Source: Bacteroidota bacterium
Lineage (GTDB): Bacteria > Bacteroidota > Ignavibacteria > Kapaibacteriales > Kapaibacteriaceae
Reading direction: 5' to 3'
Assembly (NCBI GenBank): GCA_018266735.1
Contig: JAFDZT010000002.1
Span: 1-64,000, forward strand
Length of the DNA stretch: 64,000 nt
The position numbers were made by a program, and so were the translations under genes. The notes beneath the pieces were generated by a model. It did not search any database and had not been told where the DNA came from. It was given only the letters and a program-made list of their open reading frames with translations. Below, piece by piece: positions 1 to 64,000 of the stretch. Position 1 is the first letter of the stretch. The number at the start of each line of letters is the position of its first letter.

Positions 1-230
1 CTAACAATAGGGGGCTGGTACATTCAATAGATTGGGCAACAATTGTGAATGAAGGGGTACTAGAATGACTCGTTCTCCTAGGACATGAATTGAGATTCAT
101 ACTATCCGAAAGAAGAGCTGCCCCTCGTCACTACCCGAAAGTAGATTGCGCCTGTGATATTTCCAAGTGGCTATGTGAAAGAGTCCTATCATGCCAGACA
201 ATTGCCGTCAATCCTTGTAACCTTGCCTCC
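1..230. other. Non-coding left edge
   Basis: No credible coding frame is visible on either strand; every frame is broken by stops. It lies downstream of the truncated hydrolase remnant that ends at 231. I see no inverted repeat or IS end here. Confidence 0.5.
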
Positions 231-680
231 CTACTTCATAAGTAGGAGAGCGATCTTGTTACCGAGCCACCCGATGTTCGGATAATCGTTGTTGGATAGG
301 ATGGCGAGCGCCGACTTCATGCGTGGGAATCGAAGGATGAACGTTTTGTATCCTGGCCAGCTCTCTGAATGGTAGACCGTAGACTCTGAGTCCGGTTTGT
401 CCTGAAGAAACACCCCATATCCGTACTTGGATGACTTTCCACTTGTGAGAGTGTAGCTGCTGTACGCTCTTGCTAGTGTTTCCTTCGTTACGAGCACGTT
501 GTTCTGAAGGGCGGACTCCCACCGTTCAAGATCGGTGAGGGTTGAATTGACGGTGCCGTCTCCAGTGATCGCATCCATTTGCGTGATGTAGCCGAACTCC
601 TCTGTCGAGTCTGGTAGCACATACTTCTGCAGGCTGTCCGAGTATGTGTTGTAGATTCCGGAGCATGCTGCCCCCCCCCG
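231..680 (-). pseudogene. Truncated copy of beta-lactamase-fold serine hydrolase (C-terminal part)
   Basis: The frame encodes the last ~140 residues of the same protein as the full gene at 11696-13204. Shared motifs include YVLPDST, DAITGDG, RYGYGVFLQ-like and the WPGYKTFILRFPR stretch. The SxxK, YxN and HTSG active-site motifs, which belong further upstream, are absent. Near 640-680 the match loses about 17 residues and changes frame, and it ends at a run of about nine C. The open frame continues to about 929 but is unrelated there and runs antisense to the IS21-like gene. The HSG motif of the full copy is HSE here. Probably a dead remnant left by duplication plus insertion. Confidence 0.85.
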
Positions 681-717
681 CCTTCGCAGCGTGGAGTGGT
701 GTGACATTCCGGCAGAT

Positions 718-806
718 AATGACCCCCTTGTGTGGGAGTGTAGGACAATTGGCTGATTATTGGTCTCACGATACACGGAGACCAAGTGGAAGGCAAGCCA
801 ATTGCA
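718..806 (+). mobile_element. Possible left end of an IS21-like element
   Basis: Homology to the hydrolase stops before this point and an IstA-like gene starts just after it. The stretch begins near a TGT and contains CAATTGGC at about 747-754 and the inverted copy GCCAATTG at about 797-804. Repeated internal sites near the ends are typical of IS21-family elements. No matching right end was found, so this is a remnant call. Confidence 0.35.
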
Positions 807-1565
807 ATGAACAAATTCAAAGAACTGATCTTGCTTTTTCAGCGTGATGTCTCCATCAAAGAGACAGCACGCGTGCTGTGCATTAGCCGTAACACGGTCA
901 GACGCTATCGCCAGCAGTTGGAGAAGCACCCGCAGATGCTCAAGGAACTACTGGCAATGGAAGAGCCCGAGATCTATGCTTGGTTCGCGCTGCCACCGGC
1001 AGAGATGATCGATGCAAAGCGATACGCTGAGTTCGAGAGCCGTGCCGCTTCGATGCTCGTCGAGCTTAAGAGTGAAGAAGTGACGAATATTCCGCTACGT
1101 TCTTTCGTTGGAGTGATGATGAGTGATCTGTCTGACGGTTCCTTCCTTGCCACCCTCCGAGCTTCTGCTCTTGTTGGCGTCAATCATGCCGACGTGTTTG
1201 ATGCGGCGCACGCCACAACGCTTCATCGGATGCGTGCGGATGCAGACGAGGAGCGGCGTGCGCGGCGGGACTTCGTGCCGCATCTATGGATAGAGCATGA
1301 GCGCTGGTATACGCAGCCCGTCATTGTGGTAGGGTGGTTTGGTGTGGAGCCGTACAAGAAGCTGGACGTACCGGCGAACCTGCTCGATGCGGACCATCCG
1401 GCCGACGTGCTCTTGGCCGTGGCTGCATCGTTTTGGCGTGCCATGTTCTTTCATTTTCGCACCACCTACGACGAGTACTATGTGTTCAGCTTCGCGGAGC
1501 AGTGTTTTGTAGAGCGCAGGGAGGGACGTCCGGTGGTGGGGGAGAGTACGCATGCGAAGTGCTAA
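807..1565 (+). pseudogene. IS21-like IstA N-terminus joined to unknown C-terminal sequence
   Basis: The first ~95 of 252 residues resemble the start of IS21 IstA transposases: MNKFKELI, then a helix-turn-helix with ISRNTVRRY at about 25-33, then an ELLAMEEPEIYAWF stretch and an RYAEFESR...ELK segment. The remaining ~155 residues (for example HLWIEHERWY and TYDEYYVFSF) contain no DDE catalytic core that I can recognise, and no istB follows. A GTG at 786 would add seven residues, but IstA proteins typically begin MNKFKE, so ATG 807 is preferred. It may be a decayed transposase fused to the end of another gene, or a domesticated DNA-binding protein. The function of the C-terminal half is unknown. 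Confidence 0.5.
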
Positions 1566-1800
1566 TGCGGGACGTGAATCTTGGATATAGGCACGGACCA
1601 TCGGTATATTCAACTGGTTGCTCAGGAACACGTGTACTAAGACCGCGACATTCTACACGCACGTAAGCAACCATGCACTTCCGAACATCCGCAGTCATTT
1701 TGAAGATCAATGAACATGTTCGCTAAACGCGAGTGAGCCGTCATTGTAAGACGACTCGACACTAAAACAAACCCATTCAATAACAGAATACACGTACAAC
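1566..1800. other. Intergenic spacer, no feature seen
   Basis: AT-rich spacer between the IS21-like remnant and the DUF4240 gene. I could not find a right IS end, a promoter matching TAnnTTTG, or a coding frame that reads like protein. Confidence 0.4.
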
Positions 1801-2403
1801 ATGGGACTATTTGACAAACTGTTTGGTGGGACAAAGAGAACTTCAAATGAAGAGCCACCTAAAAACACAAGCTTTACTTCTTCCGACAAACTAATGGACG
1901 AAGAAGTGTTTTGGAACATTATCAAGTCTTCCAAAGACAAATCAAAGAGCGACTATGAATTGCAAATTGAAGAGTTAGCGAATGAACTTCGACAATTGAC
2001 ACCAGACGAGATAGTACTGTTTGGAAACAGTTTTAGATTTTTCAGAGGCCAGGCAAACACGTGGGAGCTTTGGGGTGCTATCTATGTTATTCAAGGTGGT
2101 TGTGGGGACGACAGCTTTAACGATTTTAGAGAGTGGGTAATCGGACAAGGGAAAGACTTCTACTATAAGACAATCAATGACCCTGAAAGTCTTGTGGAAG
2201 TGCCAACTGACGAAATAGTAGAAGTTGAATGGGAAGGTTTGGGTTACGTTCCTACGACAGTGTTTCAAGAACTAACTGGACAAGAAATGCCATGCCCCTT
2301 TGAAGAAAACTATGACACGACAGGAATTGAATGGGAAGAAGAAAGCGATGACTTACGGAGAATGTTTCCCGTACTTTATGCAAAATATTCTGACAACCTC
2401 TGA
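1801..2403 (+). CDS. DUF4240 domain protein
   Basis: 200 residues. The start MGLFDKLFGG is followed by a polar linker and then, from about residue 32, the pattern of the DUF4240 family: MDEEVFWNII, LTPDEI, an aromatic WELWGA segment, GCGDDSFNDFREW and GQGKDFYY. The biochemical role of this family is not established; members occur as single cytosolic genes and sometimes in immunity-gene arrays. The gene is clearly more AT-rich than its neighbours, which suggests recent acquisition. It stands alone next to an IS remnant, with no toxin gene nearby. Confidence 0.75.
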   Translation: MGLFDKLFGGTKRTSNEEPPKNTSFTSSDKLMDEEVFWNIIKSSKDKSKSDYELQIEELANELRQLTPDEIVLFGNSFRFFRGQANTWELWGAIYVIQGGCGDDSFNDFREWVIGQGKDFYYKTINDPESLVEVPTDEIVEVEWEGLGYVPTTVFQELTGQEMPCPFEENYDTTGIEWEEESDDLRRMFPVLYAKYSDNL

Positions 2404-2443
2404 CATACATGAAGAATTCAATGGTCCCGTTAAGCTAGACACC

Positions 2444-2462
2444 ATCGTTGTACAACAACGAT
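2444..2462. terminator. Possible bidirectional terminator hairpin
   Basis: ATCGTTGT and ACAACGAT form a perfect 8-bp inverted repeat around a 3-nt loop (ACA). It sits between the converging DUF4240 gene and the lipoprotein gene ending at 2510. There is no U-tract, so it could instead be a simple stem or a binding site. Confidence 0.3.
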
Positions 2463-2509
2463 TCGAACCTACCTGTCTATGAATACTCGAGAAGTTCAGT
2501 CTGCCGGTC

Positions 2510-3196
2510 TTATGTCCAGTTAGGGAAGGTGAACGACTTCGCCGACGTGTCAATCCGGAGCACCGGCTTCTCACTGGTTGCATAGGGGACAAAGATGTCA
2601 AAACCAACATCCATAGGAACTCCTCTGCCTAGCGTAAAGCCCTTCGGAAATGTGTCGAGCCATGGACGCCACGCAGAAACGGCTTTTGAGGATCCTTTGC
2701 GGTAGATAAGCGCAGAATTGTCAACAGCCCCCTTGAGAAAGGTCCTGTGTGTGAGAACAGAATCGCCACTCGGTCCCGACAGAACGAGGCCGTCTTTCAA
2801 GAGCGCATCAGGGTCATCAACAAGAACAATGAAGCCAACACCACCACGCATATATAGCGAATCTGATGGGTTCGTTCCGCGTGTGTTGCACGCGATATCA
2901 GCGAGTGAATCGGGAATCCAAAAACCGAAACTATCTTTTGTACGTGTGGGAGATGAAGGGACGTAGATGTAGCTACGATCAGGACTACCGGTTGAGATAG
3001 ACCACACAACAATGAGCTTTGTGGTAGATGGCAACTCTAACCCGAGCGGGTTTTCAATACGTCCGCTAACATTCACTTTGGAATCTGTTGGTCCGGTTGG
3101 CGCTACATCTTTTGAGCAGGCTACCAACATCACTGTAAGCATCAGCAACAATGGGGCTGATCGCAGTAAAGTCACGAAGGAGGAACGTAGTTGCAT
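2510..3196 (-). CDS. Predicted lipoprotein, unknown function
   Basis: 228 residues from the ATG at 3196 (an earlier ATG at 3223 is possible). The N-terminus is a lipoprotein signal: a charged start, a hydrophobic stretch LLLMLTVMLVA and Cys at about 27, followed by the SKDVAPTGPTD linker. The mature part has beta-rich segments but no motif that I recognise. It converges on the DUF4240 gene and is read in the same direction as the macrodomain gene upstream. The site of action is presumably the periplasm or outer membrane. Confidence 0.65.
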   Translation of the reverse strand: MQLRSSFVTLLRSAPLLLMLTVMLVACSKDVAPTGPTDSKVNVSGRIENPLGLELPSTTKLIVVWSISTGSPDRSYIYVPSSPTRTKDSFGFWIPDSLADIACNTRGTNPSDSLYMRGGVGFIVLVDDPDALLKDGLVLSGPSGDSVLTHRTFLKGAVDNSALIYRKGSSKAVSAWRPWLDTFPKGFTLGRGVPMDVGFDIFVPYATSEKPVLRIDTSAKSFTFPNWT

Positions 3197-3281
3197 CGGT
3201 AGTATCCCAATCTGAGAGATCATACATCGTGACGTGTCAATCTTGCCACGTTTGAACTCAATGAAATCGTCTGCATCAACA

Positions 3282-3824
3282 CTAAACGCATTGTCCCTTA
3301 CGATTAAACTGAGCGTTTACGGCGTTGAAGTTGACGTCATCGAAGCATACGAATATAACGTTATCAATCTTTTTGGAGTGGGAAACAAACTCCCAAACTG
3401 TATCAACGGCAACTTCAGCAGCAGCATCAGCCGGATATCTATACACACCTGTGCTGATGCAAGGAAATGCTATTGTCCTACAGTTGTTGTCGACCGCCAA
3501 TTGCAACGAGTTTGTGTAGCACTCGGCGAGCTTCACATGCTCATCCATACGTCCGCCATTCCACACTGGTCCAACAGTATGAATAACATGTCTTGCATTC
3601 AAGTTTCCTGCCGTGGTTATCACAGCCTGTCCCGGTTTACAGCCACCCTGTCGCGCGATTATCTTTCTGCAGTCGTCCAAGATAGCCTGCCCACCAGCTC
3701 GATGTATGGCTCCATCCACCCCGCCACCTCCCAAAAGAGAGGTGTTCGCAGCGTTTACCAATGCGTCTACCGTCACTTTTGTGATGTCGCCCTTGAGGAT
3801 CTCAATTTTTGCTTTTGTGTTCAT
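3282..3824 (-). CDS. Macrodomain protein, O-acetyl-ADP-ribose deacetylase type (YmdB-like)
   Basis: 180 residues, one complete macrodomain. Visible motifs are GDIT (12-15), VNAAN (23-27) with the catalytic-type Asn, GGGGVDGAIH (32-41), HTVGPVW, and the phosphate-binding loop CISTGVYRYP. Family members hydrolyse O-acetyl-ADP-ribose or remove mono-ADP-ribose from proteins in the cytosol. The order and length match bacterial YmdB-like enzymes. No ADP-ribosyltransferase partner lies nearby, so the substrate here is open. Confidence 0.92.
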   Translation of the reverse strand: MNTKAKIEILKGDITKVTVDALVNAANTSLLGGGGVDGAIHRAGGQAILDDCRKIIARQGGCKPGQAVITTAGNLNARHVIHTVGPVWNGGRMDEHVKLAECYTNSLQLAVDNNCRTIAFPCISTGVYRYPADAAAEVAVDTVWEFVSHSKKIDNVIFVCFDDVNFNAVNAQFNRKGQCV

Positions 3825-4079
3825 CTGGTGTTGTCATGACTACTAACTCCAATGCGTCCGTTCCAATACAGTCTATATGCGTACCGAAATGGTGGCTTTC
3901 TGCCAAACGGCAACTTACCTCTCATGTGCATCTTGTCCAAGCAGCCTTAAGTTCTACAATGCTAGTCACGGCGTTTCGGCAGGGCGGTGCTTGTCTCATT
4001 CATGCATGTAATGCGCGCACTCGTAGAGATTCGATTCTAGGCGCGGTGCCCAAAGGGAGTTGGCAACATACACAAGACA
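3825..4079. other. Intergenic spacer, no feature seen
   Basis: Spacer between the DUF4253 gene and the macrodomain gene, both leftward. All frames carry several stops, and I see no promoter box or hairpin with a U-tract. Confidence 0.4.
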
Positions 4080-4817
4080 CTAGTCCCACCATAGATACAA
4101 TCGTCGTGTCATTTTATATTCGTTGGCCAACGCTTCTATAGAGCCTGCTCCCTGTTCAACCACATCTGGACACACGTTGTACACATCCTTCGCAAACTCC
4201 ATCCAGTCGTTAGGCTCCTTGTGAATGATGAACTCACACCATTCACCTGAAGCACCAATGAGTTCGAGAGAGTATCTATCGTCAAAGCGTTTGATGATCT
4301 TCAAAAGACTGTCATTAGAAATGTCCCAGTTAACGCCATCAGTTCCAATATGCTTAAGAACGGTGAATTTGTCGGTCGTAGGAAGAACGCCAACGTAGTC
4401 AGGCGAATTGCCAGAATTGAAGTTGTTCTCGAGAAGGAATATCGTGTATCCCTTTCGCATGAATCTATTCTTCAAGGCGAATACTAATTCATACGATCTC
4501 GAATTCTTCTCCTGAATGACCAGACCATTCAAGTGTATGGGGTCTATCTCGATCAATGTATCTTTGGTTACTTTCTTTGCGAGAGAGTAGTGAAACGGTT
4601 CAATTTCATTTGCGTTGTAGTCCCGTATGTCCTTGATAAGCGATGTATCGATCTGCATCGAAGAGCATATTGCTCGTTCCTTTTTCGTCAGAACGTAGCT
4701 CCCGTCGTGCGCAGAGGAGTTGCACCCAAGAACAACTGACAACGTCGTGAGCAGGATCATCTGATACCATATCGTGTTCAACACGTGACGTACGACCGGA
4801 GGTAACGTACGACGCAT
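4080..4817 (-). CDS. DUF4253 domain lipoprotein
   Basis: 245 residues from ATG 4817 (MRRTLPP); ATG 4760 would give a very short signal with no positive charge. The N-terminus ends in a lipobox, LSVVLGC. The C-terminal ~100 residues fit DUF4253: SGEWCEFII, then KDVYNVCPDVVEQG, SIEALANEY and the terminal RLYLWWD. The family has no assigned function. A lipoprotein signal in front of a DUF4253 domain is unusual, since most members appear cytosolic, so a periplasmic role is inferred. It lies 41 bp downstream of the gene at 4859, probably in one transcript. Confidence 0.72.
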   Translation of the reverse strand: MRRTLPPVVRHVLNTIWYQMILLTTLSVVLGCNSSAHDGSYVLTKKERAICSSMQIDTSLIKDIRDYNANEIEPFHYSLAKKVTKDTLIEIDPIHLNGLVIQEKNSRSYELVFALKNRFMRKGYTIFLLENNFNSGNSPDYVGVLPTTDKFTVLKHIGTDGVNWDISNDSLLKIIKRFDDRYSLELIGASGEWCEFIIHKEPNDWMEFAKDVYNVCPDVVEQGAGSIEALANEYKMTRRLYLWWD

Positions 4818-4858
4818 ACCTGCTGTTCGTAGCGTTGTATCGATCCGGGATGTTGTGA

Positions 4859-5377
4859 CTACCATCGTTTCCACCATGGCTTCTTTTTCACATCGTCTTG
4901 ATCAATCGGGATATCCGTCGTAGAACTGCTCTGTGATGTGCTGTCGGCGATCAGATGGAACGGAAATCCAAACAACTTCAGATATTCAGAACTGCGAATC
5001 CTATCATTCGAGCCAAAGATAGATCGTACCCTTGCGGATGTTTGACCTAAATCCTCGGCAATGATCCAATTCTCAGCATCTTGTGCAAGATTTCCATCCA
5101 CACCATCCATACCCATCGTTGGAGTAAAGGTGCATGGTGTCTCGATGAAGAACACTCCGCTTACCAAGATAACCTCAACAATGTATCCTCGATGTTCCCC
5201 AGAGGCAACGTAATGTACCTTGGTTTGTATGTGACTTGGGCAGAGACTATCGGCAACTTGCATGAGGCTCGTTTGCAAACTCTTAAACTCATCCTCGGTT
5301 AGTTGTTTGTTCAAACGTGGATGAGTAAAATACTCTGGAAATGCTCTGTAGCCGGTGTTCATACGTTGTAGTGACAT
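4859..5377 (-). CDS. Hypothetical protein
   Basis: 172 residues starting MSLQRMNTGY. No signal peptide. The protein is mixed alpha/beta (a strand pair HYVASGEHRGYIVEVILVSG) and ends in a lysine/tryptophan tail, KKKPWWKRW. The open frame continues upstream into the LysE gene, but that part is antisense-style composition and not protein-like, so the internal ATG at 5377 is used. Function unknown. Probably co-transcribed with the DUF4253 gene. Confidence 0.6.
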   Translation of the reverse strand: MSLQRMNTGYRAFPEYFTHPRLNKQLTEDEFKSLQTSLMQVADSLCPSHIQTKVHYVASGEHRGYIVEVILVSGVFFIETPCTFTPTMGMDGVDGNLAQDAENWIIAEDLGQTSARVRSIFGSNDRIRSSEYLKLFGFPFHLIADSTSQSSSTTDIPIDQDDVKKKPWWKRW

Positions 5378-5421
5378 GGCATCATTGTTTCTCGTAGAGT
5401 GGGGAACGACATTTGCTTCCT

Positions 5422-6042
5422 TTATTGCATCAGCACACGGAACGTTAGGACGAGGGCAAATCCGAGGATGATGGCGCCGGAGAGTTTGTTGATCCAACCG
5501 AGCACACGGTGGTCGATGCGTGCACGCAAGAGACCCACGCCGTTGCTGAGGATGATCCACCAGAGGGCGGAGCCGAGGAAGACGCCAAGGACGAGCGTCC
5601 CGGCGCCCGCATACGTTGCGGCCGCAGTGATGCCGATGCCGGCGAAGATGGCGATGAAGGAGACGATGGTGGTCGGATTCGTGAGCGTGAGGAAGACGGT
5701 GCCCACATAGTCGAGCACCAACCCACGTCCGCTGATGGTGCCACGTGCCTCGGTGGCCGGCTTCTCCCGAAACGTCGTTACGCCGAGGTACACAAGGAAG
5801 ACGATGCCGAGCATCTGGATCACGATCTGCCATTGCAGGACGAACGTGGAGATGAACGTGAGACCGAAGGCGGCAACGGCGCCGTAGCAGGCATCGGCCG
5901 TGGCGGCGACCAGACCGGTTACAAGACCGGAGATCGGTCCCTGCGCAAGACTTCGCTTGATGCATAACACGCCAATAGGACCCACGGGCGCGGCAATGAG
6001 CAGACCGATGAGGGCGCCTTCGAGGAAGAGATCGATGTTCAC
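5422..6042 (-). CDS. LysE/RhtB family amino-acid exporter
   Basis: 206 residues from GTG 6042. The protein has the six-helix pattern of LysE translocators with the family signature APVGPIGVLCI near residue 20 and the TNPTTIVSF motif in the middle. Members export lysine, arginine, homoserine or other small amino acids across the inner membrane. ATG 6090 would add 16 residues that are not membrane-like, and a TATCTTCG promoter box at 6067-6074 lies between the two starts, so the GTG is preferred. Substrate cannot be told from sequence. Confidence 0.85.
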   Translation of the reverse strand: MNIDLFLEGALIGLLIAAPVGPIGVLCIKRSLAQGPISGLVTGLVAATADACYGAVAAFGLTFISTFVLQWQIVIQMLGIVFLVYLGVTTFREKPATEARGTISGRGLVLDYVGTVFLTLTNPTTIVSFIAIFAGIGITAAATYAGAGTLVLGVFLGSALWWIILSNGVGLLRARIDHRVLGWINKLSGAIILGFALVLTFRVLMQ

Positions 6043-6066
6043 GGATGATGCAAGGATAATGTGTGG

Positions 6067-6074
6067 CGAAGATA
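6067..6074 (-). promoter_or_regulatory. Promoter -7 box of the LysE gene
   Basis: TATCTTCG on the minus strand, 24 nt before the GTG start. It fits the Bacteroidota TAnnTTTG box with one change (T to C). No convincing -33 TTG was seen. Confidence 0.5.
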
Positions 6075-6237
6075 CGACCTCCGTTACCATGACGTTGTCA
6101 CGTTTGTCGAGGGTGCCGGGTGACCCCGTCGCTGATCATGCGACATTCCTCGTCCTGTTTGGTAGACGGCGGGCGGACGTGTATCTTCTTCGCGCGTGCG
6201 TCGTGGTTGCCTGCTCTCACTTCGGAGGACAACGGAA

Positions 6238-8241
6238 ATGTGGATCATTTTCCTCTTAACACTAGCGCTCGTCTGCGAGCGAGCGTCTGCGCAACCCCAA
6301 CTTCGCGTAGAGAGACTCGGTCTGCCGCCCTACGTTGGGAACGTCAAGATCCTGAGCGGCCGTGTCTATCTGCAGTCGTATGACGGACTGTACGTGTTTG
6401 ATGCATCAACACATTCATGGGCATCACTCGGTGCACCGTCGAAGAGCATGGTGCTTTCGCGAGACATGACCGAGCATCCCAATGGTCTGGTTGTTGCTCA
6501 TGTACCGGAGGGAACCGTCCGATTTCAGCCGCTGACCAATTCGTTTTCCCTCGAGTCTGGCGTGTTCCACGCCTATCAGGTTGTTGTCTTCGATAGTGTT
6601 GTGGGTGCCATACGCGTTGACGGAGAGACAACAGCGCGATGTGTGTGGAAGCAATGGCCATCGCTTGACGAGATCCGAACGGATACCGTGGATCTAGGTG
6701 GAGAACATGCGTATTCAGACCTCATTCCCTGTAACGACGGTTCGGTGCTTGCTTTTAGTCGGTCGAAGGTGATCCGTTTTCGCTACGACGGAGTTCCTAC
6801 GGTGATCGAACTGGGCGACCAATTGCTGCGTGGTGGTGTATCGTACTACGTCGACCGTGATCGTACTCGCATTGCGCTGCACGCTGACCGAGGGATCCTC
6901 GTCTCCAACGATCTCTTCACGTCGTGGATCGCCTATGGCGATTCGTTGACCTCAGTGTATGCACGTTTTCATCTGGTGTCCGACACGAATGTGATCGTTG
7001 CTGTCGATCGTGGAGTCCTCACGCGCTTCGACCGTGATGTCGTGAAGATCGCCACTTTGCTGAAGGGAACACGCATCGGATGGAATGTTACTGCAAGCGA
7101 CAGTCTTGTTGTCGTTGGGCAGGCAGATTCCATCTTGTTTGTCGGTACGGCACATATTGCCGCTGAACATTTGGGACTTCGTGAGCGGAGTGCTCGGCAT
7201 CTTTACGCCGTGGACGATGGTCTGATCGCAACAGAGGGGGCAACGGTCCTCGTCCATCCTTCGGGAGGGCAGTGGACAACATGTGCATTCGGCCCCAACA
7301 CGATCCTACACTCTGGCAGTAGGCCTTGGATCGTCCCGGCCGGAGGAACCAGCATTGACGATTTCTGGCTGACTGCTTCCGATCAGTATCCAGTCCATAT
7401 TCGTCCGAGAGACTCCATCTTCAAATGGGACGTGTTCTTTCCAAACATCGGGTCAAGTGGATTCTACCCCAATGATGATGCCTCCTACTTTACGGTTCTC
7501 TATGCGCTTGATCAGGATTGCGGATCGCGGCAGGTTGTGTGGCTCTCCGGCAATAGTCCCATCCGCACACTTCTCTGCAAAGATGACCTTCAATATCTGA
7601 TGGCGTTCAACGGACGAGATCTTGTAGCCATCACACATCGTGGTACGCTGTGGCGTACGCTCGATGGAGATCCTGCCACATGGATCGAACTCCCGATGCC
7701 AACGCTCTCGCTGCAGTCTGGGCCACGGATGATCACAAAGAAAGATCACGGTCTACTGACCGACATGCGCACAAGAGTGTGGACCCACGATGGTGGACGT
7801 ACCTGGGAGTCCTTCGTCGACTCCGCACAGACGATGTCAACACTCACGCATACGGGCACGATCATCACGGCTCGCATTGAAGGGGCCACCAATGCACAAC
7901 TGATCATCGACGTGCATCGCAATGGTACTTCATCACGATTCACATCGTTGACGTCTGACCTCATTGATTTCGCGAGAAATCCGATCCGTGACATTGCCTT
8001 TGACGACAATGAACAACGTTTGTTCGTGACGACAACCTATTATACAGCGTCCCTTGATATGAGCGGACTTGTGAGTGTGGCCGAGCCGCCGATCGTGAAG
8101 AACGAAGCAGATCAAACGTCGCTGGGCGTCTATGATCTTTTCGGACGAAGAGTGGCAGCCACCGAAGAAGAGGTTGGTACATCCGGATTGTACTTGGTGG
8201 TGTTCGATCGTGGCGTGCGCAAGATCCTCATCCAACGGTGA
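6238..8241 (+). CDS. Secreted T9SS cargo protein, repeat/propeller-like
   Basis: 667 residues from ATG 6238, which has GGAGG nine bases upstream; an in-frame upstream start (6196) lacks a site. A signal peptide (MWIIFLLTLALVCERASAQ) is followed by repeated beta-strand blocks (VYLQSYDGLYVFD, RTLDGDPATW, WTHDGGRTWESF) like sialidase/BNR or photosystem-repair-type propellers. The last ~60 residues form a T9SS type A sorting domain: VYDLFGRRVA, then GTSGLYLVVFDRG and a basic end. The protein should cross the outer membrane through T9SS and be processed there. Its ligand or activity is unknown. Confidence 0.8.
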   Translation: MWIIFLLTLALVCERASAQPQLRVERLGLPPYVGNVKILSGRVYLQSYDGLYVFDASTHSWASLGAPSKSMVLSRDMTEHPNGLVVAHVPEGTVRFQPLTNSFSLESGVFHAYQVVVFDSVVGAIRVDGETTARCVWKQWPSLDEIRTDTVDLGGEHAYSDLIPCNDGSVLAFSRSKVIRFRYDGVPTVIELGDQLLRGGVSYYVDRDRTRIALHADRGILVSNDLFTSWIAYGDSLTSVYARFHLVSDTNVIVAVDRGVLTRFDRDVVKIATLLKGTRIGWNVTASDSLVVVGQADSILFVGTAHIAAEHLGLRERSARHLYAVDDGLIATEGATVLVHPSGGQWTTCAFGPNTILHSGSRPWIVPAGGTSIDDFWLTASDQYPVHIRPRDSIFKWDVFFPNIGSSGFYPNDDASYFTVLYALDQDCGSRQVVWLSGNSPIRTLLCKDDLQYLMAFNGRDLVAITHRGTLWRTLDGDPATWIELPMPTLSLQSGPRMITKKDHGLLTDMRTRVWTHDGGRTWESFVDSAQTMSTLTHTGTIITARIEGATNAQLIIDVHRNGTSSRFTSLTSDLIDFARNPIRDIAFDDNEQRLFVTTTYYTASLDMSGLVSVAEPPIVKNEADQTSLGVYDLFGRRVAATEEEVGTSGLYLVVFDRGVRKILIQR

Positions 8242-8264
8242 CGAACGGTGCTTTGTACGAGCCG

Positions 8265-10406
8265 TTATTCCCCACGCTCCCCACGAAGCAACCGTAATGC
8301 ATAGAGGATAACGACGAGCGTAACGCCCGTGTCGGCGGCAATGGCAAGCCAGAGCGTGGCCATGCCGGCAATGGCGAGGACGAGGAAGATGGCCTTGACG
8401 GCAAGGGCCACGATGATGTTGGTGCGAATGGTGTGCAGCGTGCGCCGACCCAAGCGAATGGTGTGGGCAATGGCGCGGAGATCGTCGTTGGCTAGGGCAA
8501 TGTCGGCCGTTTCGATGGCGGCATCGGATCCGATGCGTCCCATCACAATACCCACATTGGCCGTTGCCATGGCAGGGGCGTCGTTGATGCCGTCGCCGAC
8601 CATGGCCACATGTCCGTGCTCGACCACAAGCGCCCGCACCCGCTCTGCCTTGTCCATGGGGAGCAGGGCGCCATAGGCCGCGTCGACGCCGGCCTGATGA
8701 CCGATCTGTTCGGTGACGATGGTGTTGTCACCACTGAGCATCACCACGGCACGCACACCCACATCGCGCAATGCCTGCACGGACGCGGCTGCATGCTCGC
8801 GGATCACGTCGGCCACGACGATGATCCCTGCCACCCTCAAATAATGAGCACCACCATCATCATCTACATGACCGGTGATGATGGCCGACGCACCGGCAGA
8901 TTCGATCGAAGCAACGGCATCGGCTACCTGCGCAAGCGTGGGTGCATCGGCACCGAGATCCATGGCCAGACGCAGGTTGCCCACGAAGCACCGACGTCCG
9001 TCCATCACGGCCTCGGCCCCACGTCCGTCATGCGCGCGATAGTGCTCGATGGACCTGCGTTCCACGCCACGTCCATGCGCCGCGGCCACAATGGCCAATG
9101 CCATGGGATGCGTGGAGTTCACATTGATGCTGGCGGCCATGGTCAGCACATCGCCCTCCGTCCACGCCTCCATCGGCTCCACACGCACCACCATGGGCAT
9201 GCCCGTAGTGATCGTGCCCGTCTTGTCCACGGCCACGGCCCGCACCCGACCGATCTCTTCGAGCACACGGCCGCTCTTGACGAGCACACCGCGACGTGCC
9301 ATGGCCGTTAGTCCGGAGACCACGGCCACAGGCGTGGCGATCACTAGGGCGCACGGACAGGCGATGACGAGGAGAACGAGTGACCGATAGATCCACACAT
9401 GCCATGCACCGTCGAAGAGCAACGGCGGAACAAGCAGCACAGCAAGGGCCACACAGAACGTGATGGGCGTGTAGATGCGCGCAAAGGAATCCACAAAGCG
9501 TTGCGATGGCGATCGTTGCGCCTGTGCGGCGGCCACATGTTCTGCAATGCGTGCCACCATGGAATGCTGCGACGTCTGCGTGACCTCCACATCGATCCGT
9601 CCGTCCGTGGCAATGGACCCTGCATAGACGGCATCGCCCACGGTGCGCGTCACGGGCATGGACTCTCCGGTGATCGACGCTTGGTCCACATCGGAACGTC
9701 CACCCACCACCACACCATCCAGCGGCACACGCATACCGGAGCGCACGATGACGGTGGTACCCACGGCAACGGATTCCACGGGCACGTCGCGCAACACCTC
9801 GCCATCGAGGATGGTGGCCGTAAGTGGTGTGATCTGCAGCAGGGCATGCATGGCACGTCGGGCACGACCAACACTCAACGCCTCGAGCAATTCCGACAGG
9901 GCGAACAACCATGCCACCGTCGCGCCTTCCGTCCACTCGCCAATGAAGGCCGCACCAAGGATTGCCGTGGTCATGAGCACGTTCATGTCGAGCGTTGCAG
10001 AGCGCACGGCGCGGATGGCCTTGGGAACCACGTACCATGCGCCCGAGAGCATGGCACCTGTAGCAAGGATGGGAAGGAGGAGGGGAGGACCGCTTTGGGT
10101 CCACAAACAGAGCAAGGCCGTGATGGTCAACACACCCGACAGCACCGTGGCAACGACATGTCCGCGTTGCACGGCGGCCGCAATGGGTGCGCTGGTGTTC
10201 CGCACGCTTGCACGCAGGCCCACGCCGGCAAGGGCGCTGATGACGCCGGAGGGGTCGATGCCGTCGTCATGCTGCACGACCACGGTCCCCGCGATCAGAT
10301 CGGCCCGGAACGACACCACATCGGAACGCCCACGCAGCGCGCGTTCCACGGCGGCCACTTCGTCGGCGCAGCACATGCCATCGACGGTGTAGGTCGTGGT
10401 CGTCAT
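8265..10406 (-). CDS. Heavy-metal P1B-type ATPase (Zn/Cd/Pb exporter class)
   Basis: 713 residues. An N-terminal HMA domain has GMCCADE at 10-16, the CCxDE variant common in Zn/Cd/Pb pumps. Core motifs in order are TGES (246-249), transmembrane CPC (350-352), phosphorylation site DKTGT (394-398), the P1B-specific HP pair (433-434) and GDGINDAPA (604-612). The pump would export divalent metal from the cytosol using ATP. It starts at ATG 10406, whose first base is shared with the stop of the RibD-C gene (TGATG), so translation is coupled. No MerR- or ArsR-type metal regulator is adjacent. Confidence 0.93.
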   Translation of the reverse strand: MTTTTYTVDGMCCADEVAAVERALRGRSDVVSFRADLIAGTVVVQHDDGIDPSGVISALAGVGLRASVRNTSAPIAAAVQRGHVVATVLSGVLTITALLCLWTQSGPPLLLPILATGAMLSGAWYVVPKAIRAVRSATLDMNVLMTTAILGAAFIGEWTEGATVAWLFALSELLEALSVGRARRAMHALLQITPLTATILDGEVLRDVPVESVAVGTTVIVRSGMRVPLDGVVVGGRSDVDQASITGESMPVTRTVGDAVYAGSIATDGRIDVEVTQTSQHSMVARIAEHVAAAQAQRSPSQRFVDSFARIYTPITFCVALAVLLVPPLLFDGAWHVWIYRSLVLLVIACPCALVIATPVAVVSGLTAMARRGVLVKSGRVLEEIGRVRAVAVDKTGTITTGMPMVVRVEPMEAWTEGDVLTMAASINVNSTHPMALAIVAAAHGRGVERRSIEHYRAHDGRGAEAVMDGRRCFVGNLRLAMDLGADAPTLAQVADAVASIESAGASAIITGHVDDDGGAHYLRVAGIIVVADVIREHAAASVQALRDVGVRAVVMLSGDNTIVTEQIGHQAGVDAAYGALLPMDKAERVRALVVEHGHVAMVGDGINDAPAMATANVGIVMGRIGSDAAIETADIALANDDLRAIAHTIRLGRRTLHTIRTNIIVALAVKAIFLVLAIAGMATLWLAIAADTGVTLVVILYALRLLRGERGE

Positions 10407-10990
10407 CACGCGTCGTGCTCGTGATCGGTCAACGTCGTAGCATGGGTTGCTGGCGCATAGCATAACAACACGGCACCACTACCAAAGGTCTGCGTGCGGA
10501 CAAGGGTGAGAAGCGTTCGATGCGTGATGTCGGTAAAGAGTAACCCGCCGCTTCCGGCGATCACAGGGTGGACCATGAGCTGGAGCTCGTCGATGAGACC
10601 GAGGTCGAGGAGTTGCATGATGAGGCTCCGACTGCCCACGAGCACGTCCTTGCCAGGTTGTTGTTTGTGGTACCGTACTTCGTCGACGAGCGAACGCTCT
10701 GCAAGCGTGGCACTGTGCCATGCCGTGTCGCGCAGTGTGCGCGAGAACACGATCTTCGGCAGGACATCGATGGCACGTGCGAAGTCGTCCATCGATCGCA
10801 CACCCGTCGGCGCAGCCACCATCGGCTGCCAGTACTGCATCAGCGCATACGTGATCCTGCCATAGAGGATGGCGCCGGCGTTCGACAGCAGTTCCGTATA
10901 GTGATCGTGCACCTCTGCATCCGGCAGCACGGCCGTGTGGTCGCCCACGCCATCCAGCGTCATGTTGATACCGGCGATGATCCTGCTCAT
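10406..10990 (-). CDS. RibD C-terminal / dihydrofolate-reductase-like family protein
   Basis: 194 residues with the RibD-C fold pattern: MSRIIAGINMTLDGVGDH at the N-terminus, GRITYALMQYW, KIVFSRTL, DVLVGSRSLIMQLLDLGLIDEL, and HPVIAGSGGLLF near the end. Such proteins are stand-alone NAD(P)H-dependent reductases of unknown substrate, often stress-linked. It overlaps the preceding gene's stop by ATGA and the following P-type ATPase by TGATG, so all three form one operon. The first 28 bp of its coding strand are repeated at 11616-11643, beyond the preceding gene; see the repeat entries. Confidence 0.88.
   Translation of the reverse strand: MSRIIAGINMTLDGVGDHTAVLPDAEVHDHYTELLSNAGAILYGRITYALMQYWQPMVAAPTGVRSMDDFARAIDVLPKIVFSRTLRDTAWHSATLAERSLVDEVRYHKQQPGKDVLVGSRSLIMQLLDLGLIDELQLMVHPVIAGSGGLLFTDITHRTLLTLVRTQTFGSGAVLLCYAPATHATTLTDHEHDA
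10963..10990. repeat. 28-bp direct repeat, copy 1 (5' end of RibD-C gene)
   Basis: Covers the first codons of the RibD-C gene (MSRIIAGIN). It matches 11616-11643 at 27 of 28 positions, in the same orientation. The two copies bracket the secreted-protein gene at 10987-11610. Confidence 0.9.
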
Positions 10991-11610
10991 TTCTGTTTCC
11001 TTGTTGTGCTGTCCGGATCGGGTGTCGGAAATCCACCAATGAAGCTCTCTGACGCCTTGATACTCGACACATTGAAATCACGTAGCATGTTCACAAACGA
11101 TGCCCTGAGATCGTCGGGGTTCTCATCAACGAGCATGCCTTTGATGATGTAGCAGTAACGAATGCCTTGATACCAGACGTCGACATAATGTTCCGAATCA
11201 TGATCGAGCACAAATCCTTGCTTTGTCGGATTCGAGGAGACAGATTCAACATGCTTCTCAAAGAAGAATCGTAGGAGCGAGTCGCTTCGAACAATGGAAG
11301 AGGTCACGAGGATATCACCATACGTGCCGTTCTTGCGTACAAGTTCGTACTTGTATTGAAGGCATCGACCGTTCTCAAGCCAGATGACCTTTCCATAGCC
11401 GTTGAAGCCGTTTGTCCCGATCCAGTGTCGATACACGACGATCGTGTCGATACCGGCCTGACGCAAACTATCTCGTACCTGCAGTGCTTTGATATCAACG
11501 GGATGATAGGACTGTCGGTCACCGCAAATAGTGACCTGTCCAACACCATGCACAGGGAATGCGATACAGAGCGTGAGCACCCAAAGGAGGCGAAGCAGTA
11601 GTTTGTTCAT
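10987..11610 (-). CDS. Secreted hypothetical protein inserted in the RibD-C/ATPase operon
   Basis: 207 residues from ATG 11610. It has a clear signal peptide (MNKLLLRLLWVLTLCIAFPVHG) and no known domain. The stop overlaps the RibD-C start by ATGA. The upstream copy of the 28-bp repeat keeps an ATG at 11643 in frame, so translation could also begin there and add 11 residues (MSRIIAGINSK) ahead of the signal peptide, which would weaken export. The gene appears to have been inserted between the promoter and the RibD-C gene. Function unknown. Confidence 0.7.
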   Translation of the reverse strand: MNKLLLRLLWVLTLCIAFPVHGVGQVTICGDRQSYHPVDIKALQVRDSLRQAGIDTIVVYRHWIGTNGFNGYGKVIWLENGRCLQYKYELVRKNGTYGDILVTSSIVRSDSLLRFFFEKHVESVSSNPTKQGFVLDHDSEHYVDVWYQGIRYCYIIKGMLVDENPDDLRASFVNMLRDFNVSSIKASESFIGGFPTPDPDSTTRKQK

Positions 11611-11615
11611 TTTAC

Positions 11616-11643
11616 TGTTGATACCGGCAATGATCCTGCTCAT
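11616..11643. repeat. 28-bp direct repeat, copy 2
   Basis: Second copy of the RibD-C gene start, 27/28 identical to 10963-10990. It includes the ATG at 11643 and lies 30 nt downstream of the promoter box at 11674-11681. Confidence 0.9.
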
Positions 11644-11673
11644 CGAACTGACCTTCCGTCCATCGTTGTATGG

Positions 11674-11681
11674 CAAAGGTA
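11674..11681 (-). promoter_or_regulatory. Promoter -7 box of the metal-ATPase operon
   Basis: TACCTTTG on the minus strand, a full TAnnTTTG match. It precedes the repeat copy with the ATG at 11643 and is probably the original promoter of the RibD-C gene. Confidence 0.6.
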
Positions 11682-11695
11682 CGAGATGAGATCCA

Positions 11696-13204
11696 CTATC
11701 GCTTGTAGGCGTGCTCTTCTGCTAGGATGCGAGCGATCCTATTCCCGAGCCACACGACGTTCGGGTAGTCGTTGTTCGAGAGGATGGCCAGTGCCGACCT
11801 CAAGCGTGGGAACCGTAGGATGAACGTTTTGTATCCCGGCCAGCTCCCCGAATGGTAGACGGTGAACTCAGCGTGTGGTCTGTTCTGAAGGAAGACGCCG
11901 TACCCATACCTCGACTCCTTCCCACTCGTGAGAATGGAGCTCGTGTATGCTCGCGATAGCGTTTCCCTGGATACCAGCACGTTGTTCTGCAGGGCGGCTT
12001 CCCATCGTTCGAGATCGTCGATGGTGGAGTTCACGCAGCCGTCTCCGGTGATCGCATCGAGATAGGTGACGTACCCGTGCTCCGACGTCGAGTCTGGGAG
12101 CACATACTTCTCCAGGCTATCCGAGTAGGTGTATCCAAAGGCGTAGTTGCGAAGGGTCTCGCCCTTGCTTCTGCGTGTATTGTACACGCGTGAGTTGCGC
12201 ATGCCGCAAGGCTTGAAGATCAGTTCGTGGAGACAGGTGGCGTAGTCTGAGCCGCTCGCTCGCTCGATGATGCTGGAAAGAAGTGCATACCCGGTATTGC
12301 TGTACCGGAACTTCGCACCCGGTTGAAACAAGAGAGGAGGCGAGTGGGTTTTCAGGAGTTCGATCACGTCGGCATTGGTGGCGAACCGACGCCTGTCCCA
12401 ATGTTCTGCGAACAGTTCCATGTAGTCGGGCAGACCCGACGTATGCGTTAACAAGTTCTCAATGGTGATGTTTCGATACGGAAGCTCGGGGATGAACCGT
12501 TGCAGCGAATCTGTGTAGTTCAGTTTGCCCTGTTCCGCAAGGATCATAATGGCCATGGCTGTGAACTGTTTGCTACACGAAGCGAGTTCAAACAAGGAGC
12601 TGTCGTTCAGGGAAGTCTCCTCGGTGACGTTGGTACGACCGAAACACTTCTTGTAGATGGTCGTGCCCCTGTCGATCGCCAACACCGCGCCGTTGAAATG
12701 CTGATCGGTAACGATCGTTGCGAGCAACTTGTCGAGCTCGCGCACTTGCCGCCGTGCCACCTTCCGATCCGGCTTCGTTCGCGTTGCCACGGGAAACACG
12801 AAGTCCGGGTCCGTGAATCCGAATCCTTGCACGATGCAGCTATCGTCAAAGACGAAGATCAGAGACATGTTCTCTCGTGGATCCTTCCTGTAGACCAGTT
12901 TCAGGACGATCGTGTTCAGGGTTTCAGCATCGACGGATGTGACCGTTGCCTTGCCGTATTCCTTGTACAGGGCAGAGAACTGACTCACAATGCCTTGCCG
13001 GATCGTCGTGCGCTCTTCGTCGGAAAGGTCGGTCCTTCGAAGAAACACATCATTCATCCGGTCGAAGTTCTGATGGTTGTAGGCGGCAATGAACTCCTTC
13101 GTGATCCGGATCTGGCGATCTTTCGTGGAAGGTTGCGCCTGCGCTAAGGTTCGCGAGGCGAGAATGGAAACCGTCAGCATGACGGCGACAAAGGAAATTT
13201 GCAT
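11696..13204 (-). CDS. Secreted beta-lactamase-fold serine hydrolase (PF00144 type)
   Basis: 502 residues. The signal peptide ends at TLAQAQ (about 23). Residues ~30-140 form a small alpha/beta domain (FIAAYNHQNFDRMNDVF...) like the DUF3887/NTF2-type domains found in front of such enzymes. The catalytic domain has SCSK (209-212, the SxxK motif), HTSG (254-257), YSN (301-303) and a C-terminal HSGSWPGYKT. Class C beta-lactamase relatives include esterases, D-aminopeptidases and penicillin-binding proteins; the substrate is open. It is divergent from the oxidoreductase at 13332. A truncated copy lies at 231-680. Confidence 0.88.
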   Translation of the reverse strand: MQISFVAVMLTVSILASRTLAQAQPSTKDRQIRITKEFIAAYNHQNFDRMNDVFLRRTDLSDEERTTIRQGIVSQFSALYKEYGKATVTSVDAETLNTIVLKLVYRKDPRENMSLIFVFDDSCIVQGFGFTDPDFVFPVATRTKPDRKVARRQVRELDKLLATIVTDQHFNGAVLAIDRGTTIYKKCFGRTNVTEETSLNDSSLFELASCSKQFTAMAIMILAEQGKLNYTDSLQRFIPELPYRNITIENLLTHTSGLPDYMELFAEHWDRRRFATNADVIELLKTHSPPLLFQPGAKFRYSNTGYALLSSIIERASGSDYATCLHELIFKPCGMRNSRVYNTRRSKGETLRNYAFGYTYSDSLEKYVLPDSTSEHGYVTYLDAITGDGCVNSTIDDLERWEAALQNNVLVSRETLSRAYTSSILTSGKESRYGYGVFLQNRPHAEFTVYHSGSWPGYKTFILRFPRLRSALAILSNNDYPNVVWLGNRIARILAEEHAYKR

Positions 13205-13331
13205 ACGAACTCCACGTTCATGTGCACCATTAGTTTCGGCATTGAGGGAGGGCACGCATGTTCTTCTGAAACGTTTATGCCTCCGGAACGTAGGCGAGCA
13301 CCGCAACATCACACAAACCAGCAGGAGTAGT

Positions 13332-14249
13332 ATGAAGGCCATTGTTTGCACGAAGTACGGTCCACCCGAAGTGCTGCAGATCCACGAGGTCGCAACACCG
13401 ATTCCCAAGGACGATCAGATCCTCGTCAAGATCGTTGCCACGGCGGTGAACTCCGGAGATGTACGGGTACGCAGCCTTGATGTGAAGGGGATCATGCGGG
13501 TGGCCATGCAAGTGGTGGTGGGCATCACTCGACCGCGCAAGTCCATCCTTGGGACCGTGTATGCGGGCATCGTGGAGGAAGTGGGGAAGAACGTCACCCG
13601 CTTCAACGTTGGCGACAAGGTCTTTGGGATGACGGGATTCGCCTTCGGCACGTATGCCGAGTTCATTGCCGTCGGTCAGAACAGCAACGTGCTGGAGATG
13701 CCTGTGAATGCGTCGTTCGAAGAGGCCGCGTCGATCATCTTTGGCGGACAGACGGCGATCCATTTCCTCGAGAAGGCGAAGATCGCCGAACGGTCACACC
13801 CATGCGTGTTGATCCTCGGTGCCACCGGGTCCGTCGGATCGGCTGCTGCGCAGATCGCCAAACATCATCACACCCACGTCACTGCCGTCTGCAGCTCTGA
13901 AGGACATGACCTCGCCGCCTTGCTTGGCGTCGACGGCATTGTGCACTATGACGAAGAAGACATCACCCGACGGACAGAGAAGTACGACATCATCTTCGAT
14001 GCCATTGGTACCTACAACGCACGTCAGTTCAAGGCACTCTTGAATGACAACGGCGTGTTCGTCAGTGTAAGTGCCGGCTACGCCTCCGAGAACATGCACC
14101 AGCTCCGCCTCTTGAAGGAGATGTTCGAGCAGGGCACCCTCATCGCCACCATCGACAGAACCTACAAGATGGACGACATCGTAGAAGCCCACCGCTATGT
14201 TGATACGGGAAGGAAGAAGGGGAACGTGGTGGTGAGGATCAGGCCTTGA
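13332..14249 (+). CDS. MDR-family quinone oxidoreductase-like protein (zinc-independent)
   Basis: 305 residues from ATG 13332, with GGAG upstream. The N-terminal GroES-like fold (MKAIVCTKYGPPEVLQI, GTVYAGIVEEVG, GDKVFGMTGFAFGTYAEF) is followed by a Rossmann nucleotide-binding motif, LGATGSVGSAAAQIAK. The Cys/His zinc ligands of true alcohol dehydrogenases are absent, so an NADPH-dependent quinone or enone reductase activity is likely. It stands alone, divergent from the serine hydrolase. Pieces of a second copy remain at 15862-16056. Confidence 0.88.
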   Translation: MKAIVCTKYGPPEVLQIHEVATPIPKDDQILVKIVATAVNSGDVRVRSLDVKGIMRVAMQVVVGITRPRKSILGTVYAGIVEEVGKNVTRFNVGDKVFGMTGFAFGTYAEFIAVGQNSNVLEMPVNASFEEAASIIFGGQTAIHFLEKAKIAERSHPCVLILGATGSVGSAAAQIAKHHHTHVTAVCSSEGHDLAALLGVDGIVHYDEEDITRRTEKYDIIFDAIGTYNARQFKALLNDNGVFVSVSAGYASENMHQLRLLKEMFEQGTLIATIDRTYKMDDIVEAHRYVDTGRKKGNVVVRIRP

Positions 14250-14266
14250 CGTGGGACATTGAGGTA

Positions 14267-15664
14267 CTAGAAGGCTTGGCCAATACCAAAGTAGAAGAGC
14301 CTGTCTTCGCGCGATACACCGTAGTCGCATGAAATGATCGTTGATTGATTCCACGCGATCCGCAGACCAGCGCCGATTGATAGCTTGACATCGTGAAAGT
14401 TCAAGGTGCGCCAATCGTCTCTAACCGTGCCGGCGTCAAAGAACGGTGCCACGCCAAATGCAAAATGCTGTTGTCCAAACAGAACCTCGGCCAATCGTAC
14501 ACGGAGTTCAACATTGACAAATGCCAGTGAACGGGCCAGAAATCGATTTGCTCGATATCCACGTAGTGATTGTCTTCCTCCGAGTGCGTTCACACTTCCG
14601 TCAGGACTCCATTGGTCTTGATACTCGAAGAACGGTGCATTACTGCCGAAGATGTTTCCAATACCGATGCGACTACACAACACCGTCCTAGGTCCAACAG
14701 GGATTTTTGTATACATCCGACCTTGGATGAACAATTTGTTGAATTCGAACTGTGAGCCAATGATCGGGTTTGAGAACTCATTCGCGATCTCTAGATACAC
14801 GCCTCGGGTTGGGTCAGGTTCATAATCTCTAGTATCAAACATAAGCGCTGTTTGAATAATAGATACCCATCCACCGTGAAGACCGGATATGAGACCCTGT
14901 AGATAATCGCGTCGTAGCAGCGATGTTCCATTCGGTGCGGAGGTCTCGTTTCCTGTAATCGGATCGATCGCTTCGGCTTCCGTTCCTTCAAACGTTTCGT
15001 ATCTTAAATGTTGAATCTCATATCCGCCCATGATTCTCCACACGCCCGTCGCACCCAACGCGTAATCGGCTTTCAGGTTGAGCATATACTCTGTTTCTTT
15101 GAATCTGTTTGACAGTGCATCTGTCACAACACTTGCTTCGCCATCTCCGCCGGCTCGCAAGGTCTTTCTCGCGACGTCATACGATGAATACGTTGAGTAC
15201 GTCGGTCCACCGTTTGGAGTAGACGGAAGTCTCAGTTCTCCTAGAGTCGCCTCTGACGATCCAAAGTACAAGTTGGCAGGATTCTGCTGAGCCTTCGCGT
15301 CGACCTTGAACCGCCAACGGGTTCCCTTGTAGTATGGCACATCGAGTGATAAAACGATTTCTCTTGCGTTCGAGGTATAGTATGCCGCATTTGCTTTCAA
15401 CTTCACCAGGTACGGTGTGTACGCGAACAACGGGTTCGTCTTCTCGCCATTCCAGTAGATATTTGTTCGAACACCAAAGCCAAAACCCGTTACCGGGTCA
15501 GAAGAAATGTCCGGAAGACCGGTGACAAATGTTCCTTCTCGTTTCTTCGAAAGATCTTCGTCAGACATTCGCTTCGATTGGATAAAAGAAAGAGTGTCTG
15601 TGCCTTGCGCGTAAACAGTCGTCGTTAGATGTATTGTCAGTAGCAGAGCCAGATGTCGCTTCAT
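14267..15664 (-). CDS. Omp85/BamA-type outer-membrane barrel protein
   Basis: 465 residues with signal peptide MKRHLALLLTIHLTTTVYAQ. The start of the mature protein (EGTFVTGLPDISSDPVTGFGF) and the rest are alternating beta strands as in surface-antigen D15 proteins. The conserved L6-loop motif appears as LRGYRANRF, and the chain ends in Phe (FYFGIGQAF), typical of outer-membrane barrels. No POTRA repeats are visible, so this is the short BamA-like type rather than BamA itself. The partner or transported molecule is unknown. It converges on the MDR gene, 17 bp away. Confidence 0.8.
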   Translation of the reverse strand: MKRHLALLLTIHLTTTVYAQGTDTLSFIQSKRMSDEDLSKKREGTFVTGLPDISSDPVTGFGFGVRTNIYWNGEKTNPLFAYTPYLVKLKANAAYYTSNAREIVLSLDVPYYKGTRWRFKVDAKAQQNPANLYFGSSEATLGELRLPSTPNGGPTYSTYSSYDVARKTLRAGGDGEASVVTDALSNRFKETEYMLNLKADYALGATGVWRIMGGYEIQHLRYETFEGTEAEAIDPITGNETSAPNGTSLLRRDYLQGLISGLHGGWVSIIQTALMFDTRDYEPDPTRGVYLEIANEFSNPIIGSQFEFNKLFIQGRMYTKIPVGPRTVLCSRIGIGNIFGSNAPFFEYQDQWSPDGSVNALGGRQSLRGYRANRFLARSLAFVNVELRVRLAEVLFGQQHFAFGVAPFFDAGTVRDDWRTLNFHDVKLSIGAGLRIAWNQSTIISCDYGVSREDRLFYFGIGQAF

Positions 15665-15861
15665 CGTTTCCTTGATGTTCGTTGTTATCGTTGGTGGCGG
15701 AGCCAGTTCACTACGCTTAGCATAATTGCCATTGTTGCAGCTTACCATGCACGAAATTAACGCCCACCCCACTTCTTTCCAAGACGTTATTGATACGATG
15801 AACATTGCAATGACGTTGATGATTCCTGATAACGTCGAGTACATTAGCGTCGACTACCACA

Positions 15862-16056
15862 GCAACATTTTCGATGCCTTTGGCACCTACAATGCACGTC
15901 AGTTCAATGTGTAGACTCCGCCTCTTGAAGCAGATGTTCTAGCAGGGCACCCTCATCGCCACCATCGACAGGACCTACAAGTTGGACGACATCGTAGAAG
16001 CCCACCGCTACGTTGATAGGGGAAGGAAGAAGGGGAACGTGGTGGTACGGATGTGA
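15862..16056 (+). pseudogene. Remnant of the MDR oxidoreductase gene 3' end
   Basis: The sequence matches parts of 14003-14249. It starts at the IFDAIGTYNARQF region, deletes about 60 bp, then follows the LLKEMFEQGTLIATIDRTYKMDD region to the C-terminus with few changes. A TAG at 15912-15914 and other shifts stop translation. It lies beyond the Omp85-like gene in the same orientation as the intact copy. This is a decayed partial duplicate. Confidence 0.88.
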
Positions 16057-16064
16057 TCTGCCCT

Positions 16065-16690
16065 TTAGTGCATCCGTCGTCGCACGAATGTATACATGGC
16101 CTTCTTGCGCATCACCACGACACGGTCGTCGTCCTCCGTGGTGTTGTACAAGCGAATCGTGTGGCCTCGAATCTCAAAGGCATAGCACCGTTGATCGGCC
16201 GTTGTTTCCCTGAACTATCGACCACATTGTACCTGCCGGAGAACAATGTCTTGTTCACCGTGAACTGCAAGGCGCTCATGGTTCCTGATGGAACGCGCTT
16301 GTACTTCGTCTCTTGCACGAGGACGTACCGTTCGTCATAGTGATAGAGGATGAGCGTCGTATCATGCTTCGAGAGAACATATCCAAGTTCGTAGTGGTGA
16401 TCATCCTGGTAGAGATCACCAAGGTTCGTTGGGACCGCATTCGTTGTGTGGCCGCGCTTGAAAGTGATCATGAAACTGAAGCCCTCGTGGATGCCGGGCG
16501 CACCAACTTCGAGCGAGTCACCAACAATGTTCGCTGTGTCAATGTCGAGCTCAACGATGCCAGCCAACGAGTGACGTGAAGCATAGAGCGAATGCGTTCG
16601 CCGTACGTCATCGATGTATTCACGCTCGTACCACGATCCGTGCATGATAGAACTGAATGCCCCGTAGGCGATGAGCAAGGAAGTGATCAT
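16065..16690 (-). pseudogene. Hypothetical protein gene with a probable frameshift
   Basis: From ATG 16690 (MITSLLIAYGAF) a good protein-like frame runs to about 16200, then becomes TRFACTTPRRTTTVSW and stops at 16112. The neighbouring frame from about 16200 reads CYAFEIRGHTIRLYNTTEDD...MYTFVRRRMH and stops at 16065, which looks much more like protein. One missing base near 16195-16205 would join them into ~208 residues. The N-terminus has a hydrophobic anchor. Function unknown. The start overlaps the stop of the gene at 16687 (ATGA), so the pair was one operon. Confidence 0.55.
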
Positions 16691-17166
16691 TGTAGGTCAA
16701 TGTGTTGTTGCATGGATCGTAGGGCGCGCTGGGTGCAATATGCTTGATAGGGTCGAGCGACGACTCTCTCAACGTGACCCTCGAGGGTTTCATAGCTGAA
16801 GCTCTTGCGGTAGGGGAGGTCCACAACCTCGCAGACGCGTGTGGCAACGAGAATTCTGAGCGAGAAACGTTGTAGTGGCGGAATGTTGATCTGTTGAAGG
16901 ATCGTGTCTCCAACTTGCATCGTCCGACCTTCCCGACGCCATGCACATCCGGAGGTTAAGACGTTCTCCGGAAACAACCGATAGTCGAAGAGGAAGTCCA
17001 GATCGAGCTCGTGCAGGCGCTTCGTGGTCGTGCAAACAAGGGTGTCGACGCGCTCACGTAATCGTTCTCGCTCGTAGGGGATCATGCTCAAGGACGTGTG
17101 TTCATTCAAAAGAACGTCGAACCGTTTGCTCTGATCTGAGACAAAGATCTTCACTCTTTTCCTCAT
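16687..17166 (-). CDS. DUF1990-like protein
   Basis: 159 residues, no signal peptide. The C-terminal half resembles DUF1990: GDTILQQI, then ILVATRVCEVVD, and a FSYETLEGHVERV segment that matches the family's FGYGTLxGH motif. The family has no proven biochemical role. The N-terminal half, rich in charged residues, is less typical. It overlaps the next gene by four bases. The C/T-rich repeat at 17214-17276 lies immediately upstream. Confidence 0.5.
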   Translation of the reverse strand: MRKRVKIFVSDQSKRFDVLLNEHTSLSMIPYERERLRERVDTLVCTTTKRLHELDLDFLFDYRLFPENVLTSGCAWRREGRTMQVGDTILQQINIPPLQRFSLRILVATRVCEVVDLPYRKSFSYETLEGHVERVVARPYQAYCTQRALRSMQQHIDLQ

Positions 17167-17213
17167 GAACGTGTTGCTGCTGTCAACGACAGTTTAGATG
17201 GAATCACGAGTCG

Positions 17214-17276
17214 TACTTCTCCTTTTACTTCTGCTTTTACTTCTTGCTTTACTTCCCATTTACTTCCTGATCTTAC
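17214..17276. repeat. Degenerate pyrimidine-rich tandem repeat
   Basis: Repeats of an ACTTCTGCTTTT-like unit with a period close to 12 bp, sitting between two leftward genes and running into the stop of the fusion gene (17273). Bases 17227-17245 are identical to 36263-36281 (19 bp). Low-complexity tracts like this vary in length by slippage. Confidence 0.65.
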
Positions 17277-19201
17277 TCACTCGTCAGTCGAGCAAAACGT
17301 CGATCTGAGGTTGGGAAGTCCACGCCATACGCAACGGTGGCCACAACGCCCATTGCGGCAGCCCACAACAACGACGACATGGAGAGATCGAAGGTGGTCC
17401 TGGAGGCAGAAGGAATGCACGTCACGCCCGCTCCGACAACGATCGTGATGATGGCGATCCATTGGTAGACGCGCATTCCGGCCCAGGAGGGCGTTTGCGC
17501 TTCGCCTCGGTACGATTCTTCGACGAACCGACCGATCCCGCTGAGCAGCAGGTACATGCCGATGATGAAGGTGGCCGACATGTCAAACACGGTCAATCGG
17601 ATCACGATGAGACCGATCACGAGGTTGGTTGCCATGGAATACAATTGCGTTGGATACAGTGCCGTGCCGAGCAGACCGGAGATCTTGTTCACTCTCGACG
17701 TAGGATGCGTGAAGCGAATGCCCACGTCGGCGGGTGACGGACGTCCGTGACAGCACCCCTGCACCAGACAGCGCAACCGTCCAAGCATCTGGATCCACGG
17801 TGCGGCAATGGAAAACGCAGCAAGTACCACAACAAGGTCGAGTCCGAACAGCAACGAGATCACAGTGCTTCCAAGCACCACGCCCACCACGCTGCCATAG
17901 TATCCATACGGACGTTGCAGCTTCGGCGAACCCTCGATGAACTGCGCCCACAGAGCCGCCCCCACAATGCCGCATGCTCCGATCACGAAGCCAACAGCAG
18001 CGTGCTCGCGACCCAACAATGTGCCGACGATCAAGGTCCCCACGAAGCCGGCTGCGCCTGCATACAGTCCGTGATCGATCACGCGCACGGGACCGAATCT
18101 CCACTCCTTCCAACTGTTGGCGATCCGCTCGGTGATGGCTCGGATGCCCGTCCAGATCTGCGTCCGCGTCGACACCACGATGAAGACCACCACACCTGCA
18201 AGCACATCGACGATGGAGTGATTGCCCGTGGTCACGCAACTGATGGAGATCATCACCGCGATCCCGTACCACAGCCACGTTTGGCGACGATACGTCGTGC
18301 TCACATACCGTGCGGCAAGGAAGGCCCAGATGACGTGAAAGGCGGGGAAGGCGGCGCTGATGCCGTCATACGAACGGTCCAACAGAAGAACATCGCCAAG
18401 GATAGTGTGCGGCGTGAACGCCTGCTGTCGTACGACGAAGGGCACCACGAAGTATAGTAGTGCCGCCAATGCCGTGGCCATCCAGACGTCGATCTCGAAC
18501 TGACGTAGGACCTTCGCTGTGCGGACGATGAAGGGGACCACCACAGCGAACGCATACGTGGCAACGTAGAAGATCGTCGACGCCTCTATCACCGGCAATT
18601 GCGCTTCGAAGGGCAGGTTCGAAACGATGGCATCGTGCGGTGCACCGATGAAGACGAATGCTTCATAGACGAGTAGCCATGGGAGGTAGGCAAGGAGGAA
18701 CGTGGCCGATCGGTCTCGGAACGTGAGCGCCTCGTCCGTTGCCTCGGGCAGCGACAAGAACGGCCTGTAGTGCTGCTTTCCGAAGACGTGTTCTGTCCGC
18801 TCGTTCTCGAAACCAACCGTATACGCCACGATCATGCATGTAAACAACGGACTGACCAGCCAGAACCCGGAGGCCGATCCGAGCAGGGTAGCAATACCAA
18901 AGCTCAACAGCACGGTGCCTACATAGATGGGGTTCTTCGTGATGGCATACACGCCATTCGTCACAAAGTGCTTCGGCGGAAAGGCATTCATGGGCAGGCC
19001 CTTGCCGTAGAACCACAGGTTGTGCATGCCTCCAAGAACGAGCAGCGAACCAAGCACGATGACACCGATCGCAACCACATCGTTCGATGGCACGGGCAGG
19101 TTGATCAACGATGCTGTGGCGCGCGCCCATAGGGTGAGGAGGGCGGGAAGGATGGCAATGAACATGCTGCCATAGAGCATTTTGCCGATGATCGATCTCA
19201 T
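17273..19201 (-). CDS. Three-domain membrane protein: ICMT-like, PAP2-like and Lgt-like
   Basis: 642 residues, about 16 membrane segments. Residues ~1-175 resemble isoprenylcysteine/phospholipid methyltransferases (FVTNGVYAITKNPIYVG, then ENERTEHVFGKQHYRPF). Residues ~180-365 resemble PAP2 phosphatases of the inositol-phosphoryl-transferase type: AFPAFHV replaces the usual FPSxH, and GNHSIVDVLAG carries the His/Asp pair. Residues ~370-620 resemble prolipoprotein diacylglyceryl transferase: GRLRCLVQGCCHGRP, YPTQLYS and RFVEESYRGE. All three families act on membrane lipids or lipid-modified proteins. The start has AAGGAAG upstream. It follows the gene at 19212 by 10 bp, so they are probably one operon. 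The combined activity is unknown. Confidence 0.8.
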   Translation of the reverse strand: MRSIIGKMLYGSMFIAILPALLTLWARATASLINLPVPSNDVVAIGVIVLGSLLVLGGMHNLWFYGKGLPMNAFPPKHFVTNGVYAITKNPIYVGTVLLSFGIATLLGSASGFWLVSPLFTCMIVAYTVGFENERTEHVFGKQHYRPFLSLPEATDEALTFRDRSATFLLAYLPWLLVYEAFVFIGAPHDAIVSNLPFEAQLPVIEASTIFYVATYAFAVVVPFIVRTAKVLRQFEIDVWMATALAALLYFVVPFVVRQQAFTPHTILGDVLLLDRSYDGISAAFPAFHVIWAFLAARYVSTTYRRQTWLWYGIAVMISISCVTTGNHSIVDVLAGVVVFIVVSTRTQIWTGIRAITERIANSWKEWRFGPVRVIDHGLYAGAAGFVGTLIVGTLLGREHAAVGFVIGACGIVGAALWAQFIEGSPKLQRPYGYYGSVVGVVLGSTVISLLFGLDLVVVLAAFSIAAPWIQMLGRLRCLVQGCCHGRPSPADVGIRFTHPTSRVNKISGLLGTALYPTQLYSMATNLVIGLIVIRLTVFDMSATFIIGMYLLLSGIGRFVEESYRGEAQTPSWAGMRVYQWIAIITIVVGAGVTCIPSASRTTFDLSMSSLLWAAAMGVVATVAYGVDFPTSDRRFARLTSE

Positions 19202-19211
19202 GCAACTTCCT

Positions 19212-20003
19212 TCATTTCGCCCACGTGACGATCTCAAAGAGTGACCAGCCTGTGTCGAGCGTATCGGCGCCTCTCGACAGCGACGTCGGCGCCTTGAACT
19301 TGACCTCAATGGTGTTCAATATCCGACCATGGAAGATGACCTTCAACCACGGCATCTTCGCCAGCAGATTCGAGAGCTTTCCCTTGCGGACGATGGTCTT
19401 CGTGTGGAACTGCAGGACCGATGTTCCGCCGTCGAACAGGATCCTGTCCTCTTCGAAGACGGCGTCGTCATACATGATGCCGTTGCAGATGAGGTGGTTC
19501 ACCGGGTTGCTGCCCTTCCAATTGATCCAGACGATCGTATGGCGCTCAGAGAGAAACCGTCCCCATCTCAACTCATCGATGGGCAACAGCCATGGTTTCA
19601 CCGGTAGTGACAGCGTTTCAACGTAGCCCAAGCCGCGATACGTCTTGCCGTCAACCTCGATCGTCGTCCGAGTCTTCGGATGATGACAGTTCCAACGCAC
19701 TTCACGTCCGCATGCATCCGTGTACAGAAGGATGGAGATCGGAGCATCCACCCGTTGCCATGCACCGCGGATCTTCAGTCGATCATTGATGAACTGCATG
19801 TCGTCAGCGACGATCGGTCTCGGAAGCCCCTTGAATGACGAACGTTCCACCGCCGTTCCATCGGCACCGGAAACAATGCTGCCGGAATACACCAGCCGCA
19901 GCACCGACACCCGCAGCTCCGCCCAGTACAGGATAAAGCAGTTCCCATGCTCATCGATGCAGTCGAAGTAGAGCTTATCGAGGTTGAAGTGGGGGAGAGC
20001 CAT
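19212..20003 (-). CDS. Hypothetical protein, lipocalin/CrtC-like beta protein (tentative)
   Basis: 263 residues from ATG 20003 (20015 is also in frame), no signal peptide. It is beta-rich with many Trp and a conserved-looking core: RGLGYVETL, PWLLPIDELRWGRFLS, then HTIVWINWKGSNP. This layout recalls CrtC/hydroxyneurosporene-synthase-like lipocalin folds, but I cannot confirm it. It lies 10 bp upstream of the lipid-enzyme fusion gene, which suggests the two work together, perhaps on a lipid or isoprenoid. Confidence 0.6.
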   Translation of the reverse strand: MALPHFNLDKLYFDCIDEHGNCFILYWAELRVSVLRLVYSGSIVSGADGTAVERSSFKGLPRPIVADDMQFINDRLKIRGAWQRVDAPISILLYTDACGREVRWNCHHPKTRTTIEVDGKTYRGLGYVETLSLPVKPWLLPIDELRWGRFLSERHTIVWINWKGSNPVNHLICNGIMYDDAVFEEDRILFDGGTSVLQFHTKTIVRKGKLSNLLAKMPWLKVIFHGRILNTIEVKFKAPTSLSRGADTLDTGWSLFEIVTWAK

Positions 20004-20034
20004 CGCTGAACTCAAGTTGGTATTCGTTGAGTAT

Positions 20035-20359
20035 TCAACGATTTACAGGGTACGGTCGAATGAGCAGTACATCTTCATCATCCGCAGATGGACCGTACGT
20101 TGCCGGAACAGGAACACCCACGGAACGCAAGTACACACCAAGTTGTGCACGGTGATGAACGAAGTGGTTCATGCAGAACATGCGTGCGACTTGTCGTTTG
20201 GGAAGCGTGAACAGCACGTCGTCACCATGGGTCATCGACCACTCCTCCGAGAACTCTTCGTCGCTGACATTCGCCAAGGCTGACCAAGTAGCGTCGCGTT
20301 ACGGCCGCTTCTAACGTCAGTTCTTGCAGGAGTTCTTGCCCGAAGGTCATCTTGTTCAT
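20035..20359 (-). pseudogene. DinB-family gene with the middle deleted
   Basis: From ATG 20357-20359 the sequence reads MNKMTFGQELLQELTLEA and TRRYL, a typical start of a DinB-like (DUF664-type) protein. It then jumps, in another frame, to the DinB C-terminus: SDEEFSEEWSMTHGDDVLF, RMFCMNHFVHHRAQLGVYL, PVPATYGPSADD. About 80 central residues are missing, and with them part of the metal-binding His set; the C-terminal HxxxH remains. The junction is near 20280-20290. Not expected to yield a working protein. Confidence 0.8.
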
Positions 20360-20380
20360 TCCTTCCGTAAGGGAGCCATG

Positions 20381-21274
20381 TTAATGCATCTGTGCGTTGA
20401 CCCAGTCCCTGAACGCCGATACTCGTGTCCATTGCATCTGTTGACCGTAGTACCCGGTCTTCATGAGCCTGTCTACATCGAGATTACTGCCGGAACAGAT
20501 GCCGATCAGTTCCCATGTTCCATCGCGTTGTCTGAAGAGTCCGCCCCCACTGTCGCCGCCAGCACATACATACTCCAAAGGCCTTGGAGTGGCGCTACCT
20601 ATTCGATTGCACTCAGCATTTGTTGGATGATCGAAGTCGCACATCAACAACGTTTCACGATCAAGGTACTTGAGTCCACCTAGACTGTCGATCACATTCT
20701 CACCAGCGATCTTCTTGCCGAACAGTCCAACGAGGTCCGGTTTGTGGGCCGGTCCAGACGCTCCGTACCCAACGCCAACGACGACAGAATGGAACTCATC
20801 ATACCGTGCATTGAGTGCTGCCGATGATACTCGCGTCACCGGCCGTTCTAACTCGATCAACGCAAGGTCACACGAGCCGTTCGTTGCACTGTCGAGATAG
20901 TTCGGATGCAGCACCAACCGTTTTGCCTTGATCTTCTGTCCGCCGATCACCACGATGATCGTCGATACATCCGTCACCCTTGTGTTCACGGGCGTGTAGG
21001 AAATGATCGTCTGACCACTCATCTTGATCGTGTCCGCTCTTGTGTCGCTATCGATGAACACGTGTGCAGCTGACAGGACATACCGATCGCCGATCAGGAC
21101 ACAGGAACCACTCACCGATGTGTCCTTCCGTATCTGTCCAACACATTCGAATTGCTTCTGCCGTGCCAACGTGAGATACTTCGACTCTTTCACATCGTGT
21201 CGCACAACCCCTGAACAGAGGGTCAGAAAGGCAACGATGCCGAACACGGTAACGACGGTCTTGGGGTAGTGCAT
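20381..21274 (-). CDS. Secreted trypsin-like serine protease (S1 family)
   Basis: 297 residues with an N-terminal signal (TVVTVFGIVAFLTLCSG). The catalytic triad is visible: His71 in LSAAHVF, Asp136 in GSCDLALIE, Ser242 in GGDSGGGLF. A Cys pair flanks the His region, as in animal-type trypsins. The protein should act in the periplasm or outside the cell. There is no T9SS sorting domain. It is a single gene, and its physiological target is unknown. Confidence 0.9.
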   Translation of the reverse strand: MHYPKTVVTVFGIVAFLTLCSGVVRHDVKESKYLTLARQKQFECVGQIRKDTSVSGSCVLIGDRYVLSAAHVFIDSDTRADTIKMSGQTIISYTPVNTRVTDVSTIIVVIGGQKIKAKRLVLHPNYLDSATNGSCDLALIELERPVTRVSSAALNARYDEFHSVVVGVGYGASGPAHKPDLVGLFGKKIAGENVIDSLGGLKYLDRETLLMCDFDHPTNAECNRIGSATPRPLEYVCAGGDSGGGLFRQRDGTWELIGICSGSNLDVDRLMKTGYYGQQMQWTRVSAFRDWVNAQMH

Positions 21275-21497
21275 GGCGTGGTTCTTAACTGACGTGATCT
21301 ATGAAGAAGAGGGAATGTAACTCGATACGGCCGTTCTGCAAGCGGAATGACCGAAGTGGTTCCGATGTGAGCATTATGGACATGCAGGGAAGTGAGGTGG
21401 AGAGGATCATGGAAACACGTACCTCACAATGCATCGATGTTACGATGCTTTCATTAGGTGCGTACGTTCCACGATGCGGTGAACATAGGGTGTTGTC
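21275..21497. other. Intergenic spacer, no feature seen
   Basis: Between the SseB-like gene and the protease, both leftward. No protein-like frame, clear promoter box or terminator was found. Confidence 0.4.
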
Positions 21498-22292
21498 CTA
21501 TCGTTCGTAAAATGGCGTCGAACGCTTCAGGAAGTAGTCGCTGATTCCGCCATTGTTGTCGATCTGAATGACATCCACAAACTCTTGAGGACCGAGCATT
21601 CGTGTTGCAGTGGAGCCCACCTTATGAGCGATGATCCGATAATCGCTCTCAACGTCGAGGGCAAAGATGTAGTGTGGTGATTCACCAGAGGAGGGATTGA
21701 AGATCCATCCCACCCATGCCCTCGTAACGTACGGCGTACCCTCAAACACTTGTATGAGTACGTCAACAATGTCCGTCGGATAGTGAGCGGGATGACTTAG
21801 ATGAACACATGTCTCACGATCAACAACGATCTTCTCGTGACCACCATTCGATGGTGTGCGCTCGAGCATTCTTTCTATTTCATTCGGAAGCAAGTACTTC
21901 CCATGGTCTGAGTATGGATTGATAACGAACGTCGCCCCTGCTGCAAGATGGAATAAGTCCTCTCCCTTCAGTTGCAATGTCTGAACCTCTTCGCGTATGA
22001 CACCCTTGTCATAAATTCTCTCTGTTGATGTGAACACCGGGATCTTTCCGTCTGGGAGCGAAACGAGATCTACTTCCGCGCCTCGTTCATAGATCTTTGA
22101 TTCGCCGGTCTTGTTCATCTCAGCCGTCAAGACAACAAGCGTATCTGAAAGAAGTCGTTCGTACAGTTCAGGTCGAAATGTGGGGTCTGTCGCAGCGATT
22201 CGCAGCACATATTCGAGTCGATTCTCTTTGTTGATGATCGACCCCTCTGTCCGTCTGAATTTGTCGAATAGTCTCATTGCAAACGCTCTCAT
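21498..22292 (-). CDS. SseB-like protein
   Basis: 264 residues. The N-terminal third matches the SseB pattern (LEYVLRIAATDPTFRPELYERLLSD), the middle FTSTERI and GEDLFHLAAGATFVINPYSDHGKYLLPNEIE follow the family, and a C-terminal SseB-C-like domain runs from about 170 (VTRAWVGWIFNP, HYIFALDVESDYR). SseB was named for enhanced serine sensitivity in E. coli; its molecular role is unclear, and relatives occur among immunity-like proteins. The ATG at 22292 overlaps the stop of the upstream gene (ATGA), supporting coupling; ATG 22277 is an alternative start. Confidence 0.78.
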   Translation of the reverse strand: MRAFAMRLFDKFRRTEGSIINKENRLEYVLRIAATDPTFRPELYERLLSDTLVVLTAEMNKTGESKIYERGAEVDLVSLPDGKIPVFTSTERIYDKGVIREEVQTLQLKGEDLFHLAAGATFVINPYSDHGKYLLPNEIERMLERTPSNGGHEKIVVDRETCVHLSHPAHYPTDIVDVLIQVFEGTPYVTRAWVGWIFNPSSGESPHYIFALDVESDYRIIAHKVGSTATRMLGPQEFVDVIQIDNNGGISDYFLKRSTPFYER

Positions 22293-22888
22293 TGAAACAC
22301 TCGCTTTCTATTTACCCTTCCATTGGCTTCTGGTAAGGAAAGACCGAGTTTCGTGCGTATGTACTCCTCATCCATTGATACGATGAGGTCTAATGTAGGA
22401 CATTCACACTCGATCCATATCCGCCTTCCATTTGCTCCGTAGAGTAGGAGTGAGTTTTCTATTGTCGCTATCTCGTTGTACTGCTCATCGTGCAGTAGAT
22501 TCTCTTTCAGTATGTCTGGACCTCCGTACCGTCCAGTACTATCCCATTCGTAACCATATGTTTCAATCTTCTGAATTGTAAACTTGCTTGCGCCTCCAAA
22601 GCTAACGTCCGCATTCAGTGCTCGTCGTTCTCGTTCAATTGATTCAATTCTCAGTTCAATGAAATCGTTCCCATTGTATGTATCGCCATATGAATACTCC
22701 AGACGTAGAGTCGTTGTGTTACTCCAGTTTGCTATTTCTATCCATTTGTGGAAACTCCACAACTCTGGATGCGAGGGATCGATAGCGATTGAGTTAGAGC
22801 CAATATGGCAAAGGTCTTTGCCAATGAGGTCTTGTAGATAACTTCTCTCAGTATCGAAGAGGCTATGGTCAAAGTGTATTGTCTTCAT
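22289..22888 (-). CDS. Hypothetical protein coupled to the SseB-like gene
   Basis: 199 residues, no signal peptide, start MKTIHFDHSLFDTERSYL. Contains ELWSFHKWIEIANWSN and two Cys in WIECECPTL. No family recognised. A TACATTCG box at 22896-22903 lies 7 bp before the start, so the transcript may be nearly leaderless. It overlaps the SseB-like gene by four bases; the pair probably has a shared role. Confidence 0.65.
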   Translation of the reverse strand: MKTIHFDHSLFDTERSYLQDLIGKDLCHIGSNSIAIDPSHPELWSFHKWIEIANWSNTTTLRLEYSYGDTYNGNDFIELRIESIERERRALNADVSFGGASKFTIQKIETYGYEWDSTGRYGGPDILKENLLHDEQYNEIATIENSLLLYGANGRRIWIECECPTLDLIVSMDEEYIRTKLGLSLPEANGRVNRKRVFQ

Positions 22889-22895
22889 ATGTAGA

Positions 22896-22903
22896 CGAAT
22901 GTA
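22896..22903 (-). promoter_or_regulatory. Promoter -7 box of the two-gene SseB operon
   Basis: TACATTCG on the minus strand, 7 nt before ATG 22888. It matches TAnnTTTG with one T-to-C change. Confidence 0.4.
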
Positions 22904-22975
22904 ACTCCTAAATCTACACTCTACAAAATGTAGCCGTTCGATGACCATCGATACCATCTTTGCTGGCAAGTTGTA

Positions 22976-24403
22976 TCAGTCCGCTACGACCAACCGACAC
23001 GATGCAACGATCGTGTCGTGCTGCGTGATGCGAACGAAGTATAGTCCGCTGATGATGTCATCACGGTGAAGCAATATAGTCTCTCCGCAGACATTGTTCA
23101 TCTGCTTGATGATCTGTCCGTATGAATTGGTGATCGTGAGCACGGCATTCTCAAACGGATGCTCACCTCGTAGCACAGCCTCACTCGATAAGGGATGAGG
23201 ATACACCAACATCTCTGTGGGATATGGCTTTGGATCGCGCACGGCTACCGTGACAACTGAACACACGGTGCTTGCAAGAACAGAGGTAGAGGAGTTGGCA
23301 GTGGTGAAGGCACCATACCCCAACTGACCGTAGTTGTTCCTTCCGCTTGCCCACACTTCGCCATTGTCCTTTTCATACAGCGAATGCTCGCGGGTTGCTT
23401 CGGCATGTACGATCCGACCGGGACCCCAGGAGGGAAGGACCATAACAGGAGTGGATCTGTCCACCACAGTTCCGTCTCCTAACTGCCCATTGTTGTTTCC
23501 GCCGCTGTTCAGTCCACAAGCCCATACCGTCCCATCGCTTCGTACGAACACAGAATGAATGCCCCCTGCTTCGGCTTGAACAATATCTGATAGCGCAGAG
23601 ACTGGCGACGCCGTGGATCTGTCGATCGTCGTCCCATCGCCTAACTGTCCATACTGATTTCTTCCGGAGGTATACACAGACCCATCCTTCATCACAAAGA
23701 GGGAATGCCATTCGCCGGCCGATATCTGCACGATCGAAGACAGGCCTCCCACTTTCACTGGTACCTTGCTCGACGTGGTCGTCCCGTTGCCAAACTGACC
23801 ATAGCTGTTATTGCCACAAGCCCACACTGTTCCATCATCTTGGAGAAAGAGCGAGAACTCGGCTCCTGCAGCCACCTGAATGATCCCCGTAAGACCTTGC
23901 ACCTGCACCACACTTGTTCTGTTGGCGTTGGTGCCGTCACCCAATTGTCCTGATGCATTTGCCCCACAGGCCCAAGCTGTTCCGTCACTTCTTGCGAACA
24001 GAGAATGCTCACCGCCTCCGGCAACATGAACGATCCCGCTGAGTCCTTGTACCTGAACCGGTGTTGTCCTGTCGACGGATGTGCCATCACCCAACGGACC
24101 CAATGGGTTCCGACCACAAGCCCATACGGTGCCATCGCTCTTGACGAACAGAGAGTGAAACAATCCTCCAGCAACCTGAGTGACTCCCGTGAGACCGAAC
24201 ACCGGTACGGACGTGTGTTGTTCTACCTTGGTACCGTTGCCGAGCTGACCGTAGCCGTTGTACCCCCAGGAGCGGACGGTGCTATCTGCACAAATGGCAA
24301 GCGAGTGCCGTCCCCCCGCTGCTATACGTTGCGAGAACAGAGATAGGGGAACAAGTACACTGATGGCAACAACGCAGAGTGGAAGGAGCATCTTCACCGT
24401 CAT
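22976..24403 (-). CDS. Secreted RCC1-repeat protein, T9SS cargo
   Basis: 475 residues from ATG 24403 (24415 is possible). After the signal peptide (to LFSQ) come seven RCC1-type repeats of ~50 residues, each with a GxxHSLxxxxDGTVWACGxNxxGQLGDGT pattern; these form a seven-bladed propeller. The last ~80 residues are a T9SS type A sorting domain (MLVYPHPLSSEAVL, then GLYFVRITQHD). The protein is predicted to be exported through the outer membrane. RCC1 propellers bind other proteins; the ligand here is unknown. It is divergent from the next T9SS cargo gene. Confidence 0.88.
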   Translation of the reverse strand: MTVKMLLPLCVVAISVLVPLSLFSQRIAAGGRHSLAICADSTVRSWGYNGYGQLGNGTKVEQHTSVPVFGLTGVTQVAGGLFHSLFVKSDGTVWACGRNPLGPLGDGTSVDRTTPVQVQGLSGIVHVAGGGEHSLFARSDGTAWACGANASGQLGDGTNANRTSVVQVQGLTGIIQVAAGAEFSLFLQDDGTVWACGNNSYGQFGNGTTTSSKVPVKVGGLSSIVQISAGEWHSLFVMKDGSVYTSGRNQYGQLGDGTTIDRSTASPVSALSDIVQAEAGGIHSVFVRSDGTVWACGLNSGGNNNGQLGDGTVVDRSTPVMVLPSWGPGRIVHAEATREHSLYEKDNGEVWASGRNNYGQLGYGAFTTANSSTSVLASTVCSVVTVAVRDPKPYPTEMLVYPHPLSSEAVLRGEHPFENAVLTITNSYGQIIKQMNNVCGETILLHRDDIISGLYFVRITQHDTIVASCRLVVAD

Positions 24404-24505
24404 GTCATGTCGCATTGCGCTCGCCTCGTGTCTGAATGTCATACCGGCATTGATACGGACAGCACAATGTTAAGAAAATGCATCGGAGACGACGGTTCCT
24501 CCTAT

Positions 24506-24513
24506 TATCTTCG
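24506..24513 (+). promoter_or_regulatory. Promoter -7 box of the delta-60 repeat gene
   Basis: TATCTTCG, 45 nt before ATG 24559. It lies downstream of the alternative ATG at 24478, which argues for the later start. Confidence 0.45.
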
Positions 24514-24558
24514 CCCGTTCCACCATACATCCTTGTACTCTTGATCGGGGCAGCCGCT

Positions 24559-26127
24559 ATGGATCGCAGATACGCCATCATCATTGCATGCGCATGTGTC
24601 ATGCTTGTCGGACGTGGTTTGGTTTGGTGTCAGGACGGGACGTTGGACCCGACCTTCGACGGCGATGGACGCGTGATCACCACGCTTGGGACCTTTGATG
24701 ATGCCGCCTATGGGATCGCCATGCAGCGGGACCGACGGATCGTTGTTGTTGGGCAAACCTATCAAGAAGACCGCTACTGCATCTTTGTTGCGCGCTATCT
24801 GTTGAATGGCGCTCCGGATGCGTCGTTCGGCACGAATGGCGTGACGATCACCGCGATCGGTGCAAGTGATGCAAAGGCACGTGCCGTGACGATCCAGACC
24901 GACGGTGCGATCGTTGTTGCGGGACTGAGTGTTTTGGGAGAGCGAGAGGTGCTGACGGTGGCGCGATACAACGACAAGACCGGCGACCTTGATAAGACCT
25001 TCAACGGCACCGGAATTGTGCAGACGCCGGTTGGTAGCGGCTATTCAGCAGCCCATGCTGTGACGCTCGATGCAGAGGGAAGGATCATGGCGGCAGGGTA
25101 CGGTCAGTCCGGACAGGACTACGTGATGGCCGTGGTCCGCTACAAGGAGAATGGTGAGCTCGATCCGACGTTTGGCTCGAGTGGTATCGTGACGACGCAG
25201 TTCTCAACCGGATCCGATATGGCGTATGGGATCGGGATCGCAGGTCCGGACGATATCATCGTTGCGGGCACGAGTTCGCCTCTTGGATCGAACTCCGATG
25301 TTGCCATTGTGAAGTATAAGGCGAGCGGTGCACTCAATGGCGCATTCGGTCTTGCAGGGAAGTACCGTCATGCAAGCGTGGGATCGTTCAATGAATGGGG
25401 CTTTGGGTTGGCAGTGCAACGAGACGGGAAACCGATCATCGTGGGTCGCACAAGCAGTCTCATACATGACGTGCTTGTTACGCGGTATACGCAGGACGGA
25501 CAGCTCGATCCGGACTTCGGTGTGAACGGCATTGTCACCTCGGATTACGGCACCGGTACAGACCAGGGCGAAGCCAGTACTGTTGCGCTTCAAAGCGACG
25601 ACAAGATCGTTGTTGCGGGGTTGCGGAATTTTGGTAGCAAGACGGACTTCGCCCTCATGCGTTATCTACCGAATGGCTCGGTCGATCGCACGTTCGGTGA
25701 CACCGGATCTGTCTCGACAGACTTCGGAAACAGCGATGATGGGGGACGCGCAATTGCCATGCAGTTCGATGGGAAGATCCTCGTTGCCGGACAGAGTCAC
25801 GACGGTACGCAAGGACGCATTGCCATTGCTCGCTACAACAACCCGTCGGTAGCGGCACCAACCAGCGTTCCATCCACTGCAGATGCAAGTGTCAGCGTGG
25901 TGCCGAATCCGTTCACCACATCAACAACGCTCTCCTTCGATCGCGAGCTGCTGCAGCCCACAGTGCAGTTGTTCGATGTGTACGGTCGGTCTGTCAATGG
26001 CATGGTCTCGATCGACGTCACCTCGATCCGCCTTCACGGCAGTTCCTTACCTCCAGGTACCTACGTCGTACGCGTGGTCGAGGCGGACAGCAGAACAACG
26101 GTGTTGCAGGTGATGCTGAGGAGGTGA
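24559..26127 (+). CDS. Secreted delta-60 repeat protein, T9SS cargo
   Basis: 522 residues. Signal peptide MDRRYAIIIACACVMLVG, then about seven delta-60/DUF5122 repeats (LDPTFDGDGRV, DGAIVVAGLS, DASFGTNGV and the like), which fold as a beta-propeller. The end is a T9SS type A sorting domain: VVPNPFTTSTTLSF, LFDVYGRSV, LPPGTYVVRV. The function of these propellers is unknown. An ATG at 24478 would put a second hydrophobic stretch before the signal; the promoter box between the two supports 24559. Confidence 0.87.
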   Translation: MDRRYAIIIACACVMLVGRGLVWCQDGTLDPTFDGDGRVITTLGTFDDAAYGIAMQRDRRIVVVGQTYQEDRYCIFVARYLLNGAPDASFGTNGVTITAIGASDAKARAVTIQTDGAIVVAGLSVLGEREVLTVARYNDKTGDLDKTFNGTGIVQTPVGSGYSAAHAVTLDAEGRIMAAGYGQSGQDYVMAVVRYKENGELDPTFGSSGIVTTQFSTGSDMAYGIGIAGPDDIIVAGTSSPLGSNSDVAIVKYKASGALNGAFGLAGKYRHASVGSFNEWGFGLAVQRDGKPIIVGRTSSLIHDVLVTRYTQDGQLDPDFGVNGIVTSDYGTGTDQGEASTVALQSDDKIVVAGLRNFGSKTDFALMRYLPNGSVDRTFGDTGSVSTDFGNSDDGGRAIAMQFDGKILVAGQSHDGTQGRIAIARYNNPSVAAPTSVPSTADASVSVVPNPFTTSTTLSFDRELLQPTVQLFDVYGRSVNGMVSIDVTSIRLHGSSLPPGTYVVRVVEADSRTTVLQVMLRR

Positions 26128-26209
26128 GGGGGTAGAGAAGTTGTAGTTCATAGCTTACTCCTCGCACTACGTTGCTCTCTCCGACCGACGAATCTATGGC
26201 AGTTGTGGA

Positions 26210-26932
26210 CTATCTATTCTGATAGGGGTCCATGATGTTATTGCTTCGATACTCATGTACGTGCCCTACGTTGAACTGCCCCTTGTTGAGATATGCTACC
26301 ACTTCGTTTGAGCTGATCTTACGGCGCTTGTCGATTGTCAAGGTGTAGCGCAGCTTCGTCTTGATCGTTCCCTTAAATACAGGGATGTCAAAGCTCCAAT
26401 ACTCATCTTTGTCTAACGCGACCGTATGGTAACTATTGCCACAGAAGCTTGAAGGAAGATAGGAGATCGGTGACCAGACATTTCGGCCATCTAGGGCTTC
26501 TGCTACAATGTAAAGCCTGCTATCACTCGCTTCCATTTTCACGAGTGAGTCGGTAGTGTTTACGAGATACAGTTTGCAACCAAGCAACGTACTATCAATC
26601 GGACAGCGCTCATTTTCATTGATCACCATATACAGTCCTTTCCTCGGGAATGACCTATCAACCTTTCGGGGCAGGTTATCGGAATGGCTCTCTCCATTAG
26701 ATGCAACAGCATTCTTATCGCTACTGTATGCGTAGCAGTCCCCGTAGAACTGAAAGTCAATGTCAACACTATCAAGCTCGTTGAGTTCTGATCCTGGCAA
26801 CGATGATGTCTGTCGTGGAATCTCCGTTACAATGGTATCCCGTCCAGATGCTCCATTCTGAACATTGCAACTCATTGATCCCATTGTGACCAACAGTATC
26901 ACCATCAACTGCGTCTTCATGTTGTTGCTCAT
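26210..26932 (-). CDS. Predicted lipoprotein, unknown function
   Basis: 240 residues. Signal MKTQLMVILLVTMGSMSC with Cys at ~22 as the lipidation site. The mature part carries an FYGDCYAYSSDKN stretch and a beta-rich second half with several Cys; no family recognised. A TATCTTCG box lies 21 bp upstream of the start. It is AT-rich relative to the flanking T9SS gene and probably monocistronic. Confidence 0.65.
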   Translation of the reverse strand: MSNNMKTQLMVILLVTMGSMSCNVQNGASGRDTIVTEIPRQTSSLPGSELNELDSVDIDFQFYGDCYAYSSDKNAVASNGESHSDNLPRKVDRSFPRKGLYMVINENERCPIDSTLLGCKLYLVNTTDSLVKMEASDSRLYIVAEALDGRNVWSPISYLPSSFCGNSYHTVALDKDEYWSFDIPVFKGTIKTKLRYTLTIDKRRKISSNEVVAYLNKGQFNVGHVHEYRSNNIMDPYQNR

Positions 26933-26952
26933 TGTGCATGGCTCAGAAACAG

Positions 26953-26960
26953 CGAAGATA
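26953..26960 (-). promoter_or_regulatory. Promoter -7 box of the lipoprotein gene
   Basis: TATCTTCG on the minus strand, 20 nt before the ATG at 26932. Confidence 0.5.
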
Positions 26961-27099
26961 GTTCATCTGAATTGAAAGCGGTAGTCCACGGTAGATAAAG
27001 ATGATTCGATGCGCATCAGACGAAGCTGCTTCATAGGAATGTTGTCCCATCAGCATACAGTATGAACAGCCTGTGTGACGTGTAGATGAGTCTTCTCCG

Positions 27100-27621
27100 T
27101 CATGGATATATCTCGATCTGTGTCCCGATCTGCACTGCGTCGTACAGTTCGTCCATTTCTTCATCTGTTACTGCGATGCATCCCAAAGTCCAGTCATACC
27201 AGCGGTGATACTTACCTATGAACCCGGTATTGTTTCGAAGTCCATGTATCTTGACGTCTCCACCGGCTGGCTTGCTAAGGCGTTTCGCATGCTCAATGTC
27301 GTCGTTGTTCGGGTAGGAAATGCCTAAGTTCTTATGGTACCCGCTATTCGGATTCTTGTCGTTGATGAAGTACAGTCCTTCGGGCGTTTTCATGTCTCCT
27401 TCGACCTCTTTAGCGCCGAACGGTTGCCTGCCGAGTGACACTCTATAGGTCTTGACCAGCTGACCGTTGGTGTACGCTATCAACTGCCTCTTCGATTTGT
27501 AGACAACGATCCTATCAACTTGGATGCTGGGTCCTAGTTTCTCTTCTGGATACAAGTTGTATGCTGTCAGCCCAAGTATCAGAAGAATGCAAGCCAGCCA
27601 GATCGTTCTACTCTTTGTCAT
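27100..27621 (-). CDS. L,D-transpeptidase (YkuD family), membrane-anchored
   Basis: 173 residues. One N-terminal anchor (IWLACILLILGLTAYNLY), then a YkuD domain: strand IVVYKSKRQLIAY, KTPEGLYFIND, IHGL with His126, and the catalytic motif TLGCIAVT with Cys148. Such enzymes cross-link peptidoglycan stem peptides through the Cys nucleophile, or attach proteins, in the periplasm. The domain is short and lacks LysM or peptidoglycan-binding modules. It is a single gene. Confidence 0.88.
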   Translation of the reverse strand: MTKSRTIWLACILLILGLTAYNLYPEEKLGPSIQVDRIVVYKSKRQLIAYTNGQLVKTYRVSLGRQPFGAKEVEGDMKTPEGLYFINDKNPNSGYHKNLGISYPNNDDIEHAKRLSKPAGGDVKIHGLRNNTGFIGKYHRWYDWTLGCIAVTDEEMDELYDAVQIGTQIEIYP

Positions 27622-27700
27622 GGTGAATGTGATGTTGTCTGCATGAAATGTTGTTTACGAGTGTTGCCGACGGCGTTCCACAGAGAGCGGCGAACGAACA

Positions 27701-28261
27701 TTACTCAGTTTTCCTAAAACCCTCATACCACTCGATGATCTCTCTGACCGATTGGGTGTCTGTCTTTGGACAGTTGTTGAGTCCCATCGCAACCGGAGTC
27801 TTACATCGAAATGAATTAACAAATACAATAGCATACCCTCCAACGTCAGCACTGTCATATTTCGGAAGGTAAGATGACAATGGATTCATAGTGCAATAGC
27901 ATTTTCTTTTCGATTTCACTAATACCATCAATGTATCAATGTCCGATCGTTTCACCCAATCAGCAGGAAAGCCGCCACTCATGGATACAGTTGTAATTAT
28001 TGTGTCCTTCCATTTTCCTGCGTCTACTAGATCTAGGAATGATAATGGGGTATAATCACCCGGTGTCCGTTCCACAAGATGCATACTATCTAGAAACCCC
28101 TTAAGCGAATCGTTCAGACTTCTACTCGGACTACTCGCACTATGATTTTCATTCAGAGTCATTTGGCCGTGCAGATAGGCCGTCAAAAGCAATCCGGCCA
28201 GCAAGCATGTGATGCTGAGGAGGTGAGCAAGACGGACCACGCTATTCACTCGTACTTTCAT
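27701..28261 (-). CDS. Hypothetical exported or anchored protein
   Basis: 186 residues from ATG 28261 (MKVRVNSVVRLAHLLS), with a hydrophobic N-terminal segment ending near TAYLHGQ. No known domain. Several Cys (KCYCTMN, FRCKTP, NNCPKT) could form disulfides. The start overlaps the end of the upstream lipoprotein gene by 20 bp, so the two are translated from one mRNA. Confidence 0.6.
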   Translation of the reverse strand: MKVRVNSVVRLAHLLSITCLLAGLLLTAYLHGQMTLNENHSASSPSRSLNDSLKGFLDSMHLVERTPGDYTPLSFLDLVDAGKWKDTIITTVSMSGGFPADWVKRSDIDTLMVLVKSKRKCYCTMNPLSSYLPKYDSADVGGYAIVFVNSFRCKTPVAMGLNNCPKTDTQSVREIIEWYEGFRKTE

Positions 28262-28631
28262 CTTGCTTGGTCTTGGAGGGTGTCGACGTATCAACCCATA
28301 GGATCTGCGCACTGATCATATCGCACGTGCTAAGCAGAACATGTGGCGGAGTGTGATCCGTGATCTTGATCATATTCCCTCCCGCCTTTCTGGCGGCGAT
28401 CTTTGCCTTTTCGATGACGGCGTCCCAACCACAATCAATGGAGAACCCTGTGTCACTCACTCGCACGGTTCCTAGTACAATGGCGTTAGGGGGTACTTCC
28501 TCTTTGAGTCCGAGCACAGAGACTTCCTGTCTGGTATCCAGAGCAGGGTAGGTCTTTGTCAGCGTGGTTGATACGCGTGGTGCACACGCAACGCATGCGA
28601 TCGCTAGCAAGGCGAACCAGAGTAGTTTCAT
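28242..28631 (-). CDS. Predicted small lipoprotein
   Basis: 129 residues with signal MKLLWFALLAIACVAC, lipobox IACVAC. The core (PNAIVLGTVRVSDTGFS, DAVIEKAKIAARKAGGN) is typical of a widespread family of small Bacteroidota lipoproteins of unknown function. It ends in a polar, Thr/Ser-rich tail. It overlaps the next gene by 20 bp and starts 20 bp after the katG stop. Confidence 0.7.
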   Translation of the reverse strand: MKLLWFALLAIACVACAPRVSTTLTKTYPALDTRQEVSVLGLKEEVPPNAIVLGTVRVSDTGFSIDCGWDAVIEKAKIAARKAGGNMIKITDHTPPHVLLSTCDMISAQILWVDTSTPSKTKQDESTSE

Positions 28632-28651
28632 AGGATTGTCGGTGCCAGAAT

Positions 28652-30913
<2,262 letters not shown>

Positions 30914-30972
30914 TTACGGAGGGAGGGTTACATGGCAAAGGGAGGGAAGATCACAAGTAGGGTGAGGTGACC

Positions 30973-31419
30973 TCAGAGCTTCTCGAATACAGAGAAGCGA
31001 GGCTCTTTATGAGCCATTCTGACATCACTACCGTCCTTCTTCACGATGACAGCCCGCCCAGATAGATCGGTCAGTTTCAGTGCTGAATCAAGTGAACGAA
31101 TGTCAACGTCCCGAGATAAAAATCCAACGTGCCAGCTAGCACTATCCTCGCTGATACAAAAGGCCTTTCTCTGCAGCGTATTCCGTTTGGGGATAAGAAT
31201 GCTATCAAGATCACGCTCGTACTGGTCTAACAACTCGTACGCCAGTCTGGATCTGTTCGCTGGCGCATCAGTGTATCCATTGTCGACAATGAACTGCTCC
31301 GCTTTTCGCACAGCTTGCTCGCGCGTCAACAGAACGTGGATCTGGCAGGATGAGGAAAAGCTCACAGCCAGTACCATGGAAAGAATCGTCAACGTCGAGA
31401 TTATGGTCGATCTCTGCAT
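30973..31419 (-). CDS. Predicted lipoprotein, unknown function
   Basis: 148 residues from ATG 31419 (MQRSTIISTLTILSMV), with a lipobox-like SFSSSC. The mature part starts LLTREQAVRKAEQFIVDNGY, an amphipathic helix also seen in small YcfL/NTF2-like lipoproteins. An earlier in-frame ATG at 31518 would add a second hydrophobic stretch and is less likely. No family assigned. Confidence 0.55.
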   Translation of the reverse strand: MQRSTIISTLTILSMVLAVSFSSSCQIHVLLTREQAVRKAEQFIVDNGYTDAPANRSRLAYELLDQYERDLDSILIPKRNTLQRKAFCISEDSASWHVGFLSRDVDIRSLDSALKLTDLSGRAVIVKKDGSDVRMAHKEPRFSVFEKL

Positions 31420-31522
31420 AATCCTCACAGCAAAGGCTATCCGATACGACGTGATCCTGTCCATTATCTCGATCACGAAGTCATACACGATGTTCAAATA
31501 TATAGCAAGGAGTATCATCGTG

Positions 31523-32182
31523 TTATCGTCGTAGTTGTTCTGTCTCCATTGTCTGCTTCAGACCGACTGTTACCATTCCACGAATGTCGTGAGCATCAAT
31601 GTACTCTTTGTTAACAATGACGTAGATGAATCGAGAGTCGCCTTGTATGAACTGCAAATCAATGTTGTGAAGATCGTATGCATCACTTGGCCAACCCTCA
31701 CTGGTGTCGAATACTGCGGTGACAGTCGTTTCGTGGCCGATCGTCCCTACTACAAAGTGGAACATTTCATACAGCCGATCGAGAAGGTGCTTGAAAAACG
31801 GAACATGTTCTTCTGAAACGCCTCTCTGATCGTTTTCTAGCTGATCCTCCTCGGCGCCGAAGAACGAGAAGTCAATCGTTACAAGTGTGTCGGAGATCTG
31901 GCCCAGGTGTATAACCGCTTTACGGGGTTCGTCCAAGGCAACATACGCTGGTACTTCAAGTCGATGACAGATCGGTGACTCTTGATCATTGTCGTCGAAC
32001 GGATATCCAACATTGAACTCGTTGATCTTCTCTTGTAACTCCGACTCCGTGATCGCGAAGGAAACACTTGGCGTCATTGATCGCAGCTTCTCAACAACAT
32101 TCTTCGCGAACGGTATCCTGCCCGTTTCAAGAGGCAAGAGGATACTGACTTCTAACAATGGTCCACCGTGGATCCAAATCAT
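31523..32182 (-). CDS. Hypothetical protein
   Basis: 219 residues, cytosolic-looking. The first ~15 residues are doubtful: another frame from about 32195 begins MKREIYDLDPRW and could be the true start if one base were shifted. The body includes VSILLPLETGRIPFAKNVVEKL and FVVGTIGHETTVTAVFDTSEG. No family recognised. AT-rich and placed among other orphan small genes. Confidence 0.5.
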   Translation of the reverse strand: MIWIHGGPLLEVSILLPLETGRIPFAKNVVEKLRSMTPSVSFAITESELQEKINEFNVGYPFDDNDQESPICHRLEVPAYVALDEPRKAVIHLGQISDTLVTIDFSFFGAEEDQLENDQRGVSEEHVPFFKHLLDRLYEMFHFVVGTIGHETTVTAVFDTSEGWPSDAYDLHNIDLQFIQGDSRFIYVIVNKEYIDAHDIRGMVTVGLKQTMETEQLRR

Positions 32183-32377
32183 AGATCTCGCGTTTCATAT
32201 CGTAGAACAATGCAAATCTGAGCACATTGTCGTTCAGGTGGAACATGCGAGTATTACGTAGCTCAGTACTGCTTGGTAAAATACGACATCAATGGTAAAC
32301 ACTGTGGCGGTTCAACGATGTCGCGCCCTTGCCATTCCCCGTTTGTTTGCGATCAGAACCAAATGAACGAGAGTATA

Positions 32378-32875
32378 TCACTTGTCGCTGGGATGTGCTG
32401 ACATCCAGGATCTGAAGTCCGCCTCGATGATGCCGTCGATATTGTCTGTCGTCGCACCATTCCAATACCATTGCATTCCACTTGCGTCGAGGTCCTCTTT
32501 CGCGCATGCAAGCAAGAAGAGATCCTCCAACGGGCTGTCGTCGCCGATCTCAAGATGGAGGTCGCGCAGCTCTAGGAGTACAGCCGTCGTTCCGACCTCA
32601 CCACGAAACGCGCTTGCAATACGTGAGCGGACATAGTTCTCGATCGCCCGAGCTTTATCCGAGTAATCGAACATCAACTCCGCCATGACCTTGTCGGTGA
32701 GAGCTTGCAGCGAGAACTGATTGAACGGCTCGCACTCGCCGGCAAGTATTGCCAAGTGGGTTCCATCGTAGCCGGCTGACATCATTTCAACTGCCCAATC
32801 GATCCATCGTTGGTCAATTTCTCGGCCGAGGGCCTTGCTTAGGATCATCTCGACGGTTGATGGGACAGGCAACAT
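32378..32875 (-). CDS. Hypothetical protein of a conserved small family
   Basis: 165 residues, no signal. The pattern IDWAVEMMSAGYDGTHLAILAGE, FNQFSL...DKVMAEL and the end QWYWNGATTDNIDGII occurs in a family of ~160-residue helical proteins of unknown function, sometimes seen in immunity-type gene arrays. It lies just downstream of the SRPBCC gene in the same direction, 28 bp away, so it may belong to that operon. Confidence 0.6.
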   Translation of the reverse strand: MLPVPSTVEMILSKALGREIDQRWIDWAVEMMSAGYDGTHLAILAGECEPFNQFSLQALTDKVMAELMFDYSDKARAIENYVRSRIASAFRGEVGTTAVLLELRDLHLEIGDDSPLEDLFLLACAKEDLDASGMQWYWNGATTDNIDGIIEADFRSWMSAHPSDK

Positions 32876-32903
32876 GCAGTGTTTCTGAAGAGTGCCAGAG
32901 TGC

Positions 32904-33398
32904 TCAGTGTGCGCTGAGCAATTGATCCAGATGATCGAGGGTCATCGTGAATCCGTCCTTGAAGCCCATTCGGATGTGCATTTCGATGTCTGCAAGGGTC
33001 TTGTGTTGGATCGCAATGGCGACACGTGTTGTACCGTTCTCTTCAGTGAACGTCAGATCCCACACAGAAGTAGGGAAGTCCGAATTGATGTTCCCATCCT
33101 TGTCGGCGAAGGAGGACAACCACGTGAGGTTGGTCATGGGCGTGATGGAAGTGAACTGTTGAATTCCGAAGTGCTCTTGACCGTCGGGTTGCACCATGGC
33201 GTAGAATCGCTGTCCGCCGACGCTGAAGTCCATGGAAATGGTCTTGGAAAGCAAGGGCTGTGGCGCCCACCATTGGTCGAGGAACTCCTGCGTTGTGAAC
33301 GCGGCCCACACAAGTGCACACGGTGCGGCGAACTCTCTTGTGATGTGGACGACGTTGTTCGCCTTGTCGACGGTGAAATCAAACAGGAGGTCCTTCAT
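32904..33398 (-). CDS. SRPBCC / AHSA1-type ligand-binding protein
   Basis: 164 residues. The sequence follows the AHSA1-like START fold: ITREFAAPCALVWAAFTT, FLDQWWAP, FSVGGQRFYAMVQPDG, and the C-terminal helix GFKDGFTMTLDHLDQLL. Such proteins form a deep hydrophobic pocket. It overlaps the ArsR-type gene by four bases (ATGA); this ArsR-SRPBCC pairing is a common arrangement in bacteria, although the ligand is rarely known. Confidence 0.88.
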   Translation of the reverse strand: MKDLLFDFTVDKANNVVHITREFAAPCALVWAAFTTQEFLDQWWAPQPLLSKTISMDFSVGGQRFYAMVQPDGQEHFGIQQFTSITPMTNLTWLSSFADKDGNINSDFPTSVWDLTFTEENGTTRVAIAIQHKTLADIEMHIRMGFKDGFTMTLDHLDQLLSAH

Positions 33399-33715
33399 TT
33401 CTTCTTCCTCTGCATGGTGACGAGTAGGGTATCGAGTTGCCTAAAGTTCGTTTCCCAGATCTTCTTGAATTGTTCCAACCATTTGTCCAACTCTTTCATT
33501 CTGTCGATCTCGAGTGAGAAGTAGATCTCCCGACCACGTTGCTCTTGACGTACGAGGTCGCACTCTGCGAGGATGCGAAGGTGCTTTGAAACTGCCTGTC
33601 GCGTGCTCTGAAAGTGCTCGGCAATGGCATTCGGCGTCATGGCCTGCACGGTGAGGAGCACGAGGATGGCACGCCTCGTAGGATCGGCAATGGCTTGAAA
33701 GATGTCTCGACGCAT
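33395..33715 (-). CDS. ArsR-family winged-helix regulator
   Basis: 106 residues. Winged-helix pattern: FQAIADPTRRAILVLL, recognition helix STRQAVSKHLRIL, wing CDLVRQEQRGREIYFSL. No metal-binding Cys motif, so it belongs to the non-metal ArsR group paired with SRPBCC proteins. It probably represses its own operon by binding the two GCAACC-N4-GGTTGC palindromes immediately upstream (33736-33777). Confidence 0.9.
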   Translation of the reverse strand: MRRDIFQAIADPTRRAILVLLTVQAMTPNAIAEHFQSTRQAVSKHLRILAECDLVRQEQRGREIYFSLEIDRMKELDKWLEQFKKIWETNFRQLDTLLVTMQRKKK

Positions 33716-33735
33716 ACTTATTGACGATCATTATT

Positions 33736-33777
33736 GCAACCAATCGGTTGCTAATATACGTGCAACCAGACGGTTGC
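33736..33777. promoter_or_regulatory. Operator pair for the ArsR-type regulator
   Basis: Two palindromes with identical arms, GCAACC-N4-GGTTGC, at 33736-33751 and 33762-33777, centres 26 bp apart. Between them lies a TATATTAG sequence (minus strand, 33751-33758) close to the TAnnTTTG promoter box. Binding here would cover the promoter, which fits autorepression. Confidence 0.75.
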
Positions 33778-33811
33778 GCAAGAGAATTCTCTATGTCTCA
33801 CTGCGCCTATC

Positions 33812-34477
33812 TCATTTCTCAAAGTCAAGGTTCAACGGCCTTGTGAAAGCGCTGTTCTCTTTTCTCACATGCTGTTCGTGGGAGGGTATGAATATACCTG
33901 TTGTCGAAACAGTCGTGTCGACGATCTCGAAGGCGACATTGTCGAACCATATTTGACCCGTCCCACTCAACAACGCACCATATGATAGCGACGTTGCATT
34001 TGGCGGGACATCCAACACGATCGCATAACGCGCCCAATCGGAGGTCCCTTTGATGGATCTGTCAGACCCACCGTCATGCATATTGTCGAAGGATACCATG
34101 ACCGTATCGCAATCAACGCGGAACCATTGCGATGCATAACCGGACACATTCGTTGTCTTCACAAACCCTGTCATGCGTACACGGTGGCCGAGATACTGGC
34201 CCGGCTGGCATGTTTGCATGAACGCCCCGAAGCCATTGATCGTATCCTTGATCGATCTGATGGAAGCGGAAGCCTTTCCCTCCTGTGCCACGCTTTTGTC
34301 GATACCAAATTCATAACTGCTATTCTGACTACCCACCACCCTCCAATCGTCGATGGGGCCAAGAGGGGCGGGCGCTTGCTTCGTGCAGGAGGTATGCAGT
34401 AACAGAATGGCAACGCCAAGAAGAACTGCCATAGCATTTCCCAAATGAAGTGTCGATCGCGTGTTCGTGTTGTTCAT
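33812..34477 (-). CDS. Predicted lipoprotein with a carbohydrate-binding-like C-terminal domain
   Basis: 221 residues from ATG 34477 (MNNTNTRSTLHLG). Lipobox LLLHTSC near residue 31. The rest matches a beta-sandwich domain found at the end of several extracytoplasmic proteins: YLGHRVRMTGFVKT, WFRVDCDTVMVSFDNM, SIKGTSDWARYAIVLDVPPNA, LLSGTGQIWFDNVAFEIVD. This pattern resembles CBM-type jelly rolls. The ligand is unknown. It follows the gene at 34561 in the same direction. Confidence 0.65.
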   Translation of the reverse strand: MNNTNTRSTLHLGNAMAVLLGVAILLLHTSCTKQAPAPLGPIDDWRVVGSQNSSYEFGIDKSVAQEGKASASIRSIKDTINGFGAFMQTCQPGQYLGHRVRMTGFVKTTNVSGYASQWFRVDCDTVMVSFDNMHDGGSDRSIKGTSDWARYAIVLDVPPNATSLSYGALLSGTGQIWFDNVAFEIVDTTVSTTGIFIPSHEQHVRKENSAFTRPLNLDFEK

Positions 34478-34560
34478 GGCTGTGGTTGTGTAGTTGATGA
34501 AGGGGGTCCTGTGCTTGTGCAATATCCAGGCTTGCTTTCTTGTCTGTGGTCTGTGTCCCA

Positions 34561-35199
34561 TTATGGCAATCGACCGGTTGCAACCAATACCTTCCCCCCA
34601 GACAATTGACGTACTTCACAAACTACGATATCGCCAGTAACAAACTCAAGTTCTTCGTCATTCGGGTCGTATCCCGGGAATGACTTGACCCTATAGGTCC
34701 CATCATCCATTCTATCTGCCCACATTGGTCGCCAGACAGAAGTTCCTTCGTTTCGCATAGGAACATAGATCACCTCTTCCTGCAACTCAATGAAGTCAGC
34801 ACTTCTGCTATTGATCTTGATAGATCGATCATTATGAAACACAATGTTCAGATCGTCAGCGTCCATTCCGTCTGCAATCAATACATTACTGTCATGGTCG
34901 TCGCGGCGATCGGTTGATTCAAAACCGATAGAGTGTAGGCAACGATCGTCGGTAAAAGGCAAAGAACTATCTCGCTCGCGTATTATCAAATTGCTGACGT
35001 CGTTGAAAACGATCTTGAACGCTGCAGTATCCTCGTTGGCCCATTCTTCATGTGATCGCGTCCATATGATCTCAAATGTATTGGATGTGGCATCATAATG
35101 GTCACTCCTGAAGTCATAGTTGTTGTGCAAGTCGAGGTACTTGTCGTTCACCAACAATCCGATGCCGCCGATGTCGATAGTGAAGTTCGTTAGTTTCAT
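34561..35199 (-). CDS. Hypothetical two-part protein
   Basis: 212 residues, no signal peptide. The N-terminal ~115 residues are beta-rich (FTIDIGGIGLLVNDKYLDL). The C-terminal ~65 residues (VIYVPMRNEGTSVWRP, then GDIVVCEVRQLSGGKVLVA) form a small domain that I have seen attached to other short cytosolic proteins. No function can be assigned. It lies between lipoprotein and secreted-protein genes of similar size. Confidence 0.55.
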   Translation of the reverse strand: MKLTNFTIDIGGIGLLVNDKYLDLHNNYDFRSDHYDATSNTFEIIWTRSHEEWANEDTAAFKIVFNDVSNLIIRERDSSLPFTDDRCLHSIGFESTDRRDDHDSNVLIADGMDADDLNIVFHNDRSIKINSRSADFIELQEEVIYVPMRNEGTSVWRPMWADRMDDGTYRVKSFPGYDPNDEELEFVTGDIVVCEVRQLSGGKVLVATGRLP

Positions 35200-35232
35200 A
35201 AACTTGTTTGCGATTCTACTACATGGTCGTTG

Positions 35233-35976
35233 TTACTTCGAGCGTGTCGGGATATAGATCGCATATCCGTACTTCGGGCTTATGATCTTTACTTCCTCTT
35301 GCGATCGATCCTGCAACGTAATGATGATGCCCTTTCTGAAGAACGTTTCGTTCTGTCTTTTGTACACTACCTGGACCCCGCCATCACAACTCTCGAACTC
35401 CTTATGATATATCAACTTGCCTGTCGCAAGATAGAAATCGACTTGCTCCCAATATTCACAGAGCTTACCGTAGTGACTAACATATCCTATCAATATGAAA
35501 GCCTTGCCGTTAAAGCGATACTTGTCAATGTGGGACCACTTCCAGCTACTCCCACCATCATGAGAGACACTCAACAAACCTTTCTCAATTGAGAGGTCGC
35601 CAAATGGGTCTCCCATCATTCCACCGTCACGACTGCCCATAAGTGCGCTCGCTGACCTCTGCCAGACCGTCCATTCTGCATGCTTCTGTTTGTAAATGAC
35701 CAATTCCCTTGGGACGCCATCGTCGATCACATCTGCATTGCTGCTTGTATTATAGGCAACGACAAGTTCATCAACTCCATCGTTGTCCAAATCCCCGGAT
35801 GCTGTGTCGATGAGTGAATAGTCTGCTGGAACAGGAATACTCTGGGAGAAGCAATTCACTACAAGAAACAGAAACAACGAGACAACGACCGTGATCCTTG
35901 ACCTGCCGCGTACTGCTTCATAACGGCTACAACCGAGAACAGTACCTCCCTTTACATATTGAGGGGCACAATACAT
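35233..35976 (-). CDS. Secreted hypothetical protein with one FG-GAP-like repeat
   Basis: 247 residues from ATG 35976; the best signal peptide begins around residue 26 (SRITVVVSLFLFLVVNCFSQ), so the true start may be later, but no other ATG/GTG is well placed. Right after the signal, DTASGDLDNDGVDELVVAY is an FG-GAP/VCBS-type calcium-binding repeat. The remainder contains VSHDGGSSWKWSH and a beta-rich tail. Function unknown. Confidence 0.6.
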   Translation of the reverse strand: MYCAPQYVKGGTVLGCSRYEAVRGRSRITVVVSLFLFLVVNCFSQSIPVPADYSLIDTASGDLDNDGVDELVVAYNTSSNADVIDDGVPRELVIYKQKHAEWTVWQRSASALMGSRDGGMMGDPFGDLSIEKGLLSVSHDGGSSWKWSHIDKYRFNGKAFILIGYVSHYGKLCEYWEQVDFYLATGKLIYHKEFESCDGGVQVVYKRQNETFFRKGIIITLQDRSQEEVKIISPKYGYAIYIPTRSK

Positions 35977-36187
35977 GCTTACGGTGCTTGAAGTACTCGT
36001 TACCAAGGATGTACCCTCATCAGGACCGTTCAGATCGACGATATGGCTCGAGAGCCGCTCGTGAACTTAGCTCCCGCCTGTCCATAATCCAAAAGCACAT
36101 GCTGGACGACACTGCTTGCCTGAGCATCCGATGCATGTGTAAGTTTGACCGGCCGCCGCCAGTTCCACCTATCTCGGACGCCCCGAC

Positions 36188-37654
36188 ATGAGACCACCCT
36201 CACACTTCTCGTTTCCTTCTGCTCTTCCTTCTGCTCTTACTTCTGCTCTTACTTCCGCGTTCACTTCTGCTTTTACTTCTTTCTTCCTTCTCAATTCCTT
36301 CTCTCTCCTCGCCACCACCTTCAACGTCGGTCCATCCCGCACCTACAAGACGCCGAGCTCGGTGAGTGCGATGGTGAAGGATTCTGACGTCGTCGTGATC
36401 GATTCGGCCGTGTACGAGGGCGATGTCTGCGCGTGGCGACCCAACCACTTGCAGATCTATGCGAACGGACCGGTGGTGTTGAAGGCGGCAGGGAAGGCCT
36501 TTGAGCAGAAGGCTATTTGGGTGGTGAAGGGGAATGATTGCTGGATCCAGGGCATCGACTTTCGTGATTGTGCTGTGCCCGATAACAATGGGGCAGGGAT
36601 CAGGGTGGAGGGGACGAATATCACGGTGATGGACTGTGCCTTCCGTCGGAATCAGGATGGCATTCTTGCCGGCGCCAATACACAAAGCACGATCGAAGTG
36701 GTGCGCTGCGTGTTCGAGCAGAGCGGTGCCGGGGACGGACTATCGCACGCCATCTACATCGGACATGTAGCGCGCTTCCTGTACTATGGCAACTACACGC
36801 ATGGGACGGTGGTGGGACATGAGGTGAAGTCGCGCGCGCTGTTCAACTACATTGCCTTCAACCGGATCACAACGGAAGAGGGGACGGGAAGTCGGAACAT
36901 CGATCTCCCCAACGGCGGTGAGTCGTATGTGATCGGCAATATCATCCAACATGGTGCGCAGACTGAGAATGGCAATGTGATCGGTTATGGACTGGAAGGA
37001 CTGTCGGACACGGTGAACAACACGCTGGTGATCGCCTCGAATACGATCGTGAATGAACGGAGTGCTGCTACGTTCCTGCGCACGGATGCAGCTACGAAGC
37101 GCGTCATGATGGTAAACAATATCATTGCGGGGACGGGAACATTGCTGATCGGTACGGCCGATACGCTCGACACACTGCACAATGCCCGTTCGGTGAACAT
37201 TGCCGATGCGAAGTTCATGAACGCTGCAGCGCTCGACTACCGTCTGCGCGATGATGCCCCTGCACGTGGTATAGCCGTGCCGGTGGGTACGATGCACGAC
37301 ATCGAGCTCGATCCTGCCTTCATGTATGTACACCCCACGCAGGTGAAGGCGCGAGCCACGCATCACGACATGGGCGCGCTCGAGTCCGTCATGTCGACGG
37401 ATGTGCCCCTTGCCACCTTGCCGCCCACCCAACACCTTTCCGTCTATCCCAATCCCGCATCGGACGTGATCACGGTGGTGGTACCACGCGATAGGGAACG
37501 TCAGGATGTGGTCATTACATCTGTGGACGGAAGAGAAGTGATGCGCATTCCTGCTGCGTCTTCGCAACTGCACGTCGACGTGAGCATGCTTCCGGTAGGG
37601 ATGTACATGGTGAGCGTCAACAGCGAATTGTACACCGTCATGATGAAGAACTAG
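36188..37654 (+). CDS. Secreted right-handed beta-helix protein, T9SS cargo
   Basis: 488 residues. The N-terminus is a signal-like stretch built from four-residue repeats (SALP, SALT, SALT, SAFT, SAFT) encoded by a 12-bp tandem repeat. From about residue 90 come parallel beta-helix rungs (NDCWIQGIDFRDC, GTNITVMDCAFRRNQDGI, NNTLVIASNTIVN), as in pectate-lyase-like proteins. The last ~70 residues are a T9SS sorting domain (LSVYPNPASDVITV, ITSVDGREVM, LPVGMYMVSV). The protein may act on polysaccharide, but no catalytic residues could be assigned. Confidence 0.85.
   Translation: MRPPSHFSFPSALPSALTSALTSAFTSAFTSFFLLNSFSLLATTFNVGPSRTYKTPSSVSAMVKDSDVVVIDSAVYEGDVCAWRPNHLQIYANGPVVLKAAGKAFEQKAIWVVKGNDCWIQGIDFRDCAVPDNNGAGIRVEGTNITVMDCAFRRNQDGILAGANTQSTIEVVRCVFEQSGAGDGLSHAIYIGHVARFLYYGNYTHGTVVGHEVKSRALFNYIAFNRITTEEGTGSRNIDLPNGGESYVIGNIIQHGAQTENGNVIGYGLEGLSDTVNNTLVIASNTIVNERSAATFLRTDAATKRVMMVNNIIAGTGTLLIGTADTLDTLHNARSVNIADAKFMNAAALDYRLRDDAPARGIAVPVGTMHDIELDPAFMYVHPTQVKARATHHDMGALESVMSTDVPLATLPPTQHLSVYPNPASDVITVVVPRDRERQDVVITSVDGREVMRIPAASSQLHVDVSMLPVGMYMVSVNSELYTVMMKN
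36204..36300. repeat. 12-bp pyrimidine-rich tandem repeat inside a signal peptide
   Basis: Unit close to CTTCTGCTCTTA, repeated about five to six times and then decaying. It encodes the repeated SALT/SAFT segment of the beta-helix protein. It shares 19 identical bases with the repeat at 17227-17245. Confidence 0.75.
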
Positions 37655-37692
37655 ATCGTGGGTTGCCCTATCAACGTTGCAACGTGCACCGA

Positions 37693-38388
37693 TCAACGGG
37701 CGAACACGACTGTGAGCTCGCCGGATTGACGCGACACGGTGATGGCGACGTGTCGCTCGGCAACTGCGACGACCTGCTGTGTCGAACCACCTTCGAGAAC
37801 GTGTTGTAGTGCGGCTTCGGCCTCCTTGGCAGCTTGGAGACCGAGGATATTGACAAAGAGTACATGCAGGAACTGCGCGTGGGCCGGGTACATTCCACCA
37901 CTGACGTTGCAGTGATACTCGACAGTTGACAGGTTCTCAAGATCTCCGACAAACCTGAACCGCTGGCCGCCGCGTGAATACTCCAGGATGCCCCCTTTGA
38001 GATCTCTGCAATCATGCGGATCGATCGCGATTCCCGGCATGTTCGACATCACGTGCTCAAACGACCTTCCTAGCTTGCGACGTTGATGCTCCTCCCATGT
38101 CGCCTGCAGCTCCTGCTGTTCCCGCTCATAGGCGATTCGATAGGTCTCATTAGCCTTCATGAGTGAATCGTGTCGCTCTTGGTTGAACCGTTGTTTGAGC
38201 TCGTCCTTCATATACTTTGGGAGACCCTCATACCTCCTCCTTGCAGGTCCATGGTTGTATGCATCGTAGATGCTCCATATGAACAACAGTAACCACGCGA
38301 ACAGGAGCAGTACTTGCTTCACCAATACAAACGACGTTAGCTTTGATTCTGCATGATCCGCATGTTCTCCATCTTCCTCCTCAAGCAT
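37693..38388 (-). CDS. Single-pass membrane protein, unknown function
   Basis: 231 residues from ATG 38388, which has GAGG seven bases upstream. One TM segment (VLLLFAWLLLFIWSIYDAY, about residues 25-45) is followed by a charged coiled-coil-like region (ERHDSLMKANETYRIAYEREQQEL) and a C-terminal alpha/beta part. An in-frame ATG at 38508 would overlap the divergent beta-barrel gene head to head and is less likely. No family recognised. Confidence 0.55.
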   Translation of the reverse strand: MLEEEDGEHADHAESKLTSFVLVKQVLLLFAWLLLFIWSIYDAYNHGPARRRYEGLPKYMKDELKQRFNQERHDSLMKANETYRIAYEREQQELQATWEEHQRRKLGRSFEHVMSNMPGIAIDPHDCRDLKGGILEYSRGGQRFRFVGDLENLSTVEYHCNVSGGMYPAHAQFLHVLFVNILGLQAAKEAEAALQHVLEGGSTQQVVAVAERHVAITVSRQSGELTVVFAR

Positions 38389-38502
38389 CGCTAACCTCGT
38401 TGATCGTCGTAATAGAGCTCGATTCTTGCGTTCATAAAATAGAGATTCTTCCTTTGCGTTGTTGAAACGTCGGTATACTTCAACAACATCATATGGGGTT
38501 CT

Positions 38503-39258
38503 ATGCATCAGATCGCAGTGATCACGAGCTTGTGTGTCATGGCAATGGCCATCAATGTGCAAGCGCAGGAGCAGGAGTTCATGCCGCGGTGGACGTTGTA
38601 CGGAGGGGCAGGGACAAACTTTGCTGCCTCCGAGTCGATGAAGGGGAGTCCGTCGCAAGTGATCATGGATGCCTCGGACGATTACATCGTGCGAACGTAT
38701 CCGTTTGGTGACCCAACACTGGCACTTGGCTTCGATCTGCGATTGCAGCGCTCCGTCACTGAACGCTTGTCATGGTTCGTTGGTGCATCCGCCGACCTCT
38801 GGCGCAGTGAAGGCGCAACGTTCGGGTTCACGACCAAGGGTTCCTTGAACCGGTATGGCGGCGAGGTGGGAGGACAGATCGTCATCGTTCCCATCACATC
38901 GTGGCTCAACGTTGTTGGTGATGTGGCTGCACAGGTGAATGTGTATTCTGGCGAACTCAGCGTCACGTACCCGATCGGCACGTTCATCACCACGGTCAAC
39001 CCGGCGGTCCGAATCGGTGCACGCGCGCAGGCCGGCCTTACAGCGCGAATCCCATCAAGTCCACTCAGCATCTCGATGCTCGGCGGATATCAGAACGGCA
39101 ATCTCATCGGCAAGAGCTTCACGAAACCGGCTGTGCAGCCGAACGCAGATCTGAATGAGGTGGAACTCAACGATGGAAAGAATCCCGAGGATCCCTCAGA
39201 CTCGCCTCGTGTGATCAGTGCGTGGACGTGGCGCGTCATGATCGGGATCGATCTGTAG
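38503..39258 (+). CDS. Outer-membrane beta-barrel protein
   Basis: 251 residues. Signal peptide to about residue 22 (INVQAQ), then alternating strands with aromatic girdles (WTLYGGAGTNF, LSWFVGASADLW, GGEVGGQIVIVPITSWLNVVGDVA) and an RVMIGIDL end. The size fits an eight-stranded barrel of the OmpA-like/porin-T class. Role unknown. It converges on the antiporter pseudogene. Confidence 0.7.
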   Translation: MHQIAVITSLCVMAMAINVQAQEQEFMPRWTLYGGAGTNFAASESMKGSPSQVIMDASDDYIVRTYPFGDPTLALGFDLRLQRSVTERLSWFVGASADLWRSEGATFGFTTKGSLNRYGGEVGGQIVIVPITSWLNVVGDVAAQVNVYSGELSVTYPIGTFITTVNPAVRIGARAQAGLTARIPSSPLSISMLGGYQNGNLIGKSFTKPAVQPNADLNEVELNDGKNPEDPSDSPRVISAWTWRVMIGIDL

Positions 39259-39276
39259 GTTCGACAATAGCAATGC

Positions 39277-40458
39277 TCAACTCGCCGGCTGGACCCGCTC
39301 CGCAACGCGTGGGGCGAGGGCGATGAGCGTTGGTGTGACGATCATGGTGAAGATGATGGAGACGAGCATGTTCTGATAGTCAGCGGCATTGATGACGCCG
39401 TAGGAGAGACCGGCGGAGGCGAGGACGAAGGAGAACTCGCCGACCTGGGCGAGGATGATGCCGGCCATGACGGATGTGCGCACCCCTTGCTTGAGCGAAC
39501 GAAGGATGAGCATGACGACGATGGCATTGGCCGCCAACACAAGAACGGCCGTGAAGATGTTGTAGGGGAGCCACGTCCACGAGACGTTCACCAGCAGACC
39601 GATCGAGAGGAAGAAGACACTGGTGAAGGCATCACGCATGGGCTCCATTACCTTGCCGATGGCATGACCATCATCACTGCCCGCAATGGCCACACCGGCA
39701 ATGAAGGCACCAAGCGCCATGGAGAGTCCTGCCGTGCTCGTGATCCATGCCGCACCAAAACACAACGCCAATCCGCCGAGCACGACCACTTCCGGTGCCG
39801 TGTCGCGCGTGACCACATGGATGATGCGTGGGAGGAGGAACCGCAGACCAAACAGCATGGCACCCGTGACGCCGATGAGCATGCCGATGCGAAGAGCGAT
39901 CTCGCCAACTTCGATGGAGGAGGAGGGGACAAGGAGAGTGACGACGATCATCATCGGCACCACGGCAATGTCCTGAAAGATGAGAATGCCCACGACGGCG
40001 CAACCGTGCGGCTCGGTAAGCTCACCGCGTTCTTTAAGAAGTTTTGTACAGATGGCCGTCGAACTGAGTGCCATGGCCATTCCCACGAGCACGGCCCCGT
40101 TGAAGGAAATGCTGCCTCCCGACCAATGCGATGCAAGATAGGCGCCCGTGCCGATGACGATGGTCGAGGCGAGCACTTGGAACGGACCACCGACGAGGAC
40201 GATGGATCGAAGCTATGCAAGATCGGTGATGGAGAATTCCAGTCCGATGGTGAAGAGCAACATCACCACACCAAGCTCGGCAATGGACGACATCACGGCA
40301 CTTTCTTGGACAATGCCAACACCACTCGGACCGAGGATCAAACCGGTGACGATGAGCCCGATGATGGGCGGCATGCGAAGTCGACGGAACAACACGATGA
40401 TGATCGTTGCCGCTACGCAGAGAAGGACGAGCTCGTCAAGAAAATCAAAGGAGTGCAT
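39277..40458 (-). pseudogene. CPA2-type cation:proton antiporter (KefB-like) with an in-frame TAG
   Basis: The reading frame from ATG 40458 encodes a Kef-type membrane domain (~393 residues): MPPIIGLIVTGLILGP, LLFTIGLEFSITDLA, then TAG at 40213-40215, then LRSIVLVGGPFQVLAS in the same frame, and later GILIFQDIAVVPMM, a CPA2 signature. No other lesion is seen, so one base change separates it from an intact gene. The regulatory RCK domain of KefB is absent. TAG is used as a normal stop by other genes here (for example 51156, 58306). It is either a recent nonsense mutation, a sequencing error, or a programmed readthrough site. Confidence 0.85.
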
Positions 40459-40462
40459 ACGG

Positions 40463-40470
40463 CAAATGTA
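40463..40470 (-). promoter_or_regulatory. Promoter -7 box of the antiporter gene
   Basis: TACATTTG on the minus strand, 4 bp before ATG 40458, with a TTG 16 bp further upstream that can serve as -33. The transcript would be leaderless or nearly so. Confidence 0.6.
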
Positions 40471-40508
40471 CATTGCAAACGCATGGCAATTGCAGTATGT
40501 TGTGCGCC

Positions 40509-41984
40509 ATGAATACGCCAATTGTTTCTATCCTCACACTTTTCTTCTGTTTATCGTTCGTTTCTGTTCATGCACAGTGGGATGATAGCAGTCAAGTGCA
40601 GCTCAAACTTCGTTCCGGTATAGATATCAAGGATTCCGGATGGCAGTCGCCGACGGCTCGACTGGTACTTGATCGGTTCGATCGGATGATCCTCGTCCGC
40701 ATCGGACGTGTGGTGCCCGACTCAATGTTCTCGTTTGTTCTTGAACGTGTGCTTCCGAACGGTATGCATGATCCGTCGTTTGGAAACGAGGGCATTGCGA
40801 TCATACCATTTGACTCCAGACCGCATGGACCGCTACACGGGGTGTTTTGTGATGACCAAGGTGCGATCGTTTTGATCGTAAGCGTTGGTCCCACGGCTGT
40901 GTTCACACGCCTTCGAGAAGACGGTGCGATTGACCGTACCTATGGTGACAACGGGTTTGTTCGACTTGATAGTACACTTACGTGCGGAAAGTATGAGGGC
41001 GCCGCCACCGGACACAACGTATCTCTCGCTTGTACAAAGGTTGTAGATGACACGACGAAACGATGCGTTCTCGTACGAGTATCCGAGCGTGGTGTAGTTG
41101 AGGTTGAACCATACATATCATCTCGATGCGATAGGGTGCTTCTCTATCACAAAGGAGAACAATTCCTTGGCACGATGAAATCGATCGTAAAGCTCGACAG
41201 GAACGGCCTTGTCGATACGAGTTTCGGTGGATTTGGAAGCGTACGATGGAGGAGATTTAACGGCCAAGGAATATTGAATGATCTCATCCTCTATGACGAC
41301 ACCACCTTAGTCGTTCTCGATGAAGAGTATAGCCAGGAATCTCCTCCACTAGAGAGCGAGTACGCCATTCGCTACTTTGACACGCGCACTGGCGAAGATC
41401 GTGGTGTTGCATACATTCCGTTTGAATACGTCGCCGACCCCCAACTATGGCTCCACCGGCTTGTTGTGGACGCGAACGGCACGTTGTATGCTGGAGGTGG
41501 ATTTCTAGAACGTCGAGACACGGCTAAAACGTATCCGACGATCTACAGTTTTGTCAATCGGACGGAACCGAATCGGGCCTTCTATGACACAGCTCAATAC
41601 TCCCTTCCGCGGTCGTACGATTGCTTTATAACGGACATGAGGCTCAACTCGCGAGGGCAATTGATCCTGTATGCCTGGTACGACAATCTCGTTCTCATCG
41701 GCGAACCAATGACCAGTGTACCGCCAACGATCGAGTTACCTTCACTTTCGGTGTCACCGAATCCATGTGTGGATCGGGTGGTGTTGCGTGCATCGTTTCC
41801 TTGCGCCGATCTACGGTATGAGCTCATCTCAATGCTTGGCGTGGTCGTACAGTCGGGTATCATTGAACAAGACGGTTCCTTGGAATTCAGCCCTGCGGTG
41901 ATCAAAGGAGCGTATGGTTTGCGACTCCAAACGAGAGATCAATTGGTGCGAAGTGCGATCATCTACGTAACACGACATGATTGA
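40509..41984 (+). CDS. Secreted delta-60-like repeat protein, T9SS cargo
   Basis: 491 residues from ATG 40509. Signal peptide MNTPIVSILTLFFCLSFVSVHAQ. The middle contains propeller-like repeats with NGMHDPSFGNEGIAII, DGAIDRTYGDNGFVRL and NGLVDTSFGGFGSVRW, as in the protein at 24559 but fewer and longer. It ends with a T9SS type A domain: LSVSPNPCVDRVVL, ELISMLGVVV, GAYGLRLQTRD. Two related cargo proteins in one window point to a family expansion. Confidence 0.83.
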   Translation: MNTPIVSILTLFFCLSFVSVHAQWDDSSQVQLKLRSGIDIKDSGWQSPTARLVLDRFDRMILVRIGRVVPDSMFSFVLERVLPNGMHDPSFGNEGIAIIPFDSRPHGPLHGVFCDDQGAIVLIVSVGPTAVFTRLREDGAIDRTYGDNGFVRLDSTLTCGKYEGAATGHNVSLACTKVVDDTTKRCVLVRVSERGVVEVEPYISSRCDRVLLYHKGEQFLGTMKSIVKLDRNGLVDTSFGGFGSVRWRRFNGQGILNDLILYDDTTLVVLDEEYSQESPPLESEYAIRYFDTRTGEDRGVAYIPFEYVADPQLWLHRLVVDANGTLYAGGGFLERRDTAKTYPTIYSFVNRTEPNRAFYDTAQYSLPRSYDCFITDMRLNSRGQLILYAWYDNLVLIGEPMTSVPPTIELPSLSVSPNPCVDRVVLRASFPCADLRYELISMLGVVVQSGIIEQDGSLEFSPAVIKGAYGLRLQTRDQLVRSAIIYVTRHD

Positions 41985-42112
41985 GCGCAACATGCTCAGG
42001 GGCACTTCAAATCGACTGGACTTCACCGATGAGATTGTCGGATATCCTGCTTAAAAAGACACGAAAATAGGGATCGACAATTGAGTGCACAGTCGCACCG
42101 ATCTGATCGGAC

Positions 42113-42131
42113 TGCTAAGGTTTTGCTAAGG
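42113..42131. promoter_or_regulatory. Direct-repeat box (TGCTAAGG, period 11), copy A
   Basis: TGCTAAGG at 42113-42120 and again at 42124-42131. An 11-bp period of direct repeats fits binding by an OmpR/PhoB-type response regulator dimer. It lies 58 bp before the GT87-like gene. A near-identical box is at 44178-44196. Confidence 0.5.
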
Positions 42132-42189
42132 CGAAATGGAGGTCGAAAGTGTCGAGGTTGCATGCGGTCACACCATCAAGGATACCGCA

Positions 42190-43494
42190 ATGCAGACCCG
42201 AACTGTTCGATCGATCTATGTCATTGGTGCGATATGCATCGGCCTTCTGTGTGGCGCGTATCTTGTCGTGCACTACGAACTGGCCATGGTGAACGGACAT
42301 CCGCCCTACACTGACCACGACGTCTATCATCAGGCGGCTCTTCGGTGTGCCGAGCATGCCGAGCAGCTCTACACTGACGCGACGAGTACGTATGAGAGTG
42401 GGGGAACATTCAACTATCCTCCGCCCGCCGTGCTGCCCTTCATGCTGCTTGCCCCAATGGGTCGTACTGCTTCATACATCACGGCCTCGTCCTTCAGCCT
42501 TGTGTCCAGTCTGGCGCTGACGTTCGTGAGTCTGCTGCTCCTACAACGCCTTAGGCACAAACCTCTCCGCAGAACGCACATCATCCTTGCGGTCGCCACA
42601 TGGTTGTGCTTCGCGCCGGTGTGGCAGGATGCGAAGCACGGGCAGGTAAATGCGTTCCTGTGCTTGTGTTGTATGCTATCGGTGCTCTTGACATTGCAAC
42701 GTCGTCCGATCCTTGCCGCCCTCTGCATTGTTGTTGGAACATGGCTCAAGGTCTACGCTGTGATCATGCTCGTACCCATCGTTCCCATGCTCGTTGCACA
42801 GGCGCGACGTACGCATTCCATGGTCGACGTGGGGCAGGCTCTGGCAACGATGGTCGGGCCAGTGGTGTTGAGTTTGGTCGTGATGATCGGTGCCTTGCCA
42901 TGGATCCCGATCGAGTTGTACCGGACGTATGCTACAAACGTCTTTCCATCACTCTCATCCTATACAGGACTCAACCCGCTCAACCAGTCGCTCATCGGAG
43001 CCTATGCGCGGTTGAGTACAACATCGACGGATCTGGCGACCACGGCATTCGTGGCCATTCCCGGTTGGGTGCACACGCTCCAGTCCGTTGGTATCCTCGC
43101 CATATCATCCATCATTGCTATGGCAAGTTGGCGGCAGACGCATCATGTGATCACTCTGTCCGTCTGCATCTTGGCGATGATCCCTATCCTCTCGTCATAC
43201 GGATGGGAATACACCTACATCTTCTGTCTGCCACTCACGATCATAGCTGTCATCACGGTGCTCGGCGAAGCAACAGCACCTCGACGGGATGTGTGGCTAC
43301 TCTGCCTGGCACTGTTAGCGTTCGCGATCCCGAAGCCCAACGACGCCATGCTGCATGCGATGGCGACATCAAACATGTCGTGGCTTGTCCACGCGCTCAC
43401 ATTCCGGTACATGCTGGCCGTCGGTTGTCTTGTTGTGATCCTGATCTCAGCTGGTCGAGATGATATCCGTACAATGCCAGGCATCGACACGTAA
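42190..43494 (+). CDS. GT87 / DUF2029-like polytopic glycosyltransferase
   Basis: 434 residues with about ten TM segments. After the first TM comes an extracytoplasmic loop (NGHPPYTDHDVYHQAALR) with the Asp-rich position of GT-C enzymes, then FNYPPPAVLPFMLLAP, WQDAKHGQVNAFL and a GTWLKVYAVIML helix, all typical of DUF2029/GT87 mannosyltransferase-like proteins. These use polyprenyl-phosphate sugars outside the inner membrane. ATG 42190 is preferred to 42136, whose extension is not hydrophobic. The TGCTAAGG box lies just upstream. Acceptor unknown. Confidence 0.75.
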   Translation: MQTRTVRSIYVIGAICIGLLCGAYLVVHYELAMVNGHPPYTDHDVYHQAALRCAEHAEQLYTDATSTYESGGTFNYPPPAVLPFMLLAPMGRTASYITASSFSLVSSLALTFVSLLLLQRLRHKPLRRTHIILAVATWLCFAPVWQDAKHGQVNAFLCLCCMLSVLLTLQRRPILAALCIVVGTWLKVYAVIMLVPIVPMLVAQARRTHSMVDVGQALATMVGPVVLSLVVMIGALPWIPIELYRTYATNVFPSLSSYTGLNPLNQSLIGAYARLSTTSTDLATTAFVAIPGWVHTLQSVGILAISSIIAMASWRQTHHVITLSVCILAMIPILSSYGWEYTYIFCLPLTIIAVITVLGEATAPRRDVWLLCLALLAFAIPKPNDAMLHAMATSNMSWLVHALTFRYMLAVGCLVVILISAGRDDIRTMPGIDT

Positions 43495-43618
43495 CTCGAA
43501 CGAACAATGTGCTAAGAGTAAGAGCGGTATGCGGAATAACCGTTGTATTTCTCGATATCTTTCTGTGCAATGGTCATTCACACTGAGAACTTTGGACCGA
43601 CTTTGGAGACTTGTAAAT

Positions 43619-44134
43619 ATGCACTACTCACAGATCGTATACGATTTTGCAGACCGTCAGCCCAGCTACTTCGTGATGTTGTTCCCATTGATCTTTGTTG
43701 TCATGAGCATGGGAGCCTTCGTGTTTTACAAATACGGTATGAAGAGTACCGCAACGATGGTCATAGATCCTCGCAAGCGAACAATCGGTATGTATGCTTT
43801 TGCCATTCTCACGTTGGTCACCGCTATTGTCTCATCAGGGATGATCTACCAAACACTGCACAGCTACGACGTTACAAAAACTGTGTATGAGAACGGGCAA
43901 TATCGCATTGTCGAGGGCAGCGTTGAACAGTATCACCCCATGCCCATAAAAGGCCATGATACAGAACGCTTCACCGTACAGGATGTCCCGTTCGCGTTCT
44001 CTCCGAATGATCCAATGTATGGTTACAACACTCCCGCTTCCCATGGCGGTGCGATACGTTCTGGAGCCCATGTGCGGATATCATATTTCCACGATGGCCT
44101 AGAGAATGTGATCCTGAAGCTGGAAATGGAGTGA
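43619..44134 (+). CDS. Hypothetical membrane protein
   Basis: 171 residues from ATG 43619 (MHYSQIVYDFADRQ). Two TM segments (FVMLFPLIFVVMSMGAFVFY and YAFAILTLVTAIVSSGMIY) precede a beta-rich domain, RIVEGSVEQYHPMPIKGHD, FTVQDVPFAFSPNDP, GAHVRISYFHDGLENVI. This layout occurs in a small conserved family without known function. It follows the GT87-like gene by 124 bp. Confidence 0.65.
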   Translation: MHYSQIVYDFADRQPSYFVMLFPLIFVVMSMGAFVFYKYGMKSTATMVIDPRKRTIGMYAFAILTLVTAIVSSGMIYQTLHSYDVTKTVYENGQYRIVEGSVEQYHPMPIKGHDTERFTVQDVPFAFSPNDPMYGYNTPASHGGAIRSGAHVRISYFHDGLENVILKLEME

Positions 44135-44177
44135 GTCGTGTCTTGCTTAAGACGCATCGTGTTATCGACGTATCCAT

Positions 44178-44196
44178 TGTTAAGGTTCTGCTAAGG
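44178..44196. promoter_or_regulatory. Direct-repeat box (TGYTAAGG, period 11), copy B
   Basis: TGTTAAGG at 44178-44185 and TGCTAAGG at 44189-44196. Its last 16 bases differ at one position from the box at 42116-42131. It lies 73 bp before the small ORF at 44270. Confidence 0.5.
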
Positions 44197-44269
44197 TGCG
44201 CGCAGCTGCTGCATCTCCTAGGTTGCATTCGAGAGATCGAACGAACAGCCAACCACAGGGGAGACGAAG

Positions 44270-44455
44270 ATGAACGAAACAACGATGCTTCTGACGCTGA
44301 TCCTACTTGCCGGTAGTGCAGCGGTTGTTGTTGGAGGATGGAGAGTCTATCGCAACACCGAAGTGCGATGGCAGCACTATACAACTACGCGCCGAACTGA
44401 CGGAGGTGATGGTCGAGGTGCTTGTAGAACATGGCATTCCACTCTGCACTTGTGA
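44270..44455 (+). CDS. Small membrane ORF, possibly a truncated gene start
   Basis: 61 residues. ATG 44270 has a good ribosome site (GGGGAGACGAAG). The first ~28 residues are a plausible signal or membrane anchor (MLLTLILLAGSAAVVVGGW). From about residue 41 the sequence is antisense to the DUF1569 gene end and is not protein-like. This could be the 5' end of a gene cut off by rearrangement, or a genuine small protein. The upstream TGCTAAGG box suggests regulated expression. Confidence 0.35.
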   Translation: MNETTMLLTLILLAGSAAVVVGGWRVYRNTEVRWQHYTTTRRTDGGDGRGACRTWHSTLHL

Positions 44456-44846
44456 GCTTGCCAAAGGAGAGCGATTCCTTGCCTTCGAAGAAGGAGGGGC
44501 CGTGTGCTGCAGTGGTGTTGAGATAGCCAAGGAGACGCGCTTTCTCGTCAGCAAAGATCTTGTCGGTCTTGATGACGAATGCGGGAGCGGTGCGACTGCT
44601 CTTGGGATACGGCTTGTCGCCAACGACTGCCGGCTTGATGAACTTCGTAAGGATGAAGCGCATCAGAACATTGGGCCTGGGATGCTTGTTCTCGTACACC
44701 ATTTCGTAGGTGACGTTGCAGTGGGCGAGCATTTGCGCCACATGCATGGTTCCCCAGACGGGTTGGGTGGTCGGCGTGAGCGACTCGATGCGTGCGATAA
44801 GCTCTTGCACCACCGCTGGATCGAAGATGTTCTTGATGGGGGTCAC
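44385..44846 (-). CDS. DUF1569 protein (DinB-like fold)
   Basis: 153 residues from GTG 44846. The pattern IFDPAVVQELIARIESL, PVWGTMHVAQMLAHCNVTYEM and the C-terminal FGKLTSAEWNAMFYKHLDHHLRQFG fit DUF1569, a DinB/YfiT-like four-helix family with conserved His residues (HCN, HLDHH) that may bind metal. Function unknown. The GTG overlaps the nuoE stop as GTGA, so translation is coupled to nuoE. It overlaps the small ORF at 44270 on the other strand. Confidence 0.75.
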   Translation of the reverse strand: MTPIKNIFDPAVVQELIARIESLTPTTQPVWGTMHVAQMLAHCNVTYEMVYENKHPRPNVLMRFILTKFIKPAVVGDKPYPKSSRTAPAFVIKTDKIFADEKARLLGYLNTTAAHGPSFFEGKESLSFGKLTSAEWNAMFYKHLDHHLRQFGA

Positions 44847-45319
44847 GCCTTCTTCACATGCCCGTCGATGACAGCGTCGACCGTGGCAAGGGAGACATTC
44901 TCGTAGAAGTCTTCGTTGATGGCGATCATTGGTGCGCCACCACAGGCGCCCATGCATTCCACCTCTTCGAGCGAGATGGTTCCGTCGGCTGTGGCTTCGT
45001 TATGACCGATGCCGAAGCGTTGCTTCACGTGATCGTAGATGGCCTCGCCGCCTCGCAACATGCAGCTCACATTCGTGCATACTTGAATGTGGTGCTTGCC
45101 CATGGGCTTCTTGAAGTACATGGTGTAGAACGAGGCAACGCCCTTGACGTGCGACGTGGGGAGCTCCATCACATCGGCCACGGTGCGCACCACATCGTCC
45201 GAGATCCAGCCCCACTTCTTTTGTGCCATGTAGAGCACCGGCATAATGGCCGCCTTCGGATGCGGATACTGTGCCTTGAGGGTGGCGATCGTGGCGAGTT
45301 CGTCGGACGTAAAGGTCAT
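44843..45319 (-). CDS. nuoE: NADH:quinone oxidoreductase 24-kDa (NuoE-like) subunit
   Basis: 158 residues from ATG 45319. Thioredoxin-like fold with the four Cys ligands of the N1a [2Fe-2S] cluster at 81, 86, 122 and 126 (CTNVSC and ECMGAC), and the helical start KAAIMPVLYMAQKKWGWIS. In complex I this subunit sits in the NADH-oxidising arm; related subunits serve in NAD-linked hydrogenases and formate dehydrogenases. No other nuo gene lies in the window, so the partner is elsewhere. A TATTTTCG box lies 42 bp upstream. Confidence 0.9.
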   Translation of the reverse strand: MTFTSDELATIATLKAQYPHPKAAIMPVLYMAQKKWGWISDDVVRTVADVMELPTSHVKGVASFYTMYFKKPMGKHHIQVCTNVSCMLRGGEAIYDHVKQRFGIGHNEATADGTISLEEVECMGACGGAPMIAINEDFYENVSLATVDAVIDGHVKKA

Positions 45320-45360
45320 GGTTCTTCGTGCGTGGTGTTCAGAAGCGAAACTCATCAAAG

Positions 45361-45368
45361 CGAAAATA
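45361..45368 (-). promoter_or_regulatory. Promoter -7 box of nuoE
   Basis: TATTTTCG on the minus strand, 41 nt before ATG 45319, in the divergent gap shared with the barrel gene at 45391. Confidence 0.4.
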
Positions 45369-45390
45369 GGGAATCGTGGTAAATTCTCGC

Positions 45391-46302
45391 ATGCGACGTG
45401 CCATCATCGTCATCATCCTTGCCGCCTTGCTATGCCTTGGAGGCCTTGCATTGCATGCACAGGACCTTGATCCGAGGGCCTATGCCAAGGTGCCGGTGGA
45501 TATGACGGTGCTGGTTGCAGGGTTCTCGTATTCAGATGGAAGCGTGGTGACGGATCCCACGGCTCCGATCCAGAATCTGCAGGCCGTGATGCGTGGTGCC
45601 ACGCTGGCCGTTGGACATACGTTCTCGCTGTTCGGACAGACAGCACAGGTGCTTGCGTCGCAGTCGTATGTGTGGGGCCTTGCATCGGGGACGGTGTTGA
45701 GCAACGACATGTATGGAGAGAAGGGCGGCTTTGGTGATCTCCGCGTCCGCCTCTCCACCTTGTTCTATGGTGCACCAGCGACAGAGCGTGCGAACTTCAA
45801 ACCGCAGGAACACAACACGGTGCTCGGTGCCAGTGTGATGGTGCAGGCGCCCACGGGCATGTATGAGCCCGACAAGCTGATCAACATTGGGAACAACCGA
45901 TGGGCACTGAAGCCTGAACTGGCGTTCTCCCAACCGTTCGGTGAGCGCGTCTTGCTCGATGTGTACGCAGGCGTGTGGTTCTTTACCACGAACGATGCCT
46001 ACTATCCCGGAACATCGGAGCGCAAACAGAACACGATGCCCGTGATCCAGGCCCATGTGAGCTATACGGTGCAGCCGGCCTTGTGGGTGGCGTTCGATGC
46101 AACGTACTATGTGGGCGGTCGGTCGACGGTGAACGGCGTTTTGCTACCGGATGAACAGAACAACGTCCGCGTTGGTGGAACGCTCGTGGTGCCGGTGGTA
46201 GCGGGGAATTCGATCAAGCTGGCAGCAAGTACAGGAGCCATTGTACGCGGCGGTGCGAATTTCACCACGTTGTCGTTGGCGTGGCAGACCACGATCTATT
46301 GA
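45391..46302 (+). CDS. Phenol_MetA_deg-type outer-membrane protein
   Basis: 303 residues from ATG 45391. Signal peptide to LALHAQ, then the family's hallmark start DLDPRAYAKVPVDMTVL and barrel strands (VMVQAPTGMYEPDKLINIGNN, WALKPELAFSQPFG, AFDATYYVGGRS), ending WQTTIY. Such proteins are annotated as putative transporters of the MetA-pathway phenol-degradation group; most have no tested function. It is divergent from nuoE and converges on hpnD with a 10-bp gap. Confidence 0.75.
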   Translation: MRRAIIVIILAALLCLGGLALHAQDLDPRAYAKVPVDMTVLVAGFSYSDGSVVTDPTAPIQNLQAVMRGATLAVGHTFSLFGQTAQVLASQSYVWGLASGTVLSNDMYGEKGGFGDLRVRLSTLFYGAPATERANFKPQEHNTVLGASVMVQAPTGMYEPDKLINIGNNRWALKPELAFSQPFGERVLLDVYAGVWFFTTNDAYYPGTSERKQNTMPVIQAHVSYTVQPALWVAFDATYYVGGRSTVNGVLLPDEQNNVRVGGTLVVPVVAGNSIKLAASTGAIVRGGANFTTLSLAWQTTIY

Positions 46303-46312
46303 GCCTGCAGGT

Positions 46313-47206
46313 TCAGCCCTGCTTGATGCGTTTTACGAAGAGCTTGCTACCCACCCAGATGCGAAGAGCTGTGATGGTCTTGTGCACAGCGTTCACACGA
46401 ATGCGTTTGCGGTAGACGTTGTAGTCGTGCAGTTCGATCTTTTCGAGTAATCGATAGTAGATGGCATCCATGATCTCGGCGGCCACCATGGTAAGGCGCT
46501 CATCCGGACGGAGCATGGTGCGAGCTCGATGGTAATACTCGCGCGCACGCTGCGTTTGAAACTCCATCAGGTTGCGGAAGCGCTCGTTGTAGACCTCGTT
46601 GATGATATCCTCTTCACTCACATGGAAGCGCTTGAGCTCGTCGAGCGGCAGATAGATATAGCCGCGGTCCTTATCCTGCTTGATATCGCGCAAGATGTTC
46701 GTGAGCTGCAAGGCATAGCCAAGATTGATCGCATACTGTCGGGTCTCTTCGTGCTTATACCCGAAGATCTCGATGGAGATGAGTCCCACAACACTGGCCA
46801 CCGAATAGCAGTATTCCTTGAGGTCGGCGAAGGTCGCATAGCGCCGTTGCACAAGGTCGCGCTCCACACCATCGATGAGCGTGAGCAGGTATTGCTTGGG
46901 CAGGGAAAAGCGCGCGATTACGTCGGCCAAGGGCGCCAGCGTGGTATGCGGGGTCTCGCCCGCATAGACGCGCTCGATCTCGCTGCGCCACCATTCCAGT
47001 CGGTCACGCTTGCGGGCAATGGTCACGGAATCGTTGGAGGGTCCGTTGTCGACGATGTCGTCCATGCGCCGACAGAACGCATACACCGTATGAATGGCCT
47101 GCCGCTCCTCCTTCGGGAGGAAGGAGAAGGAGTAGGAGAGATTCGACGTGCCGTCGGCGGACAGGCTCGTCAGATCTTCGCTATCGGTGAAGGCGTGTGT
47201 GCTCAT
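46313..47206 (-). CDS. hpnD: Presqualene diphosphate synthase-type enzyme (HpnD)
   Basis: 297 residues from ATG 47206. Both Asp-rich motifs of squalene/phytoene synthases are visible: CRRMDDIVD early, and LTNILRDIKQDKDRGYIYLP in the middle, plus YCYSVASVVGLI. In bacteria with HpnC/D/E, HpnD condenses two farnesyl diphosphates to presqualene diphosphate. It overlaps hpnC by 26 bp, so both are made from one mRNA. HpnE and squalene-hopene cyclase are not in the window. A phytoene-synthase role cannot be fully ruled out. Confidence 0.87.
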   Translation of the reverse strand: MSTHAFTDSEDLTSLSADGTSNLSYSFSFLPKEERQAIHTVYAFCRRMDDIVDNGPSNDSVTIARKRDRLEWWRSEIERVYAGETPHTTLAPLADVIARFSLPKQYLLTLIDGVERDLVQRRYATFADLKEYCYSVASVVGLISIEIFGYKHEETRQYAINLGYALQLTNILRDIKQDKDRGYIYLPLDELKRFHVSEEDIINEVYNERFRNLMEFQTQRAREYYHRARTMLRPDERLTMVAAEIMDAIYYRLLEKIELHDYNVYRKRIRVNAVHKTITALRIWVGSKLFVKRIKQG

Positions 47207-48065
47207 AGAGGCGCCAGTGGCCGGTGATGACCGAACCAAGGAGTGCAAAATAGTCAGATGTGACGAGTGCCGGTCTGCGTTCCGAAAGTTGATCGCGCAT
47301 TGCTCTGCAACGTGACAGCATAGCATTGCCCGCCGTGATGATGAGCCGGAGCTCGAGGCGGAGGCGCCACGATCGCACCAGGTCACCAACGCGCGAGCCG
47401 CTCACGAACAGCGCTTGCGTCCGCTCGATGGCGTCGGCAAGTGAGACGGAAGGGGGAAGGTAGACGCGGCCCGCAGGGAGGTCACGACTGAGGTCTTGCC
47501 AGAAGTTCGTGAGCTGCAGGGCCGTGCACACATCGTTACTGGCCTGCAACGCTTCGGGTGTGCATTCGCCGGTGAGGCGGAGGATGATCTCACCCACAGG
47601 ATCGGCAGAACGCGAGCAGTAGTGCAGCACATCGTCCCAGGTTTGGGGACGGGTGAAGTTGACGTCCATATGGAACGCCTCGAGCAACCGCAGGAACGGC
47701 TGCACGTCGAGCTCGGTATTGGCAAAGGTGTGGGCGAGGGCAATGAAGATGGGCTCTTCATCAGAAGCGCTCCCATCTGCAGCAAGCAAAAGGGAGCGCT
47801 CTAATGCGTCGAGGGCTGCGTGACGTGCAGCGGGTGTGGTGTGCCCGCCTAGGGCGTCTGCCTCGTCGGCGATATCATCTGCAGTACGCGCAAAGGCATA
47901 CACGGCTGCAATATACGGTCGGATCGTTCTTGGCAAAAGAGCACTTCCCACGGGAAAGTTCTCGTAATGCGCACGGGCCAGATCGGAGCAGAAGGCATAG
48001 GCCTTCTGCTCTCGATCGGTGATGTTAGTCTTGCTGCTTGCCACGATTGTCGACGATGGTCGCAT
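47181..48065 (-). CDS. hpnC: Squalene synthase HpnC (hydroxysqualene-forming)
   Basis: 294 residues from ATG 48065, or 287 from GTG 48044. Motifs: YAFARTADDIADEAD and LTNFWQDLSRDLPAGRVYLP, with RPQTWDDVLHYCSRSADPVG between them. HpnC turns presqualene diphosphate into hydroxysqualene, which HpnE reduces to squalene. The gene overlaps the foldase gene upstream by 20-41 bp and hpnD downstream, so three unrelated-looking functions share one transcript. Confidence 0.87.
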   Translation of the reverse strand: MRPSSTIVASSKTNITDREQKAYAFCSDLARAHYENFPVGSALLPRTIRPYIAAVYAFARTADDIADEADALGGHTTPAARHAALDALERSLLLAADGSASDEEPIFIALAHTFANTELDVQPFLRLLEAFHMDVNFTRPQTWDDVLHYCSRSADPVGEIILRLTGECTPEALQASNDVCTALQLTNFWQDLSRDLPAGRVYLPPSVSLADAIERTQALFVSGSRVGDLVRSWRLRLELRLIITAGNAMLSRCRAMRDQLSERRPALVTSDYFALLGSVITGHWRLYEHTRLHR

Positions 48066-50190
48066 TCTCGCGGACCTTGGCGATCCAGCTATAATACGTC
48101 GTCTGACGGCTGCGTGCAGCAGAGTTCTGCATGATGGCCTGCTTGTCCTTGGCGAACTGGGCCATGTCTGCCTTGGCATTCGAGCTGGAGATGAAGATGA
48201 ACCAACCGCGGTTGCCCTTGATCGGTCCGATCACTTGTCCAACAGGAGCCTTGATCATTGCATTGGCAACGTCGTACTCGCCATTCACGGCCTGCAGTGC
48301 ACCATTGTCGCGCACTTGGGGCATTTCCGAGACGATGGCCATTGGGTTCAGTGTCGAGGCTGCGTCGACCGAACCGGCCGACTTCAGTTGCTGTGCCAGG
48401 GACTCGGCAGCCGACTTCAGGCTTGCGACCTTCTTGCGACCCTTGAGCTTGGCAATGATCATGTCCTTCACGTCCTCCATCGGCTTGATGCCAGCAGCAC
48501 GTGTGTCCGTGATCTGCGCAACGACCCAACCCATGTTCTTGATCTCTGTTTTGTGGGCGGCGCCCTTTTCATTGTCGAAGGCCCAACGAGTGAGCTCGCG
48601 CGAACCGAGGATCGGCGTGCGCTCTTCGAAGAATTGGGTCTCGGTGACCTGGCGTTTGAGGTTCTTGGCGATGTCGTCGATGTTCTTGCCCTCTTCCATG
48701 TCCTTCACGGCCATGGAAGCATCGGCCAAGATGCGCTGCTTCGTAGCTCCCGAGAGGGTAGGCTTGATCGTGATCTCGGACCAGCTCAGTTCTGTGGTCT
48801 GCTTGTCGGTGACCTTGATGATGTGGTAGCCGTACTGTGTTTCCACCGGACCGACCACGGAACCAACGGCGGCGCCGAGGGCGGCGTCTTCGAATTCCTT
48901 CACCATGCGACCCTTACCAAAGTAGCCAAGGTCTCCGCCTTGTGCGGCCGAGCCCGGATCCTTCGAGAATTCGCGTGCCAATGCACCGAAGTCCTCACCC
49001 TTCTTTGCACGGGCCATGACGGAGGTCGCTTGGATCTTTGCTGAGTCCTTGTTGGCGCCGAACGGGATCAGGATGTGCGAAGCCTTGGTGACGGGGTTCG
49101 TGCCCTCACGACGTCCATCGAGGCGGTAGTACTTCATGCCCTCGACCGTGTTGAGCGGACCGAACACATCGCCCTGTGCCAGCGATGCCAGCACGGTGGT
49201 GGCCATTGGGTCCACTTCGTTCATCGTCTTGAACGGAACCGTGGTGCCGCTCTTGCTGCTCATTTCGATGGTGAAGATCGAGTCGCGTGCAGCCGTTGTC
49301 GGCGCTGTTGCCAACAGGCGCTGCAGATCGGCACTACGCTTTTGTGCGGCCTGGGTGTCCTTCGTGGACGGGACCAGCGGGAACGTCATGTACTTGATCT
49401 TGCGGGCAGGCTTCTGCTCCAGGTATTCCTTGTTCTTGTCGTAGTAGGTGCGGATCTCGTCTTCCGACACCGTGAACCCTGCATCGGGAACTCTGTCCGC
49501 ATCGAGGAAGGCATACTTGACGGCAGCGAAGGTATTGTCCGACCGATATTGCGCTTCGGCAAAGGCCGGCGTTGTGATCGAGGCCGTGGCTCCCACCGCT
49601 GTGCGCAAGGCTTCTTCAAGCTTCGACACGCGCATGTAGTCTTCGATCTGCAAGAGCTGACGCTTCAGTGTCTCCACAGCTTGCCGCCCTTCCTCCTCTG
49701 GCCTTCCCGCTGCCGTATAGCGCTCGGCAAGAGCATCGGGATTGGTGACGAGGTCCAGATAGGCCTGACGGTTGAAGCGTCCAAGGCTATCCTTGAACCC
49801 TTGCGTCAGAAAATCGGGCGGATTGTAGAGCATCACGTCAAGGATCTCTTTCTTCGTCACGGTCAGACCAAGGCGGTCCGCCTCTTGCTTGCGCAAGATC
49901 TCGTCGACCATCTGATCGAAGATCTGCGTGCGGATCTGCTCGTCGTCGATCTCGGCATCGGGGTTCTGACCCTTTTGCTGGTCGATGGCTTCCTTGACAC
50001 GTGTTTCGTACACGTTCTGATAGATCTTTTCACCATTCACTTCACCCACGACGATCTTGTCGGGGGTCTTTTGACTCGTGCGGAAGGAGGTGCAAGACGA
50101 GTCTTGCAACACCATGAACACGATGAACAGAACGGCGAACACTGCCAGAAAATACGGGCTGATCTGGCGGATTCTTGTGATAGCACCCAT
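48025..50190 (-). CDS. Membrane-anchored peptidyl-prolyl isomerase, PpiD/SurA-like
   Basis: 721 residues from ATG 50190. One N-terminal TM anchor (FLAVFAVLFIVFMVLQ), a SurA_N-like chaperone domain (~50-230), a parvulin domain at ~365-460 (KASHILIPFG, GGDLGYFGKGRMVKEFEDAAL, YGYHIIKVTDK) and a degenerate second parvulin-like region near the C-terminus (VGQVIGPIKGNRGWFIFI). It would help fold envelope proteins as they leave the Sec channel, which suits a genome rich in secreted barrels and T9SS cargo. A TATCTTCG box and AGGAG lie upstream. Confidence 0.88.
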   Translation of the reverse strand: MGAITRIRQISPYFLAVFAVLFIVFMVLQDSSCTSFRTSQKTPDKIVVGEVNGEKIYQNVYETRVKEAIDQQKGQNPDAEIDDEQIRTQIFDQMVDEILRKQEADRLGLTVTKKEILDVMLYNPPDFLTQGFKDSLGRFNRQAYLDLVTNPDALAERYTAAGRPEEEGRQAVETLKRQLLQIEDYMRVSKLEEALRTAVGATASITTPAFAEAQYRSDNTFAAVKYAFLDADRVPDAGFTVSEDEIRTYYDKNKEYLEQKPARKIKYMTFPLVPSTKDTQAAQKRSADLQRLLATAPTTAARDSIFTIEMSSKSGTTVPFKTMNEVDPMATTVLASLAQGDVFGPLNTVEGMKYYRLDGRREGTNPVTKASHILIPFGANKDSAKIQATSVMARAKKGEDFGALAREFSKDPGSAAQGGDLGYFGKGRMVKEFEDAALGAAVGSVVGPVETQYGYHIIKVTDKQTTELSWSEITIKPTLSGATKQRILADASMAVKDMEEGKNIDDIAKNLKRQVTETQFFEERTPILGSRELTRWAFDNEKGAAHKTEIKNMGWVVAQITDTRAAGIKPMEDVKDMIIAKLKGRKKVASLKSAAESLAQQLKSAGSVDAASTLNPMAIVSEMPQVRDNGALQAVNGEYDVANAMIKAPVGQVIGPIKGNRGWFIFISSSNAKADMAQFAKDKQAIMQNSAARSRQTTYYSWIAKVRENATIVDNRGKQQD

Positions 50191-50226
50191 GGGCAGGCAA
50201 ACTCCTGTCGGTTTCAGTAAGAACGA

Positions 50227-50234
50227 CGAAGATA
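50227..50234 (-). promoter_or_regulatory. Promoter -7 box of the foldase-hpnCD operon
   Basis: TATCTTCG on the minus strand, 36 nt before ATG 50190. It lies back to back with the box at 50288-50295 for the rightward gene. Confidence 0.5.
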
Positions 50235-50287
50235 CGAAGGGCGGACATTCTTCTGCCAATGGAAGTTAGCCACAGGAACCCAAGCCC

Positions 50288-50295
50288 TATATTTG
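50288..50295 (+). promoter_or_regulatory. Promoter -7 box of the ParB/SerK-like gene
   Basis: TATATTTG, a full consensus match, 6 bp before ATG 50302. The mRNA would have almost no leader. Confidence 0.6.
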
Positions 50296-50301
50296 GGACC
50301 T

Positions 50302-51156
50302 ATGGCCACTACTGCGATCGACACCCGACACCTGCATTTGCGCATGGTCCGCGCCGACGAGCTCCTGCTCCACGAGGAGACGGATCCCGAGCGCGTGACC
50401 CGGCTCCGCAATGCCGTGATCAACTCCAACGTGCTGCGCAATCCGCCCATTGTGGGCATTCATCAGGAGGGGGAGGGTGGCAAGGAAACGATGGTGGTGC
50501 TGGACGGTGCCACGCGCACCACGGCCCTGCGCGAGCTGGGCGTGAAGCATGTGATGGTGCAGGTGGTGGACTATCCCGGTACCGACGTGGCGCTGCACGC
50601 TTGGTACCATATGCTGGGCGAGAGGGCGGCCGCGGCCGTGCTCGGCTCCATGGGCTCGATCCCGGGCGCCACGACGTCGGTGGTGTCGCTGAACGAAGCC
50701 CAGATCGGTCTCTCCGAACGTCGCTACCTGGCCGCCGTGGTCGAGGAGAACGATGTGGTCCATGTATTGGAATGTGCCGACGAGGGCACGGAACCTGCCG
50801 CCTTACGTCACCTGGTGGCGCGCTACGGAGGATTCGGAGAGATCTATCGGATCGTCCAAGGCGACCTCATTGAGACCCTGCAGCGATCGCAAAAAGTGCC
50901 TGCCGTGGTGCTCTTCCCGACGTGGGCTCCAGCCGACATCGTCGGGTTCGCACGCAATGCCGACCTGCTCCCGGCCGGCATCACCCGTCACGTCATCCCG
51001 GGTCGTGCCCTGAACGTGAACGTGGCGCTGGATCTGTTAACGATCGACACCCCCACGGACGCCGCCAACCTCTGGCTGGACCAATGGCTCACGGCAAAGA
51101 TCATGCGCAAGAAGGTTCGCTACTATCACGAGCCGGTGTTCGTGTTCGACGACTAG
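50302..51156 (+). CDS. ParB-fold protein, SbnI/SerK-like
   Basis: 284 residues from ATG 50302. The N-terminal ~110 residues show the ParB/Srx-like pattern: LLLHEETDPERVTRLRNAV, LRNPPIVGI, VLDGATRTTALRELGVKHV, VQVVDYPG. The rest (LVARYGGFGEIYRIV, VVLFPTWAPADIVGFA) matches the larger SbnI/SerK type, in which the ParB fold acts as a nucleotide-dependent serine kinase rather than in DNA partitioning. No siderophore or phosphoserine genes lie nearby. Serine kinase activity is an inference from family resemblance. Confidence 0.7.
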   Translation: MATTAIDTRHLHLRMVRADELLLHEETDPERVTRLRNAVINSNVLRNPPIVGIHQEGEGGKETMVVLDGATRTTALRELGVKHVMVQVVDYPGTDVALHAWYHMLGERAAAAVLGSMGSIPGATTSVVSLNEAQIGLSERRYLAAVVEENDVVHVLECADEGTEPAALRHLVARYGGFGEIYRIVQGDLIETLQRSQKVPAVVLFPTWAPADIVGFARNADLLPAGITRHVIPGRALNVNVALDLLTIDTPTDAANLWLDQWLTAKIMRKKVRYYHEPVFVFDD

Positions 51157-51167
51157 GGAGAGGCGTG

Positions 51168-51593
51168 CTAGTCGACGATGGCTCCAACACCAGCGTAGAT
51201 GAATTCTGTGCCCGACCCACCGTTTCGAACTTCGAAAGTGAGGTCTTTGAGTTCAGCTCCCGCATACCCTTGACCGCGGGTGTTGCGGATGCCTTCGAGC
51301 CCATCCCACGACTCGACGCGCATGGTGGCCGTGGCTTGAAAATCGTCCGTAACAATGTCGACGACGATATGATCGTTACCGTCGATCTTCGCATACCGTT
51401 CGAACGTATAGGTCACCGAAGAACCATCAGTGGTCCGCAACTGTCGCGCGAGCTCTGAGCGGTACTCCTCCGATGCGGGATCATGGGTAGAGAAGAAAAC
51501 CGACCGGTCGCTCTTTTCAGATGGAGTGCAGCTCGCCAATCCGAAGAGCGCAATGAACAGGATGAAACAGCACCGAACCGTGTGAACGATCAT
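51168..51593 (-). CDS. Predicted small lipoprotein
   Basis: 141 residues. Signal CCFILFIALFGLASC with the lipidation Cys at ~22. The mature part is beta-rich (SVTYTFERYAKIDGNDHIVVDIV) and ends in VGAIVD. No family recognised. It converges on the ParB-like gene with an 11-bp gap. Confidence 0.65.
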   Translation of the reverse strand: MIVHTVRCCFILFIALFGLASCTPSEKSDRSVFFSTHDPASEEYRSELARQLRTTDGSSVTYTFERYAKIDGNDHIVVDIVTDDFQATATMRVESWDGLEGIRNTRGQGYAGAELKDLTFEVRNGGSGTEFIYAGVGAIVD

Positions 51594-51701
51594 CGTTGTA
51601 CCCCGTTGTTGGAATGATGTTGATCAAAACAGGCGTTACAGAAGAGAACGATTGCCGATTATTGCAGTCTGATCTTGTTCCATTCACCTTGCCGCCTTGC
51701 C

Positions 51702-53834
51702 ATGAGATCGATCCTTCTCGTCCTTATTGTGTTCTTGTGTACCACGCATACCACACGTGCACAGGCCGTGCGGAAGATCCAGGAGACGTTCGATGCGCAG
51801 CCCAGATATTGGTCGTTTGCGCATGTGAACAACGACAACAACCTCGTGCGAACGTATGAGCGTGGCGCCATGCAGGTGGAGTGCAAGAACGGCTCGAACT
51901 TCTGGACGTTGGCCTATAAGCCCATCGACGGGACAAAGGCATGGTCGGTGAGTACGAGCGTGGTGATCGAGAAGGCACCGACGTTCGAAGGACTCGGCAT
52001 CATGGTCGTGTCGGATGGTGAGTTCTTCATGTTCAAGGTGTCGGGCGGGAACAGGTCAACGTGGACGGGGCGGTGGACGGAGAATGGAAACAAATGGCTG
52101 ACGATCTCGGCGCCGGGTCCGAACAATCAACTCGATCGTCCGTGCGACTGCGTGAAACCGAACGGACAGGTGAATGTGCTCACCGTACGGGCCGCCAATG
52201 GACGGATCGTCTTTCTCGTGAATGGTACCGTGGTGGAAGACCATGCGCTGGAGGGATCCTACGATCCGATCAAGACAAAGGTCGACGCTGTGGGTATCCT
52301 GATCTCGAACACCGTGAAGGGGCGCTTTGAATCGTTCGATGCGGAATTCACCGAACGTCCGATGCCCATCATCGAAGGTGCCTTCCTGAAGGCACAGAAG
52401 AAGATCGTGAATGAGCTGAAGGGTGCATCGTCGCGCTATCCGGTGATGTCGCCGAACGGACAATACCTCTACTACGTGATCACCGATCCAGCAACGGGCG
52501 ATGATGCATGGGAAGCTAGTGCCCTCACAGATTCCACATGGTCGCAAGGCAAGCGCATGGGCGTGCCGATCAACAACACGGCACCGAACAATGTGATCTC
52601 TGTATCGCAAGACGGAAACGATCTGTTGTTGTGGGGACGGTACAAGGCCGATGGCAGCACGGATGGAGGGGGATTCTCGACGAGCCGACGCACCAGCACG
52701 GGTTGGAGCGTGCCCACGGCCATCGTTGCTCCGCCGTATCAGAACAAGGCCGGTACTCGCGAAGAGTGCATGACGGCCGATCGGTCCGTCATGATCCTCA
52801 CACGAGAGATCGAGGGCAATACGAACGGTCAGAAAGATCTGTACGTGAGCTTCCGTCAAGCCGACGGATCATACGGTCCGCTGCAGAACCTTGGTCCGGC
52901 TGTGAACTCCTCTACACATGAAAGCGCTCCCTTCCTGGCAGCCGATGGGAGGACGCTATACTACTCTTCCCAGCATCAAACATATGGCAGTGATGACATC
53001 TATGTATCGAAGCGACTCGATGATACGTGGTTGCACTGGTCACCACGCGTGAACATGGGCCCGTATGTGAACACACCCAACTGGGACTCCTACTTCTGCA
53101 TTCATCCGTCGGGTAAGTATGCCTACATGAATTCCAGCGATGGCATCAACGATGGTATCGTTCGCATCTCGTTGCCGCGCGATGCTACGTCGGTCCAGCT
53201 CTTGCCCGAACCCGTGGTGATCGTCAAGGGTCATGTCTACCATGCCCGCACAAAGGCGCCGTTGGCCGTGGACATCAAGTACGAGGATCTTCTCACGAAC
53301 AAGAACATCGGTTCGGCCGTAAGCGAGCCAAGTCAGGGTGCCTATTCCATGGTGCTCACGGCCGGTCGGTCGTACGGATTCTATGCCGAGAAGAGCGGCT
53401 TCTTCCCGGTGAGCGAGAACATCGACCTACCCTCGATCACGACCTATCAAGAGATCGAACGAGATCTCTATCTCGAGCCCATCGAAGTGGGCTCGACGAT
53501 CCGATTGAACAACCTCTTTTTCGATACGGATAAGTCGGCATTACGTCCACAAAGCGAGACCGAACTCCGTCGTCTTATCACCATGCTCACCTCCGTGCCC
53601 ACGATGCGCATCGTTATCGAAGGTCATACCGATGATCGTGGAACCGACGTGCACAACAAAGCACTGTCGCAATCCCGCGCTGATGCTGTGATGGCCTACC
53701 TTGTCCAGCATGGTATTGCAAAGGATCGATGCACGGCGGAAGGGTTCGGAAAGTCACGTCCGCTCACGACGAGTACGGCCGCAGCGGACCGACAGAAGAA
53801 CCGTCGCGTGGACTTCCGGATCGTGTCGATGTAA
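51702..53834 (+). CDS. OmpA-family protein with lectin-like and PD40 domains
   Basis: 710 residues from ATG 51702. Signal peptide to about 20. Residues ~25-215 look like a concanavalin/DUF1080-type beta sandwich; ~235-495 hold PD40/WD40-like repeats (YPVMSPNGQYLYYVI, SAPFLAADGRTLYYSS, DDIYVSKR); ~500-585 a carboxypeptidase-regulatory-like domain (VVIVKGHVYHARTKAPLAVD); ~595-710 the peptidoglycan-binding OmpA domain (LFFDTDKSAL, IEGHTDDRGTD, RQKNRRVDF). The order PD40-CRD-OmpA resembles T9SS component PorE, but the TPR part is replaced by the sandwich. It anchors in the outer membrane or periplasm. Confidence 0.87.
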   Translation: MRSILLVLIVFLCTTHTTRAQAVRKIQETFDAQPRYWSFAHVNNDNNLVRTYERGAMQVECKNGSNFWTLAYKPIDGTKAWSVSTSVVIEKAPTFEGLGIMVVSDGEFFMFKVSGGNRSTWTGRWTENGNKWLTISAPGPNNQLDRPCDCVKPNGQVNVLTVRAANGRIVFLVNGTVVEDHALEGSYDPIKTKVDAVGILISNTVKGRFESFDAEFTERPMPIIEGAFLKAQKKIVNELKGASSRYPVMSPNGQYLYYVITDPATGDDAWEASALTDSTWSQGKRMGVPINNTAPNNVISVSQDGNDLLLWGRYKADGSTDGGGFSTSRRTSTGWSVPTAIVAPPYQNKAGTREECMTADRSVMILTREIEGNTNGQKDLYVSFRQADGSYGPLQNLGPAVNSSTHESAPFLAADGRTLYYSSQHQTYGSDDIYVSKRLDDTWLHWSPRVNMGPYVNTPNWDSYFCIHPSGKYAYMNSSDGINDGIVRISLPRDATSVQLLPEPVVIVKGHVYHARTKAPLAVDIKYEDLLTNKNIGSAVSEPSQGAYSMVLTAGRSYGFYAEKSGFFPVSENIDLPSITTYQEIERDLYLEPIEVGSTIRLNNLFFDTDKSALRPQSETELRRLITMLTSVPTMRIVIEGHTDDRGTDVHNKALSQSRADAVMAYLVQHGIAKDRCTAEGFGKSRPLTTSTAAADRQKNRRVDFRIVSM

Positions 53835-53842
53835 CCGTGCGA

Positions 53843-53850
53843 TAGCTTCG
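53843..53850 (+). promoter_or_regulatory. Promoter -7 box of the lipoprotein gene at 53887
   Basis: TAGCTTCG, 36 nt before GTG 53887. Confidence 0.4.
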
Positions 53851-53886
53851 AGCCTCCCTTCACAAACATCGACTCGAAAGAACGAA

Positions 53887-54492
53887 GTGAAACATCGTTT
53901 CATTGCATGGAACTTCGTCGTTGTTATGACCGTGATCCTTTGCGTTGTTTCCTGCAAGGAAGAACGGCCGTTCGGGATCACGTTCACCACAACGTATGTC
54001 CTGCGTGACACGAATGCCTATGAGATATCGTATGAACGTGAGCACATCAAGGATCACAAGCCAGGTTTGTGGCTCGGCTGCTGGAGGCCTAAGTACGCAG
54101 AGGCCATTGTCTTTGCGCCTCAACTCGAAACGTTGATCAAGACCTATGTATTGGAACATGGCATGCTGCCTCCATCAACCAACGTTTTCCATATGGGCCA
54201 AGACTATCTGAAAGGTAGATCTGTTGGGGATACTGTCTTCGGCCAGGTCCTTTCAAAGGATCAACTTGCCTGCTATGATGATACGATCATGCACAACGAT
54301 GAGCAGCATCATTGTGTTGCCGACTCCGTGCAGAAGTCTGAACCCGTCTTTTCTTCTTACCGAACCATGGTCGTCCCATTCAAACGTGGCTGGATCTACA
54401 GATTGTATTGGATCGGGGAGAACCATCTGGATGAGCAATTGAAAGGCGATGATGTTCTTCTGTTGGAGGGCATCTTAAAGGAACGTCAGTAA
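53887..54492 (+). CDS. Predicted lipoprotein, unknown function
   Basis: 201 residues from GTG 53887. The signal (HRFIAWNFVVVMTVILCVVSC) ends in a lipobox. The open frame upstream overlaps the OmpA gene and is not protein-like; a TAGCTTCG box at 53843-53850 supports the GTG. The mature protein carries several Trp/Cys (LWLGCWRPKYAEAIVF) and a WIYRLYWIGENHLDEQ segment. No family recognised. Confidence 0.65.
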   Translation: MKHRFIAWNFVVVMTVILCVVSCKEERPFGITFTTTYVLRDTNAYEISYEREHIKDHKPGLWLGCWRPKYAEAIVFAPQLETLIKTYVLEHGMLPPSTNVFHMGQDYLKGRSVGDTVFGQVLSKDQLACYDDTIMHNDEQHHCVADSVQKSEPVFSSYRTMVVPFKRGWIYRLYWIGENHLDEQLKGDDVLLLEGILKERQ

Positions 54493-54579
54493 TGCGGTTG
54501 TAACGGAATGCATTTTTGGCGATTCGGACGGTACGAGGCAGGAGTGATATTGAAAACGAACCAAGGACAACATTTCTAC

Positions 54580-54765
54580 ATGAAAACCACAAAAGAGATC
54601 GATCCCCTGATCAACGATACATCGCCGACTTCTGAAATGGAAGAGACAACGGCAATGCTTGCATTGATCGCACAAGGCAAACGTGAGATGGCCGAGGGAA
54701 AGGTGATGTCTGTCGAGCGTGCGTTTGAGAAAGTACGTGCTTCAATGTCAACACGCTCGATGTAA
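54580..54765 (+). CDS. Small antitoxin-like protein (orphan)
   Basis: 61 residues from ATG 54580, with AAGGAC upstream. A polar start is followed by a helix pair, TTAMLALIAQGKREMAEGKV and MSVERAFEKVRASM, of the kind found in ParD/PHD-like antitoxins that pair with RelE/ParE toxins. No toxin gene follows; the next gene, 21 bp on, is a metallo-hydrolase. Either an orphan antitoxin or an unrelated small helical protein. Confidence 0.5.
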   Translation: MKTTKEIDPLINDTSPTSEMEETTAMLALIAQGKREMAEGKVMSVERAFEKVRASMSTRSM

Positions 54766-54774
54766 CCGCAGCCG

Positions 54775-54782
54775 TATCTTTG
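54775..54782 (+). promoter_or_regulatory. Promoter -7 box of the MBL-Rieske operon
   Basis: TATCTTTG, exact consensus, 4 bp before ATG 54787. The predicted transcript starts at or next to the start codon. Confidence 0.65.
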
Positions 54783-54786
54783 CGAG

Positions 54787-55662
54787 ATGAACATTGGACC
54801 CTATACACTCGACATTCTGGAGTCCGGACATTTCGGACTCGATGGCGGCGCCATGTTCGGCGTTGTCCCGAAAACCTTGTGGGAGCGCGCCTACGCACCG
54901 GCCGATGCCCTGAACCGCATTCCGATGATGGCGCGTTGCTTGCTGTTGCGCAGTGCGGAGCGGACGATCCTGGTCGACACGGGCAACACACCGCTGATGC
55001 CCGAAAAGCTGCAGAAGATCTACGGCATGGACTTTTCACGCGTGACGTTGCAGGCATCGATGGCGCGCTTGGGTGTCACCCCGGAAGATGTGACGGATGT
55101 GGTGCTCACGCACCTGCACTTCGACCACACGGGCGGAAGCGTGCAACGCGTTGACGAGACGTACATGCCGGCATTCACGAACGCTCGCTACTATGTACAG
55201 GCCGAACACTGGAACTGGGCATTGCATCCCACCGAGAAAGATCGCGCATCGTTCATGACGGAGTTCTTCCTGCCGTTGCAAGAACACGGCGTGTTGCAAT
55301 TGCTCGATGGTCCGGGCGAAGTGCTGCCGCATGTGCATGTTGAATTGCACAATGGCCACACCAAGGCCATGCAGAGCGTGCGCATCTCCGATGGCTCGCA
55401 GACGGTGTTCTTTCCGGCCGATGTGATGCCAACGGGTGGACATATCGCCGTGCCCTATGTGATGGGCTACGACAACTTCCCGCTCACATCCATTCAGGAG
55501 AAGAAGCTCCTGTTGCCACGCATCGTTGACGAAGAGTGGCTCGTTGTGTTCGAGCACGACGCGCTCCGTCAGGCAGCACGCATCGTGATGGGACAGAAAG
55601 GACCGCAGTTGAGCGATGAGCAGACGATCACACCGTTCGGTGCGCCGGAGATCGCCTTGTGA
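54787..55662 (+). CDS. Metallo-beta-lactamase-fold hydrolase
   Basis: 291 residues. The metal motif HLHFDH (109-114) is complete, with ILVDTGN before it, a downstream His in HNGHTKAMQS, an Asp in FFPADVMP and a His in VVFEHDALRQ. The overall layout resembles the YtnP/AHL-lactonase type of quorum-quenching or generic lactonase enzymes. The substrate cannot be told. It is coupled to the Rieske gene by TGATG. Confidence 0.87.
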   Translation: MNIGPYTLDILESGHFGLDGGAMFGVVPKTLWERAYAPADALNRIPMMARCLLLRSAERTILVDTGNTPLMPEKLQKIYGMDFSRVTLQASMARLGVTPEDVTDVVLTHLHFDHTGGSVQRVDETYMPAFTNARYYVQAEHWNWALHPTEKDRASFMTEFFLPLQEHGVLQLLDGPGEVLPHVHVELHNGHTKAMQSVRISDGSQTVFFPADVMPTGGHIAVPYVMGYDNFPLTSIQEKKLLLPRIVDEEWLVVFEHDALRQAARIVMGQKGPQLSDEQTITPFGAPEIAL

Positions 55663-56069
55663 TGATGCCAATGGGGGAGCGACGGAAACGCACGATCGAC
55701 GGACACGTCTACGTGCAGATCTGCAAGAGCACCGATGTGATTGAAGGCAAGGGCTTTGTGGTGGACTATGATCTCGATCACGAGATCGCGCTCTTCCGCA
55801 TCAAGGGTGCACTACGAGCCGTGAGCAATAGCTGTCCGCATAAACGCGCATCGATGATCGCCCAAGGACATGTGGAGCACGACACGGTGCGGTGTCCGAT
55901 GCATGGGTGGACGTTTCGTTTGAGTGACGGATGTTTTGTGGGGATCTTCGGTCAACACGCTCCGTCCGTCTCCGGTCGGCAACGCCTCGACGTCTACACC
56001 GTGGTCGAAGACGACGATGCTATCTGGCTTCGTGAGCCTGAAGAACGCGTCGTATCGTGGATGGAGTGA
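55662..56069 (+). CDS. Rieske [2Fe-2S] protein
   Basis: 135 residues from ATG 55662, sharing one base with the stop of the hydrolase gene. Cluster ligands are Cys58/His60 (CPH) and Cys78/His81 (CPMHGW). There is no signal peptide or membrane anchor, so this is a soluble ferredoxin-like Rieske protein rather than a cytochrome bc subunit. It may pass electrons to an oxygenase-like partner. Its 3' end overlaps the converging SixA gene by 50 bp. Confidence 0.88.
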   Translation: MMPMGERRKRTIDGHVYVQICKSTDVIEGKGFVVDYDLDHEIALFRIKGALRAVSNSCPHKRASMIAQGHVEHDTVRCPMHGWTFRLSDGCFVGIFGQHAPSVSGRQRLDVYTVVEDDDAIWLREPEERVVSWME

Positions 56070-56535
56070 GGAAGGTGGAGATGCTTCCGCGCAGACGGGC
56101 GATATTCTCCAGATCGATCACTGCAAAGGCGCCGGGTTTGAAGAGGAACGACGTCGTCGACGCCGTGATGATCTCGACCATTTCCGCCACTTGCGGCATG
56201 TGCGACACGATGATGGTCGGCTGATCCAGATATCCCCGTAAGGCATCGATCATGGGATCGATCGGGGCATCGGAATTGAAGGTCTTGTCAACGATGAGCT
56301 CCGACGACTTCCGATGCCAGGTCTTCAGCATCGTCTCGGCTGTCTGTCGTGCCCGTACATACTCGGAACTCACGATGCGGATCGACGCATCGAACATTCG
56401 CTCCAACGCTGCTGCACAGAGGATCGTGTTCTCGACCCCATGCGGGAGCAGGGGACGGTCGCGGTCGCGACCGGAAGGTGAGGATGGATCCGCCTTGCCA
56501 TGCCGCATGATGACGAGCGTTGCAGTAGCGCTCAT
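56020..56535 (-). CDS. SixA-like histidine phosphatase
   Basis: 171 residues with the RHG motif (IMRHGKAD, residues 9-16), phosphate-loop partner SSEYVRARQTAETML, and second catalytic His in IIVSHMPQ. Short length matches SixA, which removes phosphate from HPt-domain histidines; other members act on small molecules. The start overlaps the PASTA gene stop by four bases. The 3' end overlaps the Rieske gene on the other strand. Confidence 0.85.
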   Translation of the reverse strand: MSATATLVIMRHGKADPSSPSGRDRDRPLLPHGVENTILCAAALERMFDASIRIVSSEYVRARQTAETMLKTWHRKSSELIVDKTFNSDAPIDPMIDALRGYLDQPTIIVSHMPQVAEMVEIITASTTSFLFKPGAFAVIDLENIARLRGSISTFLTPSTIRRVLQAHEAR

Positions 56536-57266
56536 TTCACCACGCGCACAACGATGAAGGCGCCTTTGCCCACCACACTGTCAGCCGGTGGGAACGTGCC
56601 CAATACCGTATTCGCATCGAAGGCGCCACTGCTTTCATAGCGCACTTCGCCAACACGCAGTCCAAGTCCAACAATGCGCGCTTGCGCCTCTTCGAAGGAG
56701 AAGCCCACCACGTCGGGAACGCGCAGACCACCCGGTCCTTGACTGATGACCACGTCGGTGTTGGATCCGTAGGGAACGTCCTTGCCCGCTGGGACGGACT
56801 GAAAGAGAATGCGGTTCGCAGGAATACTGTCGTGATTCTCATAGGCCACATCGCCCACACTCAGACCCGACCGCATGAGCATCAGGCGCGCATCGCGCAA
56901 CGACATGTTCGTGATCGACGGCATGCGGACCGTTTCATAGCCCTTCGAGATGGTCAGGTAGACGTTGCGTCCTTCTTTCACATCGGAGTTCGCCGCCGGC
57001 AGCTGACTCATCACGATGCCCTTTTCGACCTTGGCACTGAACTGTTCCTTGGGCTCTTGCACCACGAGGCCGGCCTGCTCCAGGATCAGACGCGCCTCGT
57101 TCACATCCTTGCCGACAACGTTCGGCACAGCGGCCACCGAACGTGTGGAGGTGAACCAGGGGAGAACGATCTGGTCGACTATGATGCCGAATGCCACGAG
57201 CCCGGCGATCACCAACATGATGATCACACCAGACTGTCGCCACGACATGTTCGGATTCAGACGCAT
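56532..57266 (-). CDS. Membrane-anchored PASTA-domain protein
   Basis: 244 residues from ATG 57266. One TM anchor (SGVIIMLVIAGLVAFGIIV) is followed by three PASTA repeats: VPNVVGKDVNEARLIL, MPSITNMSLRDARLMLM and VPDVVGFSFEEAQARIV. There is no kinase or transpeptidase domain, unlike the usual PASTA kinases and PBPs, so the protein may sense or bind cell wall on its own. A TATCTTTG box lies 5 bp before the start. Confidence 0.9.
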   Translation of the reverse strand: MRLNPNMSWRQSGVIIMLVIAGLVAFGIIVDQIVLPWFTSTRSVAAVPNVVGKDVNEARLILEQAGLVVQEPKEQFSAKVEKGIVMSQLPAANSDVKEGRNVYLTISKGYETVRMPSITNMSLRDARLMLMRSGLSVGDVAYENHDSIPANRILFQSVPAGKDVPYGSNTDVVISQGPGGLRVPDVVGFSFEEAQARIVGLGLRVGEVRYESSGAFDANTVLGTFPPADSVVGKGAFIVVRVVK

Positions 57267-57270
57267 TCGG

Positions 57271-57278
57271 CAAAGATA
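57271..57278 (-). promoter_or_regulatory. Promoter -7 box of the PASTA-SixA operon
   Basis: TATCTTTG on the minus strand, 4 bp before ATG 57266; 28 bp from the opposite-facing nrnA box. Confidence 0.65.
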
Positions 57279-57306
57279 GACCGAAGAGTCGAATGCGAAA
57301 ACACCG

Positions 57307-57314
57307 TAGCTTTG
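57307..57314 (+). promoter_or_regulatory. Promoter -7 box of nrnA
   Basis: TAGCTTTG, 5 bp before ATG 57320. It lies downstream of the alternative ATG at 57293, which rules against that start. Confidence 0.6.
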
Positions 57315-57319
57315 AGACC

Positions 57320-58306
57320 ATGACCATTCGATCTGTTCTCGACGCAACGCAGCACTGCGTGATCACCACGCATATCAACCCCGACGGCGATGCCATCGGC
57401 TCTGCCGCCGCCCTCTGGGGCGCCCTCACCGAACGGGGTGTCCATGCCACCGTTCTCCTTCCCGGCCCCATGCCCGAGAATCTGCAGTGGATCCCCGGGG
57501 CCGACCGGATGGAGGTCTACCACCCGTCCACCCTGGGACACGACAGACTCCTGGCCCAGGCCGACACTATCTTCGTGCTCGACCTGAACACGCTGAAACG
57601 ACTGGACCTGTTGGGCGAGGCCATTGCCAAGGCGGCAGGGCGGAAGGTGATGATCGACCATCACGTCAAACCCGACGCCTTTGCCGACGTGATGCTGAGC
57701 GATGTCGAGGCCCCGTCGACCTGTTCGATGCTGTATGAGGTCTTGGCCGATTGGGCCGGCGATGCCGTGCCCCGGTTCTCCACGTCCGTGGCCCAGGCGC
57801 TCTACGTGGGCATCATGACGGATACAGGGAACTTCCGCTTCCCGCGCACCGATGCCCGCGTCCATCTTGCCGTGGCCGAACTGCTGGACTGCGGCGCCGA
57901 TAATGTGAAGGCCTATGAGCTCATCTATAACACCAGCACCTTTGGTCGACTGCGCCTCTTGGGCAATGCCCTTGCCTCCCTCACCTCCCATTGCAATGGC
58001 AAGCTGTGTGTGATGGCGCTCACGATGGACGAGATCCGTGCCCAAGGCTGTACCATGGACGATACCGAGGGCTTCGTCCACCATACCCTGAGTGTGGAAG
58101 GGGTGGAAATGGGTCTGCTCGCCATTCAGCTCGAGGACACGGTGAAGCTGAGCTTTCGTAGCAAGGGAACGACGTATGTGCGAGATCTGGCAGCCGTTTA
58201 CGGCGGTGGGGGACACGTCTATGCCGCCGGCGCACGCGTCCGCGACGGAGTACTGGCCACCGTGGTGGCCGACGTGATCCAACGTGCCGACGAGCTGTTC
58301 GCCTAG
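57320..58306 (+). CDS. nrnA: DHH/DHHA1 phosphoesterase, NrnA-like
   Basis: 328 residues from ATG 57320. DHH motifs: HINPDGDAIGSAAAL (first Asp pair), VLDLNTLKR, MIDHHVKPD (the DHH), and GIMTDTGNFRFP; the DHHA1 end carries GGGGHVYAAGAR. NrnA-type enzymes degrade nano-RNAs and 3'-phosphoadenosine 5'-phosphate, or cyclic-di-AMP intermediates, in the cytosol. The stop overlaps the lat stop by four bases. Confidence 0.9.
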   Translation: MTIRSVLDATQHCVITTHINPDGDAIGSAAALWGALTERGVHATVLLPGPMPENLQWIPGADRMEVYHPSTLGHDRLLAQADTIFVLDLNTLKRLDLLGEAIAKAAGRKVMIDHHVKPDAFADVMLSDVEAPSTCSMLYEVLADWAGDAVPRFSTSVAQALYVGIMTDTGNFRFPRTDARVHLAVAELLDCGADNVKAYELIYNTSTFGRLRLLGNALASLTSHCNGKLCVMALTMDEIRAQGCTMDDTEGFVHHTLSVEGVEMGLLAIQLEDTVKLSFRSKGTTYVRDLAAVYGGGGHVYAAGARVRDGVLATVVADVIQRADELFA

Positions 58307-59634
58307 ATCGAGTTCAGGACGTTGCCGATGATGTCGATGCCGGCATCGATCTCCGATGCTGATGCATTCAGCGGCGGACGGAAGCGCACGGCCGTGGCAC
58401 CGCAACCGACCATGAGAAGACCCATGTCATAGGCCTTGGCAAGGAAGTGTGCACGGTCTTCCTTGGTGGGAAGGTCGAACGCGCAGAACAAGCCCATGCC
58501 GCGTGGATTCGAGACCTGGTGCGGTCGCTCATTGGCAAGGCGCTGAAGATGTGCCTGTAGATGCGCACCCACAACGGCAGCATTCTGGACGAGCTTTTCC
58601 TCGTCGATGATCTCCAGGTAGCGGGTGGAGCGGACCATGTCGACAAGATTCCCACCCCACGTGGAATTTATGCGCGAGCTCGTATGGAAGACGTTCTCGG
58701 GAACATCGTCCACGCGCGCGCTCACGAGGATGCCGCATGTCTGCATCTTCTTGCCGAACGTCATGATATCGGGATGCACACCCAGACCCTCATGTGCCCA
58801 CATCGAGCCCGTGATGCCCACGCCGGTCTGCACTTCGTCGAAGATCAGCAGCGCCTCGTTCTCATCGGCCAGGGTACGCAAGGCGCGCAGGAATTCCGGT
58901 CGGAAATGATTGTCGCCACCCTCGCCCTGGATCGGCTCCAGGATGATGCAGGCAATATCGTCGCGGTTCTCCTGGAAGGCCATCTTGATCTGATTGATGG
59001 CCAGATGCTCGCGTCGGATCACGTCTTCCATCACGGCATCCGTGATCGGAAAGCGGAGGTAGGGCGAGGAGATGCGGGGCCACTTGAACTGCGGGAACAG
59101 GGCCGTTTTCGATGGATCCGTGTTCGTGAGCGACATGGCGTAGCCGCTACGTCCGTGGAAGGCATGGTCGAAATGGATCACCTGGTGACCTTTTTCCGAG
59201 CGATAGCCCTTGCGGAAGTTGTGGCGGACCTTCCAGTCGAAGGCCACCTTCAAGGCATTCTCCACGGCCAGCGTCCCGCCGTCGATGAAGAACGAGTACT
59301 TGAAGTGAGCCGGCACGCCGAGGGCGAAGAACGTCTTCACGAACGTGGCCTGCTCGGCCGTATAGATGTCGGAGTTGGAGGGCTTGTTCAAGGCGGCATG
59401 GCCCAGATAGCGGACGAAGTCGTCGTCGACCATCTTCGGGTGGTTCATGCCAATGGGCATGGAGGCGATGCAGGTGAAGAAATCGAGGTATTCCTTGCCC
59501 GAGCGAGCCTCGACGAAATAGGTGCCGTGCGAGCGAGAAAGGTCGATCACGTGGTCGAAACCATCAACAAGTTGGTGTTTTCGAAGCTCTTCGTGGACGT
59601 GATCGGGCGAGACGTGGAAGCGTGGTGTATACAT
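58303..59634 (-). CDS. lat: L-lysine 6-aminotransferase
   Basis: 443 residues from ATG 59634. Class III PLP aminotransferase with LIFDEVQTGVGITGSMWAHE (cofactor Asp) and DIMTFGKKMQTCG (Schiff-base Lys). The N-terminal SHGTYFVEARSGKEYLDFF and the FDHAFHGRSGYAMSLTNTDP segment are typical of lysine-epsilon enzymes (Lat), which make alpha-aminoadipate semialdehyde in lysine breakdown. A following dehydrogenase is not in the window. A TAAATTTG box sits 6 bp before the start. Confidence 0.88.
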   Translation of the reverse strand: MYTPRFHVSPDHVHEELRKHQLVDGFDHVIDLSRSHGTYFVEARSGKEYLDFFTCIASMPIGMNHPKMVDDDFVRYLGHAALNKPSNSDIYTAEQATFVKTFFALGVPAHFKYSFFIDGGTLAVENALKVAFDWKVRHNFRKGYRSEKGHQVIHFDHAFHGRSGYAMSLTNTDPSKTALFPQFKWPRISSPYLRFPITDAVMEDVIRREHLAINQIKMAFQENRDDIACIILEPIQGEGGDNHFRPEFLRALRTLADENEALLIFDEVQTGVGITGSMWAHEGLGVHPDIMTFGKKMQTCGILVSARVDDVPENVFHTSSRINSTWGGNLVDMVRSTRYLEIIDEEKLVQNAAVVGAHLQAHLQRLANERPHQVSNPRGMGLFCAFDLPTKEDRAHFLAKAYDMGLLMVGCGATAVRFRPPLNASASEIDAGIDIIGNVLNSI

Positions 59635-59640
59635 GGTCCA

Positions 59641-59648
59641 CAAATTTA
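59641..59648 (-). promoter_or_regulatory. Promoter -7 box of lat
   Basis: TAAATTTG on the minus strand, 6 bp before ATG 59634; short or absent leader. Confidence 0.6.
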
Positions 59649-59741
59649 GGTCCACAATACCTTTTTCTGCTCCACCGTCCTTTTTTATATTGGGCCATTG
59701 CAGCATAAAGAATCATTTATCCAATCGGACAGGAGAGGCAG

Positions 59742-61088
59742 ATGTCGAACCAAGCGAACGGACACCAACAAAAGCCCGGAATGCAAGTCACCTTGCTATT
59801 CCTCGTACTGGTGGTGGCGTTTTCCTACGGCGTGTATTCATTCGTGCTCCCACGAGCAGTTCAGGGCGCAGTGCTCTCGCTGTTCGCCCCGCACGATGAG
59901 AAACTCCGTGAGAACTTCAAGGAAGTGCAACCGCACACCTTTGCTGTGGTCACGGACAAGTTCAGCGGAGCTCTCCCGGCCGATGCAAAGCTGAAGATGT
60001 ACATCAAGACCGATTACATCTTCGACTTCTCGAACAAGCATCGCTCCGAAAAGGACGACGGTTTCACGAAGGCAGCCGGTGAATGGGTCGTGAAGGCGAA
60101 CGGTGAAGGCGGACTCGGTGAGTCGGCCATCATCCTCGAACCACCGATCGGCTTCTCGGTATTGGCCATTGCCGTCGGTTTCACCCTCGCCATTTTCGTG
60201 TCGTTCTTCCTCCCATCCAACCTGGGCTACATGGCCAGCAAGGTAGAGCGCGAGATCTGGCACACCAAGGCCAAGATCCGTCTGCAGACCGGATTCAGCG
60301 ACGAGATCGTCGATCTGCTGACGATGCCGGATTCGCAACTGGCCGGACTCGAAGCGCATCAGGTGCGTTCGTCATTCAAGCTGGTGTGGACGCGTACGGC
60401 CACGGACGACGAAGATGTGGCCCAGCAACACGGCAAGCGCATCCTTCGCTTTGAAGAGGTGTTCACGCCGGACATCGACATCGTGCTCTTCCGCAACGAA
60501 GTACTTGCCCTTCGTATCAAGGAATTCTTCTCCGACTTCGTGATGAAGGAGATCGATGATACGCGTGGTGGTATCATGTGGAGCCACAACCGCTCCAAGC
60601 TCCTTGATGGTCTGCGTCTCTACATGTCGCACCACTTCACGGAAAAGTACTCGAACAACGTAACAGGGATGGCCTACTTCGGTGCTGCTATCCTGATCGT
60701 GATCATCGGTGTTCGTGGTCTGAAGTTCATCCCGCCAACTCGTCCGTCGCTCATCCTTGCCTCCATTTCCCTTGAAGGAACGATGCTTGCCCTTCTCGCC
60801 TTCGGTCTGATCTACACCGAAGAAGAAGAGCGGATGGACAAGATGATGAAGAAGATGGAAGACGCCAACAAGGGTCAGCTCGACACCATGAAGGACGTCA
60901 GCCAGGACATGCACGCTCTTGCCGATGCTCTTGTGGGCGAGACGTCAGAGATCATCAAGCGCAAGGTGGAAGAGGCGATCTCCGAAGCCCTGTCCAGCGA
61001 CGACAACGTCAAGAAGGTCGTCTCCGACAAGGTGGCCGAAAAGATCATCATCGCCATGCAGCAGTCGTTCGGCAAGTCGAACCAGTAA
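59742..61088 (+). CDS. Four-TM protein with a C-terminal coiled coil, unknown function
   Basis: 448 residues starting MSNQANGHQQ, with GGAGAGG upstream. TM segments at about 15-35, 135-160, 307-325 and 335-355. Between the first two is a periplasmic ~95-residue beta-rich domain (HTFAVVTDKFSGALPADAKLKMYIKTDYIFDF); between the second and third is a ~140-residue cytosolic domain; after the last lies a charged helix (EEEERMDKMMKKMEDANKGQLDTMKDV). No family recognised. Codon choice and the strong terminator at its end suggest good expression. A TATATTGG box at 59686-59693 may be the promoter. Confidence 0.75.
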   Translation: MSNQANGHQQKPGMQVTLLFLVLVVAFSYGVYSFVLPRAVQGAVLSLFAPHDEKLRENFKEVQPHTFAVVTDKFSGALPADAKLKMYIKTDYIFDFSNKHRSEKDDGFTKAAGEWVVKANGEGGLGESAIILEPPIGFSVLAIAVGFTLAIFVSFFLPSNLGYMASKVEREIWHTKAKIRLQTGFSDEIVDLLTMPDSQLAGLEAHQVRSSFKLVWTRTATDDEDVAQQHGKRILRFEEVFTPDIDIVLFRNEVLALRIKEFFSDFVMKEIDDTRGGIMWSHNRSKLLDGLRLYMSHHFTEKYSNNVTGMAYFGAAILIVIIGVRGLKFIPPTRPSLILASISLEGTMLALLAFGLIYTEEEERMDKMMKKMEDANKGQLDTMKDVSQDMHALADALVGETSEIIKRKVEEAISEALSSDDNVKKVVSDKVAEKIIIAMQQSFGKSNQ

Positions 61089-61112
61089 CGACACGTCAAT
61101 AGAACAGTCATT

Positions 61113-61149
61113 ACGCCGTGGTACCTCTCGTATCACGGCGTTTTTTTTT
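61113..61149 (+). terminator. Rho-independent terminator
   Basis: A 12-bp stem (ACGCCGTGGTAC pairing with GTATCACGGCGT, one G-T pair) with a CTCTC loop, directly followed by nine T. It lies 24 bp after the stop of the four-TM gene and 12 bp before the PorU-like gene. Confidence 0.92.
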
Positions 61150-61160
61150 CTGGATCGTAC

Positions 61161-64000
61161 ATGGCTCCACGGTTTCGACGCTTCCACCTTCTGCTGATCG
61201 GATGTCTGTTGTGCAGTGCCAACGTGGGCATGGCGCAACGTGCCGACGTGGAGAGCACCTCGCATGGCGTGCGCATTGCCGTCGGTCGCCTGGCCTCAGG
61301 CGCCTACGGTGAGCCGCATGCGGCGGGCGTGCATGCACGGCTGAGTGGACTGGATGCCGTACGTCGACCAACAGCGTCCGCAAGCGTTGTCGACGCCCTT
61401 GTGTGGACCGTTGCCGTGCCTGATGAGGGCGAGGTGGCAGGGAAGCTCACCGTCCGCGGCGCCACGCGTTCCGTTGCACGTCAGGCACTGGCCGGGAACC
61501 CCGACGCCTTCGGGCCATCCCTTACTGTCCAGCGTGCCGGGAAGTTCGCCGGACAGAGTGTGGCCACCGTTCGCTACGTTCCGTGGGACTACCACAACGG
61601 GGAATTGCGTATCGTCGACAGTGCCGACCTCGTCATTACGTTCTCCCAAGCCCTTGCCGCCGCGCCGCCTTCCCAGCGCCTTCGCATGCCGGACTATCTT
61701 CCGCCTCTCGTCAATCCAACCATGCGCTCTCCGGACGGGGGACGGAGAAAGGTGGCCGAGGCCGTGCAAGGAGCGGTGGACCCGGCACTGTGGTACGATC
61801 CGACGCGACCGTATGTGCGACTGACCACGTCGCGGGATGGGCTGGCCTTTGTGACGGCTTCTGATATAGCGCCACGTCAGCCGGGTCTTGTCGACGTGGC
61901 AACAGCCGATCTTGCACTGTGGTACAAAGGCATCGAACAACCCATCGGCATCGTCGATGCCAATGGCGATGGACGATTCAACAGTACCGACACCGTGTTC
62001 TTCCTCGGACGTCGCTCTCAAGGCGATACCACATGGTTCAACCTCTACGATACTGTGAGTGTGTTCTTCCTGAGCACGGGTGGGACGAAGCGATACACGT
62101 TGGGCGTGCCATCGGACCCGCAGCCGCGATCGATCGACCGACTCACGATGCACCGTCACGTGGAACTCGACACAGGCTACTACCACTTGGGCAATGCGCC
62201 CGATGAAGATCGTGGCGAATACAACTCTGATTGGGTGATGGCCGAAGGGTTCTACTGGACCTTCATGAATGCGCGCACACACGATACGTTGCATCACGAC
62301 GAAGTGATCACGCCGGCGGACGGATCGTTGATGCAGGTGACGGCACAGTTCGTGAGCATCACGAGCTCTGCCAATTACAAGCCCGAACACCGGACGGCGC
62401 TCGTGGTGAACGGTCATCAACCCGTGATCACCGAAACAGAAGGCAAGCGCTTCGATAGCATTCTGGTGCTTGGCACGAATGTGATCGCGGCCGGACAAAG
62501 TCATTTCGGACTCTATGCCGTTGGTCGACCAAACATGTCGGACACGGCCTCCTATCTCTCGCAGGTCTGTCTCGACCATTACCGCATCGATGGCGAGGTC
62601 AAGCCCTATCTCTATCAGGGCGGACTCATTGCATCGATCTCGGAGAGTGCCGATCGAGCCTCGCGTTTCGACGTCACCGGCATGTCGGGCGCACGTCTCT
62701 ATGTGCTCGATACGACCACGTCGACACTCTCCGTCTTCGATGCACGACAGCAAGGCACGACCGTGCGCGCCGGCATCGTACCGGCCACGCCACGCACGTG
62801 GGAAGGAACGGCAACGGTGATCACATCCGATGCTTCGATCGTCGTCAACGACAGTGCACGAACATGGACCATCGTCAGCGGCTTTGCGGCCATGATGCAT
62901 GCGAACGGTGCCATCCAGCAGATCCAGACCAACGATGCCGCAACGCTCGATGCATGGCTTCGTGCGCTTCCCGCAGGTGCAGCCGGCAGTGTGCTCAGCG
63001 CGCGTGGTGGTATGAACGACGCACTGCGTGCAACACTTGCCACGATGGGTGTGCAGGACAAGGGTGATGCATCCTTCATTGCCACGCTCATCATCGGGGA
63101 GCCATCGCGCACGACAACGATCACCGAAGCTGCCTCGGAGGCACGCATCTCCACGTCGACCTTCCTCGCGCATACGTCAGGTGCCCATCGCAATGCCGTT
63201 GCCACCGTTGCACGAGGAGCACAACGCACACTCGTGTTGCAGGACAATGCATCGCTTGAGCGCGCCATCGTTGCGCCGGTCCACTTGCGCAACCTTCGGT
63301 CCATCACCGACCAGGCCGATGTGATCTACATCGCCCACTCCACGTCGATGGCCGAGGCCAACAGACTTGCTGCGCATCGTCGCTCGCACAACAACGTGCG
63401 CGTTGCCGTGATCGACGTCGACGATATCCTTGACGAGTTCGGTGCAGGACATCGTTCACCCGAGGCCGTCAAGGCATTTCTTCAGCACGCCTATGCTACG
63501 TGGACGTTTCCGCATCCGCATACGCTCTTGCTCATTGGCAATGCAACGTTCGATGCACGCTTGGCGATCAAGCGTGGCAATCTGCAATCGAACCGACCGG
63601 ATCAAGTGCCAACGTACGGACGTCCGAGCTCCGACTACTGGTTTGGTTTGCTCACAGGTGACGACGTTGCGTATCCGGAACTGCAAGTAGGTCGACTACC
63701 TAGTCTCACGTCGGACGAAGCACGGAGCATGGTCGATAAGATCATCGAGCACGACACGCTGCAAGCCGCACCGTGGATGCGTCGCGTGATGTTCGTTGGT
63801 GGCGGTACCGAGGACGAAGGATTTTGCAGCATGTACAAAGACCTGCTTGAAGATCCATTCGGTACCGGGTACACGCTCACGGGTCCGCCGCTCTGCATCG
63901 ACACGATCACGGCCTGCAAGTCCGACGACGTGACCACGGCCGGTTATCGCATCAAGCAAGGCATCAATCTTGGCGTCACGTGGATGAACTATCTCGGTCA
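61161..64000 (+). CDS. PorU-like C25-family T9SS sortase (partial)
   Basis: 946 residues are visible; the gene runs off the right edge. Signal peptide to about 25 (SANVGMAQ). Residues ~30-130 fit the gingipain propeptide-like domain of PorU, followed by a long beta-rich part and, from about 740, the C25 peptidase domain: KAFLQHAYATWTFPHPHTLLLIGNATFD, VPTYGRPSSDYWFGLLTG, LQVGRLPSLTSDEARSMVDKII. The visible end is WMNYLG, where C25 enzymes continue with the catalytic His; the catalytic Cys would follow outside. PorU removes the sorting domain of T9SS cargo at the outer membrane and links the cargo to A-LPS. An ordinary secreted C25 protease is possible. Confidence 0.82.
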   Translation, partial: MAPRFRRFHLLLIGCLLCSANVGMAQRADVESTSHGVRIAVGRLASGAYGEPHAAGVHARLSGLDAVRRPTASASVVDALVWTVAVPDEGEVAGKLTVRGATRSVARQALAGNPDAFGPSLTVQRAGKFAGQSVATVRYVPWDYHNGELRIVDSADLVITFSQALAAAPPSQRLRMPDYLPPLVNPTMRSPDGGRRKVAEAVQGAVDPALWYDPTRPYVRLTTSRDGLAFVTASDIAPRQPGLVDVATADLALWYKGIEQPIGIVDANGDGRFNSTDTVFFLGRRSQGDTTWFNLYDTVSVFFLSTGGTKRYTLGVPSDPQPRSIDRLTMHRHVELDTGYYHLGNAPDEDRGEYNSDWVMAEGFYWTFMNARTHDTLHHDEVITPADGSLMQVTAQFVSITSSANYKPEHRTALVVNGHQPVITETEGKRFDSILVLGTNVIAAGQSHFGLYAVGRPNMSDTASYLSQVCLDHYRIDGEVKPYLYQGGLIASISESADRASRFDVTGMSGARLYVLDTTTSTLSVFDARQQGTTVRAGIVPATPRTWEGTATVITSDASIVVNDSARTWTIVSGFAAMMHANGAIQQIQTNDAATLDAWLRALPAGAAGSVLSARGGMNDALRATLATMGVQDKGDASFIATLIIGEPSRTTTITEAASEARISTSTFLAHTSGAHRNAVATVARGAQRTLVLQDNASLERAIVAPVHLRNLRSITDQADVIYIAHSTSMAEANRLAAHRRSHNNVRVAVIDVDDILDEFGAGHRSPEAVKAFLQHAYATWTFPHPHTLLLIGNATFDARLAIKRGNLQSNRPDQVPTYGRPSSDYWFGLLTGDDVAYPELQVGRLPSLTSDEARSMVDKIIEHDTLQAAPWMRRVMFVGGGTEDEGFCSMYKDLLEDPFGTGYTLTGPPLCIDTITACKSDDVTTAGYRIKQGINLGVTWMNYLG

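Follow-up and report, generated by a model that had tools for sequence, protein, structure and literature searches.

P0001 and P0002 are adjacent genes of the window, the whole 64,000-nucleotide stretch of DNA analysed here. They encode a real, conserved and uncharacterised lipid-enzyme fusion and its tightly linked partner of CrtC-type fold (Table 1). The component families are known. Their combination, and the apparent inversion of an Lgt fold within it, are undescribed as far as the literature searched shows; the search found no paper on a PEMT-PAP2-LGT fusion or its cluster. A paper on a six-gene cluster of eustigmatophytes reportedly concerns a different one. As a whole, the two genes are best explained as a horizontally mobile, cytosol-facing lipid-tailoring module in which the LGT half is flipped, a reading on which we are evenly divided. 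The fusion, its conservation, the fold of the partner, the linkage and the neighbouring genes were computed directly; the orientation, the substrate class and its isoprenoid nature are what we infer.

Table 1. Features of the P0001-P0002 locus, in positions of the window
Feature	Position	Strand	Basis
P0001 fusion, PEMT-PAP2-LGT, 642 aa, ATG start	17273..19201	-	ORF and Pfam; AF2 pLDDT 88.5, pTM 0.89
PEMT/ICMT-like methyltransferase domain, aa 42-143	18773..19078	-	PF04191, E=2.4e-09; found in 26/26 relatives
Motif NPIYVG of the PEMT/ICMT-like domain	18917-18934	-	Motif quoted earlier, confirmed
PAP2_3 domain, aa 211-343	18173..18571	-	PF14378, E=1.1e-10
PAP2 motif 2, FPAFH	18335..18349	-	Ala in place of the Ser of 8/11 homologues
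PAP2 motif 3, GNHSIVD	18206..18226	-	His and Asp kept
Junction/arm IANSWKEWRFGPVRVIDH	18071..18124	-	IANSWKEW invariant across the 26-protein alignment; beta hairpin 366-375 in the model
LGT-fold domain, aa 374-594	17420..18082	-	PF01790, E=1.6e-17; Foldseek top match E. coli Lgt 5azb
LGT signature equivalent GRLRCLVQGCCHG	17744..17782	-	Cys at the N146 and E151 positions (profile alignment)
P0002 partner, 263 aa, CrtC/AttH-fold beta protein	19212..20003	-	AF2 pLDDT 92.7; Foldseek; co-occurrence; adjacency

The preliminary description had proposed a single 642-residue frame with three lipid-enzyme domains, and this held up. The PEMT, PAP2_3 and LGT matches of P0001 all exceed the curated Pfam cut-offs (38 against 25 bits, 42.1 against 27 and 64.1 against 24.9, respectively), so the contrary outcome that it had named, a domain search returning only one family, did not occur. 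The motifs that it listed, NPIYVG, GNHSIVDVLAG, GCCHGRP and YPTQLYS, are all present. The ICMT match itself was sub-threshold in the Pfam search. In NCBIfam the sole match of P0001 is a weak one to Lgt (NF000778, 63.7 bits against an equivalog cut-off of 334), and a sequence search of solved structures in the PDB gave zero matches. P0002 does lie 10 bp upstream of the fusion gene, as described. Given this short gap and the overlap of an SD-like GAAGGAAG with the stop codon of P0002, translation of the two genes is probably coupled.

A sequencing join of separate genes can be set aside. A scan of one-genome-per-species GTDB contigs found 30 loci related to P0001, of which 28 cover nearly the whole protein (L074 and L081, with breaks in their frames, are counted among these) and two end at contig ends. 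Since these 28 independent loci span almost the entire protein, the fusion is no assembly artefact. Its hosts are Bacteroidota, Ignavibacteriota, Acidobacteriota, Planctomycetota, KSB1 and a Rhodobacteraceae isolate, Actibacterium. It is rare, being present in 7 of 396 genomes sampled across the phylum (E<=1e-30). In a maximum-likelihood tree of 26 rows, copies from different host phyla intermingle, and the window copy and its closest relative cluster with copies from Acidobacteriota, Planctomycetota and Actibacterium (100/99 support). This mixing of phyla points to spread of the fusion by horizontal transfer. Plasmid carriage of the module was rejected, a search for it having given zero matches.

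The three domains are not equally constant. PEMT and LGT were matched in all 26 fusion members, PAP2_3 in 11. Two diverged PEMT-LGT relatives, from genomes G002 (443 aa) and G404 (554 aa), have no PAP2 match at all; that the G002 copy is a broken gene was rejected, the protein being intact. The obligatory core of the fusion is therefore PEMT-LGT. The PAP2 part is a dispensable accessory, inactivated in some copies and missing from others. As judged from sequence, P0001 belongs with the PEMT/ICMT methyltransferases (PF04191/PF04140), having both a PF04191 match above cut-off and conserved SAM-site motifs of the HPIYxG and xGxE types. HPIYxG is kept in 24 of the 26 members and E132 is invariant. 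The fusion differs from these enzymes in its LGT attachment, in its sub-cut-off ICMT match and, in the window, in having NPIYVG in place of HPIYxG.

The catalytic motifs of PAP2, FPxFH and GxHxxxD, are intact in 11 of the 26 copies and gone in 15; the Bacteroidota copies have lost them. The motif-less middle regions are still PAP2 homologues with the catalytic His gone (hhalign probability 98.7, E=4e-16), and on this profile alignment the possibility of an unrelated domain in the Bacteroidota copies was rejected. The intact copies all fall on one side of a single tree branch, with a branch support of merely 73/80. At motif 2, eight of them have Ser and three have Ala. The window copy is among the latter (A287), so the FPAFH noted earlier is real, and it retains His of motif 2 (H289) and both H328 and D332 of motif 3. 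Likeness to the PAP2_3 lipid phosphate transferases (inositol phosphorylceramide synthase, Aur1) lies in the two motifs of the 11 intact copies and in matches of the P0001 model to 9vj4, 8ijq and 9ivc; for 9vj4, a solved inositol phosphorylceramide synthase, the E-value is weak (0.30) and the probability 1.00. The Ser-to-Ala change in the window and the loss of motifs in Bacteroidota are points of difference. Loss of the catalytic motifs from 15 copies would also fit a fusion of housekeeping lipid genes that arose neutrally, with the LGT and PAP2 parts as structural relics. We find this hard to credit, as catalytic-type residues of both LGT and PEMT are invariant across phyla and co-occurrence with P0002 over the 396 genomes, 7 of which carry the pair, is perfect.

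The LGT half resembles Lgt (PF01790; 5azb) in fold, and the AF2 model of P0001 has E. coli Lgt as its best Foldseek match (E=1.8e-04). The likeness includes the arm hairpin ahead of TM1, the order in which the signature, the HPxQLY-like motif and the RFxxE motif follow one another, and the retained equivalents of R143, G154, R239, E243 and R246. In a profile alignment that is unreliable around Lgt Y26 and H103 (HGGL), the signature places R475 at R143, C478 at N146 and G486 at G154, while R558, E562 and R565 fall at R239, E243 and R246. R475, G486, R558 and C478 are invariant in the 26 copies. The fusion differs from Lgt by Cys at both the N146 and E151 positions, a Ser/Thr-type residue at Y235 (S554 in P0001) and Ser/Ala at E202 (S522), neither Y235 nor E202 being conserved. 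It differs further by an extra C-terminal helix, the attached PEMT domain and a predicted opposite membrane orientation. Mutant data exist for conserved Lgt residues (PMC13251419, PMC4728403). N146 is essential for Lgt in E. coli, and Cys at this position occurs in distant Lgts, including that of L. interrogans, which poorly restores viability in E. coli (PMC13251419).

Canonical lgt coexists with the fusion in genomes G051, G029 and G002. The fusion is therefore not simply the housekeeping Lgt, nor is it the sole Lgt in the carriers tested. In the window genome, with an 18,001-N stretch masked (G000:C9:206000-224000, L094), a PF01790 search found the fusion only and an Lgt query from a congener found nothing. 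Synteny with the congener places canonical lgt inside the masked stretch, so its absence there is no evidence, and the idea that the fusion substitutes for a missing Lgt in this genome was dropped. LspA is present in the genome. Taken together, the LGT half has a predicted Lgt-like cavity yet departs from canonical Lgt in several of the features tested and, to go by its residues and apparent inverted topology, is not an ordinary diacylglyceryl transferase. In an Acidobacteriaceae genome, a standalone LGT-family gene (161 bits; L080, 2639-3418) lies about 2.5 kb upstream of the fusion.

Lgt is viewed as an enzyme that faces the periplasm and is dedicated to lipoproteins, and as an antibiotic target. 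In E. coli Lgt, a hairpin arm precedes TM1, TM4 ends with the signature and the head lies in the periplasm (PMC4728403). The P0001 model runs from a hairpin (366-375) through helices 378-396, 403-423, 434-452 and 456-481 to the signature (475-486), which gives four helices between linker hairpin and signature, as in E. coli Lgt. Linker and signature should therefore lie on the same side of the membrane. In G002 the end of PEMT reaches the LGT linker through 52 aa with no transmembrane segment (best KD19 -0.22), and PEMT binds SAM in the cytosol. For these reasons the LGT cavity should face the cytosol.

Loop charges offer an independent test, and it agrees. In counts that are statistical and take their helix ends from the predicted model, Lys plus Arg in the LGT loops of the 26 fusions averages 9.7 on the signature side (60 aa) and 1.2 on the opposite side (28 aa), with non-overlapping ranges. 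For 29 canonical Lgts of relatives the values are 4.5 (77 aa) on the signature side against 10.3 (38 aa), and three standalone Cys-type LGT paralogues share the canonical bias. G002 taken alone has a modest head-side count (5/58 against 0/29 opposite). Head-side charges could bind anionic lipid rather than mark the cytosol. An active site facing the periplasm, as in Lgt, is not what the charge bias and the helix count suggest; both point to the cytosol. On the model, the LGT domain of the fusion is probably inverted relative to canonical Lgt, with its active cavity cytosolic.

Because of the apparently inverted LGT, the Cys in place of Asn146 and the coexisting canonical lgt, P0001 most likely acts on a lipid at the cytosolic face and not on exported prolipoproteins. 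That the substrate is a lipid rather than a lipoprotein we consider a reasonably good prospect. P0001 could otherwise be a lipoprotein modifier, in which LGT would lipidate a special set of prolipoproteins, PEMT/ICMT would methylate what results and PAP2 would recycle the glycerol phosphate or lipid phosphate set free. The LGT family match above cut-off and the invariant equivalents of R143, R239 and G154 fit such a role, as does the existence of Lgts with Cys-146, that of L. interrogans being partly functional in E. coli (PMC13251419). ICMT acts on prenylcysteines, and an Rce1-like protease adjoins the pair in genome G167. We think this unlikely. The LGT topology is apparently inverted, the score falls far short of the NCBIfam cut-off for an Lgt equivalog, three carriers also have a canonical lgt, and the neighbours are small-molecule enzymes, with no shared lipoprotein neighbour seen in the clusters examined. 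Y235 and E202 are lost, and Cys stands at the position of N146, an essential residue in E. coli (PMC13251419).

The preliminary description had seen a lipocalin/CrtC-like look in P0002 and had suggested that it carries the substrate. Foldseek on the AF2 model confirmed the fold: all 28 matches at E<=0.001 are of CrtC/AttH type (best E 1.2e-08, probability 1.00), and they include 25-phosphosteroid lyase, the [4+2] cyclases Fsa2, CghA and Phm7, AttH, kievitone hydratase and, poorly by TM-score, BFA1. The carrier role fared less well, the modelled likeness being rather to enzymes (hydratases, lyases, pericyclases). Most of the matched proteins have hydrophobic substrates: polyenes, terpenoids or steroids. 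P0002 shares the double-lipocalin-type beta fold of this superfamily (9fzn lyase, Fsa2 7e5t, AttH 2ich, kievitone hydratase 7a0q), but lacks a sequence match to it, is shorter (263 against about 320-375 aa) and has invariant Trp-rich motifs of its own. It has no Pfam or NCBIfam match, a PDB sequence search gave one chance-level match, and Pfam searches of 24 members gave no family (e.g. PF07143) beyond chance. No signal peptide was seen.

The linkage of P0002 to the fusion is close. The phylum survey, a check that had been proposed for co-occurrence, found P0002 in exactly the fusion-bearing 7 genomes of 396, and also in G404 with its diverged fusion. Upstream sequence is long enough to hold P0002 at 25 of the GTDB loci, and at 23 of them it adjoins the fusion or stands just past an ABC pair. 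It is absent at the other two (L067 and L073), and G002, with its PAP2-less protein, also lacks it.

Many Bacteroidota clusters follow the order squalene/phytoene-synthase-like gene, P0002-like gene, ABC ATPase, ABC-2 permease and fusion; some of them continue with a LysA-like decarboxylase. The squalene/phytoene-synthase-like neighbour carries MRxxDDxVDGD and a second Asp motif. The G404 cluster comprises a P0002-like gene, what we take from its sequence, without a search, to be a cytochrome P450, the fusion, an ABC ATPase, a permease and a decarboxylase; that of G560 comprises a P0002-like gene, the fusion and a decarboxylase. Neighbours of this kind serve the synthesis and export of small molecules or lipids. 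The synthase-like, ABC exporter, decarboxylase and P450 genes lend weight to the earlier idea of a lipid or isoprenoid module, and we rate the chance that the substrate is isoprenoid in nature at slightly below even. In G167, the Rce1-like CAAX protease (PF02517; L126, 10426-11361, minus strand) immediately precedes the P0002-fusion pair on its upstream side. In a Prolixibacteraceae genome, an adenylylsulfate-kinase-domain protein (L070, 7869-9485) directly downstream of the fusion hints at sulfation in that cluster.

The decarboxylase could also be read as part of a glycerolipid head-group pathway (betaine-lipid or PC-like) without an isoprenoid. An acceptor, either an amino acid or an amine, would receive diacylglycerol through LGT, lose its carboxyl group to the LysA-like enzyme and be N-methylated by PEMT. 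The PEMT family methylates phospholipid head groups, and a LysA/Orn-decarboxylase-like gene is found in several clusters. LGT chemistry takes its diacylglyceryl group from phosphatidylglycerol as donor (PMC4728403). This pathway is improbable, the decarboxylase being missing from the window and most clusters and the squalene/phytoene-synthase-like and CrtC-fold genes having no obvious role in it.

If the pair is instead the cytosol-facing lipid-tailoring module, P0001 would be an integral-membrane enzyme in which a SAM-dependent PEMT/ICMT-type methyltransferase is joined to an Lgt-fold transferase. The flipped Lgt cavity would open at the cytosolic face, beside the methyltransferase and cytosolic P0002. 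P0002 would modify an unsaturated lipid, probably an isoprenoid, for instance by water addition, elimination or cyclisation. The PEMT half would methylate this lipid, and the Lgt half would couple it to, or swap it with, a glycerolipid moiety from a phospholipid. In the clade of the window copy, a phosphate head group may be removed or transferred by the PAP2 part at the opposite face; in Bacteroidota, whose PAP2 is catalytically dead, the ABC exporter would move the product. Our confidence in the exact reactions is low, and fused domains may sometimes share a location, not a reaction series.

A broader and more tentative proposal is that these proteins form an upside-down class of Lgt fold, fused to a SAM methyltransferase, that moves a group, glycerolipid or isoprenoid, to an acceptor at the cytosolic face that is either a small molecule or a lipid. 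With the CrtC-fold partner, a prenyl-synthase-like enzyme, a decarboxylase and an exporter, it might produce a bacterial lipid or secreted isoprenoid not yet described. If so, the Lgt fold would have been recruited for other lipid chemistry, as a widespread methyltransferase-fused, inverted subfamily in isoprenoid or lipid clusters. Annotation from the family match only could then mislabel such fusions as Lgt. Cultured Bacteroidota (Labilibacter, Carboxylicivirga, Ginsengibacter) and Actibacterium would allow the uncharacterised lipid pathway to be tested.

The window itself holds only the two module genes, the prenyl synthase and exporter not being adjacent, and its other neighbours (a DinB remnant, a trypsin-like protease and a DUF1990 fragment) are uninformative on the module. 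The DinB-family remnant (20035-20360, minus strand) has a C-terminal piece matching PF05163 (E=1.3e-08) and an N-terminal piece apparently in another frame. A 159-aa ORF at 16687-17166 (minus strand) has a partial DUF1990 match (E=1.8e-05) and is possibly degraded. Near the module, but with other genes in between, lies a gene for a DUF5982 and Omp85-superfamily outer-membrane protein (14267-15844, minus strand).
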